64,000 nt of DNA from an uncultured Lachnospiraceae bacterium. Lineage in GTDB: Bacteria > Bacillota > Clostridia > Lachnospirales > Lachnospiraceae. The notes beneath the pieces were generated by a model. That model searched no databases. It was given only the letters and a program-made list of their open reading frames with translations, and was not told the DNA's origin. Of this stretch, positions 1 through 64,000 are shown piece by piece (position 1 is the stretch's first letter; each line of letters begins with the position of its first letter). Both the position numbers and the translations under genes were made by a program. The DNA lies in assembly GCA_902781505.1 (NCBI GenBank), contig CACZJL010000004.1:1-64000 (forward strand). Direction: 5' to 3'.

Positions 1-97
1 TTACTTGTTAAGTTGATTGAACCGCCGTATACGGAACCGTACGTACGGTGGTGTGAGAGGTCGGGAAAACTTATTTAATTTTCCCTCCTACTCGATT
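1..97 (+). mobile_element. 3' end of a group II intron (domains V and VI), cut by window edge
   Basis: Positions 20-53 fold into a domain V hairpin: a basal stem CCGCCGTA/TACGGTGG, a two-base CG bulge on the 3' side, then TACG/CGTA closed by a GAAC tetraloop. Positions 52-97 fold as domain VI, with a GGGAAAA/TTTTCCC stem and a bulged adenosine near 90 in CCTACTCGATT, 7-8 bases from the probable 3' splice site at 96 or 97. This matches a common family of bacterial group II introns. The intron body and its reverse transcriptase lie left of the window; a stop in frame 2 at 14-16 could end that protein. The exact subclass is not determined. Confidence 0.85.
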
Positions 98-111
98 GGT
101 CAGATTACAAA

Positions 112-140
112 TTGACACTGAGGGTCGGTTACAGTATTGT
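112..140 (+). promoter_or_regulatory. Sigma-A-type promoter for the GNAT gene
   Basis: TTGACA at 112-117 and TATTGT at 135-140, separated by 17 bases, 30 bases before the chosen start. It begins only about 15 bases beyond the intron's 3' splice site, so the gene seems to keep its own promoter despite the insertion. Confidence 0.55.
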
Positions 141-169
141 AAGATAAAGCGATGAAAGGGAGGTTAGTC

Positions 170-451
170 ATGGAAGAGATTCGCATTGTATTTGAAGAAG
201 AAAACTTAAGTGCAGCAGCTTATGATGGAGACAGGCAGATTGGTGAGTGTGATGTACAGGAAACAAACGGAACCTGGTCAATTGTTCATACCGGAGTCAG
301 GGAAGAATATGGTGGCAGAGGACTTGCAAGAAAGCTTGTGGATTGCGTTGTAACTGCAGCAAGAGAGCGGAATGTAAAGATTATTCCAAGCTGTTCTTAT
401 GCTGAGAAGGTAATGACAACAAACGATACATACAGTGATGTGCTGGCCTGA
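170..451 (+). CDS. Small GNAT-type N-acetyltransferase (Acetyltransf_CG / YjdJ-like)
   Basis: A 93-residue protein resembling the short Gcn5-related acetyltransferase family (PF14542 type), thought to use acetyl-CoA; the natural acceptor is unknown. Visible hallmarks are the central strand WSIVHTGV, the cofactor-binding loop around EEYGGRGLARKLV and the C-terminal IIPSCSYA segment typical of this family. I chose ATG 170 over an upstream in-frame ATG at 152 because AAGGGAGG sits 7 bases before 170 and overlaps the earlier codon. The gene is single, bounded upstream by a group II intron and downstream by a strong terminator. Nothing nearby suggests a substrate. Confidence 0.8.
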   Translation: MEEIRIVFEEENLSAAAYDGDRQIGECDVQETNGTWSIVHTGVREEYGGRGLARKLVDCVVTAARERNVKIIPSCSYAEKVMTTNDTYSDVLA

Positions 452-502
452 AAAAGGCACTTTAGCGAATAAATTTTATGTGTCAGGTTCGAACAAAAAA
501 GG

Positions 503-546
503 AAAAACTCCCGGCAAGGAATTCAATTCCTTACCGGGAGTTTTTT
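503..546. terminator. Bidirectional intrinsic terminator
   Basis: Near-perfect stem AACTCCCGG-AAGGAA / TTCCTT-CCGGGAGTT with T-rich flank on the plus strand and an A-rich flank that serves the minus strand. It lies between the plus-strand GNAT gene and the minus-strand tRNA-Leu(CAG). Confidence 0.85.
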
Positions 547-550
547 AGTA

Positions 551-634
551 TGCGGAAGATGAGACTTGAACTCACACGTGAAAAACTCACACAAGAACCT
601 GAATCTTGCTCGTCTGCCATTCCGACACTTCCGC
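551..634 (-). tRNA. tRNA-Leu, anticodon CAG
   Basis: On the minus strand the acceptor arms GCGGAAG and CTTCCGC pair over 7 bp with discriminator A. The anticodon stem CAAGA/TCTTG encloses loop TTCAGGT, so the anticodon is CAG, reading CUG. A long variable arm, typical of leucine tRNAs, and a GTTCAAGTC T-loop are present. The 3' CCA is not encoded. It has its own promoter at 671-699. Confidence 0.93.
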
Positions 635-670
635 GTTTGGTTATTTCTTAAGTTACCTGCAACATGTGAA

Positions 671-699
671 ATTATACGCATTACATGCGGCTTTGTCAA
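671..699 (-). promoter_or_regulatory. Promoter of tRNA-Leu(CAG)
   Basis: On the minus strand TTGACA (694-699) and TATAAT (671-676) are exact consensus hexamers with 17 bp spacing, about 37 bp before the tRNA 5' end. Confidence 0.85.
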
Positions 700-786
700 T
701 ACCAGATTCTGCAAAGTTTCAAATATTGTGAAAAAGTAAGCTTGCATAAGGAAAACGCGAAAAATAAAAGAAATTCGAAAAAGTTG

Positions 787-815
787 TTGACACGTACAGA
801 AACGATTGCTATTAT
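787..815 (+). promoter_or_regulatory. Promoter of first tRNA-Leu(AAG)
   Basis: TTGACA at 787-792, TATTAT at 810-815, spacing 17. The block from the -10 to about 20 bases downstream (GATTGCTATTATATACGAGT and following) recurs almost unchanged before the second tRNA copy. Confidence 0.8.
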
Positions 816-863
816 ATACGAGTGCTCGGAAGCAAGCTTCATGCGAACGGGTGAACATAATAC

Positions 864-948
864 GCAGTCGTGGCGGAATTGGCATACGCGCTAGACTAAG
901 GATCTAGTGAGCATTGCGCTCGTGAGGGTTCAAGTCCCTCCGACTGCA
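864..948 (+). tRNA. tRNA-Leu, anticodon AAG (copy 1)
   Basis: Acceptor GCAGTCG pairs with CGACTGC, discriminator A. Anticodon stem CTAGA/TCTAG encloses the seven-base loop CTAAGGA, giving anticodon AAG with A at wobble position 34. A long variable arm with a GAGC/GCTC stem confirms the leucine class. Terminator follows at 954-990. An adenosine at position 34 is normally confined in bacteria to tRNA-Arg(ACG), so this isoacceptor is uncommon. Confidence 0.92.
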
Positions 949-953
949 TAACA

Positions 954-990
954 AAGCGGGTTCTCTTTTTAAGAACCCGCTTATTTGTTT
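954..990 (+). terminator. Terminator after tRNA-Leu(AAG) copy 1
   Basis: Stem AAGCGGGTTCT/AAGAACCCGCTT followed by a T-rich tail. Confidence 0.85.
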
Positions 991-1040
991 TTATACTTAA
1001 AACAATTTGAAAAAAAGTGAGAAAATTTTAAAAATTGCTG

Positions 1041-1069
1041 TTGACAGATTGGAAAGTGATTGCTATTAT
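1041..1069 (+). promoter_or_regulatory. Promoter of second tRNA-Leu(AAG)
   Basis: TTGACA at 1041-1046 and TATTAT at 1064-1069 with 17 bp between. The -10 and initial transcribed region are duplicated from copy 1. Confidence 0.8.
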
Positions 1070-1117
1070 ATACGAGTGCTCGGGAGCAAGTAACTTGCAA
1101 GCGAGAGAACAGAATAT

Positions 1118-1202
1118 GCAGTCGTGGCGGAATTGGCATACGCGCTAGACTAAGGATCTAGTGAGCATTGCGCTCGTGAGGGTTCAAGTCCCTCCGACTG
1201 CA
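1118..1202 (+). tRNA. tRNA-Leu, anticodon AAG (copy 2)
   Basis: Identical over its 85 bases to the tRNA at 864-948, with the same loop CTAAGGA. Each copy has its own promoter and terminator, so the pair arose by duplication of a whole transcription unit, with divergence only in the spacer. Confidence 0.92.
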
Positions 1203-1210
1203 CTGATCTG

Positions 1211-1245
1211 ACCCCCGAAGTTCGAAAGAGCTTCGGGGGTTTTTG
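1211..1245 (+). terminator. Terminator after tRNA-Leu(AAG) copy 2
   Basis: ACCCCCGAAG/CTTCGGGGGT stem followed by TTTTTG. Confidence 0.9.
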
Positions 1246-1303
1246 TATATCTGAAAAACAGACATTGTTTATCAGAACTGGCTGGTGAAGAAAGGGAGAG
1301 GAA

Positions 1304-2275
1304 ATGGCAGAGAGTTTTATTTTCAGTTTGAATTCAACGGTACCGATTTTTTTGACCATGATTATTGGTTATGTCTTAAAGCAGATTGGATTCTTAAGTG
1401 ATGAATTCATCAAAGGAGCTAATAAATACGTATTTAAGGTAGCTCTGCCGGTTATGCTTTTTATTGATATTTCTTCAGCAGATCTTATCAGCGATTTTAA
1501 TATTAAGTTTGTTTTATACTGCATGATTGTTACGTGCATTTTGTTTGCTGTCAGCTGGTTGATTGCAGAACTGTTCTGTAAGGATAAGAAGCAGATTGGA
1601 GCTCTTGTGCAGGGGTGCTTCAGAGGAAGTGCGGCGGTACTTGGCCTCGCTTTTATTCAGAATATGTATTCCACAACAGGAATGGCTCCACTGATGATTG
1701 CATCTGCCGTACCTCTTTATAATATTTTCAGTGTAATTGTTCTGACCTTTAAGGCTTCCAAAGAGTATGGCGGAGATGATATTTCCGGCCTGAAATTTAA
1801 GGAGCAGATGAAGAAGGCACTGATTAATATCGCAAAAAATCCGATTATCATCGGTATTTTCCTTGGAATCCCATTCTCGCTGTTAAGAGTGGATTTTCCA
1901 GTGATTGTTGACCGAACACTTGATTATTTCGGGAGGACGTCAACGCCGATAGCCCTTCTTTGTATCGGTGCCGGATTTGAAGGAAGAAAGGCAATTAAGA
2001 AGATTGCACCAACACTTTGGGCCACATTTTATAAGCTATTTTTACAGGCGGGACTTTTCCTGCCGCTTGCAGTTGCTATGGGCTTTCGAAATCAGAATCT
2101 GGTAGCGATTCTTATCATGCTTGCGTCGCCTTCCACAGCGAGTGGATATATTATGGCTAAAAACATGGGAAATGACAGTGTTTTATCGTCGTCTATCATA
2201 GTACTTACGACGCTTCTTTCGAGCGTGTCGTTAACGCTCTTAATCTTCATTTTAAGAGCGATGGCACTGATATAA
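1304..2275 (+). CDS. AEC-family (auxin efflux carrier-type) membrane transporter
   Basis: A 323-residue polytopic membrane protein. The N-terminal segment VPIFLTMIIGYVLKQIGFL, the ALPVMLF motif in the second helix and the C-terminal hydrophobic half with LASPSTASGYIMAKNMG match AEC/YfdV-type permeases. These are usually predicted to move small organic acids such as malate; the substrate here cannot be inferred. About ten transmembrane segments in two halves are visible, with a basic cytoplasmic loop around residues 145-180. The start has AAAGGGAGAGG upstream. It sits alone between tRNA genes and the SCIFF promoter at 2281. Confidence 0.85.
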   Translation: MAESFIFSLNSTVPIFLTMIIGYVLKQIGFLSDEFIKGANKYVFKVALPVMLFIDISSADLISDFNIKFVLYCMIVTCILFAVSWLIAELFCKDKKQIGALVQGCFRGSAAVLGLAFIQNMYSTTGMAPLMIASAVPLYNIFSVIVLTFKASKEYGGDDISGLKFKEQMKKALINIAKNPIIIGIFLGIPFSLLRVDFPVIVDRTLDYFGRTSTPIALLCIGAGFEGRKAIKKIAPTLWATFYKLFLQAGLFLPLAVAMGFRNQNLVAILIMLASPSTASGYIMAKNMGNDSVLSSSIIVLTTLLSSVSLTLLIFILRAMALI

Positions 2276-2280
2276 AAATG

Positions 2281-2309
2281 TTGAAACCTGCTTGTTTGTA
2301 TGCTATAAT
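2281..2309 (+). promoter_or_regulatory. Promoter of the SCIFF peptide gene
   Basis: TTGAAA 2281-2286 and TATAAT 2304-2309 with exact 17 bp spacing and a TGC extension before the -10. It lies 35 bases before the start codon and right after the AEC stop codon. Confidence 0.75.
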
Positions 2310-2343
2310 CTCTACAGTTTAATGCAAAAAAGGAGGATTTGTC

Positions 2344-2490
2344 ATGAAGCATATCAAGACAATCAACGAGACAGTATTAAAGGATTCTCTTGCACATGGC
2401 GGTTGCGGCGAATGCCAGACATCATGTCAGTCTGCTTGCAAGACATCTTGTACAGTAGGTAACCAGCATTGCGAGAATAAGAATCGCTAA
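2344..2490 (+). CDS. scfA: SCIFF ranthipeptide precursor (six cysteines in forty-five)
   Basis: A 48-residue precursor peptide. Six cysteines occur at residues 21, 24, 28, 32, 36 and 43 behind a leader beginning MKHIKTINETVLKDSLAHGG, which is the pattern of the clostridial SCIFF family. In this family the partner radical-SAM enzyme joins cysteine sulfurs to other residues to make thioether rings. AAAGGAGG precedes the ATG. The maturase starts 178 bases downstream, and a large hairpin lies between (2559-2616). The biological role of SCIFF is not established. Identification rests on the cysteine pattern together with the adjacent maturase. Confidence 0.95.
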   Translation: MKHIKTINETVLKDSLAHGGCGECQTSCQSACKTSCTVGNQHCENKNR

Positions 2491-2558
2491 TTAAGCGGTT
2501 TTGCATATGGCATTCAGTCTGGACATTCAGACTTTTGCCCTGTGTCGAAATTACCTTA

Positions 2559-2616
2559 TAACAAAGTTACGGTAAGAGAGTGGTCGCTATTGATACACTC
2601 TCTTATCGTTTTGTTA
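2559..2616 (+). other. Large hairpin between SCIFF gene and its maturase
   Basis: A 13 bp apical stem (CGGTAAGAGAGTG with CACTCTCTTATCG) sits on a 7 bp basal stem (TAACAAA/TTTGTTA) with an asymmetric bulge. No T-run follows, so it is not a standard terminator; an RNA-processing or stabilising element would fit. A smaller 6 bp hairpin followed by TTTT lies just upstream at 2516-2536. Confidence 0.6.
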
Positions 2617-2668
2617 AAGGATCAATTTGGGGAATTAAAATCTGAATGCTGAATAAAAGAGGTTATTA

Positions 2669-4027
2669 ATGGTACATTTGTTTAAAAACAACGGCTATAA
2701 CATCGTACTGGATGTTAACTCCAGTTCTGTACATCTTGTAGATGATTTAGGATATGATGTTATCGGCGTTTATGAGAAGAAGAGCCTCGATGAAATCGTC
2801 GAGGAATTTGAGGAGAAATATCCTGAGGATGAAATCCGTGAAGTTTATGGAGAGGTTACGGAGTTAAAGAATCAGGGAAAACTGTTCACAGAGGATATCT
2901 ACGAACCATATATCGATGCATTTAAGCAGCGTAAGACATATGTTAAGGCGCTCTGTCTTCATATTGCTCACGATTGCAATCTTAAGTGCAAGTATTGCTT
3001 CGCAGAGGAAGGTGAATATCATGGCAGAAGAGCTCTGATGAGCTTTGAAGTCGGTAAGAAGGCATTAGATTACTTAGTGGCTAATTCCGGATCTAAGAGA
3101 AATCTTGAAGTTGATTTCTTCGGCGGCGAACCTACCATGAACTGGGAAGTTGTCAAGCAACTTGTAGAATACGGAAGAAGTATTGAAAAGGAACACAATA
3201 AGAATTTCCGTTTCACATTAACAACAAACGGAATTTTAATGAATGATGAAATCCTTGAGTTCTGTAACAAGGAAATGTCCAACATTGTATTAAGTATTGA
3301 TGGTCGTAAGGAAGTAAATGATTTCATGCGTCCGACAAGAAACAATTTAGGCAGTACATATGACATCATTATGCCGAAGTACAAGAAGATTGCAGAGAGC
3401 CGTAACCAGAACAACTATTACGTTCGCGGTACATTCACTCACTACAATACAGACTTCTGCAAAGATGTTCTTCATTTTGCTGACGAGGGCTTTGAACAGA
3501 TTTCTGTTGAGCCAGTAGTTGCACCGGCTGAGGAGCCATATGCAATTCAGGAGTCAGACCTTCCAAAGATTTATGAACAGTATGATGAACTTGCAGCTGA
3601 ACTGTTAAAGCGTAAGAAGGCAGGAAATGGATTCAATTTCTTCCATTTCATGATCGACTTAGATGGCGGCCCTTGTGTTTACAAGAGACTCCAGGGCTGT
3701 GGTTCAGGATGTGAGTACCTGGCAATTACCCCATGGGGAGATATCTATCCTTGCCACCAGTTTGTTGGTAATGAGAAGTTCTTAATGGGTAACGTAAATG
3801 AGGGAATTGTAAAGAAGGAAATTTCTGCTGAGTTTGCGAAGAGCAATGTCTACACAAAGGAAAAGTGTCAGAACTGCTTTGCCAAGTACTATTGCAGCGG
3901 TGGCTGTGCCGCCAATGCTTACAATTTCAATGGAAACATCAATGATCCATATGAAATTGGCTGTAAGATGCAGCGTAAGAGAGTAGAGTGTGCATTGATG
4001 ATTAAGGCCGCTCTTGCATCTGACTAA
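2669..4027 (+). CDS. scfB: Radical-SAM SCIFF maturase (thioether-forming, SPASM domain)
   Basis: A 452-residue enzyme expected to install thioether crosslinks in the SCIFF peptide encoded just upstream. Residues 1-90 have the size and placement of a peptide-binding RRE-like region. The radical-SAM cluster motif is CNLKCKYC with cysteines 103, 107 and 110, followed by FFGGEPTMNW, a typical SAM-binding strand. The C-terminal third carries a SPASM domain with many cysteines (CGSGCEYLAITPWGDIYPC, CQNCFAKYYCSGGC, IGCKM) for auxiliary Fe-S clusters. The ATG follows AAGAGG. secDF begins 20 bases later. Confidence is high because family and partner agree. Confidence 0.95.
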   Translation: MVHLFKNNGYNIVLDVNSSSVHLVDDLGYDVIGVYEKKSLDEIVEEFEEKYPEDEIREVYGEVTELKNQGKLFTEDIYEPYIDAFKQRKTYVKALCLHIAHDCNLKCKYCFAEEGEYHGRRALMSFEVGKKALDYLVANSGSKRNLEVDFFGGEPTMNWEVVKQLVEYGRSIEKEHNKNFRFTLTTNGILMNDEILEFCNKEMSNIVLSIDGRKEVNDFMRPTRNNLGSTYDIIMPKYKKIAESRNQNNYYVRGTFTHYNTDFCKDVLHFADEGFEQISVEPVVAPAEEPYAIQESDLPKIYEQYDELAAELLKRKKAGNGFNFFHFMIDLDGGPCVYKRLQGCGSGCEYLAITPWGDIYPCHQFVGNEKFLMGNVNEGIVKKEISAEFAKSNVYTKEKCQNCFAKYYCSGGCAANAYNFNGNINDPYEIGCKMQRKRVECALMIKAALASD

Positions 4028-4046
4028 CTCGAAGGGAGACTAAAAA

Positions 4047-6290
4047 ATGAAGTACAGCATGCCAAAGCGGATTATTTATTCCGTTCTTGTATTGGCGCTG
4101 ATCGCAGGAGCAACTTTTACGGCGCTTCTGGGAGTAGGGGCAAAAAAGGCAGGTTCAGCCGAAGCTATTAAGTTAGGTCTTGACCTTGCCGGTGGTGTAA
4201 GTATCACATATGAAGCAGATGAGTCAAACCCATCCGCTCAGGATTTAGAGGATACAAAGTATAAGTTAGAGAAACGTATTGAAGGTAAGTCAACAGAATC
4301 TCAGGTTTATCAGTCCGGTATCAACCGTATTACTGTAGAAATTCCTGGTGTTACTGATGCGAATGCAATCCTTGAAGAGCTTGGTACTCCGGGTTCTCTT
4401 GAGTTTGTTGATACACAGGGCTATCAGGCTCTTGCAGCCGGTTCTGACTACACTCCAATCCTTACAGGTACAGAAGTTAAGTCTGCTCAGGCCTATACAG
4501 ATACTCAGAGCACAAACTCAAAGAGTGCTTATGGAGTACAGCTTGAGTTCAATGAAGAAGGTGCACAGAAATTTGCCGATGCTACTGCAGCAAGCGTAGG
4601 TAGTCAGATCTACATCATCTATGATGGAAAGATTGTATCTGCTCCAACAGTACAGCAGAAGATTGACGGCGGTTCCTGCTCCATCACAGGCCTTGAGAGC
4701 TGGGATGAGGCTAACAACCTTGCTACATACATCCGTATCGGTTCTATTCCGCTTACACTTCATGAAGTAAGCTCCAACATCGTTGGTGCACAGCTTGGAC
4801 AGAATGCAATCAGAACTTCCTTAATGGCAGCTCTAATTGGTTTCATCCTTCTTTCTATCTTCATGATTGCGATATACCGTGTTCCAGGTGCTGTTTCTGT
4901 AATTGCACTCTGGCTTTACACTATGATCGTTGTTGTACTTTTAAGTGCTTACGAACTGACCTTAACTCTTCCGGGTATTGCAGGTATCATCCTTGGCATT
5001 GGTATGGCAGTTGATGCGAATGTCATCATCTACTCACGTATCAAGGAAGAAATCGGCTCAGGAAGAAGTGTTGAGAATGCAATTCAGGCCGGTTATCATA
5101 AGGCAATGTCTTCCATCATTGATGGTAACGTAACAACCATTATTGCCGGTGTTGTATTAAATATTTTTGGTACGGGTTCCATTAAGGGATTTGCACAGAC
5201 CTTAATCTTAGGTAACGTAGTGTCCATGTTTACATCCTTCGTTATCACAAAGACTGTTATGAAGCTTCTGTTCAACTTCGGTGTTAAGGATCCAAAGTTC
5301 TACGGCAAAACTGTACACAGCAAGATTTATGATGTGATTGGTTTCAGAAAGAAGGCATTTATTATTGCTGCAGTCGCAATTCTTTCCGGTTTCGTTGGAA
5401 TGGGTGTGTTCGCAGGTGCCGGTAAGGGCGCGTTCAACTTAAGCCTTGAATTTGCCGGTGGTTCTTCCACAACCTTTACATTTGCTGAGAATTACTCTCA
5501 GGAGCAGATTGAAAATGATATCATTCCTGTAATCAAAACTGCAGGTGGAATCAATGAAGTTCAGCAGCAGAAGGTTCAGAATTCTACTCAGGTAACATTT
5601 AAGACAGTAGATCTTTCCTTAGAGCAGCGTGAAAAGATTGAAGAAGCTGTAAAGGCCAAGTTCCCGATTCAGGACGGAACAGTTGTTGAAACAAACAACA
5701 TTTCCGGTTCTGTCAGCCAGACAATGAGAAAGGATGCAGCTATTGCAACAATCGTAGCGGTTATCTGCATGCTTCTGTACATCTGGCTCCGTTTCCGTGA
5801 CGTTAAGTTTGCTACAGCAGCTGTAGCAGCTCTTGTTCACGATATTCTCTGTGTTATCGCATTCTATGCAATTTCGAGAACTACAGTAGGTACAACATTC
5901 ATTGCCTGCATTCTTACAATTCTTGGTTACTCAATCAATGCGACAATCATTATCTTTGATCGTGTTCGTGAAGTAATGAAGGAATCAACGGGAAATCATC
6001 TGGATGTTCATAAGATGCTGAATGAGTGTGTAACATACACATTACAGCGTTCTATTAACACAAATATCACAACATTCATTATGCTTGCTTCTCTTTGCAT
6101 CTTAGGCGTAGCCTCTGTAAGAGAATTTGCAATGCCTCTGATCGTAGGTGTTATCTGTGGTACTTACTCATCCATCTTTATTACAGCTTCTCTCTGGTAC
6201 GTCTTTGGTGGCCGTAAGCTGACAACGGTAAAGAAAGAAAAGAAAGTAACAAAGAAGGCGAAAGCTGATTCAAACGGCGCAGTCGTTTAA
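4047..6290 (+). CDS. secDF: SecDF protein-export membrane protein (fused)
   Basis: A 747-residue fusion of SecD and SecF, the proton-driven membrane component that helps SecYEG pull exported proteins across the membrane. The SecD half (about 1-425) starts with a transmembrane helix and the conserved GLDLAGGVSITYEA. It has a large extracytoplasmic domain and a second membrane block with IPGIAGIILGIGMAVDANV-type residues. The SecF half (about 428-735) begins with another N-terminal helix, has LEFAGGSSTTFTF, and ends in a basic tail KKEKKVTKKAK. Twelve membrane segments are expected. The ATG has AAGGGAGA upstream. It follows the SCIFF genes by 20 bases, an arrangement known in clostridia. A terminator follows at 6307. 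Confidence 0.95.
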   Translation: MKYSMPKRIIYSVLVLALIAGATFTALLGVGAKKAGSAEAIKLGLDLAGGVSITYEADESNPSAQDLEDTKYKLEKRIEGKSTESQVYQSGINRITVEIPGVTDANAILEELGTPGSLEFVDTQGYQALAAGSDYTPILTGTEVKSAQAYTDTQSTNSKSAYGVQLEFNEEGAQKFADATAASVGSQIYIIYDGKIVSAPTVQQKIDGGSCSITGLESWDEANNLATYIRIGSIPLTLHEVSSNIVGAQLGQNAIRTSLMAALIGFILLSIFMIAIYRVPGAVSVIALWLYTMIVVVLLSAYELTLTLPGIAGIILGIGMAVDANVIIYSRIKEEIGSGRSVENAIQAGYHKAMSSIIDGNVTTIIAGVVLNIFGTGSIKGFAQTLILGNVVSMFTSFVITKTVMKLLFNFGVKDPKFYGKTVHSKIYDVIGFRKKAFIIAAVAILSGFVGMGVFAGAGKGAFNLSLEFAGGSSTTFTFAENYSQEQIENDIIPVIKTAGGINEVQQQKVQNSTQVTFKTVDLSLEQREKIEEAVKAKFPIQDGTVVETNNISGSVSQTMRKDAAIATIVAVICMLLYIWLRFRDVKFATAAVAALVHDILCVIAFYAISRTTVGTTFIACILTILGYSINATIIIFDRVREVMKESTGNHLDVHKMLNECVTYTLQRSINTNITTFIMLASLCILGVASVREFAMPLIVGVICGTYSSIFITASLWYVFGGRKLTTVKKEKKVTKKAKADSNGAVV

Positions 6291-6306
6291 TTTAAATATG
6301 ATTCAT

Positions 6307-6340
6307 CCCTGTCAGGTCTTCCTGACAGGGTTGTTTTTGT
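6307..6340 (+). terminator. Terminator after secDF
   Basis: CCCTGTCAGG/CCTGACAGGG stem with TCTT loop, then TTGTTTTTG. Confidence 0.85.
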
Positions 6341-6355
6341 TTAGAGGAAAATACT

Positions 6356-8068
6356 ATGCAGAGTGAGTGGCGTGTCTACGCAAAACGAGCCGATTTTAAA
6401 GCAATCGGTGAAGCCTTTCATATTGACCAGGTGACAGCAAGAATCCTGGTGAATCGAGGGATTACAACAAAAGAAGCAATCGAAGAGTATCTGAACGGTG
6501 ATTTAAACAGCCTTCATTCTCCGGAGTTAATCTATGGAATGAATGAGGCAGTCGAAATTATCCGTAACAAAATTGCACAGGGAAAGAAAATTCGCATCGT
6601 GGGAGACTATGATGTGGATGGAATCTGCTCCACAACGATTCTTTACAAATGTCTGAGTCGCAAAGGGGCAGATGTTTCTTACATCGTGCCGGACAGAATT
6701 ATAGATGGCTATGGAATCAATGAACGCCTGGTGCAGGATGCATTAAATGACGGGGTTGATACAATCCTGACCTGTGATAATGGTATCGCTGCTGTGAAGC
6801 CGGTTGCATTTGCCAAAGAACACGGTATGACGGTGATTGTAACGGATCACCATGAAATTCCGTTTCAGGAAGCGAATGGAAAGAAGACTTACATTTATCC
6901 GGATGCTGATGTTATTGTGAATGTTCATCAGGAGAAGGATTCATACCCTTTTAAGGATCTTTGTGGAGCAGGCGTGGCTTTAAAGCTTGCCACGGCACTT
7001 GGGATTTCTGAGGATGAGGTGAAGGAGTACGCAGAACTTGTTGGAATTGCCAGCGTTTGCGATGTTGTTGCCTTAAAGGGTGAGAATCGCATTCTCGTAA
7101 AGTATGCGCTCAAGTCTCTTCCGACGACGGTGAATACAGGGCTTCAGGCTCTGCAGGAGGCGACTGGCCTATCTGAAAAGGAGAAGGGGCTTACGGCATT
7201 TGATTTTGGCTTTGTAATCGGTCCGTCTCTTAATGCCACAGGACGCCTGGATTCCGCCATGGAGGGCATCTCGCTACTTCTTGAGACGGATTATAAAAAG
7301 GCACAGGCTAAGGCACTTGAAATCCGTGCGATTAATGAAGAGCGTAAGCAGATGACGGAAGATGAGAAGAACAAGGCACTTGAGATGGTGGAAAATTCAA
7401 GTATTAAAGATGATCATGTGCTCGTTGTTCTGCTGCCTGAGTGCCATCAGTCTCTTGCAGGAATTGTTGCAGGAAGATTAAAAGAGGAGTATTACCGGCC
7501 AACGCTTGTTCTGACATTGAATGGCGACATTGCGAAGGGTTCAGGCCGTTCTATTGAGGCCTACGATATGTTTGAAAAGCTCTCGGAGTGCAAGGAGCTT
7601 TTTACCGCATTTGGCGGACATAAAATGGCAGCCGGATTCTCTCTGAAAAAAGAGAATGTGGATGCTCTGAGAGAAGCATTAAACAAACGAGACGGTCTGA
7701 CAGAAAAGGATATGACTCCGGTACGCTGGATTGATGTTCCAATGCCACTTGATTATGCGACCATAAGCCTTGTGGAAGAAATCAATGCCTTAGAGCCATT
7801 TGGCGCGGAAAATGAAAAGCCGACCTTTGCCGACAGAAATCTGTTAGTTCGTGAGAGCAGAATAGTCGGAAAGAACAGAAATGTATGCAGACTTCGACTT
7901 GAAACAAGTGCCGGCTTCTTAAAGACTGCTGTGATGTTTGGTGCCGATACAAAAGAAGTTCCGGTGTCGGGAAGCAAAATCAGCATGCTGTACTATCCGA
8001 ACATTAATGAATATATGGGCAATTCAAGCGTCGAATTCATAGTGAAAGAGTTCAGAACACAGAGCTGA
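6356..8068 (+). CDS. recJ: Single-stranded-DNA-specific 5'-3' exonuclease RecJ
   Basis: A 570-residue DHH-superfamily nuclease that degrades single-stranded DNA in recombination and mismatch/base-excision repair. The DHH motifs are visible: GDYDVDGICS (aspartates 84, 86 and 88), a TCDNG motif, VTDHHE, and the DHHA1 signature FGGHKMAAGFSL. A C-terminal OB-like domain covers about residues 455-570. The length is normal for the shorter clostridial RecJ. It starts about 15 bases beyond the secDF terminator with AGAGGAAAAT before the ATG. It is convergent with the ClC gene, sharing the terminator at 8106-8152. Confidence 0.93.
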   Translation: MQSEWRVYAKRADFKAIGEAFHIDQVTARILVNRGITTKEAIEEYLNGDLNSLHSPELIYGMNEAVEIIRNKIAQGKKIRIVGDYDVDGICSTTILYKCLSRKGADVSYIVPDRIIDGYGINERLVQDALNDGVDTILTCDNGIAAVKPVAFAKEHGMTVIVTDHHEIPFQEANGKKTYIYPDADVIVNVHQEKDSYPFKDLCGAGVALKLATALGISEDEVKEYAELVGIASVCDVVALKGENRILVKYALKSLPTTVNTGLQALQEATGLSEKEKGLTAFDFGFVIGPSLNATGRLDSAMEGISLLLETDYKKAQAKALEIRAINEERKQMTEDEKNKALEMVENSSIKDDHVLVVLLPECHQSLAGIVAGRLKEEYYRPTLVLTLNGDIAKGSGRSIEAYDMFEKLSECKELFTAFGGHKMAAGFSLKKENVDALREALNKRDGLTEKDMTPVRWIDVPMPLDYATISLVEEINALEPFGAENEKPTFADRNLLVRESRIVGKNRNVCRLRLETSAGFLKTAVMFGADTKEVPVSGSKISMLYYPNINEYMGNSSVEFIVKEFRTQS

Positions 8069-8105
8069 CTTCCGTCACTTAGGTGTACGAATAATGGGAG
8101 AAAAT

Positions 8106-8152
8106 AAAAAGATCTGTGCAGGTTCCTTAAAAGGAATCTGTACAGGTCTTTT
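8106..8152. terminator. Bidirectional terminator between recJ and the ClC gene
   Basis: Long stem AAAAGATCTGTGCAGGTTCCTT / AAGGAATCTGTACAGGTCTTTT with A and T flanks on both sides, serving convergent genes. Confidence 0.85.
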
Positions 8153-8155
8153 GCT

Positions 8156-9451
8156 TTATTTACGAGCTACCGGTGTGAATTTAGAATAGGCGATGCGCTG
8201 TGCCTTATACAGTGAGAAGTAGTCACTTAACATGTAAGTTAGGGCAACACAGATTAAAATATAGTAGATTCCGTTGTCTCCAAACATCTCAATTCCAAGA
8301 ATCAGAGATGTAAGCGGACAGTTGGTTGCACCGCAGAAAACGGAGACCATGCCACAGGCGGCACACAGTCCGATTGGAAGTCCTAAAACAGGTGCTAAGA
8401 AGCTGCCAAGGGTTGCGCCGACAAACATGCTTGGTACGATTTCGCCACCCTTAAGGCCACCGCCTAAGGTGATGGCAGTAAAAAGAATCTTAAGCAGGAA
8501 TGAGAACCATGGTCGGCTCACGGTGAAGCTTCCGGCGATATAATCTCCGCCGGCACCAAGATAGTCCGTTGTGCCAAAAATGTATCTCATTGCAATCACG
8601 ATGAGACCGATGACAATCGCGCGAATGTAATCGTTCTTCAGAGTAATATCAAAAAGTTCATCGAATTTATGCAGTGCAAGAATCAGCAGAATCGAGGCAA
8701 ATGCAAAGCATGCGGCAAGTAACAGTGTCTTTGAAAAGAGAACCAGATTGAATTCAGGGATTTCTCCAAGTTCATAGACGCCTTTTGGTATGTGAAACAT
8801 TGCTCTGGCTGTGTATCTTGCAATAACTGCTGACAGAACGGCTGGTACGAGTGCTGAGTACTGCATGATTCCGACTGTGACAACTTCAATGGAGAAGATG
8901 GCAGCGGCGGCCGGAGTTCCAAATAATGCAGAGAAACAGGCACTCATTCCGCAGATAATCATGATTTTTCTGTCCTTTTCTTCAAAACGCATCAGGCGTC
9001 CGAAGGTATTACCAAACGATCCGCCAATCTGAAGGGCAGCGCCTTCTCGACCTGCAGAACCACCGGTCAGATGTGTCATAATGGTACAGATAAACATCAG
9101 CGGCATGATGACAGCCGGGATATGGCTGTCTTCGTACTGAATCGAGGCAATGACCAGATTTGTTCCGGTGTTGTCGCGCTGCCTGGTAATCCGGTAGAAC
9201 AAAACTGTAAGAAATCCTGCCAGAGGAAGGAAGAATAAAAGCCATGGATTATCCTGACGCAGGCTGGTTACCTTTGTAATGGCAAGTACGAAGGCAGATC
9301 CGATGATACCAACTCCAAAACCGATAATGGCAGAGGAGAAGAGCCATTTGATAAGAGTGATGAGATAGAGTTTGATATGATCCCTGTGTTCCATCAGATA
9401 CTCTGAGAATGGCTGAACAAAGTTTTTTTGCGTATTTTCTTTAGTCTTCAT
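8156..9451 (-). CDS. ClC-family chloride channel/antiporter
   Basis: A 431-residue polytopic membrane protein. Selectivity-filter-type motifs are visible: GGSAGREGAALQIGGS, matching the GREGP-type filter loop, and GGGLKGGEIVPSMFVGATLG, matching the GxFxP-type loop. There is no cytoplasmic CBS pair at the C-terminus. ClC proteins carry chloride, or in some clades fluoride, across the membrane; the filter here does not let me decide between channel and exchanger. ATG 9451 is preferred over an in-frame TTG at 9457; GAAAGAAG precedes it. Its start overlaps the end of the CYTH gene by 11 bases, so the two are co-transcribed. Confidence 0.9.
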   Translation of the reverse strand: MKTKENTQKNFVQPFSEYLMEHRDHIKLYLITLIKWLFSSAIIGFGVGIIGSAFVLAITKVTSLRQDNPWLLFFLPLAGFLTVLFYRITRQRDNTGTNLVIASIQYEDSHIPAVIMPLMFICTIMTHLTGGSAGREGAALQIGGSFGNTFGRLMRFEEKDRKIMIICGMSACFSALFGTPAAAAIFSIEVVTVGIMQYSALVPAVLSAVIARYTARAMFHIPKGVYELGEIPEFNLVLFSKTLLLAACFAFASILLILALHKFDELFDITLKNDYIRAIVIGLIVIAMRYIFGTTDYLGAGGDYIAGSFTVSRPWFSFLLKILFTAITLGGGLKGGEIVPSMFVGATLGSFLAPVLGLPIGLCAACGMVSVFCGATNCPLTSLILGIEMFGDNGIYYILICVALTYMLSDYFSLYKAQRIAYSKFTPVARK

Positions 9452-9905
9452 GGTCAAACTTCTTTCTGCTCATCTGGGAGTTATGGTAATTTGGGTCTTC
9501 TGTGACATCTTTGATAAACCAGGAAGGAGGGGTATAACTCTCAGCTTCCTCAACCGTGTCAAATTCTACCTCGGCAAGTGTCGTACCTTCAAATACACCA
9601 TGGAAGAGGTCCAGCTCAATAATATGTCCCATTCCGTCAGGAATATTGTAGCGATCCTTTGTGATAATATTGCCGTCACATTTCTTAATCAGGTGCTCAT
9701 ATGCTTCCTTTGTGAGTGGGAGATTATATTCCTCATGTGCCAGTGCGGTCCCCTTGTTTTTATAGGTTAAATAATATTCATCATTGTCACGACGAACGCG
9801 AACAACGGGGCCTGTGCACATGTAGCCCTGCTCAATTACTCTCTTTTTGTACTGTTCGAGATGTTCCGGAACAGAAGAGATTAAGAATTTTCTTTCGATT
9901 TCCAT
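9441..9905 (-). CDS. CYTH-domain phosphohydrolase/triphosphatase-like protein
   Basis: A 154-residue protein opening with MEIERKFL, the EXEXK signature of the CYTH superfamily, which includes class IV adenylate cyclase, thiamine triphosphatase and inorganic triphosphatase. Further alternating charged strands (VRVRRDNDEYYLTYKNKG, EYNLPL, IIELDLFHG, LAEVEFD) fit the tunnel fold that binds metal and a triphosphate. The substrate cannot be chosen from sequence; bacterial members of this length are most often tripolyphosphatases. AAAGGACC precedes the ATG. It overlaps the ClC gene downstream. Confidence 0.88.
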   Translation of the reverse strand: MEIERKFLISSVPEHLEQYKKRVIEQGYMCTGPVVRVRRDNDEYYLTYKNKGTALAHEEYNLPLTKEAYEHLIKKCDGNIITKDRYNIPDGMGHIIELDLFHGVFEGTTLAEVEFDTVEEAESYTPPSWFIKDVTEDPNYHNSQMSRKKFDHED

Positions 9906-9986
9906 TTCAGCCGGTCCTTTCCATAAAAGCTTATTTTTGAACTTTAACGTGTATTATTTTATCAGTGCAAAGCCTTGTTTTCAAAT

Positions 9987-10016
9987 AAAAAAACGGCCAT
10001 CCGAACCGGATGACCG
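9987..10016 (-). terminator. Terminator of hup
   Basis: On the minus strand GGTCATCCG/CGGATGGCC with GTT loop followed by GTTTTTTT. Confidence 0.85.
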
Positions 10017-10035
10017 CTTGGGTATTTAAGAAAAA

Positions 10036-10326
10036 TTACTTTTTCTTCTTCTTTGTGTTAACAGCTTCCTTTAAAGCCTTACCAGCCTTAAACTTTGGAG
10101 CCTTGCTTGCAGGAATCTTGATTTCCTTACCTGTCTGTGGATTCTTGCCCTTACGAGCCTTTCTTTCTGTAACTTCGAATGTACCAAAGCCAACGAGCTG
10201 AACCTTCTCGCCCTTCTTTAATTCTTCTGTTACAACATCTGTGAATGCCTTTAAAGCATCAGCAGAAGCCTTCTTGGAAAGTTCTGTTTCCTTTGCGATT
10301 GCGGCAACTAATTCACTCTTATTCAT
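10036..10326 (-). CDS. hup: HU-family nucleoid DNA-binding protein
   Basis: A 96-residue HU protein, a histone-like dimer that bends DNA non-specifically. The start [19 protein letters not shown], the central GFGTFEV and the DNA-contact arm [18 protein letters not shown] are all typical. It is slightly longer than the usual 90 residues because of a lysine-only tail after NT at the C-terminus. AAAGGAGGGCG lies before the ATG. It has its own strong promoter and terminator, as expected for an abundant protein. Confidence 0.97.
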
Positions 10327-10359
10327 TGAATTACGCCCTCCTTTTATAAATTTAATTTA

Positions 10360-10388
10360 TTTATACTCCCAGAATGGCTGTTTGTCAA
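10360..10388 (-). promoter_or_regulatory. Promoter of hup
   Basis: On the minus strand TTGACA (10383-10388) and TATAAA (10360-10365) with 17 bp spacing, 34 bases before the start codon. Confidence 0.85.
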
Positions 10389-10428
10389 TAAATAATCAAA
10401 AAATAGTCCGATTTTACGCGATTTTTAG

Positions 10429-12348
10429 TCAAGTTTCCGATAATTCTTCCCAAATCTCGTACAATCCTTCCAATTCAGCAGAGATTTCTTCGTATCGCTC
10501 ATGCAGTCGCATAAGTTTACTCTGGTTTGAACACACTTCCGGAGATGCCTGTTCTTCCTGGATTTTTGTCTGTTCGTCTTCAAGTTCTGCAATCTTTGTT
10601 TCGCATTTTTCCAGCTCTTTTCTGCGCTTTCGTTCTTCTTTCTGCTCTTCTCTTGATAAATGGTACGTTTCCCTGCCATTAGAAACAGCGGGAGAAGAAA
10701 TTGCAGATGATTCAGAAACAATTTCTGTTTCTTCAGTATGTTCAAGAATATCGCGCTTTTCAAGATAGTAGTCATAATTACCGATGTAATTTGTGATCTG
10801 TCTGTGGCTTAAATGCAGGATTCTTGTCGCTGTCGTATTAATGAAATATCGGTCATGAGACACATAAAAGACTGTGCCGGTGTAGCTGTTTAAGGCATTC
10901 CCGAGGATTTCCTTGCTGGTCATGTCAAGATGGTTCGTCGGCTCATCTAAAAGCAGAAGATTAGCATTTGAAAGCATCAGCTTGGCTAGAGAAACACGAC
11001 CCTTTTCGCCGCCGGAAAGATTACGAATCAGTTTGAAAACGTCATCCCCGGTGAAAAGAAAGGCAGCCAGAGTCTTACGAATCTTCGTATTGTTCATGTC
11101 AGGATAGGTGTCCTGGATTTCCTGGAAAATGCTCTTGTCAGGATCGAGTACGTGGTGCTCCTGATCGTAGTAACCGATTGTTACATTGGTTCCGAGTCTT
11201 ACCATGCCATTATCGGCAGGAGTCAGTCCGTTGATAATCTTTAACATGGTTGTCTTACCGGTACCATTGTCACCAATCAGAGCCACGCGTTCGCCTTTGC
11301 GGATGGTGAAGGTGATATCAGAAAACAATTGCTCGTCAAATGACTTCGAGAGATTTTCAACCATCAGAACATCATTGCCGCTCTCAATGCCAGGCTCTAA
11401 GTGGATATCCATTCTATCGTCAAGTTCGATTGGCTTATCGATAAGCTGCGTTTTCTCAAGCATCTTTTCACGGGATTCCGCACGTTTGATGGATTTCTCG
11501 CGGTTGAACTGCTTTAACTTTGTAATGACCGCTTCCTGGTGCTTGATTTCTCTTTGCTGATTTAAGTACTCCTTCATCTGCATATTGCGTAAAATAGCCT
11601 TTTTAGAGGCATAATCGGAGTAGTTGCCGGAAAAAACCGTAACCTTTGCATTCTCAATTTCAACAATTTTAGTAACGATGCGGTCGAGAAAGTAACGGTC
11701 ATGCGCTACGATTAATACAGCACCTTTGTAATTTAAAAGATAGGTCTCGAGCCATTCAATTGCCGCCATATCCAGGTGGTTCGTCGGCTCATCAAGAAGC
11801 AGAATATCCGGCTGCTCTAAGAGAAGTTTAGCCAGAGAAACGCGGGTTTTCTGACCACCGGATAAAGTGTCGACCTGAAGAGAAAAGTCCTCATCCTTAA
11901 AGCCAAGGCCCTTTAAGACGCCCGTTACTTCGGAGCGGACTGCATATCCATTTTCCCTGGCAAAGTTTTCGCTTAAACGATGGTAGGTGTCCATATATGC
12001 GTTCAGTTCGTCTTTTGAAACGCTTGCCATTCCGGCTTCCATTTCTTTTAAGCGTTCCTCCATGTCGAGAACATACTGCTTAACAGAAAGAATTTCTTCA
12101 TAGATGGTGGCGCCTGAAGTGAGGTTCTGTGCCTGCGCAAGATAGCCAATTCTGGCATCCTTGGCTGTTGTTACAATGCCGGAGTCTGCGCTCACCTCAC
12201 CGATAATCATCTTTAAAAGGGTGGACTTCCCGGCGCCGTTCATGCCGACAATCGCGCATTTTTCGTGCTCTTCTATATGAAAAGAGGCATGCTCCACGAT
12301 GGGAGTAATGCCGAAGGATTTAGATAAATCATTTACTGCTAAAATCAT
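10429..12348 (-). CDS. ABC-F family ATPase (YdiF/Uup-like)
   Basis: A 639-residue protein with two ABC nucleotide-binding domains and no membrane segments, the ABC-F layout of ribosome-acting ATPases. Domain 1 shows Walker A GMNGAGKST, signature LSGGQKTRVSLAK and LLLDEPTNHLD. An interdomain linker rich in charged residues follows (the segment around KQFNREKSIKRAESREKM). Domain 2 shows GDNGTGKTT, LSGGEKGRVSLAK and a second DEPTNHLD. The last 100 residues form a charged coiled coil (REEQKEERKRRKELEKCE), as in YdiF/Uup. It could act in translation rescue or DNA-structure handling; no evidence here points to antibiotic resistance. Confidence 0.93.
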   Translation of the reverse strand: MILAVNDLSKSFGITPIVEHASFHIEEHEKCAIVGMNGAGKSTLLKMIIGEVSADSGIVTTAKDARIGYLAQAQNLTSGATIYEEILSVKQYVLDMEERLKEMEAGMASVSKDELNAYMDTYHRLSENFARENGYAVRSEVTGVLKGLGFKDEDFSLQVDTLSGGQKTRVSLAKLLLEQPDILLLDEPTNHLDMAAIEWLETYLLNYKGAVLIVAHDRYFLDRIVTKIVEIENAKVTVFSGNYSDYASKKAILRNMQMKEYLNQQREIKHQEAVITKLKQFNREKSIKRAESREKMLEKTQLIDKPIELDDRMDIHLEPGIESGNDVLMVENLSKSFDEQLFSDITFTIRKGERVALIGDNGTGKTTMLKIINGLTPADNGMVRLGTNVTIGYYDQEHHVLDPDKSIFQEIQDTYPDMNNTKIRKTLAAFLFTGDDVFKLIRNLSGGEKGRVSLAKLMLSNANLLLLDEPTNHLDMTSKEILGNALNSYTGTVFYVSHDRYFINTTATRILHLSHRQITNYIGNYDYYLEKRDILEHTEETEIVSESSAISSPAVSNGRETYHLSREEQKEERKRRKELEKCETKIAELEDEQTKIQEEQASPEVCSNQSKLMRLHERYEEISAELEGLYEIWEELSET

Positions 12349-12430
12349 AGAAATCTCCTTGCTTCTGAATTGCTTTTGCTATTATACAAAGAGGAAAGTT
12401 CGAATGCAAATCAGGCTTGCTCTCGCGCGG

Positions 12431-12459
12431 TTGAAAGAGAAGGGGAAAGCGCCTATACT
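12431..12459 (+). promoter_or_regulatory. Promoter of the M20 peptidase gene
   Basis: TTGAAA 12431-12436, TATACT 12454-12459, 17 bp apart, 31 bases before the start. The -10 overlaps a small inverted repeat, TATACTTTAAAAAGTATA. Confidence 0.6.
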
Positions 12460-12489
12460 TTAAAAAGTATATGAAAGAAGGGGACAGGT

Positions 12490-13581
12490 ATGGAAACGAG
12501 AGAACTTTTAACCTTGCTGACCGAAATTCCGGCACCGACTGGCAGAGAAGAAAAAAGAGCTGCCTTTGTAAAGAAGCAGCTTGAAAGCTATGGATATTCA
12601 CCTGTTACAGATGAAGCGGGCAATGTGGTTGTCGAGCGTAAGGTTTCTTTGGCGGATGAAGGGTTCGTTTTGTTTACGGCGCATCTTGACACGGTTTTTC
12701 CGGATACGGAAATTAAGGTGATTGCCGATGAAAAGGGGCTTCATGCACCGGGAATCGGAGATGATACCTGTAATGTTGTCCTGCTTTTAAAGGCAATGGA
12801 AAGGCTGGCACGGTGCGAGCTTGGAACGCAGGTAAAAAATGCAATATTTGCCTTTGATACAGGGGAAGAGGGACTTGGCAATCTGAAGGGAATCAGACAG
12901 ATTCTTAAAAGTTACAAAGGGAAGATTAAAGCCTGTATCGCATTTGACCTGACCCCGGAGAAGCTGGTGGTGCATCATGTCGGTTCGAGGAGATTCCGCG
13001 TACGCATAAAAACTAAGGGAGGGCACTCGCTGTCTGATTTTGGCAATACAAATGCCATTGCAGTTGCTGCGAAGATGATTCGGAAAATCTATCAGATTCA
13101 GGTGCCGTCCGCGTTTAAAACGACATATAACGTAGGTACAATCAGTGGCGGAACCGGTATCAATGTCATCGCAGACGAAGCAGATTTTACGTGTGAAATT
13201 CGCTCCGAATCACGTGAGGCTATGGATACAGTCGAGAATCAGTTTATGGAAATCTTTGAAGAAGGAGCTGCAACAGATGATGTGGAGGTTGACGTCAAGC
13301 TGATTGGAGAGCGTCCGGTCGGTGTGGAGGTTGATGAAAAGGTAAAGCAGGAGCTGATTCGAATCAGCCAGGAGTGTATCAAAGAGAGCTTTTTAATAGA
13401 GCCGGAACTTGCCTTTGGTTCAACAGACTGTAATGCAGTAGAAGCAGAAGGAATTCCTGCTGTTTCGTTTGGCGGATATCTTGGTGGAGGTACTCATGCA
13501 AAAAATGAATGGATAACATACGACTACGAAAATGCCGGAAATAAGCTATTTTCAGAAGTTTTACGAAAAATTTTAACCTGA
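12490..13581 (+). CDS. M20-family metallopeptidase
   Basis: A 363-residue zinc peptidase of the M20/PepT-like group that removes residues from peptides or acts on small amide substrates. Metal and catalytic residues are visible in TAHLDTVFP (His and Asp), GIGDDTCNVV (bridging Asp), DTGEEGLG (general-base Glu and ligand Glu) and near the C-terminus GGGTHAKNEW (His). The dimerisation lid occupies roughly residues 175-290, beginning with the HHVGSRRFRV strand. No signal peptide, so cytosolic. It is a single gene transcribed divergently from the ABC-F gene; the exact substrate is unknown. Confidence 0.88.
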   Translation: METRELLTLLTEIPAPTGREEKRAAFVKKQLESYGYSPVTDEAGNVVVERKVSLADEGFVLFTAHLDTVFPDTEIKVIADEKGLHAPGIGDDTCNVVLLLKAMERLARCELGTQVKNAIFAFDTGEEGLGNLKGIRQILKSYKGKIKACIAFDLTPEKLVVHHVGSRRFRVRIKTKGGHSLSDFGNTNAIAVAAKMIRKIYQIQVPSAFKTTYNVGTISGGTGINVIADEADFTCEIRSESREAMDTVENQFMEIFEEGAATDDVEVDVKLIGERPVGVEVDEKVKQELIRISQECIKESFLIEPELAFGSTDCNAVEAEGIPAVSFGGYLGGGTHAKNEWITYDYENAGNKLFSEVLRKILT

Positions 13582-13609
13582 TTTACGAAAAAATTTTCGT
13601 GATTTAAGT

Positions 13610-13627
13610 TTGTTAATATTTTGACTT
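13610..13627 (+). promoter_or_regulatory. Possible Rex autoregulatory operator
   Basis: TTGTTAATATTTTGACTT resembles the clostridial Rex box TTGTTAANNNNTTAACAA. The left half is exact and the right half matches 4 of 7. It overlaps the -35 of the rex promoter, as expected for autorepression. The call is inference from partial similarity. Confidence 0.4.
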
Positions 13628-13649
13628 TGCGATAGACCTGATATATAAT
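13621..13649 (+). promoter_or_regulatory. Promoter of rex
   Basis: TTGACT 13621-13626 and TATAAT 13644-13649, spacing 17. About 95 bases of leader follow before the start codon. Confidence 0.75.
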
Positions 13650-13662
13650 TAACACAGCTGAT

Positions 13663-13731
13663 TTAAGCTCTTTTTGGAACGAAGCATTCATGTGGCGTAA
13701 AATCAGTCATTTTGATTTGTAAAGAGCTTAA
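13663..13731 (+). other. Long-range stem in the rex leader
   Basis: TTAAGCTCTTT (13663-13673) is perfectly complementary to AAAGAGCTTAA (13721-13731), giving an 11 bp stem around a 47-base internal region. That region can itself form a small AAATCA/TGATTT hairpin. The stem ends just before the ribosome binding site. Function unknown. Confidence 0.5.
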
Positions 13732-13751
13732 GAAAAAAGGAGACTTTAACC

Positions 13752-14387
13752 ATGGATGAGAACAAGAAAATATCATCAGCAGTGATTCGCAGACTTCCTC
13801 GCTATTATCGTTATCTTGGAGAACTCCTCGAAAATAATGTGACGAGAATTTCTTCAAAGGAACTCAGCGAGCGCATGAAGGTTACTGCATCTCAGATTCG
13901 ACAGGACTTAAACAATTTCGGTGGATTTGGACAGCAGGGTTATGGCTACAATGTTGAGTCCCTTTATAATGAGATTGCTAAGATTTTAGGAATTGACAAG
14001 CAGCATAGAATGGTCATCGTCGGTGCCGGTAACTTCGGTTCTGCCGTTGCCAAGTACGATGATTTTGCAAAGCGCGGATTTGTCATCACTTCAATGTTTG
14101 ACAAGGATCCGGAGAAGATCGGCAAGACAATCAGCGGCGTTAAGATTCGTCCAATGGAGGAGTTAAAGGACTATATCAAGATGAATGACATTGATATCGC
14201 AGCCTTGATGATTCCTACAGAGTATGCAATTGATACGGCTCAGATTTTAGTGGATGCAGGAATTAAAGGAATCTGGAATTTTGCACATACAGACCTTTCT
14301 GTACCTGAGGATGTTATCGTGGAAAATGTTCATCTTTCTGAGAGTCTGATGAGACTTTCCTATAATTTAAAGAATTACGGCAACTGA
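13752..14387 (+). CDS. rex: Redox-sensing transcriptional repressor Rex
   Basis: A 211-residue Rex protein, a repressor that binds NADH/NAD+ and switches fermentation and energy genes with the redox state. The N-terminal winged helix includes SSAVIRRLPRYYRYL and the recognition helix VTASQIRQDLNNFG. The Rossmann domain starts with MVIVGAGNFGSAVAKY, and the C-terminal helix for domain swapping ends in LSYNLKNYGN. AAAAAAGGAGA precedes the ATG. Likely targets in this window are itself and nfnAB (operator at 52708). It is followed closely by the NAD(P)HX repair gene, another nucleotide-cofactor function. Confidence 0.97.
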   Translation: MDENKKISSAVIRRLPRYYRYLGELLENNVTRISSKELSERMKVTASQIRQDLNNFGGFGQQGYGYNVESLYNEIAKILGIDKQHRMVIVGAGNFGSAVAKYDDFAKRGFVITSMFDKDPEKIGKTISGVKIRPMEELKDYIKMNDIDIAALMIPTEYAIDTAQILVDAGIKGIWNFAHTDLSVPEDVIVENVHLSESLMRLSYNLKNYGN

Positions 14388-14430
14388 ATGGTCGTATAAT
14401 TACAGGCTTTGGGCCTTTCGGGGGATTTAA

Positions 14431-15978
14431 ATGAAGTATCTACTGAATGCAAAGCAGATGAAACAGGTGGATGTGGCTTCTATTAACGGATGTCACATCC
14501 CTTCTTTATGTCTGATGGAAAGAGCGGCTCTTTCAGTAACGGAGGAGCTGTTAAAAATTGATGGAATTAAGGGAAAAAAGGTGGACGTTGTTGCCGGATT
14601 TGGAAACAACGGAGCCGATGGACTTGCCATCGCGAGGCAGCTGAATGAAGCGGGAATCAGGGTAAGGGTCGGACTGACCGGTTCAAGAGAACGGCGTGGC
14701 ACGGAGGAGTCAGATCAGCAGAGAGCAATGCTTACGGCACTGAATATTCCGGTTCGCTATCTTTCAGAAGATACCGTCGATGCCGATGCAGATATCATTG
14801 TGGATGCAATTTTCGGAATCGGACTGACAAGACCGGTTACAGGAGTTTATGAGCGTCTGATTCAGGAAATCAATGCGGCGAAGGAAGCTGGTTCCTACGT
14901 CGTCTCTGTTGATATGCCATCCGGTGTTGATTCTGATGATGGCCAGATTCTTGGAGTGGCAGTTAACGCTGATAAGACGGTGACATTTGGCTATGAAAAA
15001 ATAGGTCTGATTATGGAGCCGGGGAGAATTTGCGCCGGTGAAGTGGTTCTTAAAAATCCTGGATTTGCACCGGAAGAATTTTTGAATTTACAAGATGCAG
15101 TTTATACCTACACAGAGGCTGATTTATTAAAAATCCCGAAAAGACCTGCAGGCGCCAACAAGGGGACTTTTGGAAAGGTGCTTCTTGCAGCAGGGTCTGA
15201 AGATATGGGAGGAGCAGCCTGCCTGTCTGCAGAGAGCACGTATCGCTCCGGCTGCGGTTATGTAAAGGTGCTGACCCACAGAGATAATCGTACTGCAGTT
15301 TTGACTCATGTGCCGGAAGCTGTGCTGATTACCTATGAAACGGCAGAGACGATTGAAAACAAGGTCGCTGAAGCTATTTCCTCAAATGAGAACGGAAAGA
15401 AGATTTCGCTTGTTGATGCTGCGGTCTTAGGCCCTGGGCTTTCTGTCTCGGAAAATGGCCGGGCAGTGGTCAGAGCTGTGTTAAACAGCACGATGGTGCC
15501 GACCGTTGTTGATGCGGACGCATTAAATATTATTGCAGAAGAAGTAGTAAACGGCGGGAATCCATTTGCCGGAAAAGAGAATACGGAATGGATTCTGACT
15601 CCTCATATGGGGGAGATGAGCAGACTGACAGGAATTCCGGTGTTGGAGCTTAAAAAGAATCCGATTCAGGCAGCGGTCCGACTTTCAAGAGCACTTAAAG
15701 TGATTGTTGTGCTCAAAGATGCGAGAACGGTTGTGACAGATGGAGATGAGGTTTTTATCAATACCAGCGGAAATGATGGAATGGCCACGGCAGGGTCCGG
15801 AGACGTGTTAACCGGTGTCATTTCGGCTCTCCTTGCAAGGGGAATGAGCCCGTTTGAAGCGGCGAAGATGGGGGTATTTGTACATGGACTGGCCGGAGAC
15901 AGAAGCGTGTTAAAGGTAGGAAAATCAGGGCTTTGTGCGGGAGATATTGTAAAAGGGCTGAGTCTTGTGCTAGAATAA
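14431..15978 (+). CDS. nnr: Bifunctional NAD(P)HX epimerase/dehydratase
   Basis: A 515-residue repair enzyme for hydrated NADH and NADPH. The N-terminal half (about 1-215) is the epimerase (YjeF_N; G-F-G-N-N-G-A-D-G-L at the Rossmann-like loop, DMPSGVDSDDG). The C-terminal half (about 230-510) is the ADP-dependent dehydratase, with NKGTFGKVLLAAGS, VVDADALN, LTPHMGEMSRLTG and the nucleotide-binding GNDGMATAGSGDVLTG. It starts 43 bases after rex and is followed 19 bases later by alr, so the three may share a transcript. Confidence 0.95.
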   Translation: MKYLLNAKQMKQVDVASINGCHIPSLCLMERAALSVTEELLKIDGIKGKKVDVVAGFGNNGADGLAIARQLNEAGIRVRVGLTGSRERRGTEESDQQRAMLTALNIPVRYLSEDTVDADADIIVDAIFGIGLTRPVTGVYERLIQEINAAKEAGSYVVSVDMPSGVDSDDGQILGVAVNADKTVTFGYEKIGLIMEPGRICAGEVVLKNPGFAPEEFLNLQDAVYTYTEADLLKIPKRPAGANKGTFGKVLLAAGSEDMGGAACLSAESTYRSGCGYVKVLTHRDNRTAVLTHVPEAVLITYETAETIENKVAEAISSNENGKKISLVDAAVLGPGLSVSENGRAVVRAVLNSTMVPTVVDADALNIIAEEVVNGGNPFAGKENTEWILTPHMGEMSRLTGIPVLELKKNPIQAAVRLSRALKVIVVLKDARTVVTDGDEVFINTSGNDGMATAGSGDVLTGVISALLARGMSPFEAAKMGVFVHGLAGDRSVLKVGKSGLCAGDIVKGLSLVLE

Positions 15979-15997
15979 GCTTTAACACGGTAAAGAG

Positions 15998-17182
15998 GTG
16001 ATTATCACGAAGAAGGGTTATAAACGGCTCTACGCAAAGATTAATCTCGACGCAATTCGCGCCAATGCGAGGGCTCTGACAGGGAATGTAAGAACAGGAA
16101 TTAAGTCTCTTGCAGTAATCAAGGCAGATGCTTACGGCCATGGTGATGTTCCGGTGGCGAAAGCGCTTGTAGATATGGTGACAGGTTTTGCGGTTGCAAC
16201 AATCACGGAAGCTGTGAACTTAAGAAAAAATGGTATTAAGAATCCGATTCTGATTCTGGGCTTTGTTGACCCGGATGATTTTGACGAGCTGGTAGAATAC
16301 GAGATTGACGGAGTGCTCTATGACTACGAAGACGCTTTTGCTTTAAATGAAGCTGCGAAGAAACAGGGAAAAATCGCCAATTGCCAGATTAAGGTAGACA
16401 CGGGAATGCACCGCATCGGATTGAGACCGGTTGAGGAAAGTGTTTCGGTTGTTGCTGAGATTAAAAAATTAAAAAACTTAAATGTGCGCGGAATCTTTAC
16501 ACATTTTGCGAAGGCAGATGAGACCGATAAGGCAGCAGCAAACAGACAATTTGCTGAGTTTACAAGGTTCATTGAGATGTGTAAGAAGAAGAGCATTACG
16601 TTTGAAATTGCACATTGCGCCAATTCCGCAGCAATCATTGATCTGCCGGAATTTGCCCTCGACCAGGTAAGACTTGGCATTGCGCTTTACGGCATGTATC
16701 CATCTGAGGAAGTCAGCAAGGCTCTTAAGTTAAAGCCTGCCCTTTCTCTTTACAGTGAAATTGCAATGGTGAAGACACTTCACAAAGGCGAGAGCGTTGG
16801 CTACGGCGGTACATTTACCGCTGAGAATGATGTACGGGTCGCAACCGTAACGGTCGGATACGGCGATGGATATCCAAGACGACTTTCCAATAAGGGTTAT
16901 GTTCTGATTCATGGAAAGAAAGCGAAGATTATCGGAAGAGTCTGCATGGATCAAATTATGGTTGATGTGACAGAGATTCCGGAGGCAAGAGTACGTGATT
17001 CTGTAACGCTTGTCGGTACGGACGGAGACTTGACAGTCACGGTTGAAGAACTTGCAGAGCTTGCAGGTACATTTAATTACGAATTCGTCTGCGATTTAGG
17101 CAAGAGAATTCCGCGTGTATACGAGGAAAATGGCAAGGTTATCGGCACGCATGATTATTTTGATACGTGCTGGGATTTTTAA
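15998..17182 (+). CDS. alr: Alanine racemase (start codon uncertain)
   Basis: A PLP enzyme that makes D-alanine for the cell wall. Key residues are visible: AVIKADAYGHG with the PLP lysine near the N-terminus, the central substrate-binding region DTGMHRIG, the catalytic tyrosine region in GESVGYGGTF, VTVGYGDGYPRRL and RVCMDQIMVDVT. Length about 394 residues, normal. No ATG lies near the expected N-terminus. GTG 15998 is the only common start codon, but the best ribosome binding site, AAAGAGG, ends on that codon itself. That spacing would better suit ATC 16004 or ACG 16007 in the same frame. Confidence 0.93.
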   Translation: MIITKKGYKRLYAKINLDAIRANARALTGNVRTGIKSLAVIKADAYGHGDVPVAKALVDMVTGFAVATITEAVNLRKNGIKNPILILGFVDPDDFDELVEYEIDGVLYDYEDAFALNEAAKKQGKIANCQIKVDTGMHRIGLRPVEESVSVVAEIKKLKNLNVRGIFTHFAKADETDKAAANRQFAEFTRFIEMCKKKSITFEIAHCANSAAIIDLPEFALDQVRLGIALYGMYPSEEVSKALKLKPALSLYSEIAMVKTLHKGESVGYGGTFTAENDVRVATVTVGYGDGYPRRLSNKGYVLIHGKKAKIIGRVCMDQIMVDVTEIPEARVRDSVTLVGTDGDLTVTVEELAELAGTFNYEFVCDLGKRIPRVYEENGKVIGTHDYFDTCWDF

Positions 17183-17200
17183 TATTACGAGGTGAATACT

Positions 17201-18082
17201 ATGAAGGACGGCTCTCCCAATTCGGGGACTGACGGCTTATTCTCTTCTTTAAAGAAGGCTTTGAAGAAAAGAAAGAATGAAAATGTAACAGAAGAAGAAA
17301 TTTTAGGGCTGGTGAATGAAGGTCATGAAAGTGGCGTCTTAAAGGAAAATGAAGCTGAGATGATCAGTAACATCTTTGATTTTTCTGAAAAGGTTGCACA
17401 TGAAATCATGACCCACAGAAAGGATATTGAGGCCTTTGATTGTGAATTGACCTTAGAAGAGGCTTTCCAGATTATTGCCAAGGATGGTTATTCAAGATAT
17501 CCGGTCTATGAAGAGGATATCGATAATATCTTAGGAATTCTGCATCTTCATGATCTGATTCATGCATACAGCAATCTGAAGAATCGCGAGAAAACATTGA
17601 AGGAATTAAAAGATCAGGTCTTAATTGAACCGTATTTTATTCCGGAGACAAGAAATATTTCTCTTCTGTTTAAGGAAATGCAGGTTCGTCGTATTCATAT
17701 GGCAGTGGTTGTCGATGAGTATGGCCAGACTGCCGGTATTGTCACCATGGAGGATATCATCGAGGAAATCGTGGGTAATATTCAGGATGAACACGATGAA
17801 GAAGAAGCAGATATCATTAGGCAGAGCGATGAAGTGTATTTCATCAACGGAAGAGCACAGCTTGAAGATATCGGAAAAGAGCTTGGTATCGAGTTTGATG
17901 TAGAGGATATTGATACCTGTAACGGATTTATGACAGATGCCCTCGGAAGGATTCCGAAAAAAGGCGATAAATTTGAGACGGAGTACGATGGATGGAAGTT
18001 TGAAATCCTCGCTGTTAAGGATCGAATGGTCAGTCGGGTAAAGGCAACGAAATTGTCAAAAAATGACGAATTAGATTCTTGA
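17201..18082 (+). CDS. CorC/HlyC-like CBS-domain protein
   Basis: A 293-residue soluble protein of the hemolysin/CorC type without the DUF21 membrane domain. After a basic N-terminus (about 1-35) come two CBS modules (about 65-190, including HEIMTHRKDIEAF and GYSRYPVYEEDIDNILGILH, then MAVVVDEYGQTAGIVTMEDIIEEIVG). A C-terminal transporter-associated domain follows (about 205-290, DEVYFINGRAQLEDI). Relatives are linked to magnesium or cobalt efflux and bind adenosine nucleotides. ATG 17201 is chosen over GTG 17192 because GAGGTG lies 6 bases before 17201. The ilvN promoter overlaps its stop codon. Confidence 0.88.
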   Translation: MKDGSPNSGTDGLFSSLKKALKKRKNENVTEEEILGLVNEGHESGVLKENEAEMISNIFDFSEKVAHEIMTHRKDIEAFDCELTLEEAFQIIAKDGYSRYPVYEEDIDNILGILHLHDLIHAYSNLKNREKTLKELKDQVLIEPYFIPETRNISLLFKEMQVRRIHMAVVVDEYGQTAGIVTMEDIIEEIVGNIQDEHDEEEADIIRQSDEVYFINGRAQLEDIGKELGIEFDVEDIDTCNGFMTDALGRIPKKGDKFETEYDGWKFEILAVKDRMVSRVKATKLSKNDELDS

Positions 18083-18107
18083 CATACCAGTTTCATGTGG
18101 GTACAAT
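18079..18107 (+). promoter_or_regulatory. Promoter of ilvN-ilvC
   Basis: TTGACA 18079-18084 and TACAAT 18102-18107, 17 bp apart. The -35 overlaps the last codons of the upstream CBS gene. No T-box or attenuator-like leader is visible in the short 57-base leader. Confidence 0.75.
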
Positions 18108-18164
18108 AAACAAAGTAACATTTTAACTGTTTAATGTATGAAAGTGATTCAGGAGACTTTAACT

Positions 18165-18656
18165 ATGAGACGTGCAGTATTTTCCATTTTAGTAGAGAAC
18201 TCAGCAGGTGTTTTAAGCCGAGTGGCAGGACTTTTCAGTCGCCGTGGATACAATATTGACAGCCTTACAGTAGGTGAGACTCTCGACCCTAAGTATTCCA
18301 GAATGACTGTTACCACATCCGGTGAGGAAGAAGTTTTAGAGCAGATTGAAAAGCAGCTGAACAAGCTGATTGATGTTAAGGAAATTATCGAACTTCCGGT
18401 TCATGAATCTGTATGCAGAGAACTGATTTTAGTCAAGGTTGAATGCGGAACAGAAAGAAGACAGGATGTTACAGCTATTTCTAACATTTTCCGTGCGAAT
18501 ATTGTAGACGTAGCACAGAATTCTTTAATCGTTGAGCTGACTGGTTCTCAGAGCAAGCTGAATGCGTTTATTGAATTATTACATGGTTTTAAAATCACAG
18601 AACTTGCAAGAACCGGAATTACCGGACTTGCTAGAGGTTCAGCGACTTTAAAATAA
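18165..18656 (+). CDS. ilvN: Acetolactate synthase small (regulatory) subunit
   Basis: A 163-residue regulatory subunit of acetohydroxyacid synthase. The ACT domain is at the N-terminus (VFSILVENSAGVLSRVAGLFSRRGYNIDSL), with valine feedback control expected, and a second ACT-like half follows (about 75-163). ATG 18165 is chosen over ATG 18138 because AGGAG lies 8 bases before it and the protein then begins MRRAVFSILVEN, as in homologues. The catalytic subunit ilvB is not adjacent; ilvC is the next gene, 24 bases on. Confidence 0.95.
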   Translation: MRRAVFSILVENSAGVLSRVAGLFSRRGYNIDSLTVGETLDPKYSRMTVTTSGEEEVLEQIEKQLNKLIDVKEIIELPVHESVCRELILVKVECGTERRQDVTAISNIFRANIVDVAQNSLIVELTGSQSKLNAFIELLHGFKITELARTGITGLARGSATLK

Positions 18657-19700
<1,044 letters not shown>

Positions 19701-19721
19701 TTCTTTTAAATTGATTTATCA

Positions 19722-19752
19722 GGGCTTATGACTTCGGTCATAAGCCTTTTTT
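19722..19752 (+). terminator. Terminator after ilvC
   Basis: GGCTTATGAC/GTCATAAGCC with TTCG tetraloop, followed by TTTTTT. Confidence 0.92.
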
Positions 19753-19846
19753 ACGTTTTTTTAAGAATCGCGGGATTCACTGGTTCGTTCAGACTAATCT
19801 GTGATATACTGTTTAAATTAAAGGCGAATCAGTAAGGGAGGAATTA

Positions 19847-20746
19847 ATGATGAAAAACAAAACCATGGTGAAGGCAGCTCTTGCTACAGTTTTACTTGCA
19901 ATTGCACTGGCAGGCTGTGGCTCGAAGAAGACAGAAGAAAATGCGCAGACTCAGACACAGCAGACGAGTGAAGCGCAGACGCAGGCACCGGCAGAAGCGC
20001 CAACCGAAGCGCAGACAGAAGCACCGACAGAAGAGCAAGAGGAAGAGCCGGCAGTGGTTCCTGCTGCAACACCTCAGACTCCGGAGGAAATTTTAGCTGC
20101 CGAGGCATCGGCTGAAAAGACTGCCTATCTGACATTCGATGACTGTCCGGTGAATCCGGAAACAACAGAATTGCTTGACTGTCTTGATAATTTAGGGGTT
20201 AAGGCAACGTTCTTCTGTATTGCAACACAGCCAAACTGTGATGAGATAATGGCGGATATTGTAAGACGTGGACATACGATTGCAATTCATTCTGTGTCAC
20301 ATGATTACAGTGATATCTATTCAAGCAATGCAGCATTCAGAAATGATGTTCTGTCCATGCAGCAGTTTATTAAAGACGCAACAGGAGTGACAACAAACTT
20401 CTATCGTTTTCCAGGTGGCTCAAGCAATTCGATTCATAAAAAATACGGAGAGGTTTCCATGTCCGGGTGCGTGAACTGGCTTGAGAGTAATGGATTCTCA
20501 TACTGGGACTGGAATGTTTCTTCCGGTGATGCAGATGGAAAGGCATCAAAAGAAGATGTAATCAATAACATTCTGGAAGGATGTGAGTGTAAGACAGAGG
20601 CTGTCATCCTCATGCATTCAAGAAGAGATACAAGAACAACGCTCGAGGCGATACCGGAAGTGGTAGCAGGATTAAGAGAGAGAGGCTTTACAATCCTGCC
20701 ACTGACCGAAAATACAAAACCGGTTCATCACAATCAGTCAGATTAA
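19847..20746 (+). CDS. Lipoprotein polysaccharide deacetylase (NodB domain)
   Basis: A 299-residue secreted lipoprotein. Residues 1-24 form a signal peptide ending in lipobox LAGC (lipidated Cys 24). A flexible Thr/Glu/Gln/Pro/Ala linker spans about 28-85, with repeats of the type PTEAQTEAPTE. The NodB deacetylase domain (about 95-285) follows, with motif 1 LTFDDCPVN, motif 2 IHSVSHDY (His-x3-His metal pair), a YRFPGG motif and a C-terminal LMHSRR motif. Such enzymes N-deacetylate peptidoglycan or other cell-surface sugars. GGGAGG precedes two adjacent ATGs (19847, 19850); either could be used. Confidence 0.92.
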   Translation: MMKNKTMVKAALATVLLAIALAGCGSKKTEENAQTQTQQTSEAQTQAPAEAPTEAQTEAPTEEQEEEPAVVPAATPQTPEEILAAEASAEKTAYLTFDDCPVNPETTELLDCLDNLGVKATFFCIATQPNCDEIMADIVRRGHTIAIHSVSHDYSDIYSSNAAFRNDVLSMQQFIKDATGVTTNFYRFPGGSSNSIHKKYGEVSMSGCVNWLESNGFSYWDWNVSSGDADGKASKEDVINNILEGCECKTEAVILMHSRRDTRTTLEAIPEVVAGLRERGFTILPLTENTKPVHHNQSD

Positions 20747-20751
20747 TTTGC

Positions 20752-20780
20752 TTTAAACTTCAGCGGTTTTCTGCTATAAT
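20752..20780 (+). promoter_or_regulatory. Promoter of the pyrH operon
   Basis: TATAAT 20775-20780 with TGC extension and a weak -35 TTTAAA at 20752-20757, spacing 17. It lies 44 bases before pyrH. Confidence 0.6.
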
Positions 20781-20824
20781 GTTGGACGGAAAGTTTATTA
20801 AACAAAAGCAATTGGAGTTAGATT

Positions 20825-21532
20825 ATGAAAGAACTGAAGAGAGTCATTCTGAAGCTTAGCGGTGAAGCATTAATCGGTGCTAAGAAGGCAGGCTATGATG
20901 ATAAGCTGATTTCTGATATTGCCAGACAGGTTATCGAAATCAGAAAAACAGGAATTGATGTAGGCATTGTAATCGGTGGCGGTAACTACTGGAGAGGCCG
21001 TCAGAATAACAATATCGACCGTACAAAGGCAGACCAGATTGGTATGCTTGCAACTGTGATGAACTGCATTTATGTTTCTGAAATCTTCCGTCATGAAGGT
21101 TTAAAGACAGCCATTCTGACACCATTCCAGGTTGGAAGCATGACAAGTCTTTTCAGCAAGGATCTTGCAAATGAGAAATTTAACAATGGCGAAGTAATCT
21201 TCTTTGCCGGCGGTACAGGCCATCCTTACTTCTCAACAGACACAGGTATTGCACTTCGTGCTGTTGAACTTGACGCAGATGCCATTCTTCTTGCAAAGAA
21301 TATTGATGGTATCTACGATTCAGATCCGGCAGTCAATCCGGATGCAAAGAAGTATGATGAAATCTCCATTCAGGAGGTTGTTGATAAGAAGTTAGGTGTC
21401 ATCGACCTGACAGCTTCTGTAATGTGCATGGAGAACAAGATTCCTCTTATGTGCTTTGCATTAAAGGAGCCAAACAGTATTTTAAACGCTCTGACTGGTA
21501 AGTTCACTGGATCAGTCGTTACCGTAGACTAA
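20825..21532 (+). CDS. pyrH: UMP kinase
   Basis: A 235-residue bacterial UMP kinase of the amino-acid-kinase fold that makes UDP from UMP and ATP, usually as an allosteric hexamer. Visible are [12 protein letters not shown] (phosphate-binding lysine), [24 protein letters not shown], the [13 protein letters not shown] loop that binds UMP and [10 protein letters not shown]. It leads the conserved run pyrH-frr-uppS-cdsA, with a promoter at 20752. GGAG lies before the ATG. Confidence 0.97.
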
Positions 21533-21557
21533 AAACGATAATAAGGAGTTTCATAAA

Positions 21558-22112
21558 ATGAGCGCAGATTTAACACAGTTTGAAGAAAAAATGGAAAAGT
21601 CTTTAAATTCCCTTCAGAGCGAATTCAACACAATTCGCGCAGGAAGAGCGAACCCACACGTATTAGACAGCATTCGTGTTGATTATTACGGCACACCTAC
21701 ACCAATTCAGCAGGCTGCTAATATTTCCGTACCGGAGGCACGTATTATCCAGATTCAGCCATGGGATGCTTCCCTGATTAAGGAAATCGAAAAGGCAATT
21801 ATGATTTCTGATCTTGGAATTACTCCAAACAATGATGGTAAGGTTATTCGCCTTGTGTTCCCTGAATTAACAGAGGATCGTCGTAAGGAACTCGCTAAGG
21901 ACGTAAAGAAGAAGGGTGAAAACGCAAAGGTTGCAATCCGTAATGTACGTCGTGATGCAAATGACTTCTTCAAGAAGCAGAATAAGGATAACGAGATTTC
22001 TGATGATGAATTAAAGGATGCTGAAGGCAGTGTTCAGAAGCTTACAGATGACTTCATCAAGAGAATTGATGATGCAATCGATGGCAAGACAAAGGAAATC
22101 ATGACAATTTAA
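21558..22112 (+). CDS. frr: Ribosome recycling factor
   Basis: A 184-residue factor that, with EF-G, splits terminated ribosomes. The family signature [15 protein letters not shown] appears near the N-terminus. The tRNA-shaped two-domain layout is intact, with long helices 1-30 and about 105-184, and [19 protein letters not shown]. It lies 25 bases after pyrH with AAGGAG before its start. A hairpin at 22125 separates it from uppS. Confidence 0.97.
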
Positions 22113-22124
22113 TTCTAAAGTTTG

Positions 22125-22164
22125 ATCCGTAAGGGTGCCTTTTTTCGGCATTCTTACGGATTTT
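22125..22164 (+). terminator. Hairpin between frr and uppS, weak terminator
   Basis: ATCCGTAAG-GGTGCC pairs with GGCATT-CTTACGGAT around a T-rich loop, followed only by TTTA. It may cause partial termination within the operon. Confidence 0.5.
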
Positions 22165-22180
22165 ACGGATAAGGATGTTT

Positions 22181-22912
22181 ATGGATATTAAGAATGAAAA
22201 GCTAGGACTCGTCATTCCGTCTCATGTTGCCGTGATTTTAGATGGTAATGGAAGATGGGCGAAAAAGCGCCACATGCCTCGTACATACGGACATAAGGCA
22301 GGAGCGGATACGGTTGAGAAAATCCTGCTCGCGGCTGATGAAATCGGAATTAAATATCTGACTGTCTATGCATTTTCCACGGAGAACTGGAAGAGAGACG
22401 TGGAAGAGGTCAGCACCATCATGAATATTTTAAGGGTATACTTACGCTCCTGTGCGACAAAGTCCATGAAGAATAATGTTCGTTGTCGCGTAATCGGTAA
22501 GCGTGATAAGCTGAGCAAGGATATTATCGAGGAAATTGAATACCTGGAAAATACTACGAAAAACAATACAGGTCTGAATTTCACCATTGCCTTAAATTAC
22601 GGTGGTCGTGATGAAATTACACGTGCTGTGCAGAAACTGGCACGGGAAGTGAAAGAAGGAAGACTGAATCCTGAGGATATCACGGAGCAGATGATTTCTG
22701 ACAATCTCGACACCTTCGAGCTTCCGGATCCGGACCTTCTTATCAGAACGAGCGGTGAAGAAAGACTCAGTAACTATCTGCCATGGCAGTTAGCCTATAC
22801 AGAGTTCTATTTTACAGATTGTTTATGGCCGGATTTTGATAAGGATGAGCTGCTTGCAGCTGTTAAAAAATATAATCAGAGGGAACGCAGATTTGGCGGC
22901 GTTTTAAAGTAA
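22181..22912 (+). CDS. uppS: Undecaprenyl diphosphate synthase (cis-prenyltransferase)
   Basis: A 243-residue isoprenyl transferase that builds undecaprenyl diphosphate, the lipid carrier for cell-wall sugars. Signatures are VILDGNGRWAKKR (catalytic Asp and phosphate-binding loop), YGHKAGADTVEKIL, YLTVYAFSTENWKR, LNYGGRDEI, DPDLLIRTSGEERLSNYLPWQLAYTE. ATG 22181 follows AAGGA at good spacing; the ATG at 22175 overlaps that site. cdsA follows after 9 bases. Confidence 0.97.
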   Translation: MDIKNEKLGLVIPSHVAVILDGNGRWAKKRHMPRTYGHKAGADTVEKILLAADEIGIKYLTVYAFSTENWKRDVEEVSTIMNILRVYLRSCATKSMKNNVRCRVIGKRDKLSKDIIEEIEYLENTTKNNTGLNFTIALNYGGRDEITRAVQKLAREVKEGRLNPEDITEQMISDNLDTFELPDPDLLIRTSGEERLSNYLPWQLAYTEFYFTDCLWPDFDKDELLAAVKKYNQRERRFGGVLK

Positions 22913-22921
22913 GGGAGTTTT

Positions 22922-23737
22922 ATGAAAACCAGAATCATCAGTGGAATTGTGCTTGGAATATTGGTAGTGGCAGCGATGTACCTTGGTGGTCCGCTCCTGT
23001 ATCTGTTCTGCGCAGTTGCATCATTTGTCGGTATGTTTGAACTGTACCGTATCTTTGAAATTCAGAATAAAGCGCCCGGAATAATTGGTTACCTCATGGC
23101 ATTTGTTTTTTATTTAAACTTAAGCCGGGGTGGTGACAGACAGATTGAAGCAGTTCTTTTAATTGCCGGCCTGATGGCTTTGATGACTCTTTATGTGCTG
23201 AAGTTTCCTGCATTTAAGACAGAGCAGATTGTAATTGCGTTCTTTGGTGTGATTTACGTGGCAGTTATGCTTTCGTATATCTATCGCTGCCGTATGGAAG
23301 AACTGGGCTTTTATTATTCCTGGATTATCTGGGCAGGAAGCTGGGTCAATGATACCTTTGCCTATTTCACAGGCATGGCTTTTGGAAAGCACAAGATGGC
23401 GAAGGTGCTGTCACCTAAAAAAACCATCGAGGGTGCTATCGGCGGTATTGTAATGACGACCATTATTGCCACGGTATTCGGATATTTTCTGAATACTTTA
23501 GCACATATCGATCAGCCGGAAATGCCGCTTGTATTTATGGCAGCAGGTGCCATCAGTTCTTTGCTTGGAATTATCGGAGATCTGTCCGCTTCTGCAATTA
23601 AGAGAAATCATAATATTAAGGACTATGGAAAGTTAATTCCGGGTCACGGTGGAATCTTAGATCGTTTTGACAGCGTTATCTTTACTGCACCTGCAGTATA
23701 TTGGTCTGTCGCCTTGCTTTCACAGATTTTTCACTGA
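22922..23737 (+). CDS. cdsA: Phosphatidate cytidylyltransferase (CDP-diglyceride synthase)
   Basis: A 271-residue membrane enzyme making CDP-diacylglycerol, the precursor of acidic phospholipids. Around eight membrane segments are visible. The family signature near the C-terminus is present: SASAIKRNHNIKDYGKLIPG then GGILDRFDSVIF. Earlier conserved parts are NDTFAYFTGMAFGKHKMA and LSPKKTIEGAIGG. AAGGGAG before the ATG. dxr begins 12 bases later. Confidence 0.97.
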   Translation: MKTRIISGIVLGILVVAAMYLGGPLLYLFCAVASFVGMFELYRIFEIQNKAPGIIGYLMAFVFYLNLSRGGDRQIEAVLLIAGLMALMTLYVLKFPAFKTEQIVIAFFGVIYVAVMLSYIYRCRMEELGFYYSWIIWAGSWVNDTFAYFTGMAFGKHKMAKVLSPKKTIEGAIGGIVMTTIIATVFGYFLNTLAHIDQPEMPLVFMAAGAISSLLGIIGDLSASAIKRNHNIKDYGKLIPGHGGILDRFDSVIFTAPAVYWSVALLSQIFH

Positions 23738-23749
23738 AAGGAGATATAA

Positions 23750-24901
23750 TTGAAGAACGTTGCGATTTTAGGTTCAACAGGATCAATTGGTACGCAGACA
23801 TTAGATGTAATCTCACAGAGCAACGGGGAGTTAAAGGCAGTTGCGCTTGCAGCAGGTACCAGAGTAAAGGAGCTTGCCACCCAGGCGATTCGGTATGATG
23901 TAAAGCTTGTCTGCATCGGTAAGAAAGAATTAGAAGAAGAGTTAAGAGCACAGCTTAAGGGGACGAACATTCAGGTTGTTTCCGGAATGGAAGGTCTGAT
24001 TCAGGTTGCTGAATTTGAACAGGCAGATATCGTCCTGACAGCAGTTGTCGGCATGATGGGCATCCGTCCTACCATCGCTGCAATCAAAGCGAAAAAGGAC
24101 ATTGCACTTGCCAATAAGGAAACCCTGGTCTGTGCGGGTCACATTATTACAAGACTTGCAAGGGAAAATTGCGTTACAATCTACCCGGTAGATTCCGAGC
24201 ATTCTGCAATCTTCCAGTCTTTACACGGCGAATATCATGCAGAAGTTGAGAAGATTCTTCTCACAGCTTCCGGCGGACCGTTCCGTGGAAAGAAGCTCGA
24301 TGAACTTGTGAATGTTAAGGCCTCTGATGCATTAAAGCATCCAAACTGGGCAATGGGAAGAAAGATTACGATTGATTCCTCAACTCTTGTCAACAAGGGA
24401 CTTGAAGTGATGGAAGCGCAGTGGTTATTTGATGTACCGGCAACGGATGTTCAGGTCATTGTTCAGCCGCAGAGTGTCATTCACTCTATGGTGCAGTTTA
24501 GAGACGGCGGAATCATGGCACAGCTTGGTGCTCCGGATATGAGACTTCCTATCGCTTATGCTCTGTACTATCCACACAGAGCATTGCTTGATTCAGAGAG
24601 ACTTGATTTCTACAAGCTGGCATCCATCAGTTTCGAAAAGCCTGACATGGAGACTTTTAAGGGATTGAAGCTTGCCTATGAAGCTGCCAAAAGAGGCGGA
24701 AATATTCCGACTGCGTTGAATGCGGCCAATGAATATGCGGTTGCGAAGTTCTTAAATGACGAAATCAAATTCCTTGATATTGCGGATATGATTGAATGTG
24801 CGATGAATGAAGCTGAATTTATCGCAGATCCTGACGTAGAAGAAATCCTTGAGACTGAAGCTAAGACCTACGAATTATTAGAAAGGAACTATGCAAAATG
24901 A
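23750..24901 (+). CDS. dxr: 1-deoxy-D-xylulose 5-phosphate reductoisomerase
   Basis: A 383-residue enzyme, the first committed step of the MEP isoprenoid pathway, converting DXP to MEP with NADPH and a divalent metal. Visible are ILGSTGSIGTQTLDV (NADPH binding), ALANKETLVCAG, PVDSEHSAIFQSL (metal ligands), TASGGPFRG and HPNWAMGRKITIDSSTLVNKG. The start is TTG 23750, with AAAGGAG 7 bases before. The last base pairs overlap rseP (ATGA). Confidence 0.97.
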   Translation: MKNVAILGSTGSIGTQTLDVISQSNGELKAVALAAGTRVKELATQAIRYDVKLVCIGKKELEEELRAQLKGTNIQVVSGMEGLIQVAEFEQADIVLTAVVGMMGIRPTIAAIKAKKDIALANKETLVCAGHIITRLARENCVTIYPVDSEHSAIFQSLHGEYHAEVEKILLTASGGPFRGKKLDELVNVKASDALKHPNWAMGRKITIDSSTLVNKGLEVMEAQWLFDVPATDVQVIVQPQSVIHSMVQFRDGGIMAQLGAPDMRLPIAYALYYPHRALLDSERLDFYKLASISFEKPDMETFKGLKLAYEAAKRGGNIPTALNAANEYAVAKFLNDEIKFLDIADMIECAMNEAEFIADPDVEEILETEAKTYELLERNYAK

Positions 24902-26265
24902 TTAATATCATCATTGCAATTCTTCTGATCGGTGTACTGATTGTTTTTCATGAATTTGGACATTTCATCGTTGCCAAGGCAAATGGTGTTGCTGTTCTTG
25001 AATTTGCCATTGGTTTCGGGCCACATTTGATTAAAATCAGAAAGGGCGATACCGATTACTGTATCAATCTGATTCCTCTGGGCGGATATTGTATGATGCT
25101 TGGAATGGATGATGCAGAGACCGGAAACTTTAAGACGTCTGAAGATGAAGACGAAGAGGAGACACCGCTTGAGGCACATAAGCGTGAGCTTGAAGAAAAG
25201 TACGGCTCTGGCGCTTCATTTGCCTCGAAATCAGTCTGGACAAGAATTGCAATCGTTCTTGCCGGTCCGATTGGTAACTTCCTTCTTGCCTTTATTTTAT
25301 CTGTCATCGTAATCGGCAATGTCGGCGTTGATACGGCAGTAATCGATTACGTTGAATCTGGTTCCGTGGCGGAACAGGCAGGAATTGAAGCAGGAGATAC
25401 GATCGTTAAAATGAACGGTTCAAAGGTGAACTTTGAGCGCGATTACAGCTTCTATCGCTATTTCCATGCGTCGAACACTCTGGATCTGACGCTGATAAAA
25501 GCGGATGGTACGGAATATACTGCAACCATCACACCGGAATATCAGAAGAAAAATGCTTATAAGATGGGCGTTACGATTACTTCTGAACGCGAAGTTAGCG
25601 GAGTCGGAATGGATTCGGTTGCTGAAAAGGCCGGAATTAAGACAGGTGATGTCATCACGGCTGTTGACGGCGTGAAGATGGAGACGAACAGCCAGATTAC
25701 CAATGCGGTCAGCCAGTCAGAGGGAAAGGAAATTGCTCTTACAATTCAGCGAGATGGCGAAACTCTCGAAGTTAAGGTAACTCCTGCGTTCCAGGAGACC
25801 ATCGCGTACAACACAGGCCTGACACTCCTAGGCTACCGTGAAAAGGTAAGTCCGGTAAAGGTTCTTTATTATGCCGGTGCTGAGACCGTTTACTGGATGA
25901 AGGCGGTTGGTACGTCTCTTGCAAATATGTTCACAGGACGCGTAGGTGTCAATGATCTCTCCGGGCCGGTTGGAATGGTTGATTCCATCAGCAATCTGGT
26001 AGAGTCATCAAAGCCTGATGGCACGTATTATGTGATTTTAAATGTGTTAAATTATGGCATCATGCTTTCTGCGAACTTAGGTGTTATGAATCTGCTTCCG
26101 ATTCCGGGACTTGATGGCGGTCGCCTGATTTTCCTGATTTTAGAGGTGATTCGAAGAAAGCCGGTTAAAAAGGAGCATGAAGGTGCTGTAACACTGGTTG
26201 GAATGATTCTGATTCTGCTTCTTGCAGGATATGTTCTGTTCCACGATATTTCAAAACTGTTCTGA
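24898..26265 (+). CDS. rseP: RseP-type site-2 intramembrane metalloprotease
   Basis: A 455-residue zinc protease that cuts membrane proteins inside the bilayer, typically anti-sigma factors and leftover signal peptides. The active site HEFGH is at residues 18-22 in the first membrane helix. Two PDZ-like segments follow (around VIDYVESGSVAEQAGIEAGD and GMDSVAEKAGIKTGDVITAV). The third zinc ligand motif LLPIPGLDGGRL lies near residue 400, followed by a last helix. An acidic insert of EDEDEEETP type occurs at about 80-90. Its start overlaps the dxr stop. Confidence 0.95.
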   Translation: MINIIIAILLIGVLIVFHEFGHFIVAKANGVAVLEFAIGFGPHLIKIRKGDTDYCINLIPLGGYCMMLGMDDAETGNFKTSEDEDEEETPLEAHKRELEEKYGSGASFASKSVWTRIAIVLAGPIGNFLLAFILSVIVIGNVGVDTAVIDYVESGSVAEQAGIEAGDTIVKMNGSKVNFERDYSFYRYFHASNTLDLTLIKADGTEYTATITPEYQKKNAYKMGVTITSEREVSGVGMDSVAEKAGIKTGDVITAVDGVKMETNSQITNAVSQSEGKEIALTIQRDGETLEVKVTPAFQETIAYNTGLTLLGYREKVSPVKVLYYAGAETVYWMKAVGTSLANMFTGRVGVNDLSGPVGMVDSISNLVESSKPDGTYYVILNVLNYGIMLSANLGVMNLLPIPGLDGGRLIFLILEVIRRKPVKKEHEGAVTLVGMILILLLAGYVLFHDISKLF

Positions 26266-26272
26266 TGAAAAT

Positions 26273-26300
26273 GGCAGAGTCCTTAACTAAGGTCTCTGCC
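26273..26300 (+). other. Hairpin between rseP and ispG
   Basis: GGCAGAG pairs with CTCTGCC and CCTTA with TAAGG around an AC loop, with no T-run after it. A second small hairpin, GAGTTT/AAACTC with TTTT loop, follows at 26341-26356. They are more likely processing or pausing elements than a full terminator. Confidence 0.45.
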
Positions 26301-26396
26301 TGTAATTTACTTAAGGATAAATGATGATTTCTAAGAGACTGAGTTTTTTTAAACTCTGATCCAAGGGATATCCTCGTGGCTAAAAAGGAGAAAAGT

Positions 26397-27440
26397 ATGA
26401 CAAAGACAGTAAAAATTGGTAATAGGGTAATTGGTGGAGGAAATCCGATTCTGATTCAGTCGATGACGAATACACCGACAGAGGATGTGAGAAAAACCGT
26501 GGAGCAGATTCTTGCTCTTGAAGAAGCGGGCTGTGAAATCATTCGCTGTACAGTTCCGACACCTGAGGCGGCTAAAGCGATTAAGGAAATCAAAAAGTTC
26601 ATCCATATTCCACTTGTTGCAGATATTCACTTTGATTATCGTATGGCGATTGCTGCCATGGAAAATGGTGCAGATAAGATTCGTATCAATCCGGGTAACA
26701 TCGGCTCTGCAGATAAGATTCGTGCCGTTGTGGAATGTGCAAAGGAAAGAAACATTCCGATTCGAGTTGGCGTAAACTCAGGCTCACTTGAGAAGGAACT
26801 GGTTGAAAAGTACCATGGAGTTACAGCAGAGGGACTTGTGGAAAGTGCACTTGATAAGGTACGTATTATCGAAGACATGGGGTATGACAATCTTGTTATC
26901 TCTATTAAGTCCTCTGATGTTTTAATGTGTGTTAAGGCACATGAACTGATTGCAACTAAGACAGACCATCCGCTTCATGTTGGAATTACCGAGTCCGGAA
27001 CGATTTTCTCCGGAACTATCAAGTCCTCCATCGGACTGGGACTGATTCTGCATCAGGGAATCGGTGACACCATCCGTGTCTCCTTAACGGATGACCCAAT
27101 CAATGAAGTAAAGGCCGCAAAGATTATATTAAGAACGTTAGGCTTAAGAAAGGGCGGAATTGAAGTTGTTTCCTGTCCTACCTGCGGCAGAACAAAGATT
27201 GATCTGATTGGCCTTGCCAAACAGGCAGAAAGCCTTGCGTCAAACTATGATTATGACCTGAAGCTTGCTGTTATGGGCTGCGTGGTAAATGGCCCTGGAG
27301 AAGCCAAGGAAGCGGATCTTGGTATTGCAGGCGGAGACGGCTGCGGTGTTTTGATTAAGCACGGAGAAGTAGTGAAAAAAGTGGCAGAAGAGGATCTTCT
27401 TTCCGCTTTGAAATATGAATTAGATCACTGGAAAGAGTAA
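26397..27440 (+). CDS. ispG: 4-hydroxy-3-methylbut-2-enyl diphosphate synthase
   Basis: A 347-residue [4Fe-4S] enzyme of the MEP pathway that turns MEcPP into HMBPP. The TIM-barrel part shows PILIQSMTNTPTEDV, VADIHFDYRMA, KIRINPGNIG and VGITESGT. The iron-sulfur ligands are the cysteines in SCPTCGRT and near AVMGCVVNGPGEAKEADLG. ATG 26397 is chosen; the longer frame to GTG 26376 would overlap the AAAGGAG site. With dxr here and ispH at the end of the window, three MEP genes are covered. Confidence 0.97.
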   Translation: MTKTVKIGNRVIGGGNPILIQSMTNTPTEDVRKTVEQILALEEAGCEIIRCTVPTPEAAKAIKEIKKFIHIPLVADIHFDYRMAIAAMENGADKIRINPGNIGSADKIRAVVECAKERNIPIRVGVNSGSLEKELVEKYHGVTAEGLVESALDKVRIIEDMGYDNLVISIKSSDVLMCVKAHELIATKTDHPLHVGITESGTIFSGTIKSSIGLGLILHQGIGDTIRVSLTDDPINEVKAAKIILRTLGLRKGGIEVVSCPTCGRTKIDLIGLAKQAESLASNYDYDLKLAVMGCVVNGPGEAKEADLGIAGGDGCGVLIKHGEVVKKVAEEDLLSALKYELDHWKE

Positions 27441-27444
27441 ATTT

Positions 27445-30400
27445 ATGAAATTCTTTGAGACATTCCCAACATTAAAATTGCCGCAGGATCTCGCGGATTA
27501 TATGAAGGACGTGGAAGTCGTAGATATCAGAAAGAGTTCTACGAATACCCTGGTTCGTATCATCACGTCCAGCCAGATTCTGATCAGTAAGCGTGTTATT
27601 TTTAAAGTTCAGGATGCCTTAAAGAAGCAGGTATTTCGTACCAAGCAGATGAAAGTTCGTATCCTTGACAGATACCGCCTCTCACAGGCCTATACACCGG
27701 AATATCTGATTAATGAATATAAAGAATCCATCGAATTGGAACTCGACAAGTACTGGACAGTTGCCGGAAGTCTGTTTAAAAACGGAAGCTATGAGTTTAA
27801 GAAGCCTTATGAAATGACGATTGTTCTTGAAGAAGGCGAACTTGCATCGCAGTTCACCGGACAGATTCAGGAATATTTCCGGATGATGTTTAAGAATCGT
27901 TTTTTGATGGATGTTGATGTAGTATGTACGACGAAGGAACGCGTGAATAACCGCTACGAGCGTGAAAACGAGCATCTCCTTGCCATTAAGGTTCAGCAGA
28001 TTTCTGCACAGTTTGAAAAGGCGAAGAGTGAAGCGGCTGAAAAAGAGAAGGAGAATACGAAGTCTTCTTCCGGTTCTTCTAATAATTACATGAAGAAGGA
28101 GGAGCGTCCTGAGTACAGATATCGTAAGTCCATGACCAAATCGGAAGATGTGCTGTACGGGCGTGACTTTGATGATGATGTCATCAAGCTTGACACAGTC
28201 ATTACGGAATGCGGCGATATTACGTTTGAGGGTATGGTCTTCAATGTGGAAGAGCAGCCAATTCGTAATGAGCGTACAATTCTGATTTTCGATATGACCG
28301 ATTTCACCGATTCCATTACCTGCAAGATGTTTGTAAAGGATGAGGAGCTCGATGAGCGTAAGGAGTTCATCAAAAAGGGTAATTTCCTGAAGGTGAAGGG
28401 TACAACCGAGCACGATAAATTTGCCGGTGAAGTTACGATTCCTCATGTGGTTGGTATTAAGAAGTCAAACGATCCGAGAAAGAGAAGAGAAGATCTGGCG
28501 TTAGATAAGAGAATTGAACTGCATTGCCATACAAAGATGTCTGACATGGATGCGGTTTCAAGTGTTACCAGCATTATCAAACAGTGCATCAGCTGGGGGC
28601 ACAAGGCGGTAGCTATCACAGATCATGGAAACGTGCAGGCATTTACCGAGGCCTACCACACGATGCGAGATCTTCAGAGTGATTATGCCAAGAAGGGCAA
28701 GGAACTGGATTTCAAGGTAATTTACGGCCTGGAGGGCTATATTGTCGACGATACCAAGATGCTTGTTCGAAATCCGAAGGGACAGAGTTTTAAGGATACC
28801 TTTGTGGTATTCGATATCGAGACCACGGGCTTTTCTGCGAAGGAAGACCAGATTATCGAAATTGGTGCCGTGAAGGTGACGGATGGGAGAATCGTAGACC
28901 GGTTCAGTACGTTCTTAAATCCAAAGCGTCCGATTCCGCCTCGAATCACAAAGCTTACAAGCATCACAGATGCGATGGTAATCGATGCACCGGATATCAA
29001 AGAGGTTCTGCCGAAGTTCCTCGATTTTATCGGGGATGCCGTCCTTGTCGCACACAATGCGGACTTTGATACGTCCTATCTGATTGCGAAGTCAGCGGAT
29101 CTTGGAATTGAGAAGGAATTCACGATTGCGGATACGGTTACGATGGCGCAGATGCTGATTCCGAACCTTTCAAATTACAAGCTCGATACGGTTGTCAGCT
29201 ATTTAAACTGTGACCTCGGTCACCACCATCGTGCGGTGGATGATGCGGAAGCAACGGCGGGGATTTTTATCAAGCTGGCTAAGATGTGTGAGGAGCGCGA
29301 TATTTTTAACCTCGATCAGTTAAATGAGAGGGGAATTCACTATACCGATGAGCAGCTTTTAAAGATGCATCCAAATCACTGTGTTTTCCTTGCAAGAACG
29401 GAGGAAGGCCGCTGTAACCTGTACCATTTGGTGTCAGAGTCTCATATGAAGTACTTCGGAGGCCGTGGTAAGAAGGTTCCGAGAATTCCAAAGAGCCTGG
29501 TTGAGCAGTACAGAGAGGGAATTATCATTGGCTCTGCATGTTCTGCAGGTGAACTGTTTGACTCGATTTTACGTGGTGTTCAGCCGCAGGAGATTGCGCG
29601 TATTGTCAGCTTTTATGACTATCTGGAAGTGCAGCCTGTCGGCAATGACCGGTATTTAATTGAAGACGAAGATTACTCCTTCATTAATACGGAGGAAGAT
29701 ATCAGAAATATCAACCGTCAGATTGTGGAGCTTGGTGAGAAGTTCCATAAGCCGGTTGTAGCAACATGCGACGTTCATTTCCTGAATCCGGAAGATGCTA
29801 TCTCCCGTGCGATTATTCAGTGTGGCGGCGGTATGCGCGATTTTGATTCGCAGCCACCTCTGTATTTGCATACGACAGAAGAGATGCTTCATGAGTTTGA
29901 TTACCTCGGACAGGATAAGGCAAGGGAAATCGTTGTCATCAATCCTAATCGTATTAATGATTGCTGCGAGCCGATTGTTCCGGTGCGTCCTGACAAACGA
30001 CCACCGGTCATCGAAGATTCTGATCAGTTGCTTCGTAAGATTTGTAATGACAGGGCACATGAGATATATGGTCCGGTGCTTCCGGATGTTGTCGAGAAGC
30101 GTCTGGACAGAGAACTGAATTCCATTATTTCTAACGGTTACTCCGTTATGTATATCATTGCGCAGAAGCTGGTTTGGAAGTCAAACGACGATGGATATCT
30201 GGTAGGTTCAAGAGGCTCTGTAGGTTCCTCCTTTGCTGCAACCATGGCCGGTATTACGGAGGTTAACCCGCTTTCACCTCATTATTTATGTCCGCATTGT
30301 TATTATGTGGATTTTGATTCGGAAGAGGTTTTATCTTATTCCGGTGGCGCAGGCTGTGATATGCCGGATAAGAGATGTCCGAAGTGCGGTCATAAGCTTA

Positions 30401-31962
30401 AGAAGATGGGATTTGATATTCCGTTCGAGACGTTCCTGGGCTTTAAGGGCAACAAGGAGCCTGATATCGATTTAAATTTCTCTAACGAGTATCAGTCGAA
30501 GGCACATGCCTATACCGAGGTTATTTTCGGTAAGCATCAGACCTTTAAGGCTGGTACAATCGGTGCGGTTGCGGACAATACAGCGTTTGGTTATGTTTCC
30601 AAGTACTTTGAAAAGAAGGCGGAAAGAACCGGTGTTCCGATTATCAAGCGTAAGGCGGAGAAGACCCGTCTGCTTCAGGGCTGTCTTGATGTCAAGCGTA
30701 CAACGGGTCAGCATCCGGGCGGTATTGTTGTACTTCCGGTGGGAGAGGATATCAATACCTTTACCCCAATTCAGCATCCGGCTGATGATATGACAAGCCC
30801 GATTACGACAACGCACTTTGATTATCACAGTATTGACCATAACTTGCTGAAGCTTGATATCCTGGGTCACTTAGATCCTACAATGATTCGAATGCTGCAG
30901 GATCTGACCGGTGTTGATCCTTTGGATATTCCGCTTGACAGTAAGGAAGTTATGTCGCTGTTTAAGGATACATCTGCACTTGGCATCAAGCCGGAAGATA
31001 TCGGCGGCACGAAGCTTGGCTGTCTTGGTATCCCTGAGTTTGGTACAAACTTTGCCATGAACATGTTAATTGAAACAAAGCCGACGCAGTTCTCGGATCT
31101 GGTACGAATTTCCGGTCTGTCACACGGAACGGATGTTTATTCCGGCAATGCGGAGGTGCTGATTAAGGAGAATATCTGTACTATCAGTACGGCTATCTGT
31201 TGTCGAGATGATATCATGGTTTACCTGATTCATATGGGGCTGGATTCGGAGGAAGCCTTCACTATTATGGAGCGTGTGCGTAAGGGTATTGTAGCTAAGG
31301 GCAAATGTAAGGAATGGGGTAAATACAAGGAGGATATGATTTCCCACGGCGTGCCGGAATGGTATATCAGTTCGTGCGAGAAGATTAAATATATGTTCCC
31401 GAAGGGTCATGCGGCGGCGTATGTTATGATGGCGTGGCGTGTTGCCTGGTGTAAGGTGTTCTATCCACTTGCTTACTACACAGCGTATTTCTCGATTCGT
31501 GCGGGTGCCTTTGATTATGAGAAGATGGCGGTCGGCCAGAGTCACTTAAAGGCGCTTCTTCTCGATTACAGAAGACGTGACAAGGAGAAGCAGCTTTCCA
31601 ATACGGAATCCGACGAACTGATTGTTATGAATCTTTGTGAGGAAATGTATGCGAGAGGCTTTGACTTTATGCCGGTTGATATCTACCGAGCCAAGGCCAG
31701 ATCCTTCCAAATTTTTGACGGCAAGATCATGCCTTCCTTCAAGGTTATTAAGGGCGTCGGAGAATCAGACGGTGAAAAGATTGAAATCGCAGTCGAGGAG
31801 CTTCGGGCCAACAATCCAAATGCAAAGTTCCTTTCAAAGGATGATTTAAAACAGAAGGCGGGCGTTGGTGATACAACCATCAACAAGCTCTCAGAGCTTG
31901 GCCTTTTAGACGGCATGACGGACTCCAACCAGCTGTCTATCTTTGATATGACTGCGTTCTGA
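27445..31962 (+). CDS. polC: DNA polymerase III alpha subunit, Gram-positive type
   Basis: A 1505-residue replicative polymerase. Order of parts: N-terminal domain and OB fold (to about 340), PHP domain starting with ELHCHTKMSDMD (about 358), an inserted 3'-5' proofreading exonuclease with VFDIETTG (about 455-620), the second part of PHP, and the polymerase core. The core carries a zinc-binding CPHC...CPKCG element (about 949-985), the catalytic region EPDIDLNFS (about 1005) and GQHPGG. A C-terminal helix-hairpin-helix region includes KQKAGVGDTTINKL. The ATG is 5 bases after ispG stops, so the two are translated from one message. Confidence 0.98.
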   Translation: MKFFETFPTLKLPQDLADYMKDVEVVDIRKSSTNTLVRIITSSQILISKRVIFKVQDALKKQVFRTKQMKVRILDRYRLSQAYTPEYLINEYKESIELELDKYWTVAGSLFKNGSYEFKKPYEMTIVLEEGELASQFTGQIQEYFRMMFKNRFLMDVDVVCTTKERVNNRYERENEHLLAIKVQQISAQFEKAKSEAAEKEKENTKSSSGSSNNYMKKEERPEYRYRKSMTKSEDVLYGRDFDDDVIKLDTVITECGDITFEGMVFNVEEQPIRNERTILIFDMTDFTDSITCKMFVKDEELDERKEFIKKGNFLKVKGTTEHDKFAGEVTIPHVVGIKKSNDPRKRREDLALDKRIELHCHTKMSDMDAVSSVTSIIKQCISWGHKAVAITDHGNVQAFTEAYHTMRDLQSDYAKKGKELDFKVIYGLEGYIVDDTKMLVRNPKGQSFKDTFVVFDIETTGFSAKEDQIIEIGAVKVTDGRIVDRFSTFLNPKRPIPPRITKLTSITDAMVIDAPDIKEVLPKFLDFIGDAVLVAHNADFDTSYLIAKSADLGIEKEFTIADTVTMAQMLIPNLSNYKLDTVVSYLNCDLGHHHRAVDDAEATAGIFIKLAKMCEERDIFNLDQLNERGIHYTDEQLLKMHPNHCVFLARTEEGRCNLYHLVSESHMKYFGGRGKKVPRIPKSLVEQYREGIIIGSACSAGELFDSILRGVQPQEIARIVSFYDYLEVQPVGNDRYLIEDEDYSFINTEEDIRNINRQIVELGEKFHKPVVATCDVHFLNPEDAISRAIIQCGGGMRDFDSQPPLYLHTTEEMLHEFDYLGQDKAREIVVINPNRINDCCEPIVPVRPDKRPPVIEDSDQLLRKICNDRAHEIYGPVLPDVVEKRLDRELNSIISNGYSVMYIIAQKLVWKSNDDGYLVGSRGSVGSSFAATMAGITEVNPLSPHYLCPHCYYVDFDSEEVLSYSGGAGCDMPDKRCPKCGHKLKKMGFDIPFETFLGFKGNKEPDIDLNFSNEYQSKAHAYTEVIFGKHQTFKAGTIGAVADNTAFGYVSKYFEKKAERTGVPIIKRKAEKTRLLQGCLDVKRTTGQHPGGIVVLPVGEDINTFTPIQHPADDMTSPITTTHFDYHSIDHNLLKLDILGHLDPTMIRMLQDLTGVDPLDIPLDSKEVMSLFKDTSALGIKPEDIGGTKLGCLGIPEFGTNFAMNMLIETKPTQFSDLVRISGLSHGTDVYSGNAEVLIKENICTISTAICCRDDIMVYLIHMGLDSEEAFTIMERVRKGIVAKGKCKEWGKYKEDMISHGVPEWYISSCEKIKYMFPKGHAAAYVMMAWRVAWCKVFYPLAYYTAYFSIRAGAFDYEKMAVGQSHLKALLLDYRRRDKEKQLSNTESDELIVMNLCEEMYARGFDFMPVDIYRAKARSFQIFDGKIMPSFKVIKGVGESDGEKIEIAVEELRANNPNAKFLSKDDLKQKAGVGDTTINKLSELGLLDGMTDSNQLSIFDMTAF

Positions 31963-32046
31963 CGCTGTGGTTTTGCGGCGGGCTTGATTTTTCTTTCAGG
32001 ACAAGGTAACATATACAAAATCTGAACTTTATGAAGAGAGGTTATT

Positions 32047-32523
32047 ATGCTTAAGAAGTACTTAATTGTATTTTTAGTATCCATGGTTCCGTTGATTGAG
32101 TTAAGAGGTGCGATTCCGGTATCTCAGGCCTATCAGCTTCCTTTACTGCAGTCCTATATTGTTGCGGTAGTAGGAAACATGATTCCGGTTCCATTCATCT
32201 ATCTTTTTGCAAGAAAGATCTTAGAGTGGGGCAAGGATAAGAAAGTCATCGGAAAGTTCTTCACATTCTGCCTGGAAAAGGGTGAAAAGGGTGGAAAGAA
32301 GTTAGAGGAGAAGGCGGGCAACGGCCTGTTTATCGCTCTTTTATTATTCGTAGGAATTCCACTTCCCGGCACAGGTGCCTGGACAGGAGCCCTTGCGGCG
32401 TCCATCTTAGATATGGGCTTTAAGAAGAGTACGGTAGCAGTTCTCTTAGGCGTACTTTTTGCCGGAGTCATCATGGGAACCGTATCTGCACTTGGATTCG
32501 GAGCCTTCTTCCATTTTGCATAA
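32047..32523 (+). CDS. Small multidrug-export-type membrane protein (COG2426)
   Basis: A 158-residue integral membrane protein related to the COG2426 family, named for export but without proven function. It opens with LIVFLVSMVPLIELRGAIPVS, where ELRGAIP is the family signature, and has a second conserved half with VGIPLPGTGAWTGALAAS. Four membrane segments are visible, with a lysine-rich loop at about 65-95. GAGAGG before the ATG. Terminator at 32529. Confidence 0.85.
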   Translation: MLKKYLIVFLVSMVPLIELRGAIPVSQAYQLPLLQSYIVAVVGNMIPVPFIYLFARKILEWGKDKKVIGKFFTFCLEKGEKGGKKLEEKAGNGLFIALLLFVGIPLPGTGAWTGALAASILDMGFKKSTVAVLLGVLFAGVIMGTVSALGFGAFFHFA

Positions 32524-32528
32524 TAGTG

Positions 32529-32552
32529 GCCGGGTCGTTCGACCCGGCTTTC
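32529..32552 (+). terminator. Terminator after the COG2426 gene
   Basis: GCCGGGTC/GACCCGGC with GTTC loop, then TTTCCC. Confidence 0.75.
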
Positions 32553-32637
32553 CCGCATAAACACTGGTGTGGCAGGCCAGGATGCTTAAGAAAAAGCGGA
32601 TTTTTCAATTTTTTTTGAAAAAAATTTTAAAAAAGGG

Positions 32638-32666
32638 TTGCCAAAATGCGAAATGCACGTTATTAT
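32638..32666 (+). promoter_or_regulatory. Promoter of tRNA-Glu
   Basis: TTGCCA 32638-32643 and TATTAT 32661-32666, spacing 17, preceded by an A/T-rich tract at 32601-32634 that could act as an UP element. Confidence 0.75.
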
Positions 32667-32686
32667 ATCACAGTAATGTGAAACAC

Positions 32687-32758
32687 GGCTTGTTGGTCAA
32701 GTGGTCAAGACGTCGCCCTCTCACGGCGAAGACAAGGGTTCGACTCCCTTACAAGCTA
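32687..32758 (+). tRNA. tRNA-Glu, anticodon CTC
   Basis: Acceptor GGCTTGT/ACAAGCT (one G-T pair at the end), discriminator A. Anticodon stem TCGCC/GGCGA encloses loop CTCTCAC, so the anticodon is CTC, reading GAG. T-loop GTTCGACTC present. CCA not encoded. Confidence 0.94.
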
Positions 32759-32773
32759 TTTGCAATAACTGAC

Positions 32774-32805
32774 TTAAGTGGGCCTGAAGGGGTCCACTTT
32801 TTTTG
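32774..32805 (+). terminator. Terminator after tRNA-Glu
   Basis: AAGTGGGCC pairs with GGTCCACTT (one wobble) around TGAAGG, followed by a run of T. Confidence 0.75.
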
Positions 32806-32862
32806 GTATTAGCCGCAGTAATTGCAAGCATAAAAACTGAATATTATGAAAGGAATGAATGC

Positions 32863-33327
32863 ATGAGTAGAAGAGACATAATCGAATCACGCACGATCGA
32901 ACTGATTCAGCCTATCATTGAACAATGTGGTGTTGAACTGTGGGATGTGGACTACTTAAAAGAAGGCAAAGAGTTTTATTTAAGAGTCTATATCGATAAG
33001 CCAGAAGGCGTTGGCGTGCTTGATTGCGAGGCAGTAAGCAGAGCATTTAACGAGATTCTCGACAGAGAAGACTACATCGATAACGAATACATCTTTGAAG
33101 TCAGCTCACCGGGACTCACACGACCTTTAAAGAAAGAAAGAGACTTTGAGCGCTCCATCGGAAGAACGGTTGATGTAAAGCTTTACACAGCTGTGGATGG
33201 AACGAAAGAATATACAGGAGATCTTAAAAGCTTTACAGCAGATGAGATCACCATCACCGTGGGCGATGAAGAGAAGACAATCGAGAGAAAGAACATCTCA
33301 GGAATTCGTCTCGCATTTATTGATTAA
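32863..33327 (+). CDS. rimP: Ribosome maturation factor RimP
   Basis: A 154-residue factor needed for 30S subunit assembly. The RimP core is visible: CGVELWDVDYLKEGKEFYLR, VYIDKPEGVGVLDCEAVSR and the signature EVSSPGLTRPLKKERDF, then a C-terminal SH3-like domain. ATG 32863 gives the usual N-terminus and has AAAGGA upstream; the frame open to 32803 would run through the tRNA terminator. It is first in the rimP-nusA-rnpM-ylxQ-infB order found across Firmicutes. Confidence 0.96.
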   Translation: MSRRDIIESRTIELIQPIIEQCGVELWDVDYLKEGKEFYLRVYIDKPEGVGVLDCEAVSRAFNEILDREDYIDNEYIFEVSSPGLTRPLKKERDFERSIGRTVDVKLYTAVDGTKEYTGDLKSFTADEITITVGDEEKTIERKNISGIRLAFID

Positions 33328-33346
33328 TCAGGAGGATGATAAAAAG

Positions 33347-34519
33347 ATGAATGGAGAATTAATCGCAGCATTAAATATGCTCGAAGAGGAAAAGGGAATC
33401 AGCAAGGAGCTTATGTTCGATACAATCGAAAGAGCACTTTTTGAAGAGTACAAAGAGCAGTTCTCATCTGTAGAAAACTGTCATGTAGAAATTGACAGAG
33501 TTACAGGTGATTTCCATATCTACTCTGATTGTGATGTTATCGAAGATGATAACCTTGCAGCAGACGGTATGACAATCGGTATCTCTAAGGCAAGAGAAAT
33601 CAATCCGGATGTAAAGCTTGGCGATACAATCTCTGTAGAGTACTTCTCGGACGATTTCACACGTAAGGCTGCACAGAAGGCAAAGGGTGCCATTGTACAG
33701 GCAATCCGTGAAGCTGAAAAGAGCGCACTCTACAACGAGTTCCATTCCCGTGAGAAGGATATCGTAACAGGTATTGTTCAGAGGGTAGATGACCGTGGAA
33801 ACATCCTCATTGAGGTTGGTAATACACAGACAGTTCTCAGAGCAAACGATCAGATTCCAGGTGAAGTTTACCGCCCAGGTGACCGTATCCGTGTCGTAAT
33901 CGTAAGTGTAGAAAATAAGGGTAAGGGCGGAATTCAGATTCGTGTTTCCAGATCTTCTTCCTTACTTGTTAAGAGACTCTTTGAAGAAGAAGTTACAGAA
34001 ATCGCTGATGGCGTTGTAGAAATCAATGGTATCGCAAGAGAAGCCGGATCCAGAACAAAGATGAGCGTTTACTCCAACAACGAGAACGTTGATCCAATCG
34101 GTGCATGTGTAGGTCCTAACGGCGCAAGAGTAAGAGCAATCGTAGATCAGCTCCATGGTGAGCAGATCGATATCATCAACTGGGATGAGAATCCAGCTCA
34201 GTTCATCGTTAATGCATTAAGCCCTGCAAAGGTTGTTTCCATCTCTGCAGATACAGATGAAAACAAGGCATTAGTTGTAGTTTCTGATCAGCAGCTCTCC
34301 CTTGCAATTGGTAAGGCAGGCCAGAACGTTCGTCTTGCTGCAAAGCTTTGCGGATATGGCATCGATATCAAGAGCGAGAGCCAGTACGCTGAAATGAGCG
34401 GTGACGAAGAAATGACAGCTGTTGAATACGATGATGATGCTGAAGCAGCAGAGGACGAATTCGAAGCAGAAGAGTTCGAAGAAGTAGAAGCAGAAGATGC
34501 TCCTGTCTCCGAAGAATGA
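33347..34519 (+). CDS. nusA: Transcription elongation/termination factor NusA
   Basis: A 390-residue NusA that binds RNA polymerase and affects pausing, termination and antitermination. It has an N-terminal polymerase-binding domain (1-130), S1 (about 135-205, from EKDIVTGIVQRVDDRGN), then KH1 and KH2 (about 215-345) with VGPNGARVRAIVDQLHGEQ and AIGKAGQNVRLAAKL. A C-terminal acidic tail of Asp, Glu and Ala replaces the extra repeats seen in E. coli. ATG 33347 follows AGGAGGATG; the open frame to 33197 overlaps rimP and is not used. Confidence 0.97.
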   Translation: MNGELIAALNMLEEEKGISKELMFDTIERALFEEYKEQFSSVENCHVEIDRVTGDFHIYSDCDVIEDDNLAADGMTIGISKAREINPDVKLGDTISVEYFSDDFTRKAAQKAKGAIVQAIREAEKSALYNEFHSREKDIVTGIVQRVDDRGNILIEVGNTQTVLRANDQIPGEVYRPGDRIRVVIVSVENKGKGGIQIRVSRSSSLLVKRLFEEEVTEIADGVVEINGIAREAGSRTKMSVYSNNENVDPIGACVGPNGARVRAIVDQLHGEQIDIINWDENPAQFIVNALSPAKVVSISADTDENKALVVVSDQQLSLAIGKAGQNVRLAAKLCGYGIDIKSESQYAEMSGDEEMTAVEYDDDAEAAEDEFEAEEFEEVEAEDAPVSEE

Positions 34520-34534
34520 TAGAAGGTGATTCTT

Positions 34535-34810
34535 TTGGCAGAGAAGAAGAAACCTTTAAGACAGTGCACAGGCTGTCGGCAAATGAAAGAAAAAAAAGAC
34601 ATGATCCGCATCGTTCGTGATGAAGACGGGCACTTGGAGCTCGACACCACGGGAAGAAAGAACGGTAGAGGCGCGTATATCTGTAACACAGAAGAATGCC
34701 TGAAAAAGGCATTTGCCACGAAAGGCCTTGAACGTTCATTTAAGATGCAGATTGATGAGGCCGTTTTAAACAGCCTTATGGAGGAGTTAAGACACAGTGA
34801 ATCGAGATAA
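34535..34810 (+). CDS. rnpM: RnpM/YlxR-family RNA-binding protein
   Basis: A 91-residue protein of the YlxR family, recently linked to RNase P activity in Bacillus. The signature is RQCTGCRQMKEKKDMIRIVR and KNGRGAYICNTEECLKKA, with four cysteines. The start is probably TTG 34535, since AAGGTGA lies 6 bases before it; the GTG at 34526 overlaps that site. It overlaps ylxQ by 14 bases, as is common for this pair. Confidence 0.93.
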   Translation: MAEKKKPLRQCTGCRQMKEKKDMIRIVRDEDGHLELDTTGRKNGRGAYICNTEECLKKAFATKGLERSFKMQIDEAVLNSLMEELRHSESR

Positions 34811-35105
34811 GGTTTTATCTATGATCGGCCTGGCTACCAGAGCCGGTAAGACGGCAAGCGGTGGTCTGGCGCTTGAGGAAGCAGTAAAAGGTGGTAAAGC
34901 ATTTTTAGTCGTTCTGGCTGATGATGCTTCAGACCGTACAAAGAAAGATGTTCGCAATATGTGTGAGTTTCGAAGTGTGAAGCTTATGACATATGGAACG
35001 AAGGAACAGCTTGGAATGGCTTGCGGCAAGGAATACCGATCCGGTGTGGCAATCACGGATGAAGAACTTGCGAAAGCAATCACGAAGGCTTTTGAAGATA
35101 GATAA
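34797..35105 (+). CDS. ylxQ: L7Ae/L30e-family ribosomal-like protein YlxQ
   Basis: A 102-residue member of the L7Ae/L30e/S12e family, RNA-binding proteins that recognise kink-turns in many cases. The core includes SMIGLATRAGKTASGGLALEE and FLVVLADDASDRTKKDV. GTG start at 34797 with GGAGGAG about 10 bases upstream. Located between rnpM and infB as usual in Firmicutes. Confidence 0.93.
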   Translation: MNRDKVLSMIGLATRAGKTASGGLALEEAVKGGKAFLVVLADDASDRTKKDVRNMCEFRSVKLMTYGTKEQLGMACGKEYRSGVAITDEELAKAITKAFEDR

Positions 35106-35137
35106 ATACCTGTCACGTGAAGGAGTAGAACGGATAC

Positions 35138-38100
35138 ATGAGAGTACATGAATTAGCAAAAGAACTTGGAGTACAGAGCAAGGACCTTGCAGAATACTTA
35201 AGTTCTGATAAGAAAAAATATGCAGCAGTAAGTGGTGTCGATGCAGATGACGAAAGAAAGGCACGTTCAAAGTTTGGCAAGCATGAGAGCAAGCCGGTTG
35301 CACCAGCACCAGCTAAGGCTGAGGAGCCAAAGAAGGAAGCTACAGGTAACGAAGTGAAGAAGGAACCAAATCCAAAGCACAACATTGTTACATTAAACTT
35401 CCAGCAGAACAGCTCAAACGGCAATCGTCACAATAACGGCCGTAATGATCGTAACAATAACAGACGTGGTGCTTACGACAACAGAAATAACAACAATAAC
35501 AACAATAACAACAATAACAGACGTGGTGGATATACAAACCAGCAGCCAGCTCGTCCAATCACTGCAAAGCAGAGAGAAGAGATGCGCGACCGCAACCAGG
35601 AAGTGGTTGTAGCAGGACCTGCAAGAGAGAAGACTGCAGAAGAAATTCGCGCAGAAATCGAAGCAAGAAAGAACCGTGTTAATTCCATGGCTCAGCAGCA
35701 GGTAGAAAAGCCGGCTAAGCAGGTTTCTGATCGTTCTGATGACAGAAACAATGGCGAGAGACGTTCTGATGACAGAAATAACGGTGAGAGACGTTTCGAC
35801 GACAAAAATAACGGCGGAAGATTTGGCGATAGAAACAACAACGGTGAAAGAAGATCTTACGGCGACAGAAACAACAACGGCGAAAGAAAATCTTACGGCG
35901 ACAGAAACAACAATAACGGCGAAAGAAGACCTTACGGCGACAGAAACAATAACAACGGCGGAAGATCCGGCGACAGAAAAAATAACAACGGTGAGAGAAA
36001 ATCTTTTGGCGACAGAAACAATAACAACGGCGGAAGATTCGGCGACAGAAACAATAACAACGGTGGAAGATTCGGCGACAGAAACAATAACAACGGCGGA
36101 AGATTCGGCGACAGAAACAATAACAACGGCGGAAGATTTGGCGACAGAAACAACAATAATGGCGGCAGATTTGGTGACAAGGATGGCAATCAGAAGCGTT
36201 CTTTCGGTGACAGAAATGGTCGTGGTACCGGCACAGGAAGAAGAGATTTTGGCGGCAAGTCAAATGATGCAGGCTTTGTTGTAGAGCAGAAGCCAGATTC
36301 CAAGAACTTCAACAGAAGAAACGATAACCGTAAGAAGGTTCGTAAGAATGAGGAAGAAAAGGAAAACTTAAAGTTTTCTCAGAATCAGGCTCATAAGAAA
36401 AAGCAGCAGGAGAAGAAGGAAGAGGTTATCAAGACAATCCAGCTTCCGGAGACCATCTCTATCAGAAATCTTGCTGATAAGTTAAAGGTTACGCCGGCTG
36501 AACTTGTTAAGAAGCTGTTCTTACAGGGCAAGCTTGTAACGGTAAATGATGATCTTGAGTATGAGGCAGCAGAAACAATCGCTTTAGAGTACAACGTACT
36601 CTGCGAGCCTGAAGAAGTAGTCGATGTAATCGCTGACCTTCTTGAGGATACAGAAGATGCTGAGGATACGCTTGTTCCAAGACCACCTGTTGTCTGCGTA
36701 ATGGGTCACGTTGACCATGGTAAGACATCCCTTCTTGATTATATCCGTAAGTCTCATGTAACTGCAGGCGAGTCCGGCGGTATTACACAGGCAATTGGTG
36801 CGTATACAGTTAAGAGCCAGAGTGGTAAGCAAATCACATTCCTTGATACTCCCGGTCATGAAGCATTCACAGCAATGCGTATGAGAGGTGCACAGTCTAC
36901 AGATATCGCAATCCTTGTTGTTGCTGCTGATGACGGTGTAATGCCTCAGACAATTGAAGCTATCAACCATGCCAAGGCAGCAGGTGTAGAAATCATCGTT
37001 GCAATCAACAAGATTGATAAGCCAAATGCCAACATCGAAAAGGTTAAGCAGGAACTTACAGAGTATGGCTTAATCTCTGAAGATTGGGGTGGTTCTACAA
37101 TATTCTGTCCAGTATCTGCTCATACAGGGGAAGGTGTTGATAACCTTCTTGAAATGATCATGCTTACTGCAGAAGTGCTTGAATTAAAGGCTAATCCAAA
37201 CCGTGATGTAAGAGGTATCGTAATCGAAGCACAGCTTGATAAGGGTCGTGGTCCGGTTGCAACAGTTCTCGTACAGAAGGGTACTCTCCATGTTGGTGAC
37301 TTCGTTGCTGCAGGTGAGGCTCATGGTAAGGTTCGTGCAATGATCAACGACAAGCAGAAGAGAATCCGCACAGCTGGCCCATCTATCCCGGTTGAAATCC
37401 AGGGTCTCTCAAGCGTACCTAAGGCCGGAGAAATCTTAAAGTCCTTCAACTCAGAGAAGGAAGCACGTACATTTGCCGAGACATTCGTATCTGAAGGCAA
37501 GAAGAAGCTTATTGACGATACAAAGAAGAAGCTGTCCCTTGATGATCTCTTTGATCAGATTAAGGCCGGTAACGTTAAGGATCTGAACCTCATTGTCAAG
37601 GCTGATGTTCAGGGTTCTGTAGAAGCCGTTAACACAAGCTTACTGAAGCTTTCTAACGAAGAAGTTCAGGTTAAGATTATTCACTCCGGTGTTGGTAACA
37701 TCACAGAGTCTGACGTGATCCTTGCATCTGCTTCTAACGCAATCATCATCGGCTTCAATGTAAAGCCTGACAATCAGGCATCTCAGACAGCTGATACAGA
37801 GCATGTTGATGTTCGTCTCTACAACGTTATCTACAACGCAATTGAGGACGTACAGGATGCGTTAAACGGTATGCTTGATCCAATCTTTGAGGAGCAGGTA
37901 ATCGGTCATGCTGATATCCGCGCTATATTCAAGGCATCCGGTGTTGGTAACATCGCCGGTGCGGTTGTAACAGATGGTAAGATTACAAGCAAGGCATCTG
38001 TAAGAATCAAGCGTGCAGACAACCTGATCTTCGATGGTAAGATTTCTTCCCTTAAGAGATTCAAAGATGAAGTTAAGGAAGTTAAGTCTGGTTATGACTG

Positions 38101-38188
38101 CGGTATGACCTTCGATGGATTTGATAAGATTCAGGAAGGCGATACAATCGAGGCATACGAGATGGTACAGGTTCCTCGTAAAAAGTAA
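35138..38188 (+). CDS. infB: Translation initiation factor IF-2 with expanded repeat region
   Basis: A 1016-residue GTPase that brings initiator tRNA to the 30S subunit. Residues 1-50 are the IF2_N helix bundle ([19 protein letters not shown]). A long low-complexity region follows: an Asn run at about 105-128, then residues about 197-346 made of repeats of the pattern [11 protein letters not shown] with variants such as [11 protein letters not shown] second IF2_N domain (about 430-480) precedes the G domain, with GHVDHGKTS (about 523), DTPGHEA and NKIDKP. Domains II, III and C2 end at MVQVPRKK. The usual clostridial IF-2 is shorter (roughly 650-900 residues); the excess is the repeat region. 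Confidence 0.97.
35730..36180 (+). repeat. Tandem repeat inside infB (33-bp units, 11 residues)
   Basis: Units coding for [11 protein letters not shown] recur. Five near-identical 33-bp copies begin at 36008, 36041, 36074, 36107 and 36140, preceded by more divergent units of 30-36 bp from about 35730. The reading frame is kept throughout, so the array is part of IF-2 and not an intergenic repeat. Confidence 0.95.
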
Positions 38189-38200
38189 TTGTTATTCACC

Positions 38201-38232
38201 AGGCAGGCTTAAAGGAATTTAGGCCTGCCTTG
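38201..38232 (+). other. Hairpin between infB and rbfA
   Basis: AGGCAGGC pairs with GCCTGCCT around a 14-base purine/T-rich loop, followed by TT only. Possible partial terminator or processing site. Confidence 0.5.
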
Positions 38233-38259
38233 ATGAATGTTTAAAGATAGGAGTAATTG

Positions 38260-38643
38260 ATGCGTAAAAACAGCATTAAAAATACAAGAATCAATGGTGA
38301 AGTTTTAAAAGAACTTACAATGATTATCCGTGACTTAAAGGACCCAAGAGTAGATTCCCTTCGCACAAGCATTGTGGAAGTGCAAGTAGCTCCTGACCTT
38401 AAGACATGCAAGGCTTACATTTCTGTATTAGGGGATGCTAAGCAGCAGGAAGATACAATCAAAGGCTTAAAGAGTGCAGAAGGCTTTATTCGTCGCGAAC
38501 TTGCAAGAACAGTAAACCTTCGTAACACTCCGGAAATCAATTTCATTCTCGACCAGTCTATTGAGTATGGCGTAAACATGTCTCACTTAATCGATGAAGT
38601 CATGGAGAAAGATGAAGAAGGACACAATAACGAGGAAGAGTAA
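38260..38643 (+). CDS. rbfA: 30S ribosome-binding factor RbfA
   Basis: A 127-residue KH-like factor for 16S rRNA 5'-end maturation and cold growth. It shows RINGEVLKELTMIIRDLKDPRV near the start and the family strand TCKAYISVLGD. A TTG at 38257 lies directly before the ATG at 38260; ATAGGAG precedes both and ATG is preferred. Followed after 21 bases by nrnA. Confidence 0.96.
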   Translation: MRKNSIKNTRINGEVLKELTMIIRDLKDPRVDSLRTSIVEVQVAPDLKTCKAYISVLGDAKQQEDTIKGLKSAEGFIRRELARTVNLRNTPEINFILDQSIEYGVNMSHLIDEVMEKDEEGHNNEEE

Positions 38644-38664
38644 TTCCCGGAAACAGAGGGTTTG

Positions 38665-39660
38665 ATGAAACTAGATGAACTAATTAATGGAATTCAGACA
38701 CTTGGTATTACAGGTCATGTAAGACCCGATGGAGATTGCATCGGTTCAACGCTCGGGCTTTACAATTACGTGAAGGACAATTATCCGGAAATCGATGTGA
38801 CTTTGTATTTGGAAGAGGCAAAAGACGGATTCTCCTACATGTCACGTATTGATGAAATCGTGCACGAGATGAGAGAAGAGGACAAAACGGCGGTCAAAGA
38901 CTTATTTATCATCTGTGACTGCTCAACACTTGACCGCATTGAACCATTTGCCGAGGTCTATGAGCATGCGAAGAAGCGTGCCTGCATCGACCATCATGTA
39001 AGCAACTTAGGCGATTTTGCAGACGTTAACGAAGTGAAGCCGGAGGCTTCCTCGACCTGTGAGGTGCTTTATGAACTGCTTGACGAGAGCCGAATTTCAA
39101 AGGCTGTTGCCGAGTGTCTTTATACAGGCATCGTTCATGATACCGGTGTGTTTAAATATAGCTCGACCAGCGGCAGAACCATGGCAATCGCAGGAAAGCT
39201 CATGGACCTTGGAATCGATTTCAATGACATCATTGATAATAGCTTTTACAAGAAGTCCTATGTACAGAACCAAATTTTAGGAAGAGCTCTTCTTGAGAGC
39301 GTTCTTTTTTATGATGGCAAATGTATTTTCTCCTGCATTGATGAGCCTACGATGAAATTCTACAATGTTACGGGCAAGGATTTAGGCGGCGTAATCGAGC
39401 AGCTTCGTCTGACGGATGGTGTGGAAGTGGCAATCTTCCTGTATCAGACAGGAGCTGACGAATTTAAGGTCAGCCTTCGTTCAAAGAAATATATCGACTG
39501 TGCAACGATTGCGATGGCACAGGGAGGCGGTGGACATAAGAGAGCAGCGGGCTTCACCGCTTATGGTAAAGCTGTGGAAATCGTGAATAGGATTTCAGAT
39601 TCACTTTCACTGCAGTTTAAGGAATATGAGAAGACCAGCAAAGAAGGGACTTTAGACTGA
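38665..39660 (+). CDS. nrnA: DHH phosphoesterase, NrnA-type oligoribonuclease/pAp phosphatase
   Basis: A 331-residue DHH/DHHA1 enzyme that degrades 2-5 nucleotide RNAs and dephosphorylates pAp. Motifs visible: GHVRPDGDCIGSTLGL, FIICDCSTLDRI, ACIDHHVSN, GIVHDTGVFKYSST, and DHHA1 AQGGGGHKRAAGF. ATG 38665 is used (a TTG at 38662 precedes it). Its TGA overlaps the truB ATG (ATGA-type overlap at 39658-39662), indicating coupled translation. Confidence 0.94.
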   Translation: MKLDELINGIQTLGITGHVRPDGDCIGSTLGLYNYVKDNYPEIDVTLYLEEAKDGFSYMSRIDEIVHEMREEDKTAVKDLFIICDCSTLDRIEPFAEVYEHAKKRACIDHHVSNLGDFADVNEVKPEASSTCEVLYELLDESRISKAVAECLYTGIVHDTGVFKYSSTSGRTMAIAGKLMDLGIDFNDIIDNSFYKKSYVQNQILGRALLESVLFYDGKCIFSCIDEPTMKFYNVTGKDLGGVIEQLRLTDGVEVAIFLYQTGADEFKVSLRSKKYIDCATIAMAQGGGGHKRAAGFTAYGKAVEIVNRISDSLSLQFKEYEKTSKEGTLD

Positions 39661-40568
39661 TGGATGGAATCCTTAACGTTTACAAAGAGAAGGGATGGAC
39701 TTCTTTCGACGTTGTGGCGAAACTCAGAGGGATCCTAAAAATGAAAAAAATCGGCCATGCGGGGACGCTTGATCCGAATGCGGAAGGCGTTCTTGTTGTG
39801 GCTCTTGGTGGTGGCACCAAAGCCATCAGCTATCTTGAGGACCGTACGAAGACCTATGAAGCGGTGCTGAAATTAGGTGTGTGTACGGATACTGAAGATA
39901 TCTGGGGGAAAGTAATCTCGGAAAATGAAGTGAATGTGACGCAGGCTGAGATTATGGAAGCGGTCAGAAAGTTTGAAGGAGAAATTGAACAGGTTCCACC
40001 GATGTATTCTGCGCTTCATCACGATGGCAAGAGACTCTATGAACTGGCCAGAGAAGGTAAGGTTGTAGAGAGAAAGGCAAGAAAAATCACGGTTGAGGCC
40101 ATTCATGTAAATGAGATTCATCTGGGCGATGATGAGAATACGGTTACCATGACGGTGCGTTGTTCTAAGGGAACGTACATCAGAACACTCTGTAAGGATA
40201 TCGGAGAAGCGCTTGGTTGTGGCGGATGCATGGCGGCGCTGACAAGAACCAGAGTAGGCAGTTTTACTCTGGATGAGTCTTTGAATCTGTCGCAGATTGA
40301 GGCAGCGGTTTCTGCCGGTGAAATTGAAGACAGAGTCGTAGCAATGGATCAGCTGTTCAATGCATATCCGGATGTGACGGTTCCTGAGGAACTTGAACGT
40401 CTGGCCTTAAACGGCAATAAGATTCCACTGGCAGCTGTTACAGGTGAAGAGTTAACGGGGGGCAGTTACGTGCGAATCAGTACGAAGGACAAATTCTGTG
40501 GAATTTATCAGGTTAAGGAAGGTTCTCTCGTTCCCGACAAGATGTTTATGACGGTAAGAAAGAGGTAA
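39660..40568 (+). CDS. truB: tRNA pseudouridine-55 synthase
   Basis: A 302-residue enzyme that makes pseudouridine 55 in the T-loop of tRNAs. It begins GILNVYKEKGWTSFDVV; the catalytic motif is GHAGTLDPNAEGVLVVALG with the essential Asp. CSKGTYIRTLCKDIGEALG and a C-terminal PUA-like domain follow. It starts inside the nrnA stop codon and is 4 bases before ribF. Confidence 0.97.
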   Translation: MDGILNVYKEKGWTSFDVVAKLRGILKMKKIGHAGTLDPNAEGVLVVALGGGTKAISYLEDRTKTYEAVLKLGVCTDTEDIWGKVISENEVNVTQAEIMEAVRKFEGEIEQVPPMYSALHHDGKRLYELAREGKVVERKARKITVEAIHVNEIHLGDDENTVTMTVRCSKGTYIRTLCKDIGEALGCGGCMAALTRTRVGSFTLDESLNLSQIEAAVSAGEIEDRVVAMDQLFNAYPDVTVPEELERLALNGNKIPLAAVTGEELTGGSYVRISTKDKFCGIYQVKEGSLVPDKMFMTVRKR

Positions 40569-40572
40569 TCGC

Positions 40573-41505
40573 ATGGAATATATTCATGATATAGAAGAAT
40601 TCTGCCTTACCAGACCTTGTGCCGTCACTTTGGGCAAGTTCGATGGAATCCACAGAGGACACCAGAAACTGATTGAAGAAGTGAGACGTGAGGCAGAAGA
40701 AAAGAACCTGATATCGGCAGTATTTACCTTTGATGGAATGCCGTTATCCCTGGTTCCGCAGCAGGAACAGCACTTTTTAAGCACCAATTACGAACGACAT
40801 GAAATACTTGAGCGGCTTGGCATCGATGTGGAAGTGGAATATCCATTTACCGAGAGCTTTATGAGGATGCCTCCGGAAGAATTCATTGAAAAGATTCTGG
40901 TGGAGAGGATGAAGGCGAAGGTTATCGTTGTCGGAACGGATTATTGTTTCGGTAAGGACAGAGCAGGCAATGCAAAGATGCTTGAAGACTATGCTGAAAA
41001 GTATGGCTACAAGGCAATTGTTATGGAAAAGGAGCGCTATCAGAATCGTATTATTTCAAGTACTTACGTGCGCGAAGAGCTGATGCGTGGCTCGATGGAG
41101 ACGGTCAATGCGCTGCTTGGACGGCCATATACAATTCTTGGCAACGTGTCAATGGGCTCTCAGATTGGAAGAACGATTGATATGCCGACAATGAATATCT
41201 ATCCGTCAACCAGAAAGCTTCTGCCGCCGAACGGAGTCTATGCAAGTAAGAGCATGTTTGAGGGAAAAACGTGGTATGGCGTAACGGATATCGGAGTCAG
41301 ACCGACGGTCGGAGATGGTCACCAGATTCGTGTTGAAACCAACCTCTTTGATTTTGAAGGGGATGGTGAAGGATATGGAAAGAGACTCGAAGTCAGTCTG
41401 CTTCATTTCCTGCGTTCTGAGACGAAATTTGACTCCCTCGAGGCGTTGAAAGCACAGATGAAACAGGATGCGGAATTTGCAAGGAAAATGTTCATGATGG
41501 ATTGA
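40573..41505 (+). CDS. ribF: Bifunctional riboflavin kinase/FAD synthetase
   Basis: A 310-residue enzyme making FMN and FAD from riboflavin. The N-terminal FAD synthetase part shows VTLGKFDGIHRGHQKLI, VVGTDYCFGKDRAGN and ISSTYVREELMRG. The C-terminal riboflavin kinase part shows GRPYTILGNVSMGSQIGRTI, NGVYASK and a GVTDIGVRPTVGDGH-type loop. The order truB-ribF-rpsO-pnp is standard. Confidence 0.97.
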   Translation: MEYIHDIEEFCLTRPCAVTLGKFDGIHRGHQKLIEEVRREAEEKNLISAVFTFDGMPLSLVPQQEQHFLSTNYERHEILERLGIDVEVEYPFTESFMRMPPEEFIEKILVERMKAKVIVVGTDYCFGKDRAGNAKMLEDYAEKYGYKAIVMEKERYQNRIISSTYVREELMRGSMETVNALLGRPYTILGNVSMGSQIGRTIDMPTMNIYPSTRKLLPPNGVYASKSMFEGKTWYGVTDIGVRPTVGDGHQIRVETNLFDFEGDGEGYGKRLEVSLLHFLRSETKFDSLEALKAQMKQDAEFARKMFMMD

Positions 41506-41516
41506 TAATTCATCGC

Positions 41517-41546
41517 TTGCGTTTCAGTCGGGCACTATGTTATAAT
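41517..41546 (+). promoter_or_regulatory. Promoter of rpsO
   Basis: TTGCGT 41517-41522 and a perfect TATAAT 41541-41546, spacing 18. Confidence 0.65.
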
Positions 41547-41558
41547 ACCAAAGGTTTA

Positions 41559-41605
41559 GCCGTCATTCAGGATTCGGACACTCCGACCAACCCTTGATGA
41601 CTGGC
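41559..41605 (+). promoter_or_regulatory. Putative S15 autoregulatory leader structure
   Basis: GCCGTCAT (41559-41566) pairs with ATGACTGGC (41597-41605, one bulged base), enclosing an inner TCGGA/TCCGA hairpin. It lies between the promoter and the rpsO start. Folded rpsO leaders that bind S15 are known in several bacterial groups, with differing shapes; that this one is an S15 target is inference. Confidence 0.5.
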
Positions 41606-41635
41606 GATTTATATTATTTTAAGGAGGAATCAACA

Positions 41636-41902
41636 ATGATTTCAAAGGAAAAGAAAGCACAGATTATTGCAGAATACGGAAGAATGCCTGGAGATACAGG
41701 TTCACCGGAAGTTCAGATTGCTATCCTTACAGAGCGTATCAACGAGCTTAACGAGCATTTAAAGGTAAACATCCATGATCATCATTCCAGAAGAGGTCTT
41801 TTAAAGATGGTTGGTAAGAGAAGAAACCTTCTTGCGTACTTACAGAAGAACGACCTTGAGGGATATCGTAACCTGATTGCAAAGCTTGGCTTAAGAAAGT
41901 AA
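41636..41902 (+). CDS. rpsO: 30S ribosomal protein S15
   Basis: An 88-residue S15, which binds the 16S central domain early in assembly. It shows [21 protein letters not shown], the rRNA-contact [20 protein letters not shown] and the C-terminal AKLGLRK. ATG 41636 with AAGGAGG upstream gives the standard length; the open frame to 41594 is leader. Terminator at 41915. Confidence 0.98.
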
Positions 41903-41914
41903 TAAGGCGATTAT

Positions 41915-41950
41915 ACGCAGGGTAAGAGAAATTTTACCCTGCGTTTAATT
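41915..41950 (+). terminator. Terminator after rpsO
   Basis: ACGCAGGGTAA/TTACCCTGCGT stem followed by TTTAATT. Confidence 0.8.
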
Positions 41951-42071
41951 CTATTTTTAGTTTTCATCTCGAGACTTCTGAAATGGGCATATTTAAGGCT
42001 TTTTTAGAAGCTTAAGCGGATGTATTCCGGCTGAATGTGTAAGTTTCAGATGTTTCGGTTGAAAACAAACA

Positions 42072-42162
42072 CGCTACTCATTGCAGCAATAGATGCAATG
42101 TAGCGAATACGTTGCGTTTACATCAAACGCAGCAGGACGAACATTATGCTGCATTCGCAGCA
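42072..42162 (+). promoter_or_regulatory. Structured leader of pnp with three hairpins
   Basis: H1 (42072-42105): CGCTAC-TC-ATTGCA with TGCAAT-GTAGCG, 12 bp with a two-base bulge. H2 (42111-42133): GTTGCGTTT with AAACGCAGC. H3 (42147-42162): TGCTGC with GCAGCA, ending 20 bases before the start codon. Leader hairpins of pnp are cleaved and autoregulated by PNPase in E. coli; a similar role here is inference. Confidence 0.6.
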
Positions 42163-42182
42163 GGAAGAAAAAAGGAGAAGCT

Positions 42183-44267
42183 ATGTTCAAGACATTTACA
42201 ATGGACCTTGCCGGCAGAGAACTCAGAGTTGACGTTGGCAGAGTTGCAGCACAGGCAAATGGTGCAGCATTCATGCACTATGGCGATACAGTTGTTCTTT
42301 CTACAGCAACTGCATCTAAGGAACCAAGAGAAGGAATCGATTTCTTCCCTCTTTCAGTAGAATTCGAAGAGAAGATGTATTCCGTAGGTAAGATCCCAGG
42401 CGGATTCAACAAGCGTGAAGGTAAGGCAAGTGAAAACTCTGTTCTTACAGCTCGTGTAATCGACCGTCCAATGAGACCTTTATTCCCTAAGGATTTCAGA
42501 AACGATGTATCTTTAAACAACTTAGTAATGGCTGTTGATCCACAGTGCCGTCCAGAGCTGGTTGCAATGATCGGTTCTTCTATCGCAACATGCATTTCTG
42601 ATATTCCATTCGAAGGCCCTGCAGCTATGACTCAGGTGGGTATGGTCGATGGTGAATTCATCATTAACCCTTCTCAGGAACAGTGGGATAACGGCGACCT
42701 TCAGTTGACGGTTGCATCTACAGCAGAAAAGGTTATCATGATCGAAGCTGGTGCTAATGAAATCCCTGAAGACGTTATGTTAGACGCTATCTACAAGGCT
42801 CATGACATCAACCAGACAATTATCGAGTTCATCAACAAGATTGTTGCTGAAGTTGGTAAGGAAAAGTTCACATACACAAGCTTTGCTGTACCTGCAGAAC
42901 TCATGGATGCCATTAAGGAAGCAATTCCTCAGGAGCAGATGGAAGTTGCAGTATTCACTGATGACAAGATGGAAAGAGATAAGAGAATCGATGCTCTTAC
43001 AGCTGAACTTAAGGAAAAGTTTGCTGATAACGAAGAATGGCTCGCAAAGCTTGGCGAAGCTATGTATCAGTATGAGAAGAAGACTGTCCGCAGAATGATC
43101 TTAAAGGAGCACAAGAGACCTGATGGCCGTGCAATCAACCAGATTCGTCCACTTGCAGCTGAGGTTGATATCGTTCCTAGAGTTCATGGTTCTGCTATGT
43201 TCACTCGTGGACAGACACAGATCTGCACAATCACAACACTTGCTCCACTTTCTGAAGCACAGAAGATTGACGGACTTGATGCAAACGTAACAAGCAAGAG
43301 ATATATCCACCACTACAATTTCCCATCCTACTCTGTAGGTGAGACTAAGCCAAGCAGAGGCCCGGGTCGTCGTGAAATCGGACATGGTGCATTAGCTGAG
43401 AAGGCTCTTGTTCCGGTACTTCCAACACCAGAAGAGTTCCCATATACAATCCGTACAGTTTCTGAGACATTCGAATCCAACGGTTCTACATCTCAGGCTT
43501 CTATCTGCGCATCTACAATGTCTCTTATGGCTGCAGGTGTTCCACTTAAGAAGCAGGTTGCAGGTATCTCCTGTGGTCTGGTAACAGGTGACACAGATGA
43601 CGATTTCATCGTTCTTACGGATATTCAGGGTATCGAAGATTTCTTCGGTGATATGGACTTCAAGGTAGCTGGTACTCATGACGGTATCACAGCTATCCAG
43701 ATGGATATCAAGATTCATGGTCTTACAAGACCTATCGTTGAAGAAGCAATCAGAAGAACTAAGGAAGCAAGAGAATTCATCATGGATACAGTTCTGACTC
43801 CAGCTATCGCAAAGCCACGTGCTACAGTTAATGAATATGCTCCTAAGATCATCCAGATGCAGATCGATCCTGAAAAGATTGGTGAAGTTGTTGGTCAGCG
43901 CGGTAAGAACATCAATGCAATCATTGATGAGTGCGGCGTTAAGGTTGACATCAATGAGGAAGGCTTTGTTTCTATCGCTGGTACAGATGCTGCCGGCATG
44001 GATAAGGCTAAGAAGTACATCGAAATCATCGCGTCTGAATTCGAAGAAGGCAAGATTTACGAAGGTGATGTTGTTTCTATCAAGGAATTCGGTGCATTCG
44101 TACAGTTCGCTCCCGGTAAGGAAGGTATGGTTCATATCTCTAAGATTGCGAAGGAAAGAATTGAGCACGTTGAAGATGTTCTCACACTCGGCGACCACGT
44201 TAAGTGCAAGTGCTTAGGTAAGGACAGAATGGGAAGAGTAAGCTTCTCTATCAAGGATGCTGAATAA
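42183..44267 (+). CDS. pnp: Polyribonucleotide nucleotidyltransferase (PNPase)
   Basis: A 694-residue phosphorolytic 3'-5' exoribonuclease. It has two RNase PH-like halves separated by an alpha-helical domain (about 215-300). The active half shows RPDGRAINQIRPL, FTRGQTQ, FPSYSVGETKPSRGPGRREI and GDTDDDFIVLTDIQG. Then KH (QIDPEKIGEVVGQRGKNINAI) and S1 (EEGKIYEGDVVSIKEFGAFV) domains follow. ATG 42183 with AAAGGAG before it is chosen; the in-frame stretch from 42093 is the leader hairpin region. Confidence 0.97.
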   Translation: MFKTFTMDLAGRELRVDVGRVAAQANGAAFMHYGDTVVLSTATASKEPREGIDFFPLSVEFEEKMYSVGKIPGGFNKREGKASENSVLTARVIDRPMRPLFPKDFRNDVSLNNLVMAVDPQCRPELVAMIGSSIATCISDIPFEGPAAMTQVGMVDGEFIINPSQEQWDNGDLQLTVASTAEKVIMIEAGANEIPEDVMLDAIYKAHDINQTIIEFINKIVAEVGKEKFTYTSFAVPAELMDAIKEAIPQEQMEVAVFTDDKMERDKRIDALTAELKEKFADNEEWLAKLGEAMYQYEKKTVRRMILKEHKRPDGRAINQIRPLAAEVDIVPRVHGSAMFTRGQTQICTITTLAPLSEAQKIDGLDANVTSKRYIHHYNFPSYSVGETKPSRGPGRREIGHGALAEKALVPVLPTPEEFPYTIRTVSETFESNGSTSQASICASTMSLMAAGVPLKKQVAGISCGLVTGDTDDDFIVLTDIQGIEDFFGDMDFKVAGTHDGITAIQMDIKIHGLTRPIVEEAIRRTKEAREFIMDTVLTPAIAKPRATVNEYAPKIIQMQIDPEKIGEVVGQRGKNINAIIDECGVKVDINEEGFVSIAGTDAAGMDKAKKYIEIIASEFEEGKIYEGDVVSIKEFGAFVQFAPGKEGMVHISKIAKERIEHVEDVLTLGDHVKCKCLGKDRMGRVSFSIKDAE

Positions 44268-44289
44268 TTTTTGTTTAATCTAAATTTAA

Positions 44290-44317
44290 GGATGGGGCTT
44301 GGTTCAAGTCCTCATCC
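44290..44317 (+). other. Hairpin resembling a tRNA acceptor/T-arm, upstream of the HIT gene
   Basis: GGATGGGGCTT pairs with AAGTCCTCATCC around GGTTC, then ACTA. The 3' half reads like the end of a tRNA (GGTTCAAGTCC then acceptor), but there are no D or anticodon arms. It may be a leader hairpin or a tRNA scrap; weakly supported as either. Confidence 0.4.
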
Positions 44318-44341
44318 ACTATTTAAAAAATGAGGTGTATT

Positions 44342-44773
44342 ATGGTAGATCAGAATTGTGCATATTGTGTTGAAGGCGCACTCGTTGACAAGTTCGGTAT
44401 CAAGATTTGCGAACTTCCGGAATCTAAAGTTTATCTGTTCCGTGAGCAGTCTCACAAAGGCAGATGTATCGTTGCAAGTAAGTATCATGTAGGTGATATG
44501 AATGAGCTTACAGCAGAACAGAGAGCAGCATTCTTTGAGGATGTTGCAAGAGTTTCCAGAGCAATTCAGGCTCTTTACAGCCCAGACAAGGTAAATTACG
44601 GCGCTTACGGTGACACAGGTCATCACCTTCACATGCACCTTTGCCCAAAGTATAGCTCAGATGAATTTGAGTGGGGCGGTGTATTCCTTATGAATCCAGA
44701 TCGCAAGTACCTCACAGATGAGGAATACTCTAAGATGGTAGAAGAATTAAAGGCTGAAATCGCAAAGCAGTAA
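44342..44773 (+). CDS. HIT-family nucleotide hydrolase/transferase
   Basis: A 143-residue histidine-triad protein. The active site HHLHMHLCP follows the HxHxH pattern near residue 97. An N-terminal C-x2-C pair (CAYC) could bind zinc together with other ligands. HIT proteins cleave nucleoside phosphoramidates or dinucleoside polyphosphates; the substrate here is open. ATG 44342 is chosen because GAGGTG lies 6 bases before; the ATG at 44330 overlaps that region. yebC follows 46 bases later. Confidence 0.88.
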   Translation: MVDQNCAYCVEGALVDKFGIKICELPESKVYLFREQSHKGRCIVASKYHVGDMNELTAEQRAAFFEDVARVSRAIQALYSPDKVNYGAYGDTGHHLHMHLCPKYSSDEFEWGGVFLMNPDRKYLTDEEYSKMVEELKAEIAKQ

Positions 44774-44819
44774 TCTGCACGTTTGCATATTTCAACTTGA
44801 ATGAAAGGAATAAGAAGAT

Positions 44820-45545
44820 ATGTCAGGACATTCAAAATTTGCCAATATCAAGGCAAAAAAGGAAAAGAATGATGCTGCGAAGGGTAAGATTTTCACCCGT
44901 CTCGGCAAGGACATCATGGTTGCTGTTAAGGAAGGCGGCGCTGATGTTAATAACAACAGTAAGTTAAAGGCAGTAGTTGCTAAGGCTAAGGCTGCGAACA
45001 TGCCTAACGATACGATCGATCGTGCAATCAAGAAGGCTTCTGATTCATCTCAGGCTGATCTTGAGAACATCACATACGAAGGATATGGACCTGGCGGCAC
45101 AGCTATTATTGTAGAAGCTCTTACAGATAACCGTAACCGTGCGGCTTCCAACATTCGTTATGCATTCTCAAGAGGTAACGGTAACATCGGTACTCCTGGA
45201 TGCGTATCCTTCATGTTTGACGAGAAGGGCCAGATTATTATCGACAAGGAAGAGTTCGAAATGGACCCTGAAGAGTTCGAAATGATGGTTATCGAAGCTG
45301 GTGCTGAAGATATCGCTGATGAGGAAGATTCCTTAGAAATCACAACAGCTCCTGAAGATTTCCAGGCAGTTGTTGATGCTATTGACGCAGCTGGTGTTAA
45401 GATGGCTTCTGCAGAAGTTACAAAGCTTCCACAGACATACGTTACACTTGAATCTGAAGATGATATCAAGTCTATCACAAGACTTCTTGACCTCTTAGAT
45501 GATGATGAAGACGTTCAGAATGTTTACACAAACTGGGAAGAATAA
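44820..45545 (+). CDS. yebC: YebC/PmpR-family protein
   Basis: A 241-residue protein of the YebC family, named as a DNA-binding regulator; some members instead help translation of proline-rich stretches. It begins SGHSKFANIKAKKEKNDAAKGKIFTRLGK, the family signature, with three domains and an acidic middle region. AAAGGAAT before the ATG. Terminator at 45562. Confidence 0.95.
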   Translation: MSGHSKFANIKAKKEKNDAAKGKIFTRLGKDIMVAVKEGGADVNNNSKLKAVVAKAKAANMPNDTIDRAIKKASDSSQADLENITYEGYGPGGTAIIVEALTDNRNRAASNIRYAFSRGNGNIGTPGCVSFMFDEKGQIIIDKEEFEMDPEEFEMMVIEAGAEDIADEEDSLEITTAPEDFQAVVDAIDAAGVKMASAEVTKLPQTYVTLESEDDIKSITRLLDLLDDDEDVQNVYTNWEE

Positions 45546-45561
45546 TTCTTAAAATAAAAAC

Positions 45562-45596
45562 GCTTATAGGCTCAACCGGGCTTATAAGCGTTTTTT
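45562..45596 (+). terminator. Terminator after yebC
   Basis: CGCTTATAGGCTC pairs with GGGCTTATAAGCG, followed by TTTTTTTG. Confidence 0.88.
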
Positions 45597-45683
45597 TGTT
45601 TATTGTATGGAAGTTCATCTGGCAAATGACCCTAAGCAGCGCGATTCACCAAGGCAGCACCGGTTCACCGGGTCGGCGCAAAT

Positions 45684-46553
45684 TCACCGGGACTTTCGGT
45701 ATTCGCTTGGAGTTACGCCGTATTCCTTTTTAAAGGCCCTGGAAAAGTGCATCTGGTTATCGTAGCCGACTTTTGAAGCGATAACCCGGATCGGTTCATC
45801 AGATGTTTTCAGACTTATTGCAGCTTTGGCAAGGCGGTAGGAAATCAGAAATTCCTGTGGGCTCTTACCAGTCGCCTCCTTAAAAATTCGCCCAAAGTAC
45901 GAGCGGTTTAAATTGCAGTTTTTCGCGATATCTTCGATGGTGATTGCATTTTTACTATTCATTTCAATAAACGCAAGTGCCTCACGGATATAAAAATCGC
46001 GCATTCTGTGATCTACGGAGGTGTTTCTGGCTGCAGATGAGGCGGTCAGACAATGGAAGAACTGATAACCGTGGCTGATTAAATCAAACACATTTCCGTC
46101 AGGATGCTCAATTAGATAGTCCATGGAAGAAATCATCTGCTTTGTAAGTGTCTCATCATCGCTTTCATAGACCGGCTGTTTCATGGAAAGACCGGCATTA
46201 GTCAGTGCATCTAAAGCTCTGAGCCCGTCAAATTCCACCCACGAGTACTCCCACGGGTCTTCTTTGGATGCAGAATAGACCGTTACCTGCTTCGGACAGA
46301 TTAGAAAGCCCTGCCCGGCATGAAGATGGAAAATGTGGGTGACTCCATTGGCATCATTTGCCTCTAACGTGCCGCTTCCCTGATGAATATAGTGGAAGAG
46401 GTAGTGATTCCTGACAAAGGGTCCATATGAATGCAGACTTTCACAGTCTTCGCGTCCGTACTGATATAGGCAGAAATCGACAAATGCTTCGTTTGGAAAG
46501 ACGAAGAATTTCTTGTTTCCGGGTTGTCTGTCGCCCGGTGTATTTCGACTCAT
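45684..46553 (-). CDS. AraC-family transcriptional regulator
   Basis: A 289-residue regulator with an N-terminal cupin-type sensor (about 15-165, including HYIHQGSGTLEA and LHAGQGFLICP) and a C-terminal double helix-turn-helix (about 185-289). The latter has ITIEDIAKNCNLNRSYFGRIFKEATG and SKVGYDNQMHFSRAFKKEYG. This resembles sugar-responsive AraC regulators. ATG 46553 is preferred because AAAGGAG lies just upstream; the frame open to 46616 has no such site. It is divergent from galK, and the two promoters overlap, so control of galK or galactoside use is likely but unproven. Confidence 0.92.
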   Translation of the reverse strand: MSRNTPGDRQPGNKKFFVFPNEAFVDFCLYQYGREDCESLHSYGPFVRNHYLFHYIHQGSGTLEANDANGVTHIFHLHAGQGFLICPKQVTVYSASKEDPWEYSWVEFDGLRALDALTNAGLSMKQPVYESDDETLTKQMISSMDYLIEHPDGNVFDLISHGYQFFHCLTASSAARNTSVDHRMRDFYIREALAFIEMNSKNAITIEDIAKNCNLNRSYFGRIFKEATGKSPQEFLISYRLAKAAISLKTSDEPIRVIASKVGYDNQMHFSRAFKKEYGVTPSEYRKSR

Positions 46554-46625
46554 ATTATGCGGCTCCTTTCTGGTTAGGCATTTGAATCTTGATGCTTTCT
46601 GGCATGGCGCTGGCATATATATATA

Positions 46626-46678
46626 TCATTATGCGACTTAATATGTAATAATTCAACAATATCTTGCATTTTGGTATA
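46626..46678. promoter_or_regulatory. Overlapping divergent promoters for araC-type gene and galK
   Basis: Minus strand: TTGAAT (46649-46654) and CATAAT (46626-46631), spacing 17. Plus strand: TTCAAC (46650-46655) and TATAAA (46673-46678), spacing 17. The two -35 hexamers share bases, so binding of polymerase would be exclusive. Confidence 0.4.
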
Positions 46679-46761
46679 AAAGAAGTGTGATTATTTTATG
46701 GAAAGACAGGCTTAAGGGGAATATGATGAATCAAACGAAATGTGTCTGAAAGGGGCTTTTT

Positions 46762-47925
46762 ATGAGAGTCGAAGATTTAGTTCAATCATTTAAGAAACAG
46801 TTTGGTGAAACAGAAGTTGAACCGGCTGTGTTTTTCGCACCGGGAAGAGTTAATCTGATTGGTGAACATACAGATTACAACGGCGGTCATGTTTTCCCGT
46901 GTGCATTGACACTTGGAACATATGGCGTAATGCGAAAGAGAACCGATTCGAAATGTATGTATTTTTCTGAGAATTTTCCGAAGTACGGGGTGGTCGAGGG
47001 TGACCTGAACCATCTTGTCTATGAAAAACGCGCAAACTGGACGAATTACTGCGCAGGTGTTGTGAAAGCATTTGAGGATCGCGGTTTTAAACTGGATACC
47101 GGTTTTGATTTTCTGATTTACGGAAATATTCCATCCGGCTCAGGTCTTTCTTCTTCTGCGGCACTTGAAGTGCTCACAGGAACAGCGCTTGCTGGCGTTT
47201 ATGGCTTCGATGACCTCAGCAAAATTGATATTGCTCTGATTGGTCAGGAGTCGGAAAATGCTTTCTGCGGCCTGAACTGTGGCATTATGGATCAGTTCGC
47301 TTCTTCTTGCGGTAAGAAGGATTCAGCAATCTTTCTGGATACGGCGACTTTGGAATACACATATGTGCCGGTGAAATTAGATGGTGCTAAGATTGTGATT
47401 GTTAACAGCAAGGTGAAGCACAGTCTAGTTGATTCGGCATACAATGAGCGTCGTGCGACATGCGAGGCGGCATTAGAGAAGCTGCAGACGGTGGTTGATA
47501 TAAAGACGCTTTGTGACTTGAAGCCGGAAGAGTTTGAAAATCTTAAGTATGTGCTTGATGATGAAATTATGAGAAAGCGTGCAAAGCATGCAATCTACGA
47601 GAATGCAAGAACCATTGAGGCGGTTGCTGCTCTTGGCAGAAATGATCTTACGCGCTTTGGTGAGCTGATGAATGAATCCCATATTTCTCTTCGTGATGAT
47701 TATGAGACTTCCTGCGAGGAGACAGATCTTCTTGCAGAAATTGCCTGGAGTATTGATGGAGTCTATGGTTCACGAATCACCGGAGGTGGCTTCGGCGGCT
47801 GTATTGTCAGCATTGTGAAGGATGAGGCAATTCCTGAATTCAAGAGACGTATCACTTCAGAATACAAGGCAAAAACTCCGGAAATTTATGTAGTTGAAAT
47901 TGGTGATGGTGCACATGCTATTTAA
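46762..47925 (+). CDS. galK: Galactokinase
   Basis: A 387-residue GHMP kinase phosphorylating galactose at C1, first step of the Leloir pathway. The galactokinase signature GRVNLIGEHTDYNGG is at about 32-46, the GHMP ATP loop is PSGSGLSSSAALEV, and the C-terminal motif is SRITGGGFGGCIV. AAAGGGG before the ATG. galT and galE are not in the window. A bidirectional terminator follows at 47928. Confidence 0.97.
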   Translation: MRVEDLVQSFKKQFGETEVEPAVFFAPGRVNLIGEHTDYNGGHVFPCALTLGTYGVMRKRTDSKCMYFSENFPKYGVVEGDLNHLVYEKRANWTNYCAGVVKAFEDRGFKLDTGFDFLIYGNIPSGSGLSSSAALEVLTGTALAGVYGFDDLSKIDIALIGQESENAFCGLNCGIMDQFASSCGKKDSAIFLDTATLEYTYVPVKLDGAKIVIVNSKVKHSLVDSAYNERRATCEAALEKLQTVVDIKTLCDLKPEEFENLKYVLDDEIMRKRAKHAIYENARTIEAVAALGRNDLTRFGELMNESHISLRDDYETSCEETDLLAEIAWSIDGVYGSRITGGGFGGCIVSIVKDEAIPEFKRRITSEYKAKTPEIYVVEIGDGAHAI

Positions 47926-47927
47926 AA

Positions 47928-47975
47928 AAAAGGGAGCTGGAAAAAATGAGATAATCATTTTCTCCAGCTCCCTTT
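47928..47975. terminator. Bidirectional terminator between galK and lacI-type gene
   Basis: AAAGGGAGCTGGA/TCCAGCTCCCTTT stem with A and T flanks, between convergent genes. Confidence 0.88.
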
Positions 47976-48001
47976 CCAAAACCCCGCAGGTAAGTTAAAG
48001 C

Positions 48002-49009
48002 TTAGATTGTAGTTGATTTTCTTCTCTGAAGGTTTGCCTGGATGTACTGTTCGGCTTCCGGCTTCTCGTTTGAAAGGACACGCATCAGGTTGTTTACAGC
48101 AAGCTTGCAGACTTTCTGAACATGGTTGTCAATACTTGACAGTTCAGGAGTGGTGCAGTCAGCAAGAACAGAGTTATTATAACCGACAATTTCAATCTGC
48201 TCAGGGATGGAAATCTTGTTCTCAGCGGCAAATTTCATAGCGCCGACGGCTAAGTAGTCCTCAGAACAGATGACGGCGTCAACCGGCTTGTGGTCATCCT
48301 TTAAGCTCTGAAGATAATCTCTTGCTGCATAGATATCCTTCTCGCAAAGGTGTGTATATTCAATATAATTTGGAATTCCGTGCTCATCGAGTGCCTTCAG
48401 ATAACCGGAAAGCTTATTCATACCGGAGAGAGAAGTGGAAGAGTACAGATAAACAATGTGGCGCTTGCCTGCTTCGATCAGATCCGTTGTCACATCGTGA
48501 ATCGCCTTCGCATCATCGCACAGGACAGAATAAATATTATCACCCTTCATAGTACCATTTACCAGGAACACGGGAACGTCCTTGGCGGCGTTGCGAATAT
48601 AGCTGTTATCGTGATCTTCCGGTGCGTTTAACACATACTGAGAACCGGTGAGGATGATTGCATCCACGCGCTTGCTTAAGAGAAGATTCATGGAATTTCT
48701 CATGTCTTCAGGCTTGTTGCCGGTACAGCAAAGAATAGAATCATACTTCACCAAAGAAAGTTCCTGCTGAAGATAGTAGACCGCATTGGCAATGTAAGTA
48801 TCGGAACAGTCGTTGCACAGAATGCCGATGGTATTCATTGTGTTAAGACCGAGACCTCTTGCAAAGATATTTGGCGTATAATCAAGCTCCTCAATAGCCT
48901 TCATTACTTTTTTTCTTGTCGCTTCGGTCACATTTGCATTGCCGTTCAGAACTCTTGAAACCGTAGCAATAGAAACCCCTGCTTTTTTAGATACGTCATA
49001 AATATTCAT
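48002..49009 (-). CDS. LacI-family transcriptional regulator
   Basis: A 335-residue repressor. The N-terminal helix-turn-helix is NIYDVSKKAGVSIATVSRVLNGNANV, with the hinge helix at about 48-58. The periplasmic-binding-protein-like sensor follows (from NTIGILCNDCSDTYIANAVYYL). It is divergent from the UxaA-type dehydratase at 49230, so it probably responds to a hexuronate or related sugar acid; this is inferred only from position. Candidate operator repeats lie at 49064-49125. Confidence 0.93.
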   Translation of the reverse strand: MNIYDVSKKAGVSIATVSRVLNGNANVTEATRKKVMKAIEELDYTPNIFARGLGLNTMNTIGILCNDCSDTYIANAVYYLQQELSLVKYDSILCCTGNKPEDMRNSMNLLLSKRVDAIILTGSQYVLNAPEDHDNSYIRNAAKDVPVFLVNGTMKGDNIYSVLCDDAKAIHDVTTDLIEAGKRHIVYLYSSTSLSGMNKLSGYLKALDEHGIPNYIEYTHLCEKDIYAARDYLQSLKDDHKPVDAVICSEDYLAVGAMKFAAENKISIPEQIEIVGYNNSVLADCTTPELSSIDNHVQKVCKLAVNNLMRVLSNEKPEAEQYIQANLQRRKSTTI

Positions 49010-49063
49010 AGTTTTACCCCTTTTTGTCTCCCCTCAAAATCATTTTTAAGATTAACACGAGCA

Positions 49064-49125
49064 ATTAAAACACTATTGAAAGTGCTTACAGCCATTAAAA
49101 CAATTATAATTGGAAAATGCTTCAA
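49064..49125. repeat. Imperfect direct repeat, possible LacI-family operators
   Basis: ATTAAAACA followed by TTGAAAGTGCTTAC (49064-49089) recurs as ATTAAAACA followed by TTGGAAAATGCTTCAA (49094-49125). The second copy is partly palindromic (TTGGAA/TTCAA). About 35 bp lie between equivalent positions, in the shared intergenic region. Confidence 0.4.
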
Positions 49126-49172
49126 AAACAAGATTTAATTCAATTCAGATGTGAATTTGTGCCGGCTTTTCC

Positions 49173-49201
49173 TTGACAGAAAGAGCTATAAAGGGTATTT
49201 T
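49173..49201 (+). promoter_or_regulatory. Promoter of the UxaA-type gene
   Basis: TTGACA 49173-49178, TATTTT 49196-49201, 17 bp apart, 28 bases before the start. Confidence 0.6.
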
Positions 49202-49229
49202 TAATTCATCTAATTAATGGAGGAAAGTT

Positions 49230-50714
49230 ATGCAGGAATATATCAGAATTAATAAAGATGATAATGTCGCTGTTGCTTTAAAGCCACTCGACAAGGGCAC
49301 TGTATTAAACTTTGGTGACCTTTCTGTAACACTTACAGAAGATGTTCCACAGGGACATAAGGTTGCTATTAAGCCAATCGCTAAGGGCGGCGATGTAATC
49401 AAGTACGGTTTCCGTATTGGTCACATTCAGGAAGATGTTGAGCCGGGTACATGGGTTCACACTCATAATTTAAAGACAGCATTAGGCGATTTAAATACTT
49501 ATACATATCAGCCAACAGGCGTAGATGTAGAACCAACAGAAGAAGCATTCTTTGATGGTTATATGAGAGCAAACGGTACAGTCGGCGTTCGTAACGAAGT
49601 CTGGATCGTATGTACAGTAGGTTGTGTAAACTCTATTGCTCGTCAGATTGAGAAGGATGCAAGAAAGAGAAAGCCGGAAGGCGTTGAAGAAGTTGTTGCA
49701 TTCACACATCCATACGGATGTTCTCAGATGACAGAGGATCAGGAGAACACAAGAAAGATTCTTGCAGACCTGATCAACCATCCAAACGCCGGTGCAGTTC
49801 TTGTACTTGGCCTTGGCTGCGAAAACAGCCGTATTGAAGTTCTTAAGAACTACATCGGTGACGTTGATCCTGACCGCGTGAAGTTCCTTCAGGTTCAGGA
49901 TGTTGAAGATGAGCAGGAAGAAGCTGCAAAGCTCATGGATGAATTAATGGCTTACGCTGCTAACTTCAAGAGAGAAAAGATTTCTGCAAAGCACCTCGTA
50001 ATCGGTATGAAGTGCGGCGGTTCTGATGGTTTATCCGGTATCACAGCTAACCCAACAGTTGGTATGTTCTCTGATAAGCTTGTTTCCAAGGGTGGTACAA
50101 CAATCCTTACAGAAGTACCTGAAATGTTCGGTGCTGAAACACTTCTTATGAACCGTTGTGCAAATGAAGAGCTCTTCAACCAGACTGTTGATTTAATTAA
50201 CGACTTCAAGAAATACTTCATCAAGAATGGTCAGGAAATTTATGAAAATCCATCTCCGGGTAACAAGGATGGCGGTATTACAACACTTGAGGATAAGTCC
50301 TTAGGTTGCACTCAGAAGTCCGGTTCTTCCCTCGTAAGGGGCGTTGTTCCTTACGCTGGAAGAGTTAAGGAAAATGGTCTCAACCTCCTTTCTGCTCCCG
50401 GTAATGACCTCGTTGCTGCTACAGCATGTGCTGCTGCAGGTGCACAGATCGTGCTCTTTACAACAGGCCGTGGTACACCATTTGCCAGCCCGGTTCCAAC
50501 AGTTAAGATCGCTACAAATACTCGTCTTGCAACAAAGAAGAAGAACTGGATTGATTTCAACGCTGGCCGCATGATAACAGACGAGATTCCTATGGAGCAG
50601 CTCTCTGATGAGTTATTCCAGTTAGTTCTTGACGTTGCTTCCGGTAAGAGGGTCAAGGCTGAAGAAGAAGGATTCCATGATTTCGCAATCTTCAAGCAGG
50701 GCGTTACACTTTAA
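49230..50714 (+). CDS. uxaA: UxaA-family altronate/sugar-acid dehydratase
   Basis: A 494-residue enzyme of the altronate/galactarate dehydratase family, giving 2-keto-3-deoxy sugar acids. It is the fused form: an N-terminal SAF-like domain (1-90, including VAIKPIAKGGDVIKYG and the metal-binding HTHN) followed by the large catalytic domain (about 110-494). Conserved cysteines appear in VCTVGCVNS, GLGCENS and GMKCGGSDG, and the C-terminus carries TTGRGTPF. D-altronate is the commonest substrate, with D-galactarate or another aldonate possible. ATG with GGAGGAAAG upstream. It is a single gene controlled from a region shared with a LacI-type regulator. Confidence 0.88.
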   Translation: MQEYIRINKDDNVAVALKPLDKGTVLNFGDLSVTLTEDVPQGHKVAIKPIAKGGDVIKYGFRIGHIQEDVEPGTWVHTHNLKTALGDLNTYTYQPTGVDVEPTEEAFFDGYMRANGTVGVRNEVWIVCTVGCVNSIARQIEKDARKRKPEGVEEVVAFTHPYGCSQMTEDQENTRKILADLINHPNAGAVLVLGLGCENSRIEVLKNYIGDVDPDRVKFLQVQDVEDEQEEAAKLMDELMAYAANFKREKISAKHLVIGMKCGGSDGLSGITANPTVGMFSDKLVSKGGTTILTEVPEMFGAETLLMNRCANEELFNQTVDLINDFKKYFIKNGQEIYENPSPGNKDGGITTLEDKSLGCTQKSGSSLVRGVVPYAGRVKENGLNLLSAPGNDLVAATACAAAGAQIVLFTTGRGTPFASPVPTVKIATNTRLATKKKNWIDFNAGRMITDEIPMEQLSDELFQLVLDVASGKRVKAEEEGFHDFAIFKQGVTL

Positions 50715-50775
50715 TGCTTTCACCTTGATGACAGGCTGATGCGTAAATAAAGTAAAATTAGATTAATTATTAAAG

Positions 50776-50818
50776 AGAGGATGAATGCTGGCTGATGCCG
50801 GGTTCAGCCTCTTTTTTT
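50776..50818 (+). terminator. Terminator after the UxaA-type gene
   Basis: AGAGGATGAAT pairs imperfectly with GTTCAGCCTCT around a GC-rich loop, followed by TTTTTTT. Confidence 0.75.
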
Positions 50819-50825
50819 ACGCGCG

Positions 50826-50906
50826 GCGGCAAAGGGAGACGCGTGTCGGGCAAAAGGAGAGGCATACCGACAAAGGGGCGCAGCTTGCGCAGCGACAAGC
50901 TCCTAT
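50826..50906 (+). repeat. GC-rich block with 20-21 bp imperfect repeats
   Basis: CAAA motifs begin at 50830, 50851 and 50871, each followed by G-rich sequence (GGGAGACGC, AGGAGAGGC, GGGGCGC), with a weaker fourth copy at 50896. The block stands out from the A/T-rich intergenic norm here. It lies just before the TPR protein gene; function unknown. Confidence 0.45.
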
Positions 50907-50941
50907 GGTAGTATAAAAGGAGTTTAAGGGAGTAGTGATTT

Positions 50942-52639
50942 ATGACTGAACAGGATGACATTTTTGGTGAAACAAAGGAGCTTACAAAGCAGACCGTGAT
51001 TCACCGCGAGGATTTACACAGTACAAAACAGATTGTGCTCGGTGGCACCATTCTTTCAGACGAAGGAATCCGTGAGGGTTCTGTCAGTATTGATATGGAG
51101 ACCGTGAAGAAGCACATGATTGATCCGAGTAAAAAAGAAATAAAGCCGGATGATACAGAACCGATTGACGAAGAGATGGTTGATTCCATCCGTCAGCTTG
51201 TGGAAGAGGAAGAGTATTCCGCACAGGGCAATCTATCCTTAAGAACCGGAAATACAGGTGTGGTCGGAATGCCGGAAGAAAACGAACGTTTTCAGACAGC
51301 AGAAATCCCTACAGTTACGCATGTTGAACGACCTCGTCCGTCAAATCCTGACACGGTCAGTGAGGAAGAAGCGGTAAGGACAAAAGAACAGGTGAGGGCG
51401 GAAGAACCGGACAATGCATTTTTGAAATTTATTCTTAAATACAAGATTGCACTTGGCGTAGTTGTTGCAGCAATTGTGTGCGCCGCGGCATTTGCCACGA
51501 GTCTGATTGAGTACAATAAAAAGCAGTCGTATGACTATAATCTGAATGCCGGTAATCAGGCCTATATGAATCATGAGTACCAGAATGCCATCGGGTATTT
51601 CGAGAAGGCGGAAGAGACGACAACCGGCAAGGGCAATATTGAACTGCTTTACAAGATGGCAGATTGTTATCAGAATCTGAATGAAATCGATAAGGCAACG
51701 GATATTTTAAGGCAGCTTTTAAAGCAGCAGGAAAATTACGCTGATGCGATAAAGATGCTTTCAAAGATTTATTATGATGACAGAAATGGCAATGCGTTAA
51801 ATGAGATGATTAGCCAGTATCGCGGGTCAGAATCGGAAAAGTATCTGACACAGTATGAGGTCTCGGAACCTGTCTTCAGTTCAAAGGGAGGCAAGTACGA
51901 GGATGCTTTAAGTCTTGAAATTACTGCCGATAACGGGAACAGCATTTACTATACGCTCGATGGAAGGGAAGCAAATACGTCTGGATTAAAGTATAACGAT
52001 CCAATCAGTCTGACTAACGGAAAGACGACAATCAAAGCGGTAGCGGTCAATGAAATCGGAGTGATTTCGAATCAGATTGAAGAGACATATGAGATTTCCT
52101 ACAGAAAGCCGGATGCGCCAAATGTGTCCCCGGCGTCAGGAACCTTTGAAAAGGGTGAGAAGATTGTAATTACGAATCTCTCCCGTTCAGATCGTTGCTT
52201 CTATACGTTAGACGGTTCGGAACCGACGTCAGCAAGCACGGAATACGCAGGACCTATTGAAATTCCGGATGGAAACACGATTTTCTCTGCAATCATTATT
52301 TCAAATCATGACCTGGCAAGTTCTGTAACAAGAAGAAACTACATTGTTTCAACGGCTAAGACCCTCACATATGACGAGGCATTATCAGCACTTCGAAGTC
52401 GAATGACGGAAAAGGGCGAGCTGACTGGCAGTGATAAGACAACGACCGGCGAGACGGTCACATTCTCGCAGAGAGAAAATGTGACATTAAACGGAGTGGC
52501 TTTGTATTGCATCCAGGTTACCATAGCTAAGGCAGGTGCGACGGAAAGCACGGTAAAGTACTTTGGCTGTGGGATTACATCAGGAAAGCTTTATCAGCTC
52601 AACGTTGACGGCGTCAATGTGGTAGGAACGGAATATTAG
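50942..52639 (+). CDS. Membrane-anchored TPR protein with two chitobiase-like (CHB_HEX_C) domains
   Basis: A 565-residue protein of unknown function. Residues 1-165 are acidic and probably cytosolic. One membrane helix is at about 168-190 (IALGVVVAAIVCAAAFATSLI). TPR-like helices follow (about 199-285, AGNQAYMNHEYQNAIGYFEKA and LLYKMADCYQNLNEIDKATDIL). Two domains of the chitobiase/beta-hexosaminidase C-terminal type come next, each with YTLDG (YTLDGREANTSG at about 337, YTLDGSEPTSAS at about 421). A last domain (about 475-565) is unassigned. No catalytic domain is visible; it may organise a surface or cell-wall complex. GGGAG before the ATG. Confidence 0.8.
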   Translation: MTEQDDIFGETKELTKQTVIHREDLHSTKQIVLGGTILSDEGIREGSVSIDMETVKKHMIDPSKKEIKPDDTEPIDEEMVDSIRQLVEEEEYSAQGNLSLRTGNTGVVGMPEENERFQTAEIPTVTHVERPRPSNPDTVSEEEAVRTKEQVRAEEPDNAFLKFILKYKIALGVVVAAIVCAAAFATSLIEYNKKQSYDYNLNAGNQAYMNHEYQNAIGYFEKAEETTTGKGNIELLYKMADCYQNLNEIDKATDILRQLLKQQENYADAIKMLSKIYYDDRNGNALNEMISQYRGSESEKYLTQYEVSEPVFSSKGGKYEDALSLEITADNGNSIYYTLDGREANTSGLKYNDPISLTNGKTTIKAVAVNEIGVISNQIEETYEISYRKPDAPNVSPASGTFEKGEKIVITNLSRSDRCFYTLDGSEPTSASTEYAGPIEIPDGNTIFSAIIISNHDLASSVTRRNYIVSTAKTLTYDEALSALRSRMTEKGELTGSDKTTTGETVTFSQRENVTLNGVALYCIQVTIAKAGATESTVKYFGCGITSGKLYQLNVDGVNVVGTEY

Positions 52640-52644
52640 ACTTA

Positions 52645-52684
52645 AATCCCTGCAATTCATGTATACAAGAATTGCAGGGATTTT
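52645..52684 (+). terminator. Terminator after the TPR protein gene
   Basis: AATCCCTGCAATTC/GAATTGCAGGGATT stem with TTTTTC after it. Confidence 0.9.
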
Positions 52685-52697
52685 TCGCTTTAATAGC

Positions 52698-52726
52698 TTG
52701 AAATTTCTTGTTAATTATTCTACAAT
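52698..52726 (+). promoter_or_regulatory. Promoter of nfnAB
   Basis: TTGAAA 52698-52703 and TACAAT 52721-52726 with exact 17 bp spacing, 39 bases before the start. The spacer and -10 are occupied by the Rex-like operator. Confidence 0.75.
52708..52725 (+). promoter_or_regulatory. Rex-binding operator at nfnAB
   Basis: TTGTTAATTATTCTACAA matches the clostridial Rex box TTGTTAANNNNTTAACAA at 12 of 14 defined positions. It covers the promoter spacer and most of the -10, a position that would block RNA polymerase. Rex is encoded at 13752. Match seen directly; binding inferred. Confidence 0.65.
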
Positions 52727-52764
52727 TTGCAACAGAGTTTAATTTATCGTGAAAGGAGTTCACA

Positions 52765-53646
52765 ATGTATAAGATTTTAAAAGCGGAGATGATTGCTGAG
52801 AAGATTTATCTCAATGTAGTCGAAGCTCCAAGAGTTGCAGAGCACTGTTTACCAGGCCAGTTCGTAATTACGAAGCTCGATGAGAAGGGGGAAAGAATTC
52901 CTTTGACAATCTGTGATTATGACCGTGAAGCAGGTACGGTTACAATCGTTTTCCAGGTTGTTGGTGCAACTACTCAGAAGATGGCAGCATTAAAGGCTGG
53001 AGACGCATATGAGGATTTCGTAGGTCCTTTAGGTCGTCCATCTGATTTAACAGAAGAGCCAATCGAAGAATTAAAGAAAAAGAAGATTGTGTTTGTTGCA
53101 GGTGGTGTTGGTACAGCTCCTGTTTACCCTCAGGTCAAGTGGCTTCATGAGCACGGCGTTGATGTTGACGTTATCGTTGGTGCCAAGACAAAGGACCTCA
53201 TCATGTATGAAGAGCAGATGAAGGAAGTAGCAGGTAACCTCTATATCACAACAGACGACGGCAGCTATGTTCGCAAGGGTATGGGTACCGATGTATTAAA
53301 GGATCTGGTTGAAAACCAGGGCAAGAAGTATGATCACTGTGTTGCAATCGGACCACTGATCATGATGAAGTTTGTATGTAAGCTCACAAAGGAACTTGGA
53401 ATTCCAACCGTTGTTTCCATGAACCCAATCATGGTTGATGGTACAGGAATGTGCGGCGCTTGTCGTATTGCAGTCGGAGATGAAATCAAGTTCGCTTGTG
53501 TAGACGGTCCTGAATTTGATGGCCATTTAGTAGATTTTGACCAGGCTATGAAGCGTCAGCAGATGTATAAGACAGAAGAAGGAAGAGCTATGCTCGCACT
53601 TCAGGAAGGCGATACACATCACGGCGGCTGCGGAAACTGCCAGTAA
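52765..53646 (+). CDS. nfnA: Ferredoxin-NADP+ reductase subunit alpha (NfnA-type)
   Basis: A 293-residue FAD- and [2Fe-2S]-containing subunit of the ferredoxin/NAD(P)H transhydrogenase type, related to dihydroorotate dehydrogenase electron-transfer subunits. The FAD-binding part shows PLTICDYDREAGTVTIVFQVVGATT. The NAD(H) site begins VFVAGGVGTAPVYPQVK. The Fe-S ligands lie near the C-terminus in GTGMCGACRI and FACVDGPEFDGH, and it ends in CGNC. The partner NfnB follows after 24 bases. Bifurcating Nfn couples NADH and reduced ferredoxin to NADPH; the pair is often mis-annotated as glutamate synthase. Confidence 0.9.
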   Translation: MYKILKAEMIAEKIYLNVVEAPRVAEHCLPGQFVITKLDEKGERIPLTICDYDREAGTVTIVFQVVGATTQKMAALKAGDAYEDFVGPLGRPSDLTEEPIEELKKKKIVFVAGGVGTAPVYPQVKWLHEHGVDVDVIVGAKTKDLIMYEEQMKEVAGNLYITTDDGSYVRKGMGTDVLKDLVENQGKKYDHCVAIGPLIMMKFVCKLTKELGIPTVVSMNPIMVDGTGMCGACRIAVGDEIKFACVDGPEFDGHLVDFDQAMKRQQMYKTEEGRAMLALQEGDTHHGGCGNCQ

Positions 53647-53670
53647 TCAAGATTAGAAAGGAAATCAACT

Positions 53671-55056
53671 ATGGACATGATGAAAAAAGTGCCTGTAAGA
53701 GAACAGGCTCCTGACGTAAGAAATAAGAACTTCGAAGAAGTATGTTTAGGATATAACCAGGAAGAAGCAATGGAAGAGGCCACAAGATGCCTGCATTGTA
53801 AGAATGCAAGATGTATCGAAGGATGTCCTGTATCCATCAACATTCCTGACTTTATTGAAGCTGTTAAGGGCGGAGATATTAAGGAAGCTTATCGCGTAAT
53901 TTCTGAATCTTCTGCACTACCAGCTGTTTGTGGACGTGTATGTCCTCAGGAATCTCAGTGTGAAGGTAAGTGTATCCGTGGAATCAAGGGCGAAGCCGTA
54001 TCCATCGGTAAGCTTGAGAGATTCGTAGCTGACTGGGCAAGGGAAAATGGCCTTGAGCCGGAAGCTCCAGCTGCGAAGAACGGCAAGAAGGTTGCAGTAA
54101 TCGGGTGTGGTCCTGCCGGAATTACATGTGCAGGTGACTTAGCTAAGAAGGGCTATGATGTAACAATTTTTGAAGCACTTCATCAGCCAGGCGGCGTACT
54201 TGTTTACGGTATTCCTGAATTCCGTCTTCCAAAGGATACAGTCGTAGCTCACGAAGTTGAAAACATCAAGAAGCTCGGCGTTAAGATCGAGACAAATGTT
54301 ATCATCGGTCGTTCCGTAACAATCGATCAGCTCCTTTCCGAAGAAGGCTTTGATGCTGTATTCATAGGTTCCGGTGCAGGCCTTCCAAGATTCATGGGAA
54401 TCCCAGGTGAAAACGCAAATGGTGTATTCTCGGCTAATGAGTATCTTACAAGAAGTAACCTGATGAAGGCATTCCGTGATGATTACGATACACCAATTGC
54501 AAGATTCAAGAAGGTTGCAGTCGTTGGTGGCGGTAATGTAGCTATGGATGCTGCAAGAACTGCTTTAAGACTTGGTGCAGAAGTACATGTTGTTTACAGA
54601 AGATCTGAAGAAGAGCTTCCTGCAAGAGCTGAAGAAGTACATCACGCTAAGGAAGAGGGAATCATCTTTGATCTCCTCACAAATCCAACAGAGATTCTCA
54701 CAGATGAGAACGGTTGGGTTTCCGGTATCCGTTGCGTAAAGATGCAGCTTGGCGAGCCTGATGCATCCGGCAGAAGAAGACCGGAAGTAATTGAAGGTTC
54801 TGAGTTCGATATGGACCTCGATGCTGTAATCATGGCACTTGGTACTTCCCCAAACCCACTGATTCACTCTACAACAAAGGGTCTTGAAGTAAATAAGAGA
54901 CAGTGCATTATCGCTGAAGAAGAGACAGGTAAGACATCTAAGGACGGCGTTTTCGCTGGTGGTGATGCTGTAACAGGTGCGGCTACAGTAATCCTTGCAA
55001 TGGGTGCCGGTAAGGCAGGTGCGAAGGGTATTGATGAGTATCTTTCAAATAAGTAA
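53671..55056 (+). CDS. nfnB: NfnB-type NADPH subunit (glutamate synthase small-subunit-like)
   Basis: A 461-residue flavoprotein with two [4Fe-4S] ligand sets near the N-terminus (CLHCKNARCIEGCPVSINIP; CGRVCPQESQCEGKC). A FAD Rossmann motif VAVIGCGPAGITCAGDLAKKG, GGVLVYGIPEFRLPK and an NADPH motif VAVVGGGNVAMDAARTALRLG follow. No glutamine amidotransferase or synthase domain is adjacent, so together with nfnA it fits NfnAB rather than glutamate synthase. The electron-bifurcating function is inferred from the gene pair. Terminator at 55080. Confidence 0.9.
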   Translation: MDMMKKVPVREQAPDVRNKNFEEVCLGYNQEEAMEEATRCLHCKNARCIEGCPVSINIPDFIEAVKGGDIKEAYRVISESSALPAVCGRVCPQESQCEGKCIRGIKGEAVSIGKLERFVADWARENGLEPEAPAAKNGKKVAVIGCGPAGITCAGDLAKKGYDVTIFEALHQPGGVLVYGIPEFRLPKDTVVAHEVENIKKLGVKIETNVIIGRSVTIDQLLSEEGFDAVFIGSGAGLPRFMGIPGENANGVFSANEYLTRSNLMKAFRDDYDTPIARFKKVAVVGGGNVAMDAARTALRLGAEVHVVYRRSEEELPARAEEVHHAKEEGIIFDLLTNPTEILTDENGWVSGIRCVKMQLGEPDASGRRRPEVIEGSEFDMDLDAVIMALGTSPNPLIHSTTKGLEVNKRQCIIAEEETGKTSKDGVFAGGDAVTGAATVILAMGAGKAGAKGIDEYLSNK

Positions 55057-55079
55057 TCCCTGTATTTAAAGATGTTTTG

Positions 55080-55112
55080 GGCTGTTCAGGCATCACCTGA
55101 ACAGCCTTTTTA
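55080..55112 (+). terminator. Terminator after nfnB
   Basis: GGCTGTTCAGG/CCTGAACAGCC with CATCA loop and TTTTT. Confidence 0.92.
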
Positions 55113-55126
55113 ATTTAGGAGAAGAT

Positions 55127-55777
55127 ATGAGAGTTTTAGTACTGACCGGAGGAGATATCAATCTGTCCTGGGCAAATGAATTCATTCAGAAGAGAAATTA
55201 TGAAACGATCATCGCAGCGGACAGGGGCCTCGAGGCAGCAGATGCGCTGAATCTGAAGGTGAATCTGCTTGTCGGAGATTTTGATTCCGTGAAAAAGGAA
55301 GTCCTTGAAAAATACAGTGATGTTGAGACAAGAAAATTCCCGGAAGAAAAGGATGACACTGACACAGAAATCGCATTGAGAGCGGCTTTGGAGTATAAGT
55401 CGGAGAGCGGTCCGTTCCATATTGAAATCATTGGTGGATTTGGCTCGCGAATGGATCATGTTTTAACTAATCTGAATATTCTAAAAATTGGTGTTGACGC
55501 CGGAGTCGACGTCAGACTGTACGATAAATATAACTGTATTTACTTGAGAAATAAGCCATTTGCCATTCGCGTAGAGCATCGTTACGGAGACTTTGTTTCC
55601 TTTGTTCCATACACAGATTCGGTTGTAATGAGTCTTGCAGGCTTTAAATATCCACTTGCATTACAGGAGATTAAAAAGGGGGATTCCCTCCTGCAAAGTA
55701 ACGTCATTACTGGGCGCGACGGTATTGTCGACATTCAGAAGGGCATACTGGTATGCTGTGAAGCTAAAGAAATTTGA
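55127..55777 (+). CDS. thiN: Thiamine pyrophosphokinase
   Basis: A 216-residue enzyme converting thiamine to thiamine diphosphate. Visible are the N-terminal LTGGDINLSW, AADRGLEAA, LLVGDFDSV and FPEEKDDTDTEIAL, then a GGFGSRMDHVLTNLNIL motif; a C-terminal beta-domain binds thiamine. AGGAG before the ATG. It lies alone between the nfnB terminator and the decarboxylase promoter; no thiamine riboswitch is visible upstream. Confidence 0.94.
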   Translation: MRVLVLTGGDINLSWANEFIQKRNYETIIAADRGLEAADALNLKVNLLVGDFDSVKKEVLEKYSDVETRKFPEEKDDTDTEIALRAALEYKSESGPFHIEIIGGFGSRMDHVLTNLNILKIGVDAGVDVRLYDKYNCIYLRNKPFAIRVEHRYGDFVSFVPYTDSVVMSLAGFKYPLALQEIKKGDSLLQSNVITGRDGIVDIQKGILVCCEAKEI

Positions 55778-55830
55778 GAAATTGTATACAAAAATTCAGA
55801 AAATTAAGCGCTTACAATTGGCTAAAATGC

Positions 55831-55859
55831 TTGAAAATTGCGCAAGAATGTTATATTAT
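55831..55859 (+). promoter_or_regulatory. Promoter of the decarboxylase/transcarboxylase cluster
   Basis: TTGAAA 55831-55836, TATTAT 55854-55859, spacing 17, 38 bases before the start. Confidence 0.7.
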
Positions 55860-55897
55860 AGACAAAGTTGTTACGAATTAAATTAGGAGGGTCAACA

Positions 55898-57346
55898 ATG
55901 AGCAATTCAAACAAAATGTCAGCAATGGATCGCATTACGTCAATCCTTGATGACAACAGCTTTGTTGAGATTGGTGCCGGCGTTTCAGCCAGAGCAACTA
56001 ATTTCAACCTTCAGGAAAAGGCTGCTCCATCTGACGGTGTTATCACCGGATATGGTGTGATCAATGGCAGCCTCGTATACATTTACAGCCAGGATGCAGC
56101 TGTGTTAAACGGTTCTATCGGTGAGATGCATGCGAAGAAAATTGCAAGAATCTATGATCTTGCATTGAAAATGGGAGCTCCTGTAATTGGATTAATCGAT
56201 TCCACAGGTCTTCGCCTTCAGGAGGGAACAGACGCCTTAAATGGTTTCGGCAGCATTTACGCTAAGCAGAATCTTGCTTCCGGCGTAATTCCACAGATTA
56301 CGGCAGTATATGGTAAGTGTGGTGGTGGTCTTGCTGTGCTTACAGCAATGTCTGATTTCACATTTATGGAAGATGACGCAAAGCTTTTCGTAAACAGCCC
56401 AAATGCAGTTGACGGAAACTTCGAAGGAAAGCTTGATACAGCTTCTGCACAATTCCAGGCAGAGAATGGAAATGTTGATTTCACAGGAGATGAAGAGACA
56501 ATTGCCAATGCAATTCGTCAGCTCGTTTCCATCCTTCCTGCTAATAACGATGATGAAGCAGAGTATCTTGATTCTCAGGATGATTTAAACCGTGAAACAC
56601 CGGATATGGAAGCTGAGATTGCAGATCCTGCACTCGCGCTTGAAGATATCGCCGATGACGGTCTCTTCCTTGAGATTAAGTCTGAGTTTGCCAAGGAAAT
56701 GGTAGTTGGATTCCTGAAAGTTAACGGCGCAACCATTGGTGCTGTTGCAAACCGTGCAGCTACATTTGACGAGGAAGGCAATAAGGCAGAGGAGTTCGCA
56801 CCTGTACTTACAGTAGACGGTGCTTACAAGGCAGAGAGCTTCATTAAGTTCTGTGATGCTTTTGAAATCCCTATACTTTCCCTTACAAGTGTTGAAGGCT
56901 TCTGTTCCTGCGAAAGAGCGGAACGTGCCATTGCTAAGGCAGCTGCCAAGCTCGCATTTGCATTTGCCGATGCTTCTGTGCCAAAGGTTAATATTATTAC
57001 AGGAAAGTCCTTCGGTTCTGCTTATACAATCATGAACTCACAGGCACTTGGATGTGACCTGACTTATGCATGGCCATCCGCTTCCATCGGCATGATGGAT
57101 GCGACAGCTGCTGCTAAGATTATGTATGCAGATGAAATTGATTCTGCAGCAGATGTTCAGGAGAAGTTAAGAGAAAAGGCTTCCGAGTATGCAGCACTTC
57201 AGTCAGGAATTGAGCAGGCTGCAGCAAGAGGATACGTTGATACAATCATCGATCCTGCTGATACAAGAAAGTATGTTGCAGCTGCATTTGAAATGCTGTA
57301 CTCAAAGGCTGAGGATCGTCCTTTAAAGAAGCACGGCACAGTCTGA
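55898..57346 (+). CDS. Acyl-CoA carboxyltransferase subunit (MmdA / transcarboxylase 12S-like)
   Basis: A 482-residue carboxyltransferase of the crotonase-like acyl-CoA carboxylase family (methylmalonyl-CoA decarboxylase alpha, propionyl-CoA carboxylase beta, transcarboxylase 12S). Two halves show VYIYSQDAAVLNGSIG, GLIDSTGLRLQEG and GKCGGGLAVLTAMSDF (oxyanion-hole glycines), and in the second half IPILSLTSVEGF and NIITGKSFGSAYTIMNSQALG. It would move carboxyl between an acyl-CoA and biotin. ATG 55898 with AGGAGGG. The next gene starts 15 bases later. Substrate, methylmalonyl-CoA or another, is not determinable. Confidence 0.9.
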   Translation: MSNSNKMSAMDRITSILDDNSFVEIGAGVSARATNFNLQEKAAPSDGVITGYGVINGSLVYIYSQDAAVLNGSIGEMHAKKIARIYDLALKMGAPVIGLIDSTGLRLQEGTDALNGFGSIYAKQNLASGVIPQITAVYGKCGGGLAVLTAMSDFTFMEDDAKLFVNSPNAVDGNFEGKLDTASAQFQAENGNVDFTGDEETIANAIRQLVSILPANNDDEAEYLDSQDDLNRETPDMEAEIADPALALEDIADDGLFLEIKSEFAKEMVVGFLKVNGATIGAVANRAATFDEEGNKAEEFAPVLTVDGAYKAESFIKFCDAFEIPILSLTSVEGFCSCERAERAIAKAAAKLAFAFADASVPKVNIITGKSFGSAYTIMNSQALGCDLTYAWPSASIGMMDATAAAKIMYADEIDSAADVQEKLREKASEYAALQSGIEQAAARGYVDTIIDPADTRKYVAAAFEMLYSKAEDRPLKKHGTV

Positions 57347-57360
57347 TTTTGGAGGTAACT

Positions 57361-58164
57361 ATGAGAAAGAATATCGCTAAGAAGATGCTTATTCTTGTCT
57401 CTATGCTTGTTTTCTGTTTCTCATTAACAGCATGCGCTACACCAATTTCCAATAATGCGGTAAAGAAGAGCACGAAGGAGATTAAGGTAGAAGCAAGTGA
57501 GAAGGCCATTGAAGAATGGGCTTCAGCAATGATTCTGTATCTGAACAGTCAGACTACGGAACAGATTAAGCAGCAGGCAGAGAATTCAGTATCTTTAAAT
57601 GAGATTTTTGGCAAGCAGTTCGTTATTAATCAGGACGGAGTAAATGCCAAGACAGTAGAGTTCTACAACAGCTGGGCGAAATCAAGATCAGATCTTGGTA
57701 AGTTAGTAAGCATCGACAGCATGAAGGTAGAAACAAGTTCCGTAACCGGAACACTTTGTGTAGTAACTGTTAATGCTACGTATGAACAGCGTTCGTGCGT
57801 ATTCGAATTAACAATCAATGACAAGTATGAGCTTGAAGGTGGTGCTATCAATCCGAACTTCACAATGTTACAGAAGGTAGGAAAGGCATTAATCAACACC
57901 TTAATCGGTAGCGGTACAGTATTCCTTGTACTGATCTTTATGAGCTTTGTAATTTCACTTCTTCAGAATGTAAACAAGATCGGAAAGAAGAAGGAAACAG
58001 CCGCACCTGCTGCAGCTCCTGCTCCGGCAGTTAGTGCAACGGTTGAAGAAGTTATTGATGATACAGAATTAATCGCAGTCATCGCAGCTGCAATTGCAGC
58101 ACAGGAAGGCGTTCGCCCAGATCAGCTGGTCGTTCGTTCAATCAGAAAGTCCAGAAGGAGATAA
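57361..58164 (+). CDS. OadG-like gamma subunit fused to a lipoprotein domain
   Basis: A 267-residue protein. Residues 1-25 form a signal peptide with lipobox LTAC (Cys 25). An extracytoplasmic domain spans about 30-175. One membrane helix (about 183-203) and an Ala/Pro-rich linker lead to a cytosolic tail with ELIAVIAAAIAAQEG and a basic end RSIRKSRRR, as in OadG/MmdD subunits. Classical OadG is under 100 residues with only the helix and tail, so this form carries an extra surface domain, DUF3887-like in character. ATG 57361 with GGAGG upstream. The biotin carrier gene follows in 6 bases. Confidence 0.82.
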   Translation: MRKNIAKKMLILVSMLVFCFSLTACATPISNNAVKKSTKEIKVEASEKAIEEWASAMILYLNSQTTEQIKQQAENSVSLNEIFGKQFVINQDGVNAKTVEFYNSWAKSRSDLGKLVSIDSMKVETSSVTGTLCVVTVNATYEQRSCVFELTINDKYELEGGAINPNFTMLQKVGKALINTLIGSGTVFLVLIFMSFVISLLQNVNKIGKKKETAAPAAAPAPAVSATVEEVIDDTELIAVIAAAIAAQEGVRPDQLVVRSIRKSRRR

Positions 58165-58170
58165 TTTATT

Positions 58171-58545
58171 ATGAAGAGCTATACAATCACAGTTAATGGC
58201 GTAGCATATGATGTTACAGTTGAAGAAAATACAAACGGAGCTGTATCTGCTCCGGCTGCACAGGCACCAAAGGCAGCTTCAAAGGCTGCACCAAAGGTTG
58301 CACCAAAGGCAGCAGCAAGTACAGGTGCCGGTTCTGTTAAGATTGCTTCCCCGATGCAGGGTAAGATTTTAAAGACTCCTGTTTCAGTCGGTCAGGCTGT
58401 TAAGAAGGGCGATGTTTTAATCGTTCTTGAAGCTATGAAGATGGAAAATGAAATCCAGGCCGAGAAGGATGGAACAGTAGCTTCTGTAGATGTTTCTGTA
58501 GGTGATTCTGTAGAAACAGGTCAGGTTCTTATCACATTAAACTAA
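58171..58545 (+). CDS. Biotin carboxyl carrier protein of the decarboxylase
   Basis: A 124-residue biotin carrier. N-terminal residues 1-22 are a short beta segment, then an Ala/Pro/Lys-rich swinging linker (about 25-52), then the biotinyl domain (about 55-124). The biotin lysine is K90 in EAMKMENEI. It resembles MmdC/GcdC and the 1.3S subunit of transcarboxylase. It would shuttle carboxyl between the carboxyltransferases and the sodium-pump beta subunit. Confidence 0.95.
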   Translation: MKSYTITVNGVAYDVTVEENTNGAVSAPAAQAPKAASKAAPKVAPKAAASTGAGSVKIASPMQGKILKTPVSVGQAVKKGDVLIVLEAMKMENEIQAEKDGTVASVDVSVGDSVETGQVLITLN

Positions 58546-58618
58546 GAAAGATAAATGCAAGTAAGTCCTGATTTTCCTTAAAGAGAAGCGGGACATGACT
58601 GTATTTGAGGAGGTTAAA

Positions 58619-59770
58619 ATGAATTATATTGTTGAAACATTAGGAAACCTCGTACAGCAGACAGCATTCTTCGGACTTTCCTGGGGTAATTACCTGATGA
58701 TTATTATCGCACTGGTATTTATGTACCTTGCGATTGCAAGAGATTACGAACCATTACTTTTAGTTCCAATCTCCTTTGGTATGCTTCTGGTTAATATGTA
58801 TCCGGATATTATGCTTACGATTGAAGATTCCACAAGCGGAGTCGGCGGTCTTTTGCATTACTTCTATCTGCTGGATGAGTGGAGTATCTTACCATCTCTG
58901 ATTTTCATGGGCGTCGGAGCCATGACAGACTTCGCACCTCTGATTGCGAACCCTGCAAGCTTCCTGTTAGGAGCTGCTGCACAGTTCGGTATTTACATTG
59001 CTTACCTGATGGCTATTGTATTTGGTTTCCCTGATAAGGCGGCTGCAGCAATCTCTATCATTGGTGGTGCTGATGGTCCTACATCCATCTTCCTTGCCGG
59101 TAAGCTTGGACAGACCAGATACTTAGGACCAATCGCCGTTGCGGCATATTCTTATATGTCTCTGGTTCCGATTATTCAGCCACCAATCATGAAGCTATTT
59201 ACAACAGAAGAGCAGAGAAAGATTCGTATGGGCCAGCTTCGTCCGGTTTCAAAGCTTGAGAAGATTCTCTTCCCAATCGTTGTAACCATCGTTGTTGTAT
59301 TAATCTTACCTACAACAGCGCCTCTGGTAGGTATGCTGATGCTTGGTAACCTCTTTAAGGAATCCGGTGTTGTTCCTCAGTTAACGGAAACAGCAAGCAA
59401 TGCTCTTATGTACATCGTTGTTATCATCCTCGGCACATCCGTAGGTGCTACAACAAGTGCTAAGGCATTCTTAAATCTTGATACTTTAAAGATTCTTGCA
59501 CTTGGTCTGATTGCATTTGCCGTTGGTACAGCTTCCGGCGTAATCCTTGGTAAGGTATTGATGAAGGCCACTCATGGCAAGGTTAATCCGCTGATCGGTT
59601 CCGCCGGTGTATCTGCCGTACCTATGGCAGCCCGTGTATCTCAGAAAGTTGGACAGGAAGCTGATCCCGGTAACTTCCTTCTGATGCATGCGATGGGACC
59701 AAATGTAGCCGGTGTTATCGGTACCGCGGTTGCGGCCGGTACATTCATGGCAATGTTCGGAGTAGTTTAA
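58619..59770 (+). CDS. Sodium ion-translocating decarboxylase beta subunit
   Basis: A 383-residue polytopic membrane protein of the OadB/MmdB/GcdB family, which frees CO2 from carboxybiotin and pumps sodium out. Conserved membrane-embedded motifs are visible: IANPASFLLGAAAQFGI, ISIIGGADGPTSIFLAGKLG (with the essential Asp), YSYMSLVPIIQPP and, near the end, GVSAVPMAARVSQKVG and NFLLMHAMGPNVAGVIG. ATG 58619 follows GAGGAGG. Its presence is the main evidence that the cluster conserves energy. Confidence 0.95.
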   Translation: MNYIVETLGNLVQQTAFFGLSWGNYLMIIIALVFMYLAIARDYEPLLLVPISFGMLLVNMYPDIMLTIEDSTSGVGGLLHYFYLLDEWSILPSLIFMGVGAMTDFAPLIANPASFLLGAAAQFGIYIAYLMAIVFGFPDKAAAAISIIGGADGPTSIFLAGKLGQTRYLGPIAVAAYSYMSLVPIIQPPIMKLFTTEEQRKIRMGQLRPVSKLEKILFPIVVTIVVVLILPTTAPLVGMLMLGNLFKESGVVPQLTETASNALMYIVVIILGTSVGATTSAKAFLNLDTLKILALGLIAFAVGTASGVILGKVLMKATHGKVNPLIGSAGVSAVPMAARVSQKVGQEADPGNFLLMHAMGPNVAGVIGTAVAAGTFMAMFGVV

Positions 59771-59849
59771 TTTTCTTCATCTGCGGCGCTCTGGCTGCAG
59801 TCGCAGATGAGTTTTTGATACGTGTAAAGCCAGAAGAAAGAGGAATTTT

Positions 59850-61265
59850 ATGTCTGAAGAGATTAGAAAGGTTGGCATTACAGAGACAGTCCTTCGTGAC
59901 GCTCATCAGTCTCTGATTGCTACCAGAATGACAACAGAGCAGATGCTTCCAATCATCGAAACAATGGATCAGGTTGGATATCATTCTGTAGAGTGCTGGG
60001 GTGGTGCTACATTTGATGCATGCCTTCGTTTCCTCAAGGAAGATCCTTGGGACAGATTAAGAAAGTTAAGGGATGGCTTTAAGAACACAAAGCTTCAGAT
60101 GCTGTTCAGAGGCCAGAATATCTTAGGTTACAATCATTATTCAGATGATGTTGTAGAGTACTTCGTTCAGAAGTCCCTTGCAAACGGTATCGACATCATT
60201 CGTATTTTCGACTGTGTTAATGACTTAAGAAACCTTGAAACAGCTGTTAAGGCTGCCAAGAAGGAAAATGGTCATGCACAGATTGCCCTTTCCTACACAA
60301 CAGGTGATGCGTACACACTTGAGTATTGGGAGAAGATGGCCAAGGACATCGAAGAGATGGGCGCAGATTCCATCTGTGTAAAGGATATGGCAGGACTCTT
60401 ACTTCCAGATAAGGCATTCGAGCTTGTATCTGCATTAAAGAGAGGTTCTAAGCTTCCTGTTCAGATGCATACACATTACACATCCGGTATGGCTTCAATG
60501 ACTTACCTTAAGGCAATTGAAGCAGGTGCTGACGTAATTGATACAGCCATCTCACCATTTTCCATGGGTACATCACAGCCTGCTACAGAAGTTATGGTTA
60601 AGGCTCTTGAAGGAACAAAGTTTGATACAGGAATTGATCAGGCTCTCCTTTCAAAGATTGCAGATCACTTCCAGCCACAGCGCGAAGAAGCTATCGAATC
60701 CGGCCTTATGTCCACAAAGGTTCTTGGTATCAATATCAACACTCTTCGTTACCAGGTTCCAGGTGGTATGTTATCCAACCTGATTTCTCAGCTTAAGAAT
60801 GCAAATGCCTTAGATCGCTTAGGTGATGTTTTAGAGGAAATCCCAAGAGTTCGTAAGGACTTCGGTGAACCACCTCTTGTAACTCCATCTTCTCAGATCG
60901 TAGGTACACAGGCTGTATTAAATGTTCTGAACGGCGAGCGTTACAAGATGATCACAAAGGAATCGAAGAAGTTCTTAAAGGGTGAATTTGGTCAGACTGT
61001 AAAGCCATTCAATGCTGAAGTTCAGAAGAAGGCCATCGGTGATGAAGAGCCGATTACCTGCAGACCTGCAGACCTAATTGCTCCACAGCTTGAGGATTTA
61101 AAGAAGAACCCGGTTGTTCAGAAGTATCAGCAGCAGGAAGAGGATATTCTTTCCTACGCACTGTTCCCTCAGGTAGCAGAAGAGTTCTTTAAGTACAGAG
61201 AAGCACAGCAGACAAAGGTTGATCCTGCTGTAGCTGACACAGAAAACAAAGCATATCCAGTCTGA
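59850..61265 (+). CDS. Pyruvate/oxaloacetate carboxyltransferase (OadA / transcarboxylase 5S-like), no biotin domain
   Basis: A 471-residue carboxyltransferase of the TIM-barrel type. It has ETVLRDAHQSLIATRM (active-site Asp and His), QMLFRGQNILGY, ADSICVKDMAGLL (the lysine carbamylated in this family), a QMHTHYTSG metal motif, and GTSQPATEVMVKAL. It stops after the carboxyltransferase and small C-terminal helical region, without the biotinyl domain of full OadA, so it would use the separate carrier at 58171. It exchanges carboxyl between biotin and pyruvate/oxaloacetate. AAAGAGG before the ATG; terminator at 61278. Confidence 0.93.
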   Translation: MSEEIRKVGITETVLRDAHQSLIATRMTTEQMLPIIETMDQVGYHSVECWGGATFDACLRFLKEDPWDRLRKLRDGFKNTKLQMLFRGQNILGYNHYSDDVVEYFVQKSLANGIDIIRIFDCVNDLRNLETAVKAAKKENGHAQIALSYTTGDAYTLEYWEKMAKDIEEMGADSICVKDMAGLLLPDKAFELVSALKRGSKLPVQMHTHYTSGMASMTYLKAIEAGADVIDTAISPFSMGTSQPATEVMVKALEGTKFDTGIDQALLSKIADHFQPQREEAIESGLMSTKVLGININTLRYQVPGGMLSNLISQLKNANALDRLGDVLEEIPRVRKDFGEPPLVTPSSQIVGTQAVLNVLNGERYKMITKESKKFLKGEFGQTVKPFNAEVQKKAIGDEEPITCRPADLIAPQLEDLKKNPVVQKYQQQEEDILSYALFPQVAEEFFKYREAQQTKVDPAVADTENKAYPV

Positions 61266-61277
61266 GTGCTGGTATTT

Positions 61278-61312
61278 AGCCCCGAGGCCTGACGGTCTTT
61301 GGGGCTTTTTTC
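61278..61312 (+). terminator. Terminator closing the decarboxylase cluster
   Basis: AGCCCCGAGGCC pairs with the GTCTTTGGGGCT arm around TGAC, followed by TTTTTTC. Confidence 0.75.
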
Positions 61313-61454
61313 GTTGGAGTACTGTCGCCGCATGTCAGTGTGGCTGAGTGGTGCCTGCGCCATGGTTGTGAATGGGAATCCTGTTTTAGCTTGCATGGAT
61401 GTCTGTCCGATGAAGATTGAGACGCTCGCCTCCATCGTAAAGATGAACCGCTGA
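61311..61454 (+). pseudogene. Remnant of a fumarate reductase/succinate dehydrogenase iron-sulfur subunit
   Basis: A short frame ending in TGA at 61452-61454 translates to a fragment with SGACAMVVNGNPVLAC and then MKIETLAS. This follows the [2Fe-2S] region of FrdB/SdhB (pattern C-G-S-C-x-M-x-x-N-x-x-P-x-L-A-C, then M-K-V-E-A-L), but the expected central cysteine is replaced by Trp or shifted and only about 45 residues remain. There is no ribosome binding site before the ATG at 61332. It begins right at the tail of a terminator. Recognition is by eye. Confidence 0.5.
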
Positions 61455-61507
61455 TTTTTGCGGGAGTTTGTGGTATGATTAGAACACTAATGCGTGGAGG
61501 TTTTGGT

Positions 61508-62857
61508 TTGAGTGAGGTAATTATTGTCGGCGGTGGTGCTGCCGGTATGATCTGTGCCTGTGAGGCGGCAAAGGCCGGTCACAGAGTCACATTGATTGAA
61601 AAGAATGAAAAGCTGGGTAAGAAGATTTATATCACCGGTAAGGGAAGGGGAAATCTGACCAATGCCGGAGATCAGGACACATTGATGAAGAGTGTCGTTT
61701 CAAATCCTAAGTTTTTATATTCCGCATTTGGTGAGTTCAATAACTTTGATACCATGGATTATTTTACGAATCTTGGTCTGAAAATCAAGGTGGAGCGAGG
61801 GGGCAGAGTTTTTCCGGAATCCGACCATGCCTATGAAATTACCGATGTGTTAAAGAGAGAAATGAATCGACTGAAGGTGAAGGTGGTTTTAAATACTGCA
61901 GTGAAGGGGCTGATTACCGAGCAGGTTGCGGCGGCCGGGGTAGCTGGCGAAGCGGCTGGTACAGCAGCTGACGAAGAGAAGGCTTTAAAGCAGGATAGGT
62001 GGGCTGCGAAAAAGAAGAATAAGGGTCCGGTGAAGAAGATTACCGGTGTACTTATCAGCCGTGGGCCGATGAGCAAGCCTGAAGAATTAAGAGCCGATGC
62101 CGTTGTTCTTGCAACGGGTGGCTTAAGTTACCCAAGCACAGGTTCTACAGGCGACGGACACAGGTGGGCTGTAGAGCTTGGACTTGCAGTGACGGACACA
62201 CATCCGGCGCTGGTTGCGATGAAGACTAAAGAGGATTTTAAGGATATGGCGGGCCTTTCTTTAAAGAACTGTGCCATTACCGTATTTGACGGAACGAAGA
62301 AGGTGTATGAGGATTTCGGTGAAATGCTCTTTACACATACAGGCGTTTCAGGTCCTATGATTTTAAGTGCATCAAGCCACTGTGCAAAGCGCGTGTCAGA
62401 CCACGAATTGAGTCTGAAGCTCGATTTAAAGCCTGCTTTAGACAGACAGCAACTTGATGCAAGAATTTTAAGAGACTGGGAGAATGAAAAGAACAGAGAC
62501 TTTGAAAATTCTCTTTCAGGACTTCTTCCAAGAAGCATTATTCCGGCTGTTGTTAAACAGACCGGTGTCACACCTGGCAAGAAAGTCCATGATATCACAA
62601 AAGAAGAACGTGAGAAATTAGTTGAGGCCGTGAAGGCATTTGCCATGACCTTAACAGGGCTTGAAGGCTATGAACAGGCAATCATCACGCAGGGCGGCGT
62701 TAAGGTTTCAGAAATCAACCCGAAGACAATGGAAAGCAAAAAGGTTTCCGGCCTCTTCGTTGTTGGCGAACTGCTTGATGTCGATGCCGTAACAGGCGGA
62801 TTTAACTTAACAATCGCATGGTCGACAGGAGTCGCAGCGGGAAGAAATATCAGATAA
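61508..62857 (+). CDS. HI0933/BaiN-like NAD(P)/FAD-dependent oxidoreductase
   Basis: A 449-residue flavoprotein of the HI0933 family. It shows VIIVGGGAAGMICACEAAKAGH (FAD Rossmann), GRGNLTNAG, VLATGGLSYPSTGSTGDGH, FTHTGVSGP and the C-terminal GLFVVGELLDVDAVTGGFNL. A Lys/Ala-rich insert lies at about 145-175. The reaction of most members is unknown; one group reduces bile acids. TTG 61508 with TGGAGG 7 bases upstream is chosen; ATG 61475 with GGGAG upstream is the alternative and would add 11 residues. Confidence 0.88.
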   Translation: MSEVIIVGGGAAGMICACEAAKAGHRVTLIEKNEKLGKKIYITGKGRGNLTNAGDQDTLMKSVVSNPKFLYSAFGEFNNFDTMDYFTNLGLKIKVERGGRVFPESDHAYEITDVLKREMNRLKVKVVLNTAVKGLITEQVAAAGVAGEAAGTAADEEKALKQDRWAAKKKNKGPVKKITGVLISRGPMSKPEELRADAVVLATGGLSYPSTGSTGDGHRWAVELGLAVTDTHPALVAMKTKEDFKDMAGLSLKNCAITVFDGTKKVYEDFGEMLFTHTGVSGPMILSASSHCAKRVSDHELSLKLDLKPALDRQQLDARILRDWENEKNRDFENSLSGLLPRSIIPAVVKQTGVTPGKKVHDITKEEREKLVEAVKAFAMTLTGLEGYEQAIITQGGVKVSEINPKTMESKKVSGLFVVGELLDVDAVTGGFNLTIAWSTGVAAGRNIR

Positions 62858-62868
62858 GGAGCGAAACC

Positions 62869-63537
62869 ATGAGTAAGGCAATTGCAATTGACGGACCAGC
62901 AGGAGCAGGAAAGAGCACAATCGCGAAGAGAGTCGCAAAGGAGCTTGGAGCAATTTACGTAGATACAGGGGCTATGTACCGTGCAATGGCAGTGTATTTT
63001 ACACGCCTCGGTGTTGATCCCGATAATGAAGAAGCAATCAACGCAGCAGTGGATGGTGCGAAGGTTACGATTGATTATGTAAACGGCGAGCAGCAGGTAA
63101 TTTTAAACGGCGAAAATGTCAACGCTTTCCTCCGTACCGAAGAGACTGGTAAGATGGCGAGCAAGACGAGTAAATATGCGGCTGTTCGCACAAAGCTTGT
63201 TGATCTTCAGAGAGAACTTGCAAGCGAAAAGCCGGTTATCATGGATGGCAGGGATATCGGAACGGTAGTACTTCCGGATGCATTTCTTAAAATCTTCCTC
63301 ACAGCCAGTGTAGATGCAAGAGCGAAGAGACGTTTTGACGAGCTGACAGCTAAGGGCGAAGAATGCGATTACGAGGCAATTAAAAAAGATATCGCTGACC
63401 GTGACTATCAGGATTCACATCGCGAGGTTTCTCCGTTAAAGCAGGCAGAGGACGCAGTTCTTCTTGATACATCCAATATGAATATCGATGAAGTGACGGA
63501 TGCAGTAATTAAGATGGCAAAGGAACATTTAGCATGA
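62869..63537 (+). CDS. cmk: Cytidylate kinase
   Basis: A 222-residue kinase making CDP from CMP. It has P-loop DGPAGAGKST, YVDTGAMYRAMA, MDGRDIGTVVLPDA and a lid region ending in ADRDYQDSHREVSPL. ATG 62869 follows AAGGAG; the frame open to 62818 overlaps the upstream gene and is not used. Its stop codon overlaps the ispH start (ATGA), a pairing common in clostridia. Confidence 0.97.
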   Translation: MSKAIAIDGPAGAGKSTIAKRVAKELGAIYVDTGAMYRAMAVYFTRLGVDPDNEEAINAAVDGAKVTIDYVNGEQQVILNGENVNAFLRTEETGKMASKTSKYAAVRTKLVDLQRELASEKPVIMDGRDIGTVVLPDAFLKIFLTASVDARAKRRFDELTAKGEECDYEAIKKDIADRDYQDSHREVSPLKQAEDAVLLDTSNMNIDEVTDAVIKMAKEHLA

Positions 63538-64000
63538 TTGAAGAATCATTTGAAAATGGCAAAAAGCTGATTGTCGCGGAATCTGCAGGCTTCTGTTTCG
63601 GCGTGCAGAGAGCGATTGATACGGTCTATGCACAGATTGAAACCGGAAAGAAGATTTATACCTACGGTGAAATTATTCATAATGAAGAAGTGGTACAGGA
63701 TCTTGAAAATAAAGGCGTTGTAGTCATTCATGGCCTTGATGATATCGACGGAAAAGAACCGGGAACTGTGATTATCCGTTCTCATGGCGTTGAGAAGAAG
63801 GTGTACGATACCTTACAGAGCAAGGGCTTTGAAATTGTCGATGCAACCTGTCCGTTTGTTTTAAAGATTCATAGAATTGTAGAACGCGAAAGTGGAAACG
63901 GAAACCAGGTGGTGATTATTGGTGACGGAAAGCATCCGGAAGTGCAGGGAATCTGTGGCTGGAGCAGCACGGCACCTGTGACAATCGATACAAAGGAAGA
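63534..64000 (+). CDS. ispH: 4-hydroxy-3-methylbut-2-enyl diphosphate reductase, 5' part
   Basis: The first 155 residues of a protein that runs off the window edge. It catalyses the last MEP-pathway step, HMBPP to IPP and DMAPP. It shows AESAGFCFGVQRAID (first Fe-S cysteine), TYGEIIHNEEVVQ, IRSHGV and VDATCPFV (second cysteine), then VVIIGDGKHPEVQGI. In many clostridia this gene is fused to S1 RNA-binding domains at the C-terminus; this cannot be seen here. Confidence 0.96.
   Translation, partial: MIEESFENGKKLIVAESAGFCFGVQRAIDTVYAQIETGKKIYTYGEIIHNEEVVQDLENKGVVVIHGLDDIDGKEPGTVIIRSHGVEKKVYDTLQSKGFEIVDATCPFVLKIHRIVERESGNGNQVVIIGDGKHPEVQGICGWSSTAPVTIDTKE

Follow-up and report, generated by a model that had tools for sequence, protein, structure and literature searches.

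A short reading frame at positions 61299-61454 of the plus strand (51 residues, TTG start) is, judged from its sequence, a real and ordinary pseudogene remnant. The window, i.e., the whole stretch of Lachnospiraceae DNA that we analyzed, is 64,000 nucleotides long, and the relic sits in it between two unrelated intact genes. We put the probability at roughly 0.93 that this relic is a non-functional remnant of frdB, the gene for the fumarate reductase/succinate dehydrogenase iron-sulfur subunit (FrdB), left by an internal deletion together with loss of the front part of the gene. It holds two pieces of FrdB in the right order and in the right frame: residues 18-32 resemble the [2Fe-2S] loop, whose share comes to only about 15-27 residues in all, and residues 30-51 resemble the extreme C terminus, including the final CxxxCP motif and a stop codon at its natural position. 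This two-part match supports the sequence-only reading, which had called the stretch a decayed FrdB fragment. That reading had also assigned some 45 residues to the [2Fe-2S] loop; the loop core stands, but residues 30-51 are the C-terminal end instead, and the anatomy now appears clearer than before, with two distant parts of one gene joined.

The similarity to FrdB/SdhB claimed earlier is beyond chance and was recovered with Pfam Fer2_3 (E value = 8.9e-4, 19.7 bits, under the cut-off of 27), with NCBIfam PRK13552 (E value = 8.9e-5, under the cut-off), with PDB chain 5xmj_B (E value = 1.2e-4), and with a home-made profile of 14 FrdB proteins that was run over all six frames of the window. This profile found a single strong place (E value = 1.8e-9, 34.1 bits), matched in two ordered stretches at profile positions 65-80 and 202-223. 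A second profile (A1) placed the C-terminal part of the relic at positions 201-222 of 222, and several PDB SdhB/FrdB chains aligned to the relic twice, once at the loop and once, weakly, at the C-terminal CP motif.

Directly upstream of the relic lies an intrinsic-terminator-like hairpin with a T run (61278..61312, plus strand, fold of -19.5 kcal/mol) that closes the decarboxylase cluster; the hairpin proper (61278-61306) had a z score of -3.96, with 1 of 200 shuffles as good, and a consensus terminator scanner did not list it. The interval 61311..61349 (plus strand), in the frame of the loop core, probably represents a damaged front portion of the [2Fe-2S] loop, with extra residues and altered ligand positions. 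We regard the FrdB homology of this interval as tentative; the alignment of residues 7-16 of the relic to the WECSC part of intact FrdB is weak. The loop core, GAC...LAC (61350..61394, plus strand), matched the first of the two profile stretches (i-E value = 3.2e-4) as well as PDB SdhB/FrdB chains, and the C-terminal end, LACMDVCPMKIETLAS...NR (61386..61454, plus strand), matched the second (i-E value = 6.7e-7). The two share LAC codons at 61386..61394 (plus strand), which both profile stretches cover and which mark the junction of the internal deletion. A structured RNA at the same place was considered and rejected, the relic folding no better than its shuffles (z = -0.13), and Rfam matches for an RNA gene beneath it all fell below gathering scores and lay mostly on the terminator.

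When the 51 residues were searched against 299 family genomes, matches were found in 14, the window's own genome included. The best outside matches paired residues 28-51 with the C-terminal end of FrdB rather than with the loop, and the top one was the FrdB C terminus of genome G254 (71% identity over 24 residues, E value = 5.4e-7). In each of three genomes (G144, G176, and G261), a single intact reading frame matched the loop half of the relic (about residues 15-34) as well as its C-terminal half. With the FrdB/SdhB branch of G254, G220, G129, and G144, the relic has in common the loop core GACAM.VN..P.LAC and the C terminus LxCMDVCPMKI.T.AS...NR, in equal order and frame; unlike these proteins, it has no N-terminal part, is short of about 124 internal codons, and no longer has its loop cysteines intact.

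The damage to the loop cysteines agrees with the earlier description, confident alignment being limited to the final two ligand positions, GAC and LAC. The relic contains four cysteines, three of them (20, 32, and 36) at ligand positions conserved in FrdB, and does not have a [2Fe-2S] domain with four cysteine ligands. It also lacks the CxxCxxCxxxCP motif of the ferredoxin-like domain, which falls inside the internal deletion; the C-terminal CxxxCP motif and the C-terminal end of FrdB are present. Reading by eye revealed no Shine-Dalgarno-like sequence before the TTG at 61299 or before later in-frame ATGs, in keeping with the earlier remark that a ribosome binding site is missing. The relic corresponds to only part of a gene that is intact in relatives and carries lesions that abolish function, as in a pseudogene. 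Since most cysteine ligands of the three FrdB clusters are gone and no start signal is visible, the remaining 51-codon scrap is most likely inert and does nothing. Its frame is still open over 51 codons, and a random stretch of such length can be open by chance.

Next, we looked at the spacing of the two joined sites in intact genes. From the loop LAC to the C-terminal L[SA]C, the 13 measurable genes have 123-134 codons, with 124 the commonest value, which marks the relic as the product of an internal deletion. The FrdB of G270 ends at the same residue as the relic, and most other FrdB proteins stop no more than a few residues away. The ends of the deletion fall on the LAC/L[SA]C codons, which form short direct repeats in most intact genes: among the 12 bases around the two sites, 4-10 positions agree. 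For 10 of the 14 intact genes, this agreement ranks in the top 5% of the same gene's in-frame codon pairs, while in the other 4 it lies outside the top 5% and the repeats are weak. Some of the agreement is expected from the similar residues encoded at the two sites. The internal deletion would fit slippage between short direct repeats, although this cause is unproven.

These observations are compatible with a history in which an frdAB pair formerly occupied this place, following the terminator of the decarboxylase cluster and preceding the HI0933-like gene, and turned dispensable. One deletion would then have taken the middle of frdB, probably by slippage between the repeats that encode the LAC/L[SA]C sites, and another would have taken frdA and the start of frdB, as far as the terminator. 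The former pair is inferred, as no close relative was found to have an intact frdB at the relic's site. The genome is a draft (1.89 Mb, 33 contigs, 98.76% complete), and an assembly error may lie behind the relic. Pseudogenes are described as widespread in prokaryotes, and RecA-independent deletion between short direct repeats has been described (PMC522871, PMC5426353). The relic is like such pseudogene remnants and direct-repeat deletions, being a truncated intergenic scrap with short repeats at its junction, with no difference in kind. A literature search found no account of fumarate reductase loss or pseudogenes in Lachnospiraceae, a result that does not show that none has been printed.

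Decay of frdB is not unique to the relic's genome, as indicated by a second, independently broken frdB in G266 (L064:9653-10165, G266:C14). This gene runs into a stop after about 130 codons and has lost an internal segment, which joins the VCP of its ferredoxin motif to the C-terminal end; the CP-to-CP junction was read from the translation. It would be rather speculative to suppose that the repeated iron-sulfur motifs of FrdB make frdB prone to motif-to-motif internal deletion in separate lineages, and equally so to count the LAC-to-L[SA]C junction of the relic and the two CP motifs of G266 as instances of it. Across the family, any match to the FrdB profile was seen in 42 of 397 genomes, short homologues and remnants counted. 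The gene is patchy in the family and its loss probably common, so that one more relic changes little; the relic is a small, clear case of the erasure of a fumarate reductase gene.

Four further candidates for decayed frdB (G226, G289, G214, and G351) were rejected. They have open frames of roughly 100-120 codons that cover the [2Fe-2S] part only (L198:2103-2408, L199:2436-2747, L197:2274-2636 on the minus strand, and L200:1183-1545), and their matches seemed to have stops inside because the match extended beyond where the frame ends. In the first three, the short frame has a flavoprotein frame of about 604-618 codons next to it. The short frames look like a natural small partner rather than decayed FrdB. 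For the weak family matches in G118, G155, G157, and G379, the analysis covered the table rows only.

The relic was the sole Fer2_3 match in its own genome, itself under the cut-off, and this search gave no second FrdB. A partner frdA for the relic was absent both next door and elsewhere in the genome, where nothing was found for FrdA beyond L-aspartate oxidase (NadB) and a homologue of adenylylsulfate reductase alpha. The best match to the FrdA query passes the NCBIfam cut-off for L-aspartate oxidase (543.6 > 472) and lies in a frame that precedes a NadC-like frame (name read from the translation); two weak places followed. The adenylylsulfate reductase alpha homologue (L154:1480-3466, G000:C24; 862.9 bits, cut-off of 557) is followed by ferredoxin-like and sulfate adenylyltransferase-like frames, as read from their translations.

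Two other explanations concern the relic itself. A short cysteine-rich frame could resemble iron-sulfur motifs by chance, in line with single-model E values that are modest and under the curated cut-offs; however, the family profile gave an E value of 1.8e-9 with two stretches in the right order, and its 34.1 bits compare with 8.2 bits for the runner-up real segment of the window and with 11.2 bits for the best of 40 dinucleotide-shuffled windows, which leaves chance with next to no probability. The relic could also encode a small protein that is still alive, namely an iron-sulfur peptide in which the loop is joined to the C-terminal motif and which carries the four cysteines. An open, in-phase frame and three cysteines at conserved ligand positions are what such a peptide would have, but the missing ribosome binding site, the placement between a terminator and the next gene, and the damaged loop all speak against it. 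Moreover, the relic occurs in 1 of the 11 genus genomes, none of the others carrying a copy, and wherever both halves were seen in another family match, the gene is full length. We therefore consider a living peptide very unlikely and retain the frdB remnant.

A third explanation gives the remnant a meaning beyond its own gene. The sequence-only reading took it as a possible scar of the lost first half of the succinate-propionate route, the fumarate reductase step of a pathway that ends in the neighboring methylmalonyl-CoA decarboxylase, and proposed a changed role for the cluster. The adjoining cluster does contain a sodium-pump beta subunit, which is over the cut-off of the general sodium-pump model, along with an MmdA-like subunit. 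However, methylmalonyl-CoA mutase was found neither in the relic's own genome nor in any of the 11 genus genomes, by a search that was positive in 8 of 14 control genomes, and this makes a succinate-propionate reading of the cluster improbable, relic or not. By the NCBIfam equivalog cut-offs, the 5S-like gene qualifies as oxaloacetate decarboxylase alpha (752.4 > 718) but not as the methylmalonyl-CoA carboxytransferase 5S subunit (557.6 < 827); the MmdA-like gene is far under the mmdA cut-off (426.3 < 998.8), and the MmdC-like protein is under its own. In addition, close 5S homologues occur in three genus mates without FrdB over the cut-off, and the check suggested earlier, whether relatives have an intact frdB separating the 5S-like gene from the HI0933-like gene, gave a negative answer in 11 loci. 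A lost pathway is accordingly a most improbable account of the scrap, and membership of the cluster in a succinate-propionate route is unlikely. By its sequence, the frdB remnant appears to say little about the neighboring decarboxylase genes, and its story cautions against taking them for a propionate pathway.

The distribution of the two genes within the genus likewise failed to tie the relic to the cluster. FrdB over the cut-off was found in 4 of 11 genus genomes (G004, G007, G009, and G010), all with another type of C terminus (DICPAGIPV or NICPAGIDV, versus DVCPMKI), with frdB located elsewhere and with no close 5S homologue. Close 5S homologues (78-100%) were found in 4 of 11 (G000, G001, G003, and G008), and G002 had merely a 41% match inside a 1140-codon frame. 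No genus genome had both FrdB over the cut-off and a close 5S gene (0/11), which is a trend only, with 6 of the 11 genomes less than 90% complete.

Finally, we compared loci around the HI0933-like gene. None of the 90 loci scanned with the FrdB profile gave a match. They include the 11 other loci with a 5S-like gene less than 6 kb upstream of the HI0933-like gene (9 of 80 loci plus G003 and G008), in none of which frdB lay between the two. In nine of these, from Lachnospiraceae or Clostridia, 69 to 2480 bases separate the two genes; in a twelfth locus, L114, the HI0933-like gene is preceded by a 5S homologue at a distance of about 7.7 kb. We also compared window 55127-62857 with L044, L046, L047-L053, and L071. 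In the window, TPK-like and HI0933-like genes flank the decarboxylase cluster, and in seven genus genomes (G002, G004, G005, G006, G007, G009, and G010), where the cluster is absent, a thiamine pyrophosphokinase-like gene directly precedes the HI0933-like gene. In G003 and G008, both of the relic's genus, 5.5-5.8 kb separate the 5S-like gene from the HI0933-like gene, and this space contains two frames named from their translations, a MATE-type transporter and a large permease-like one.
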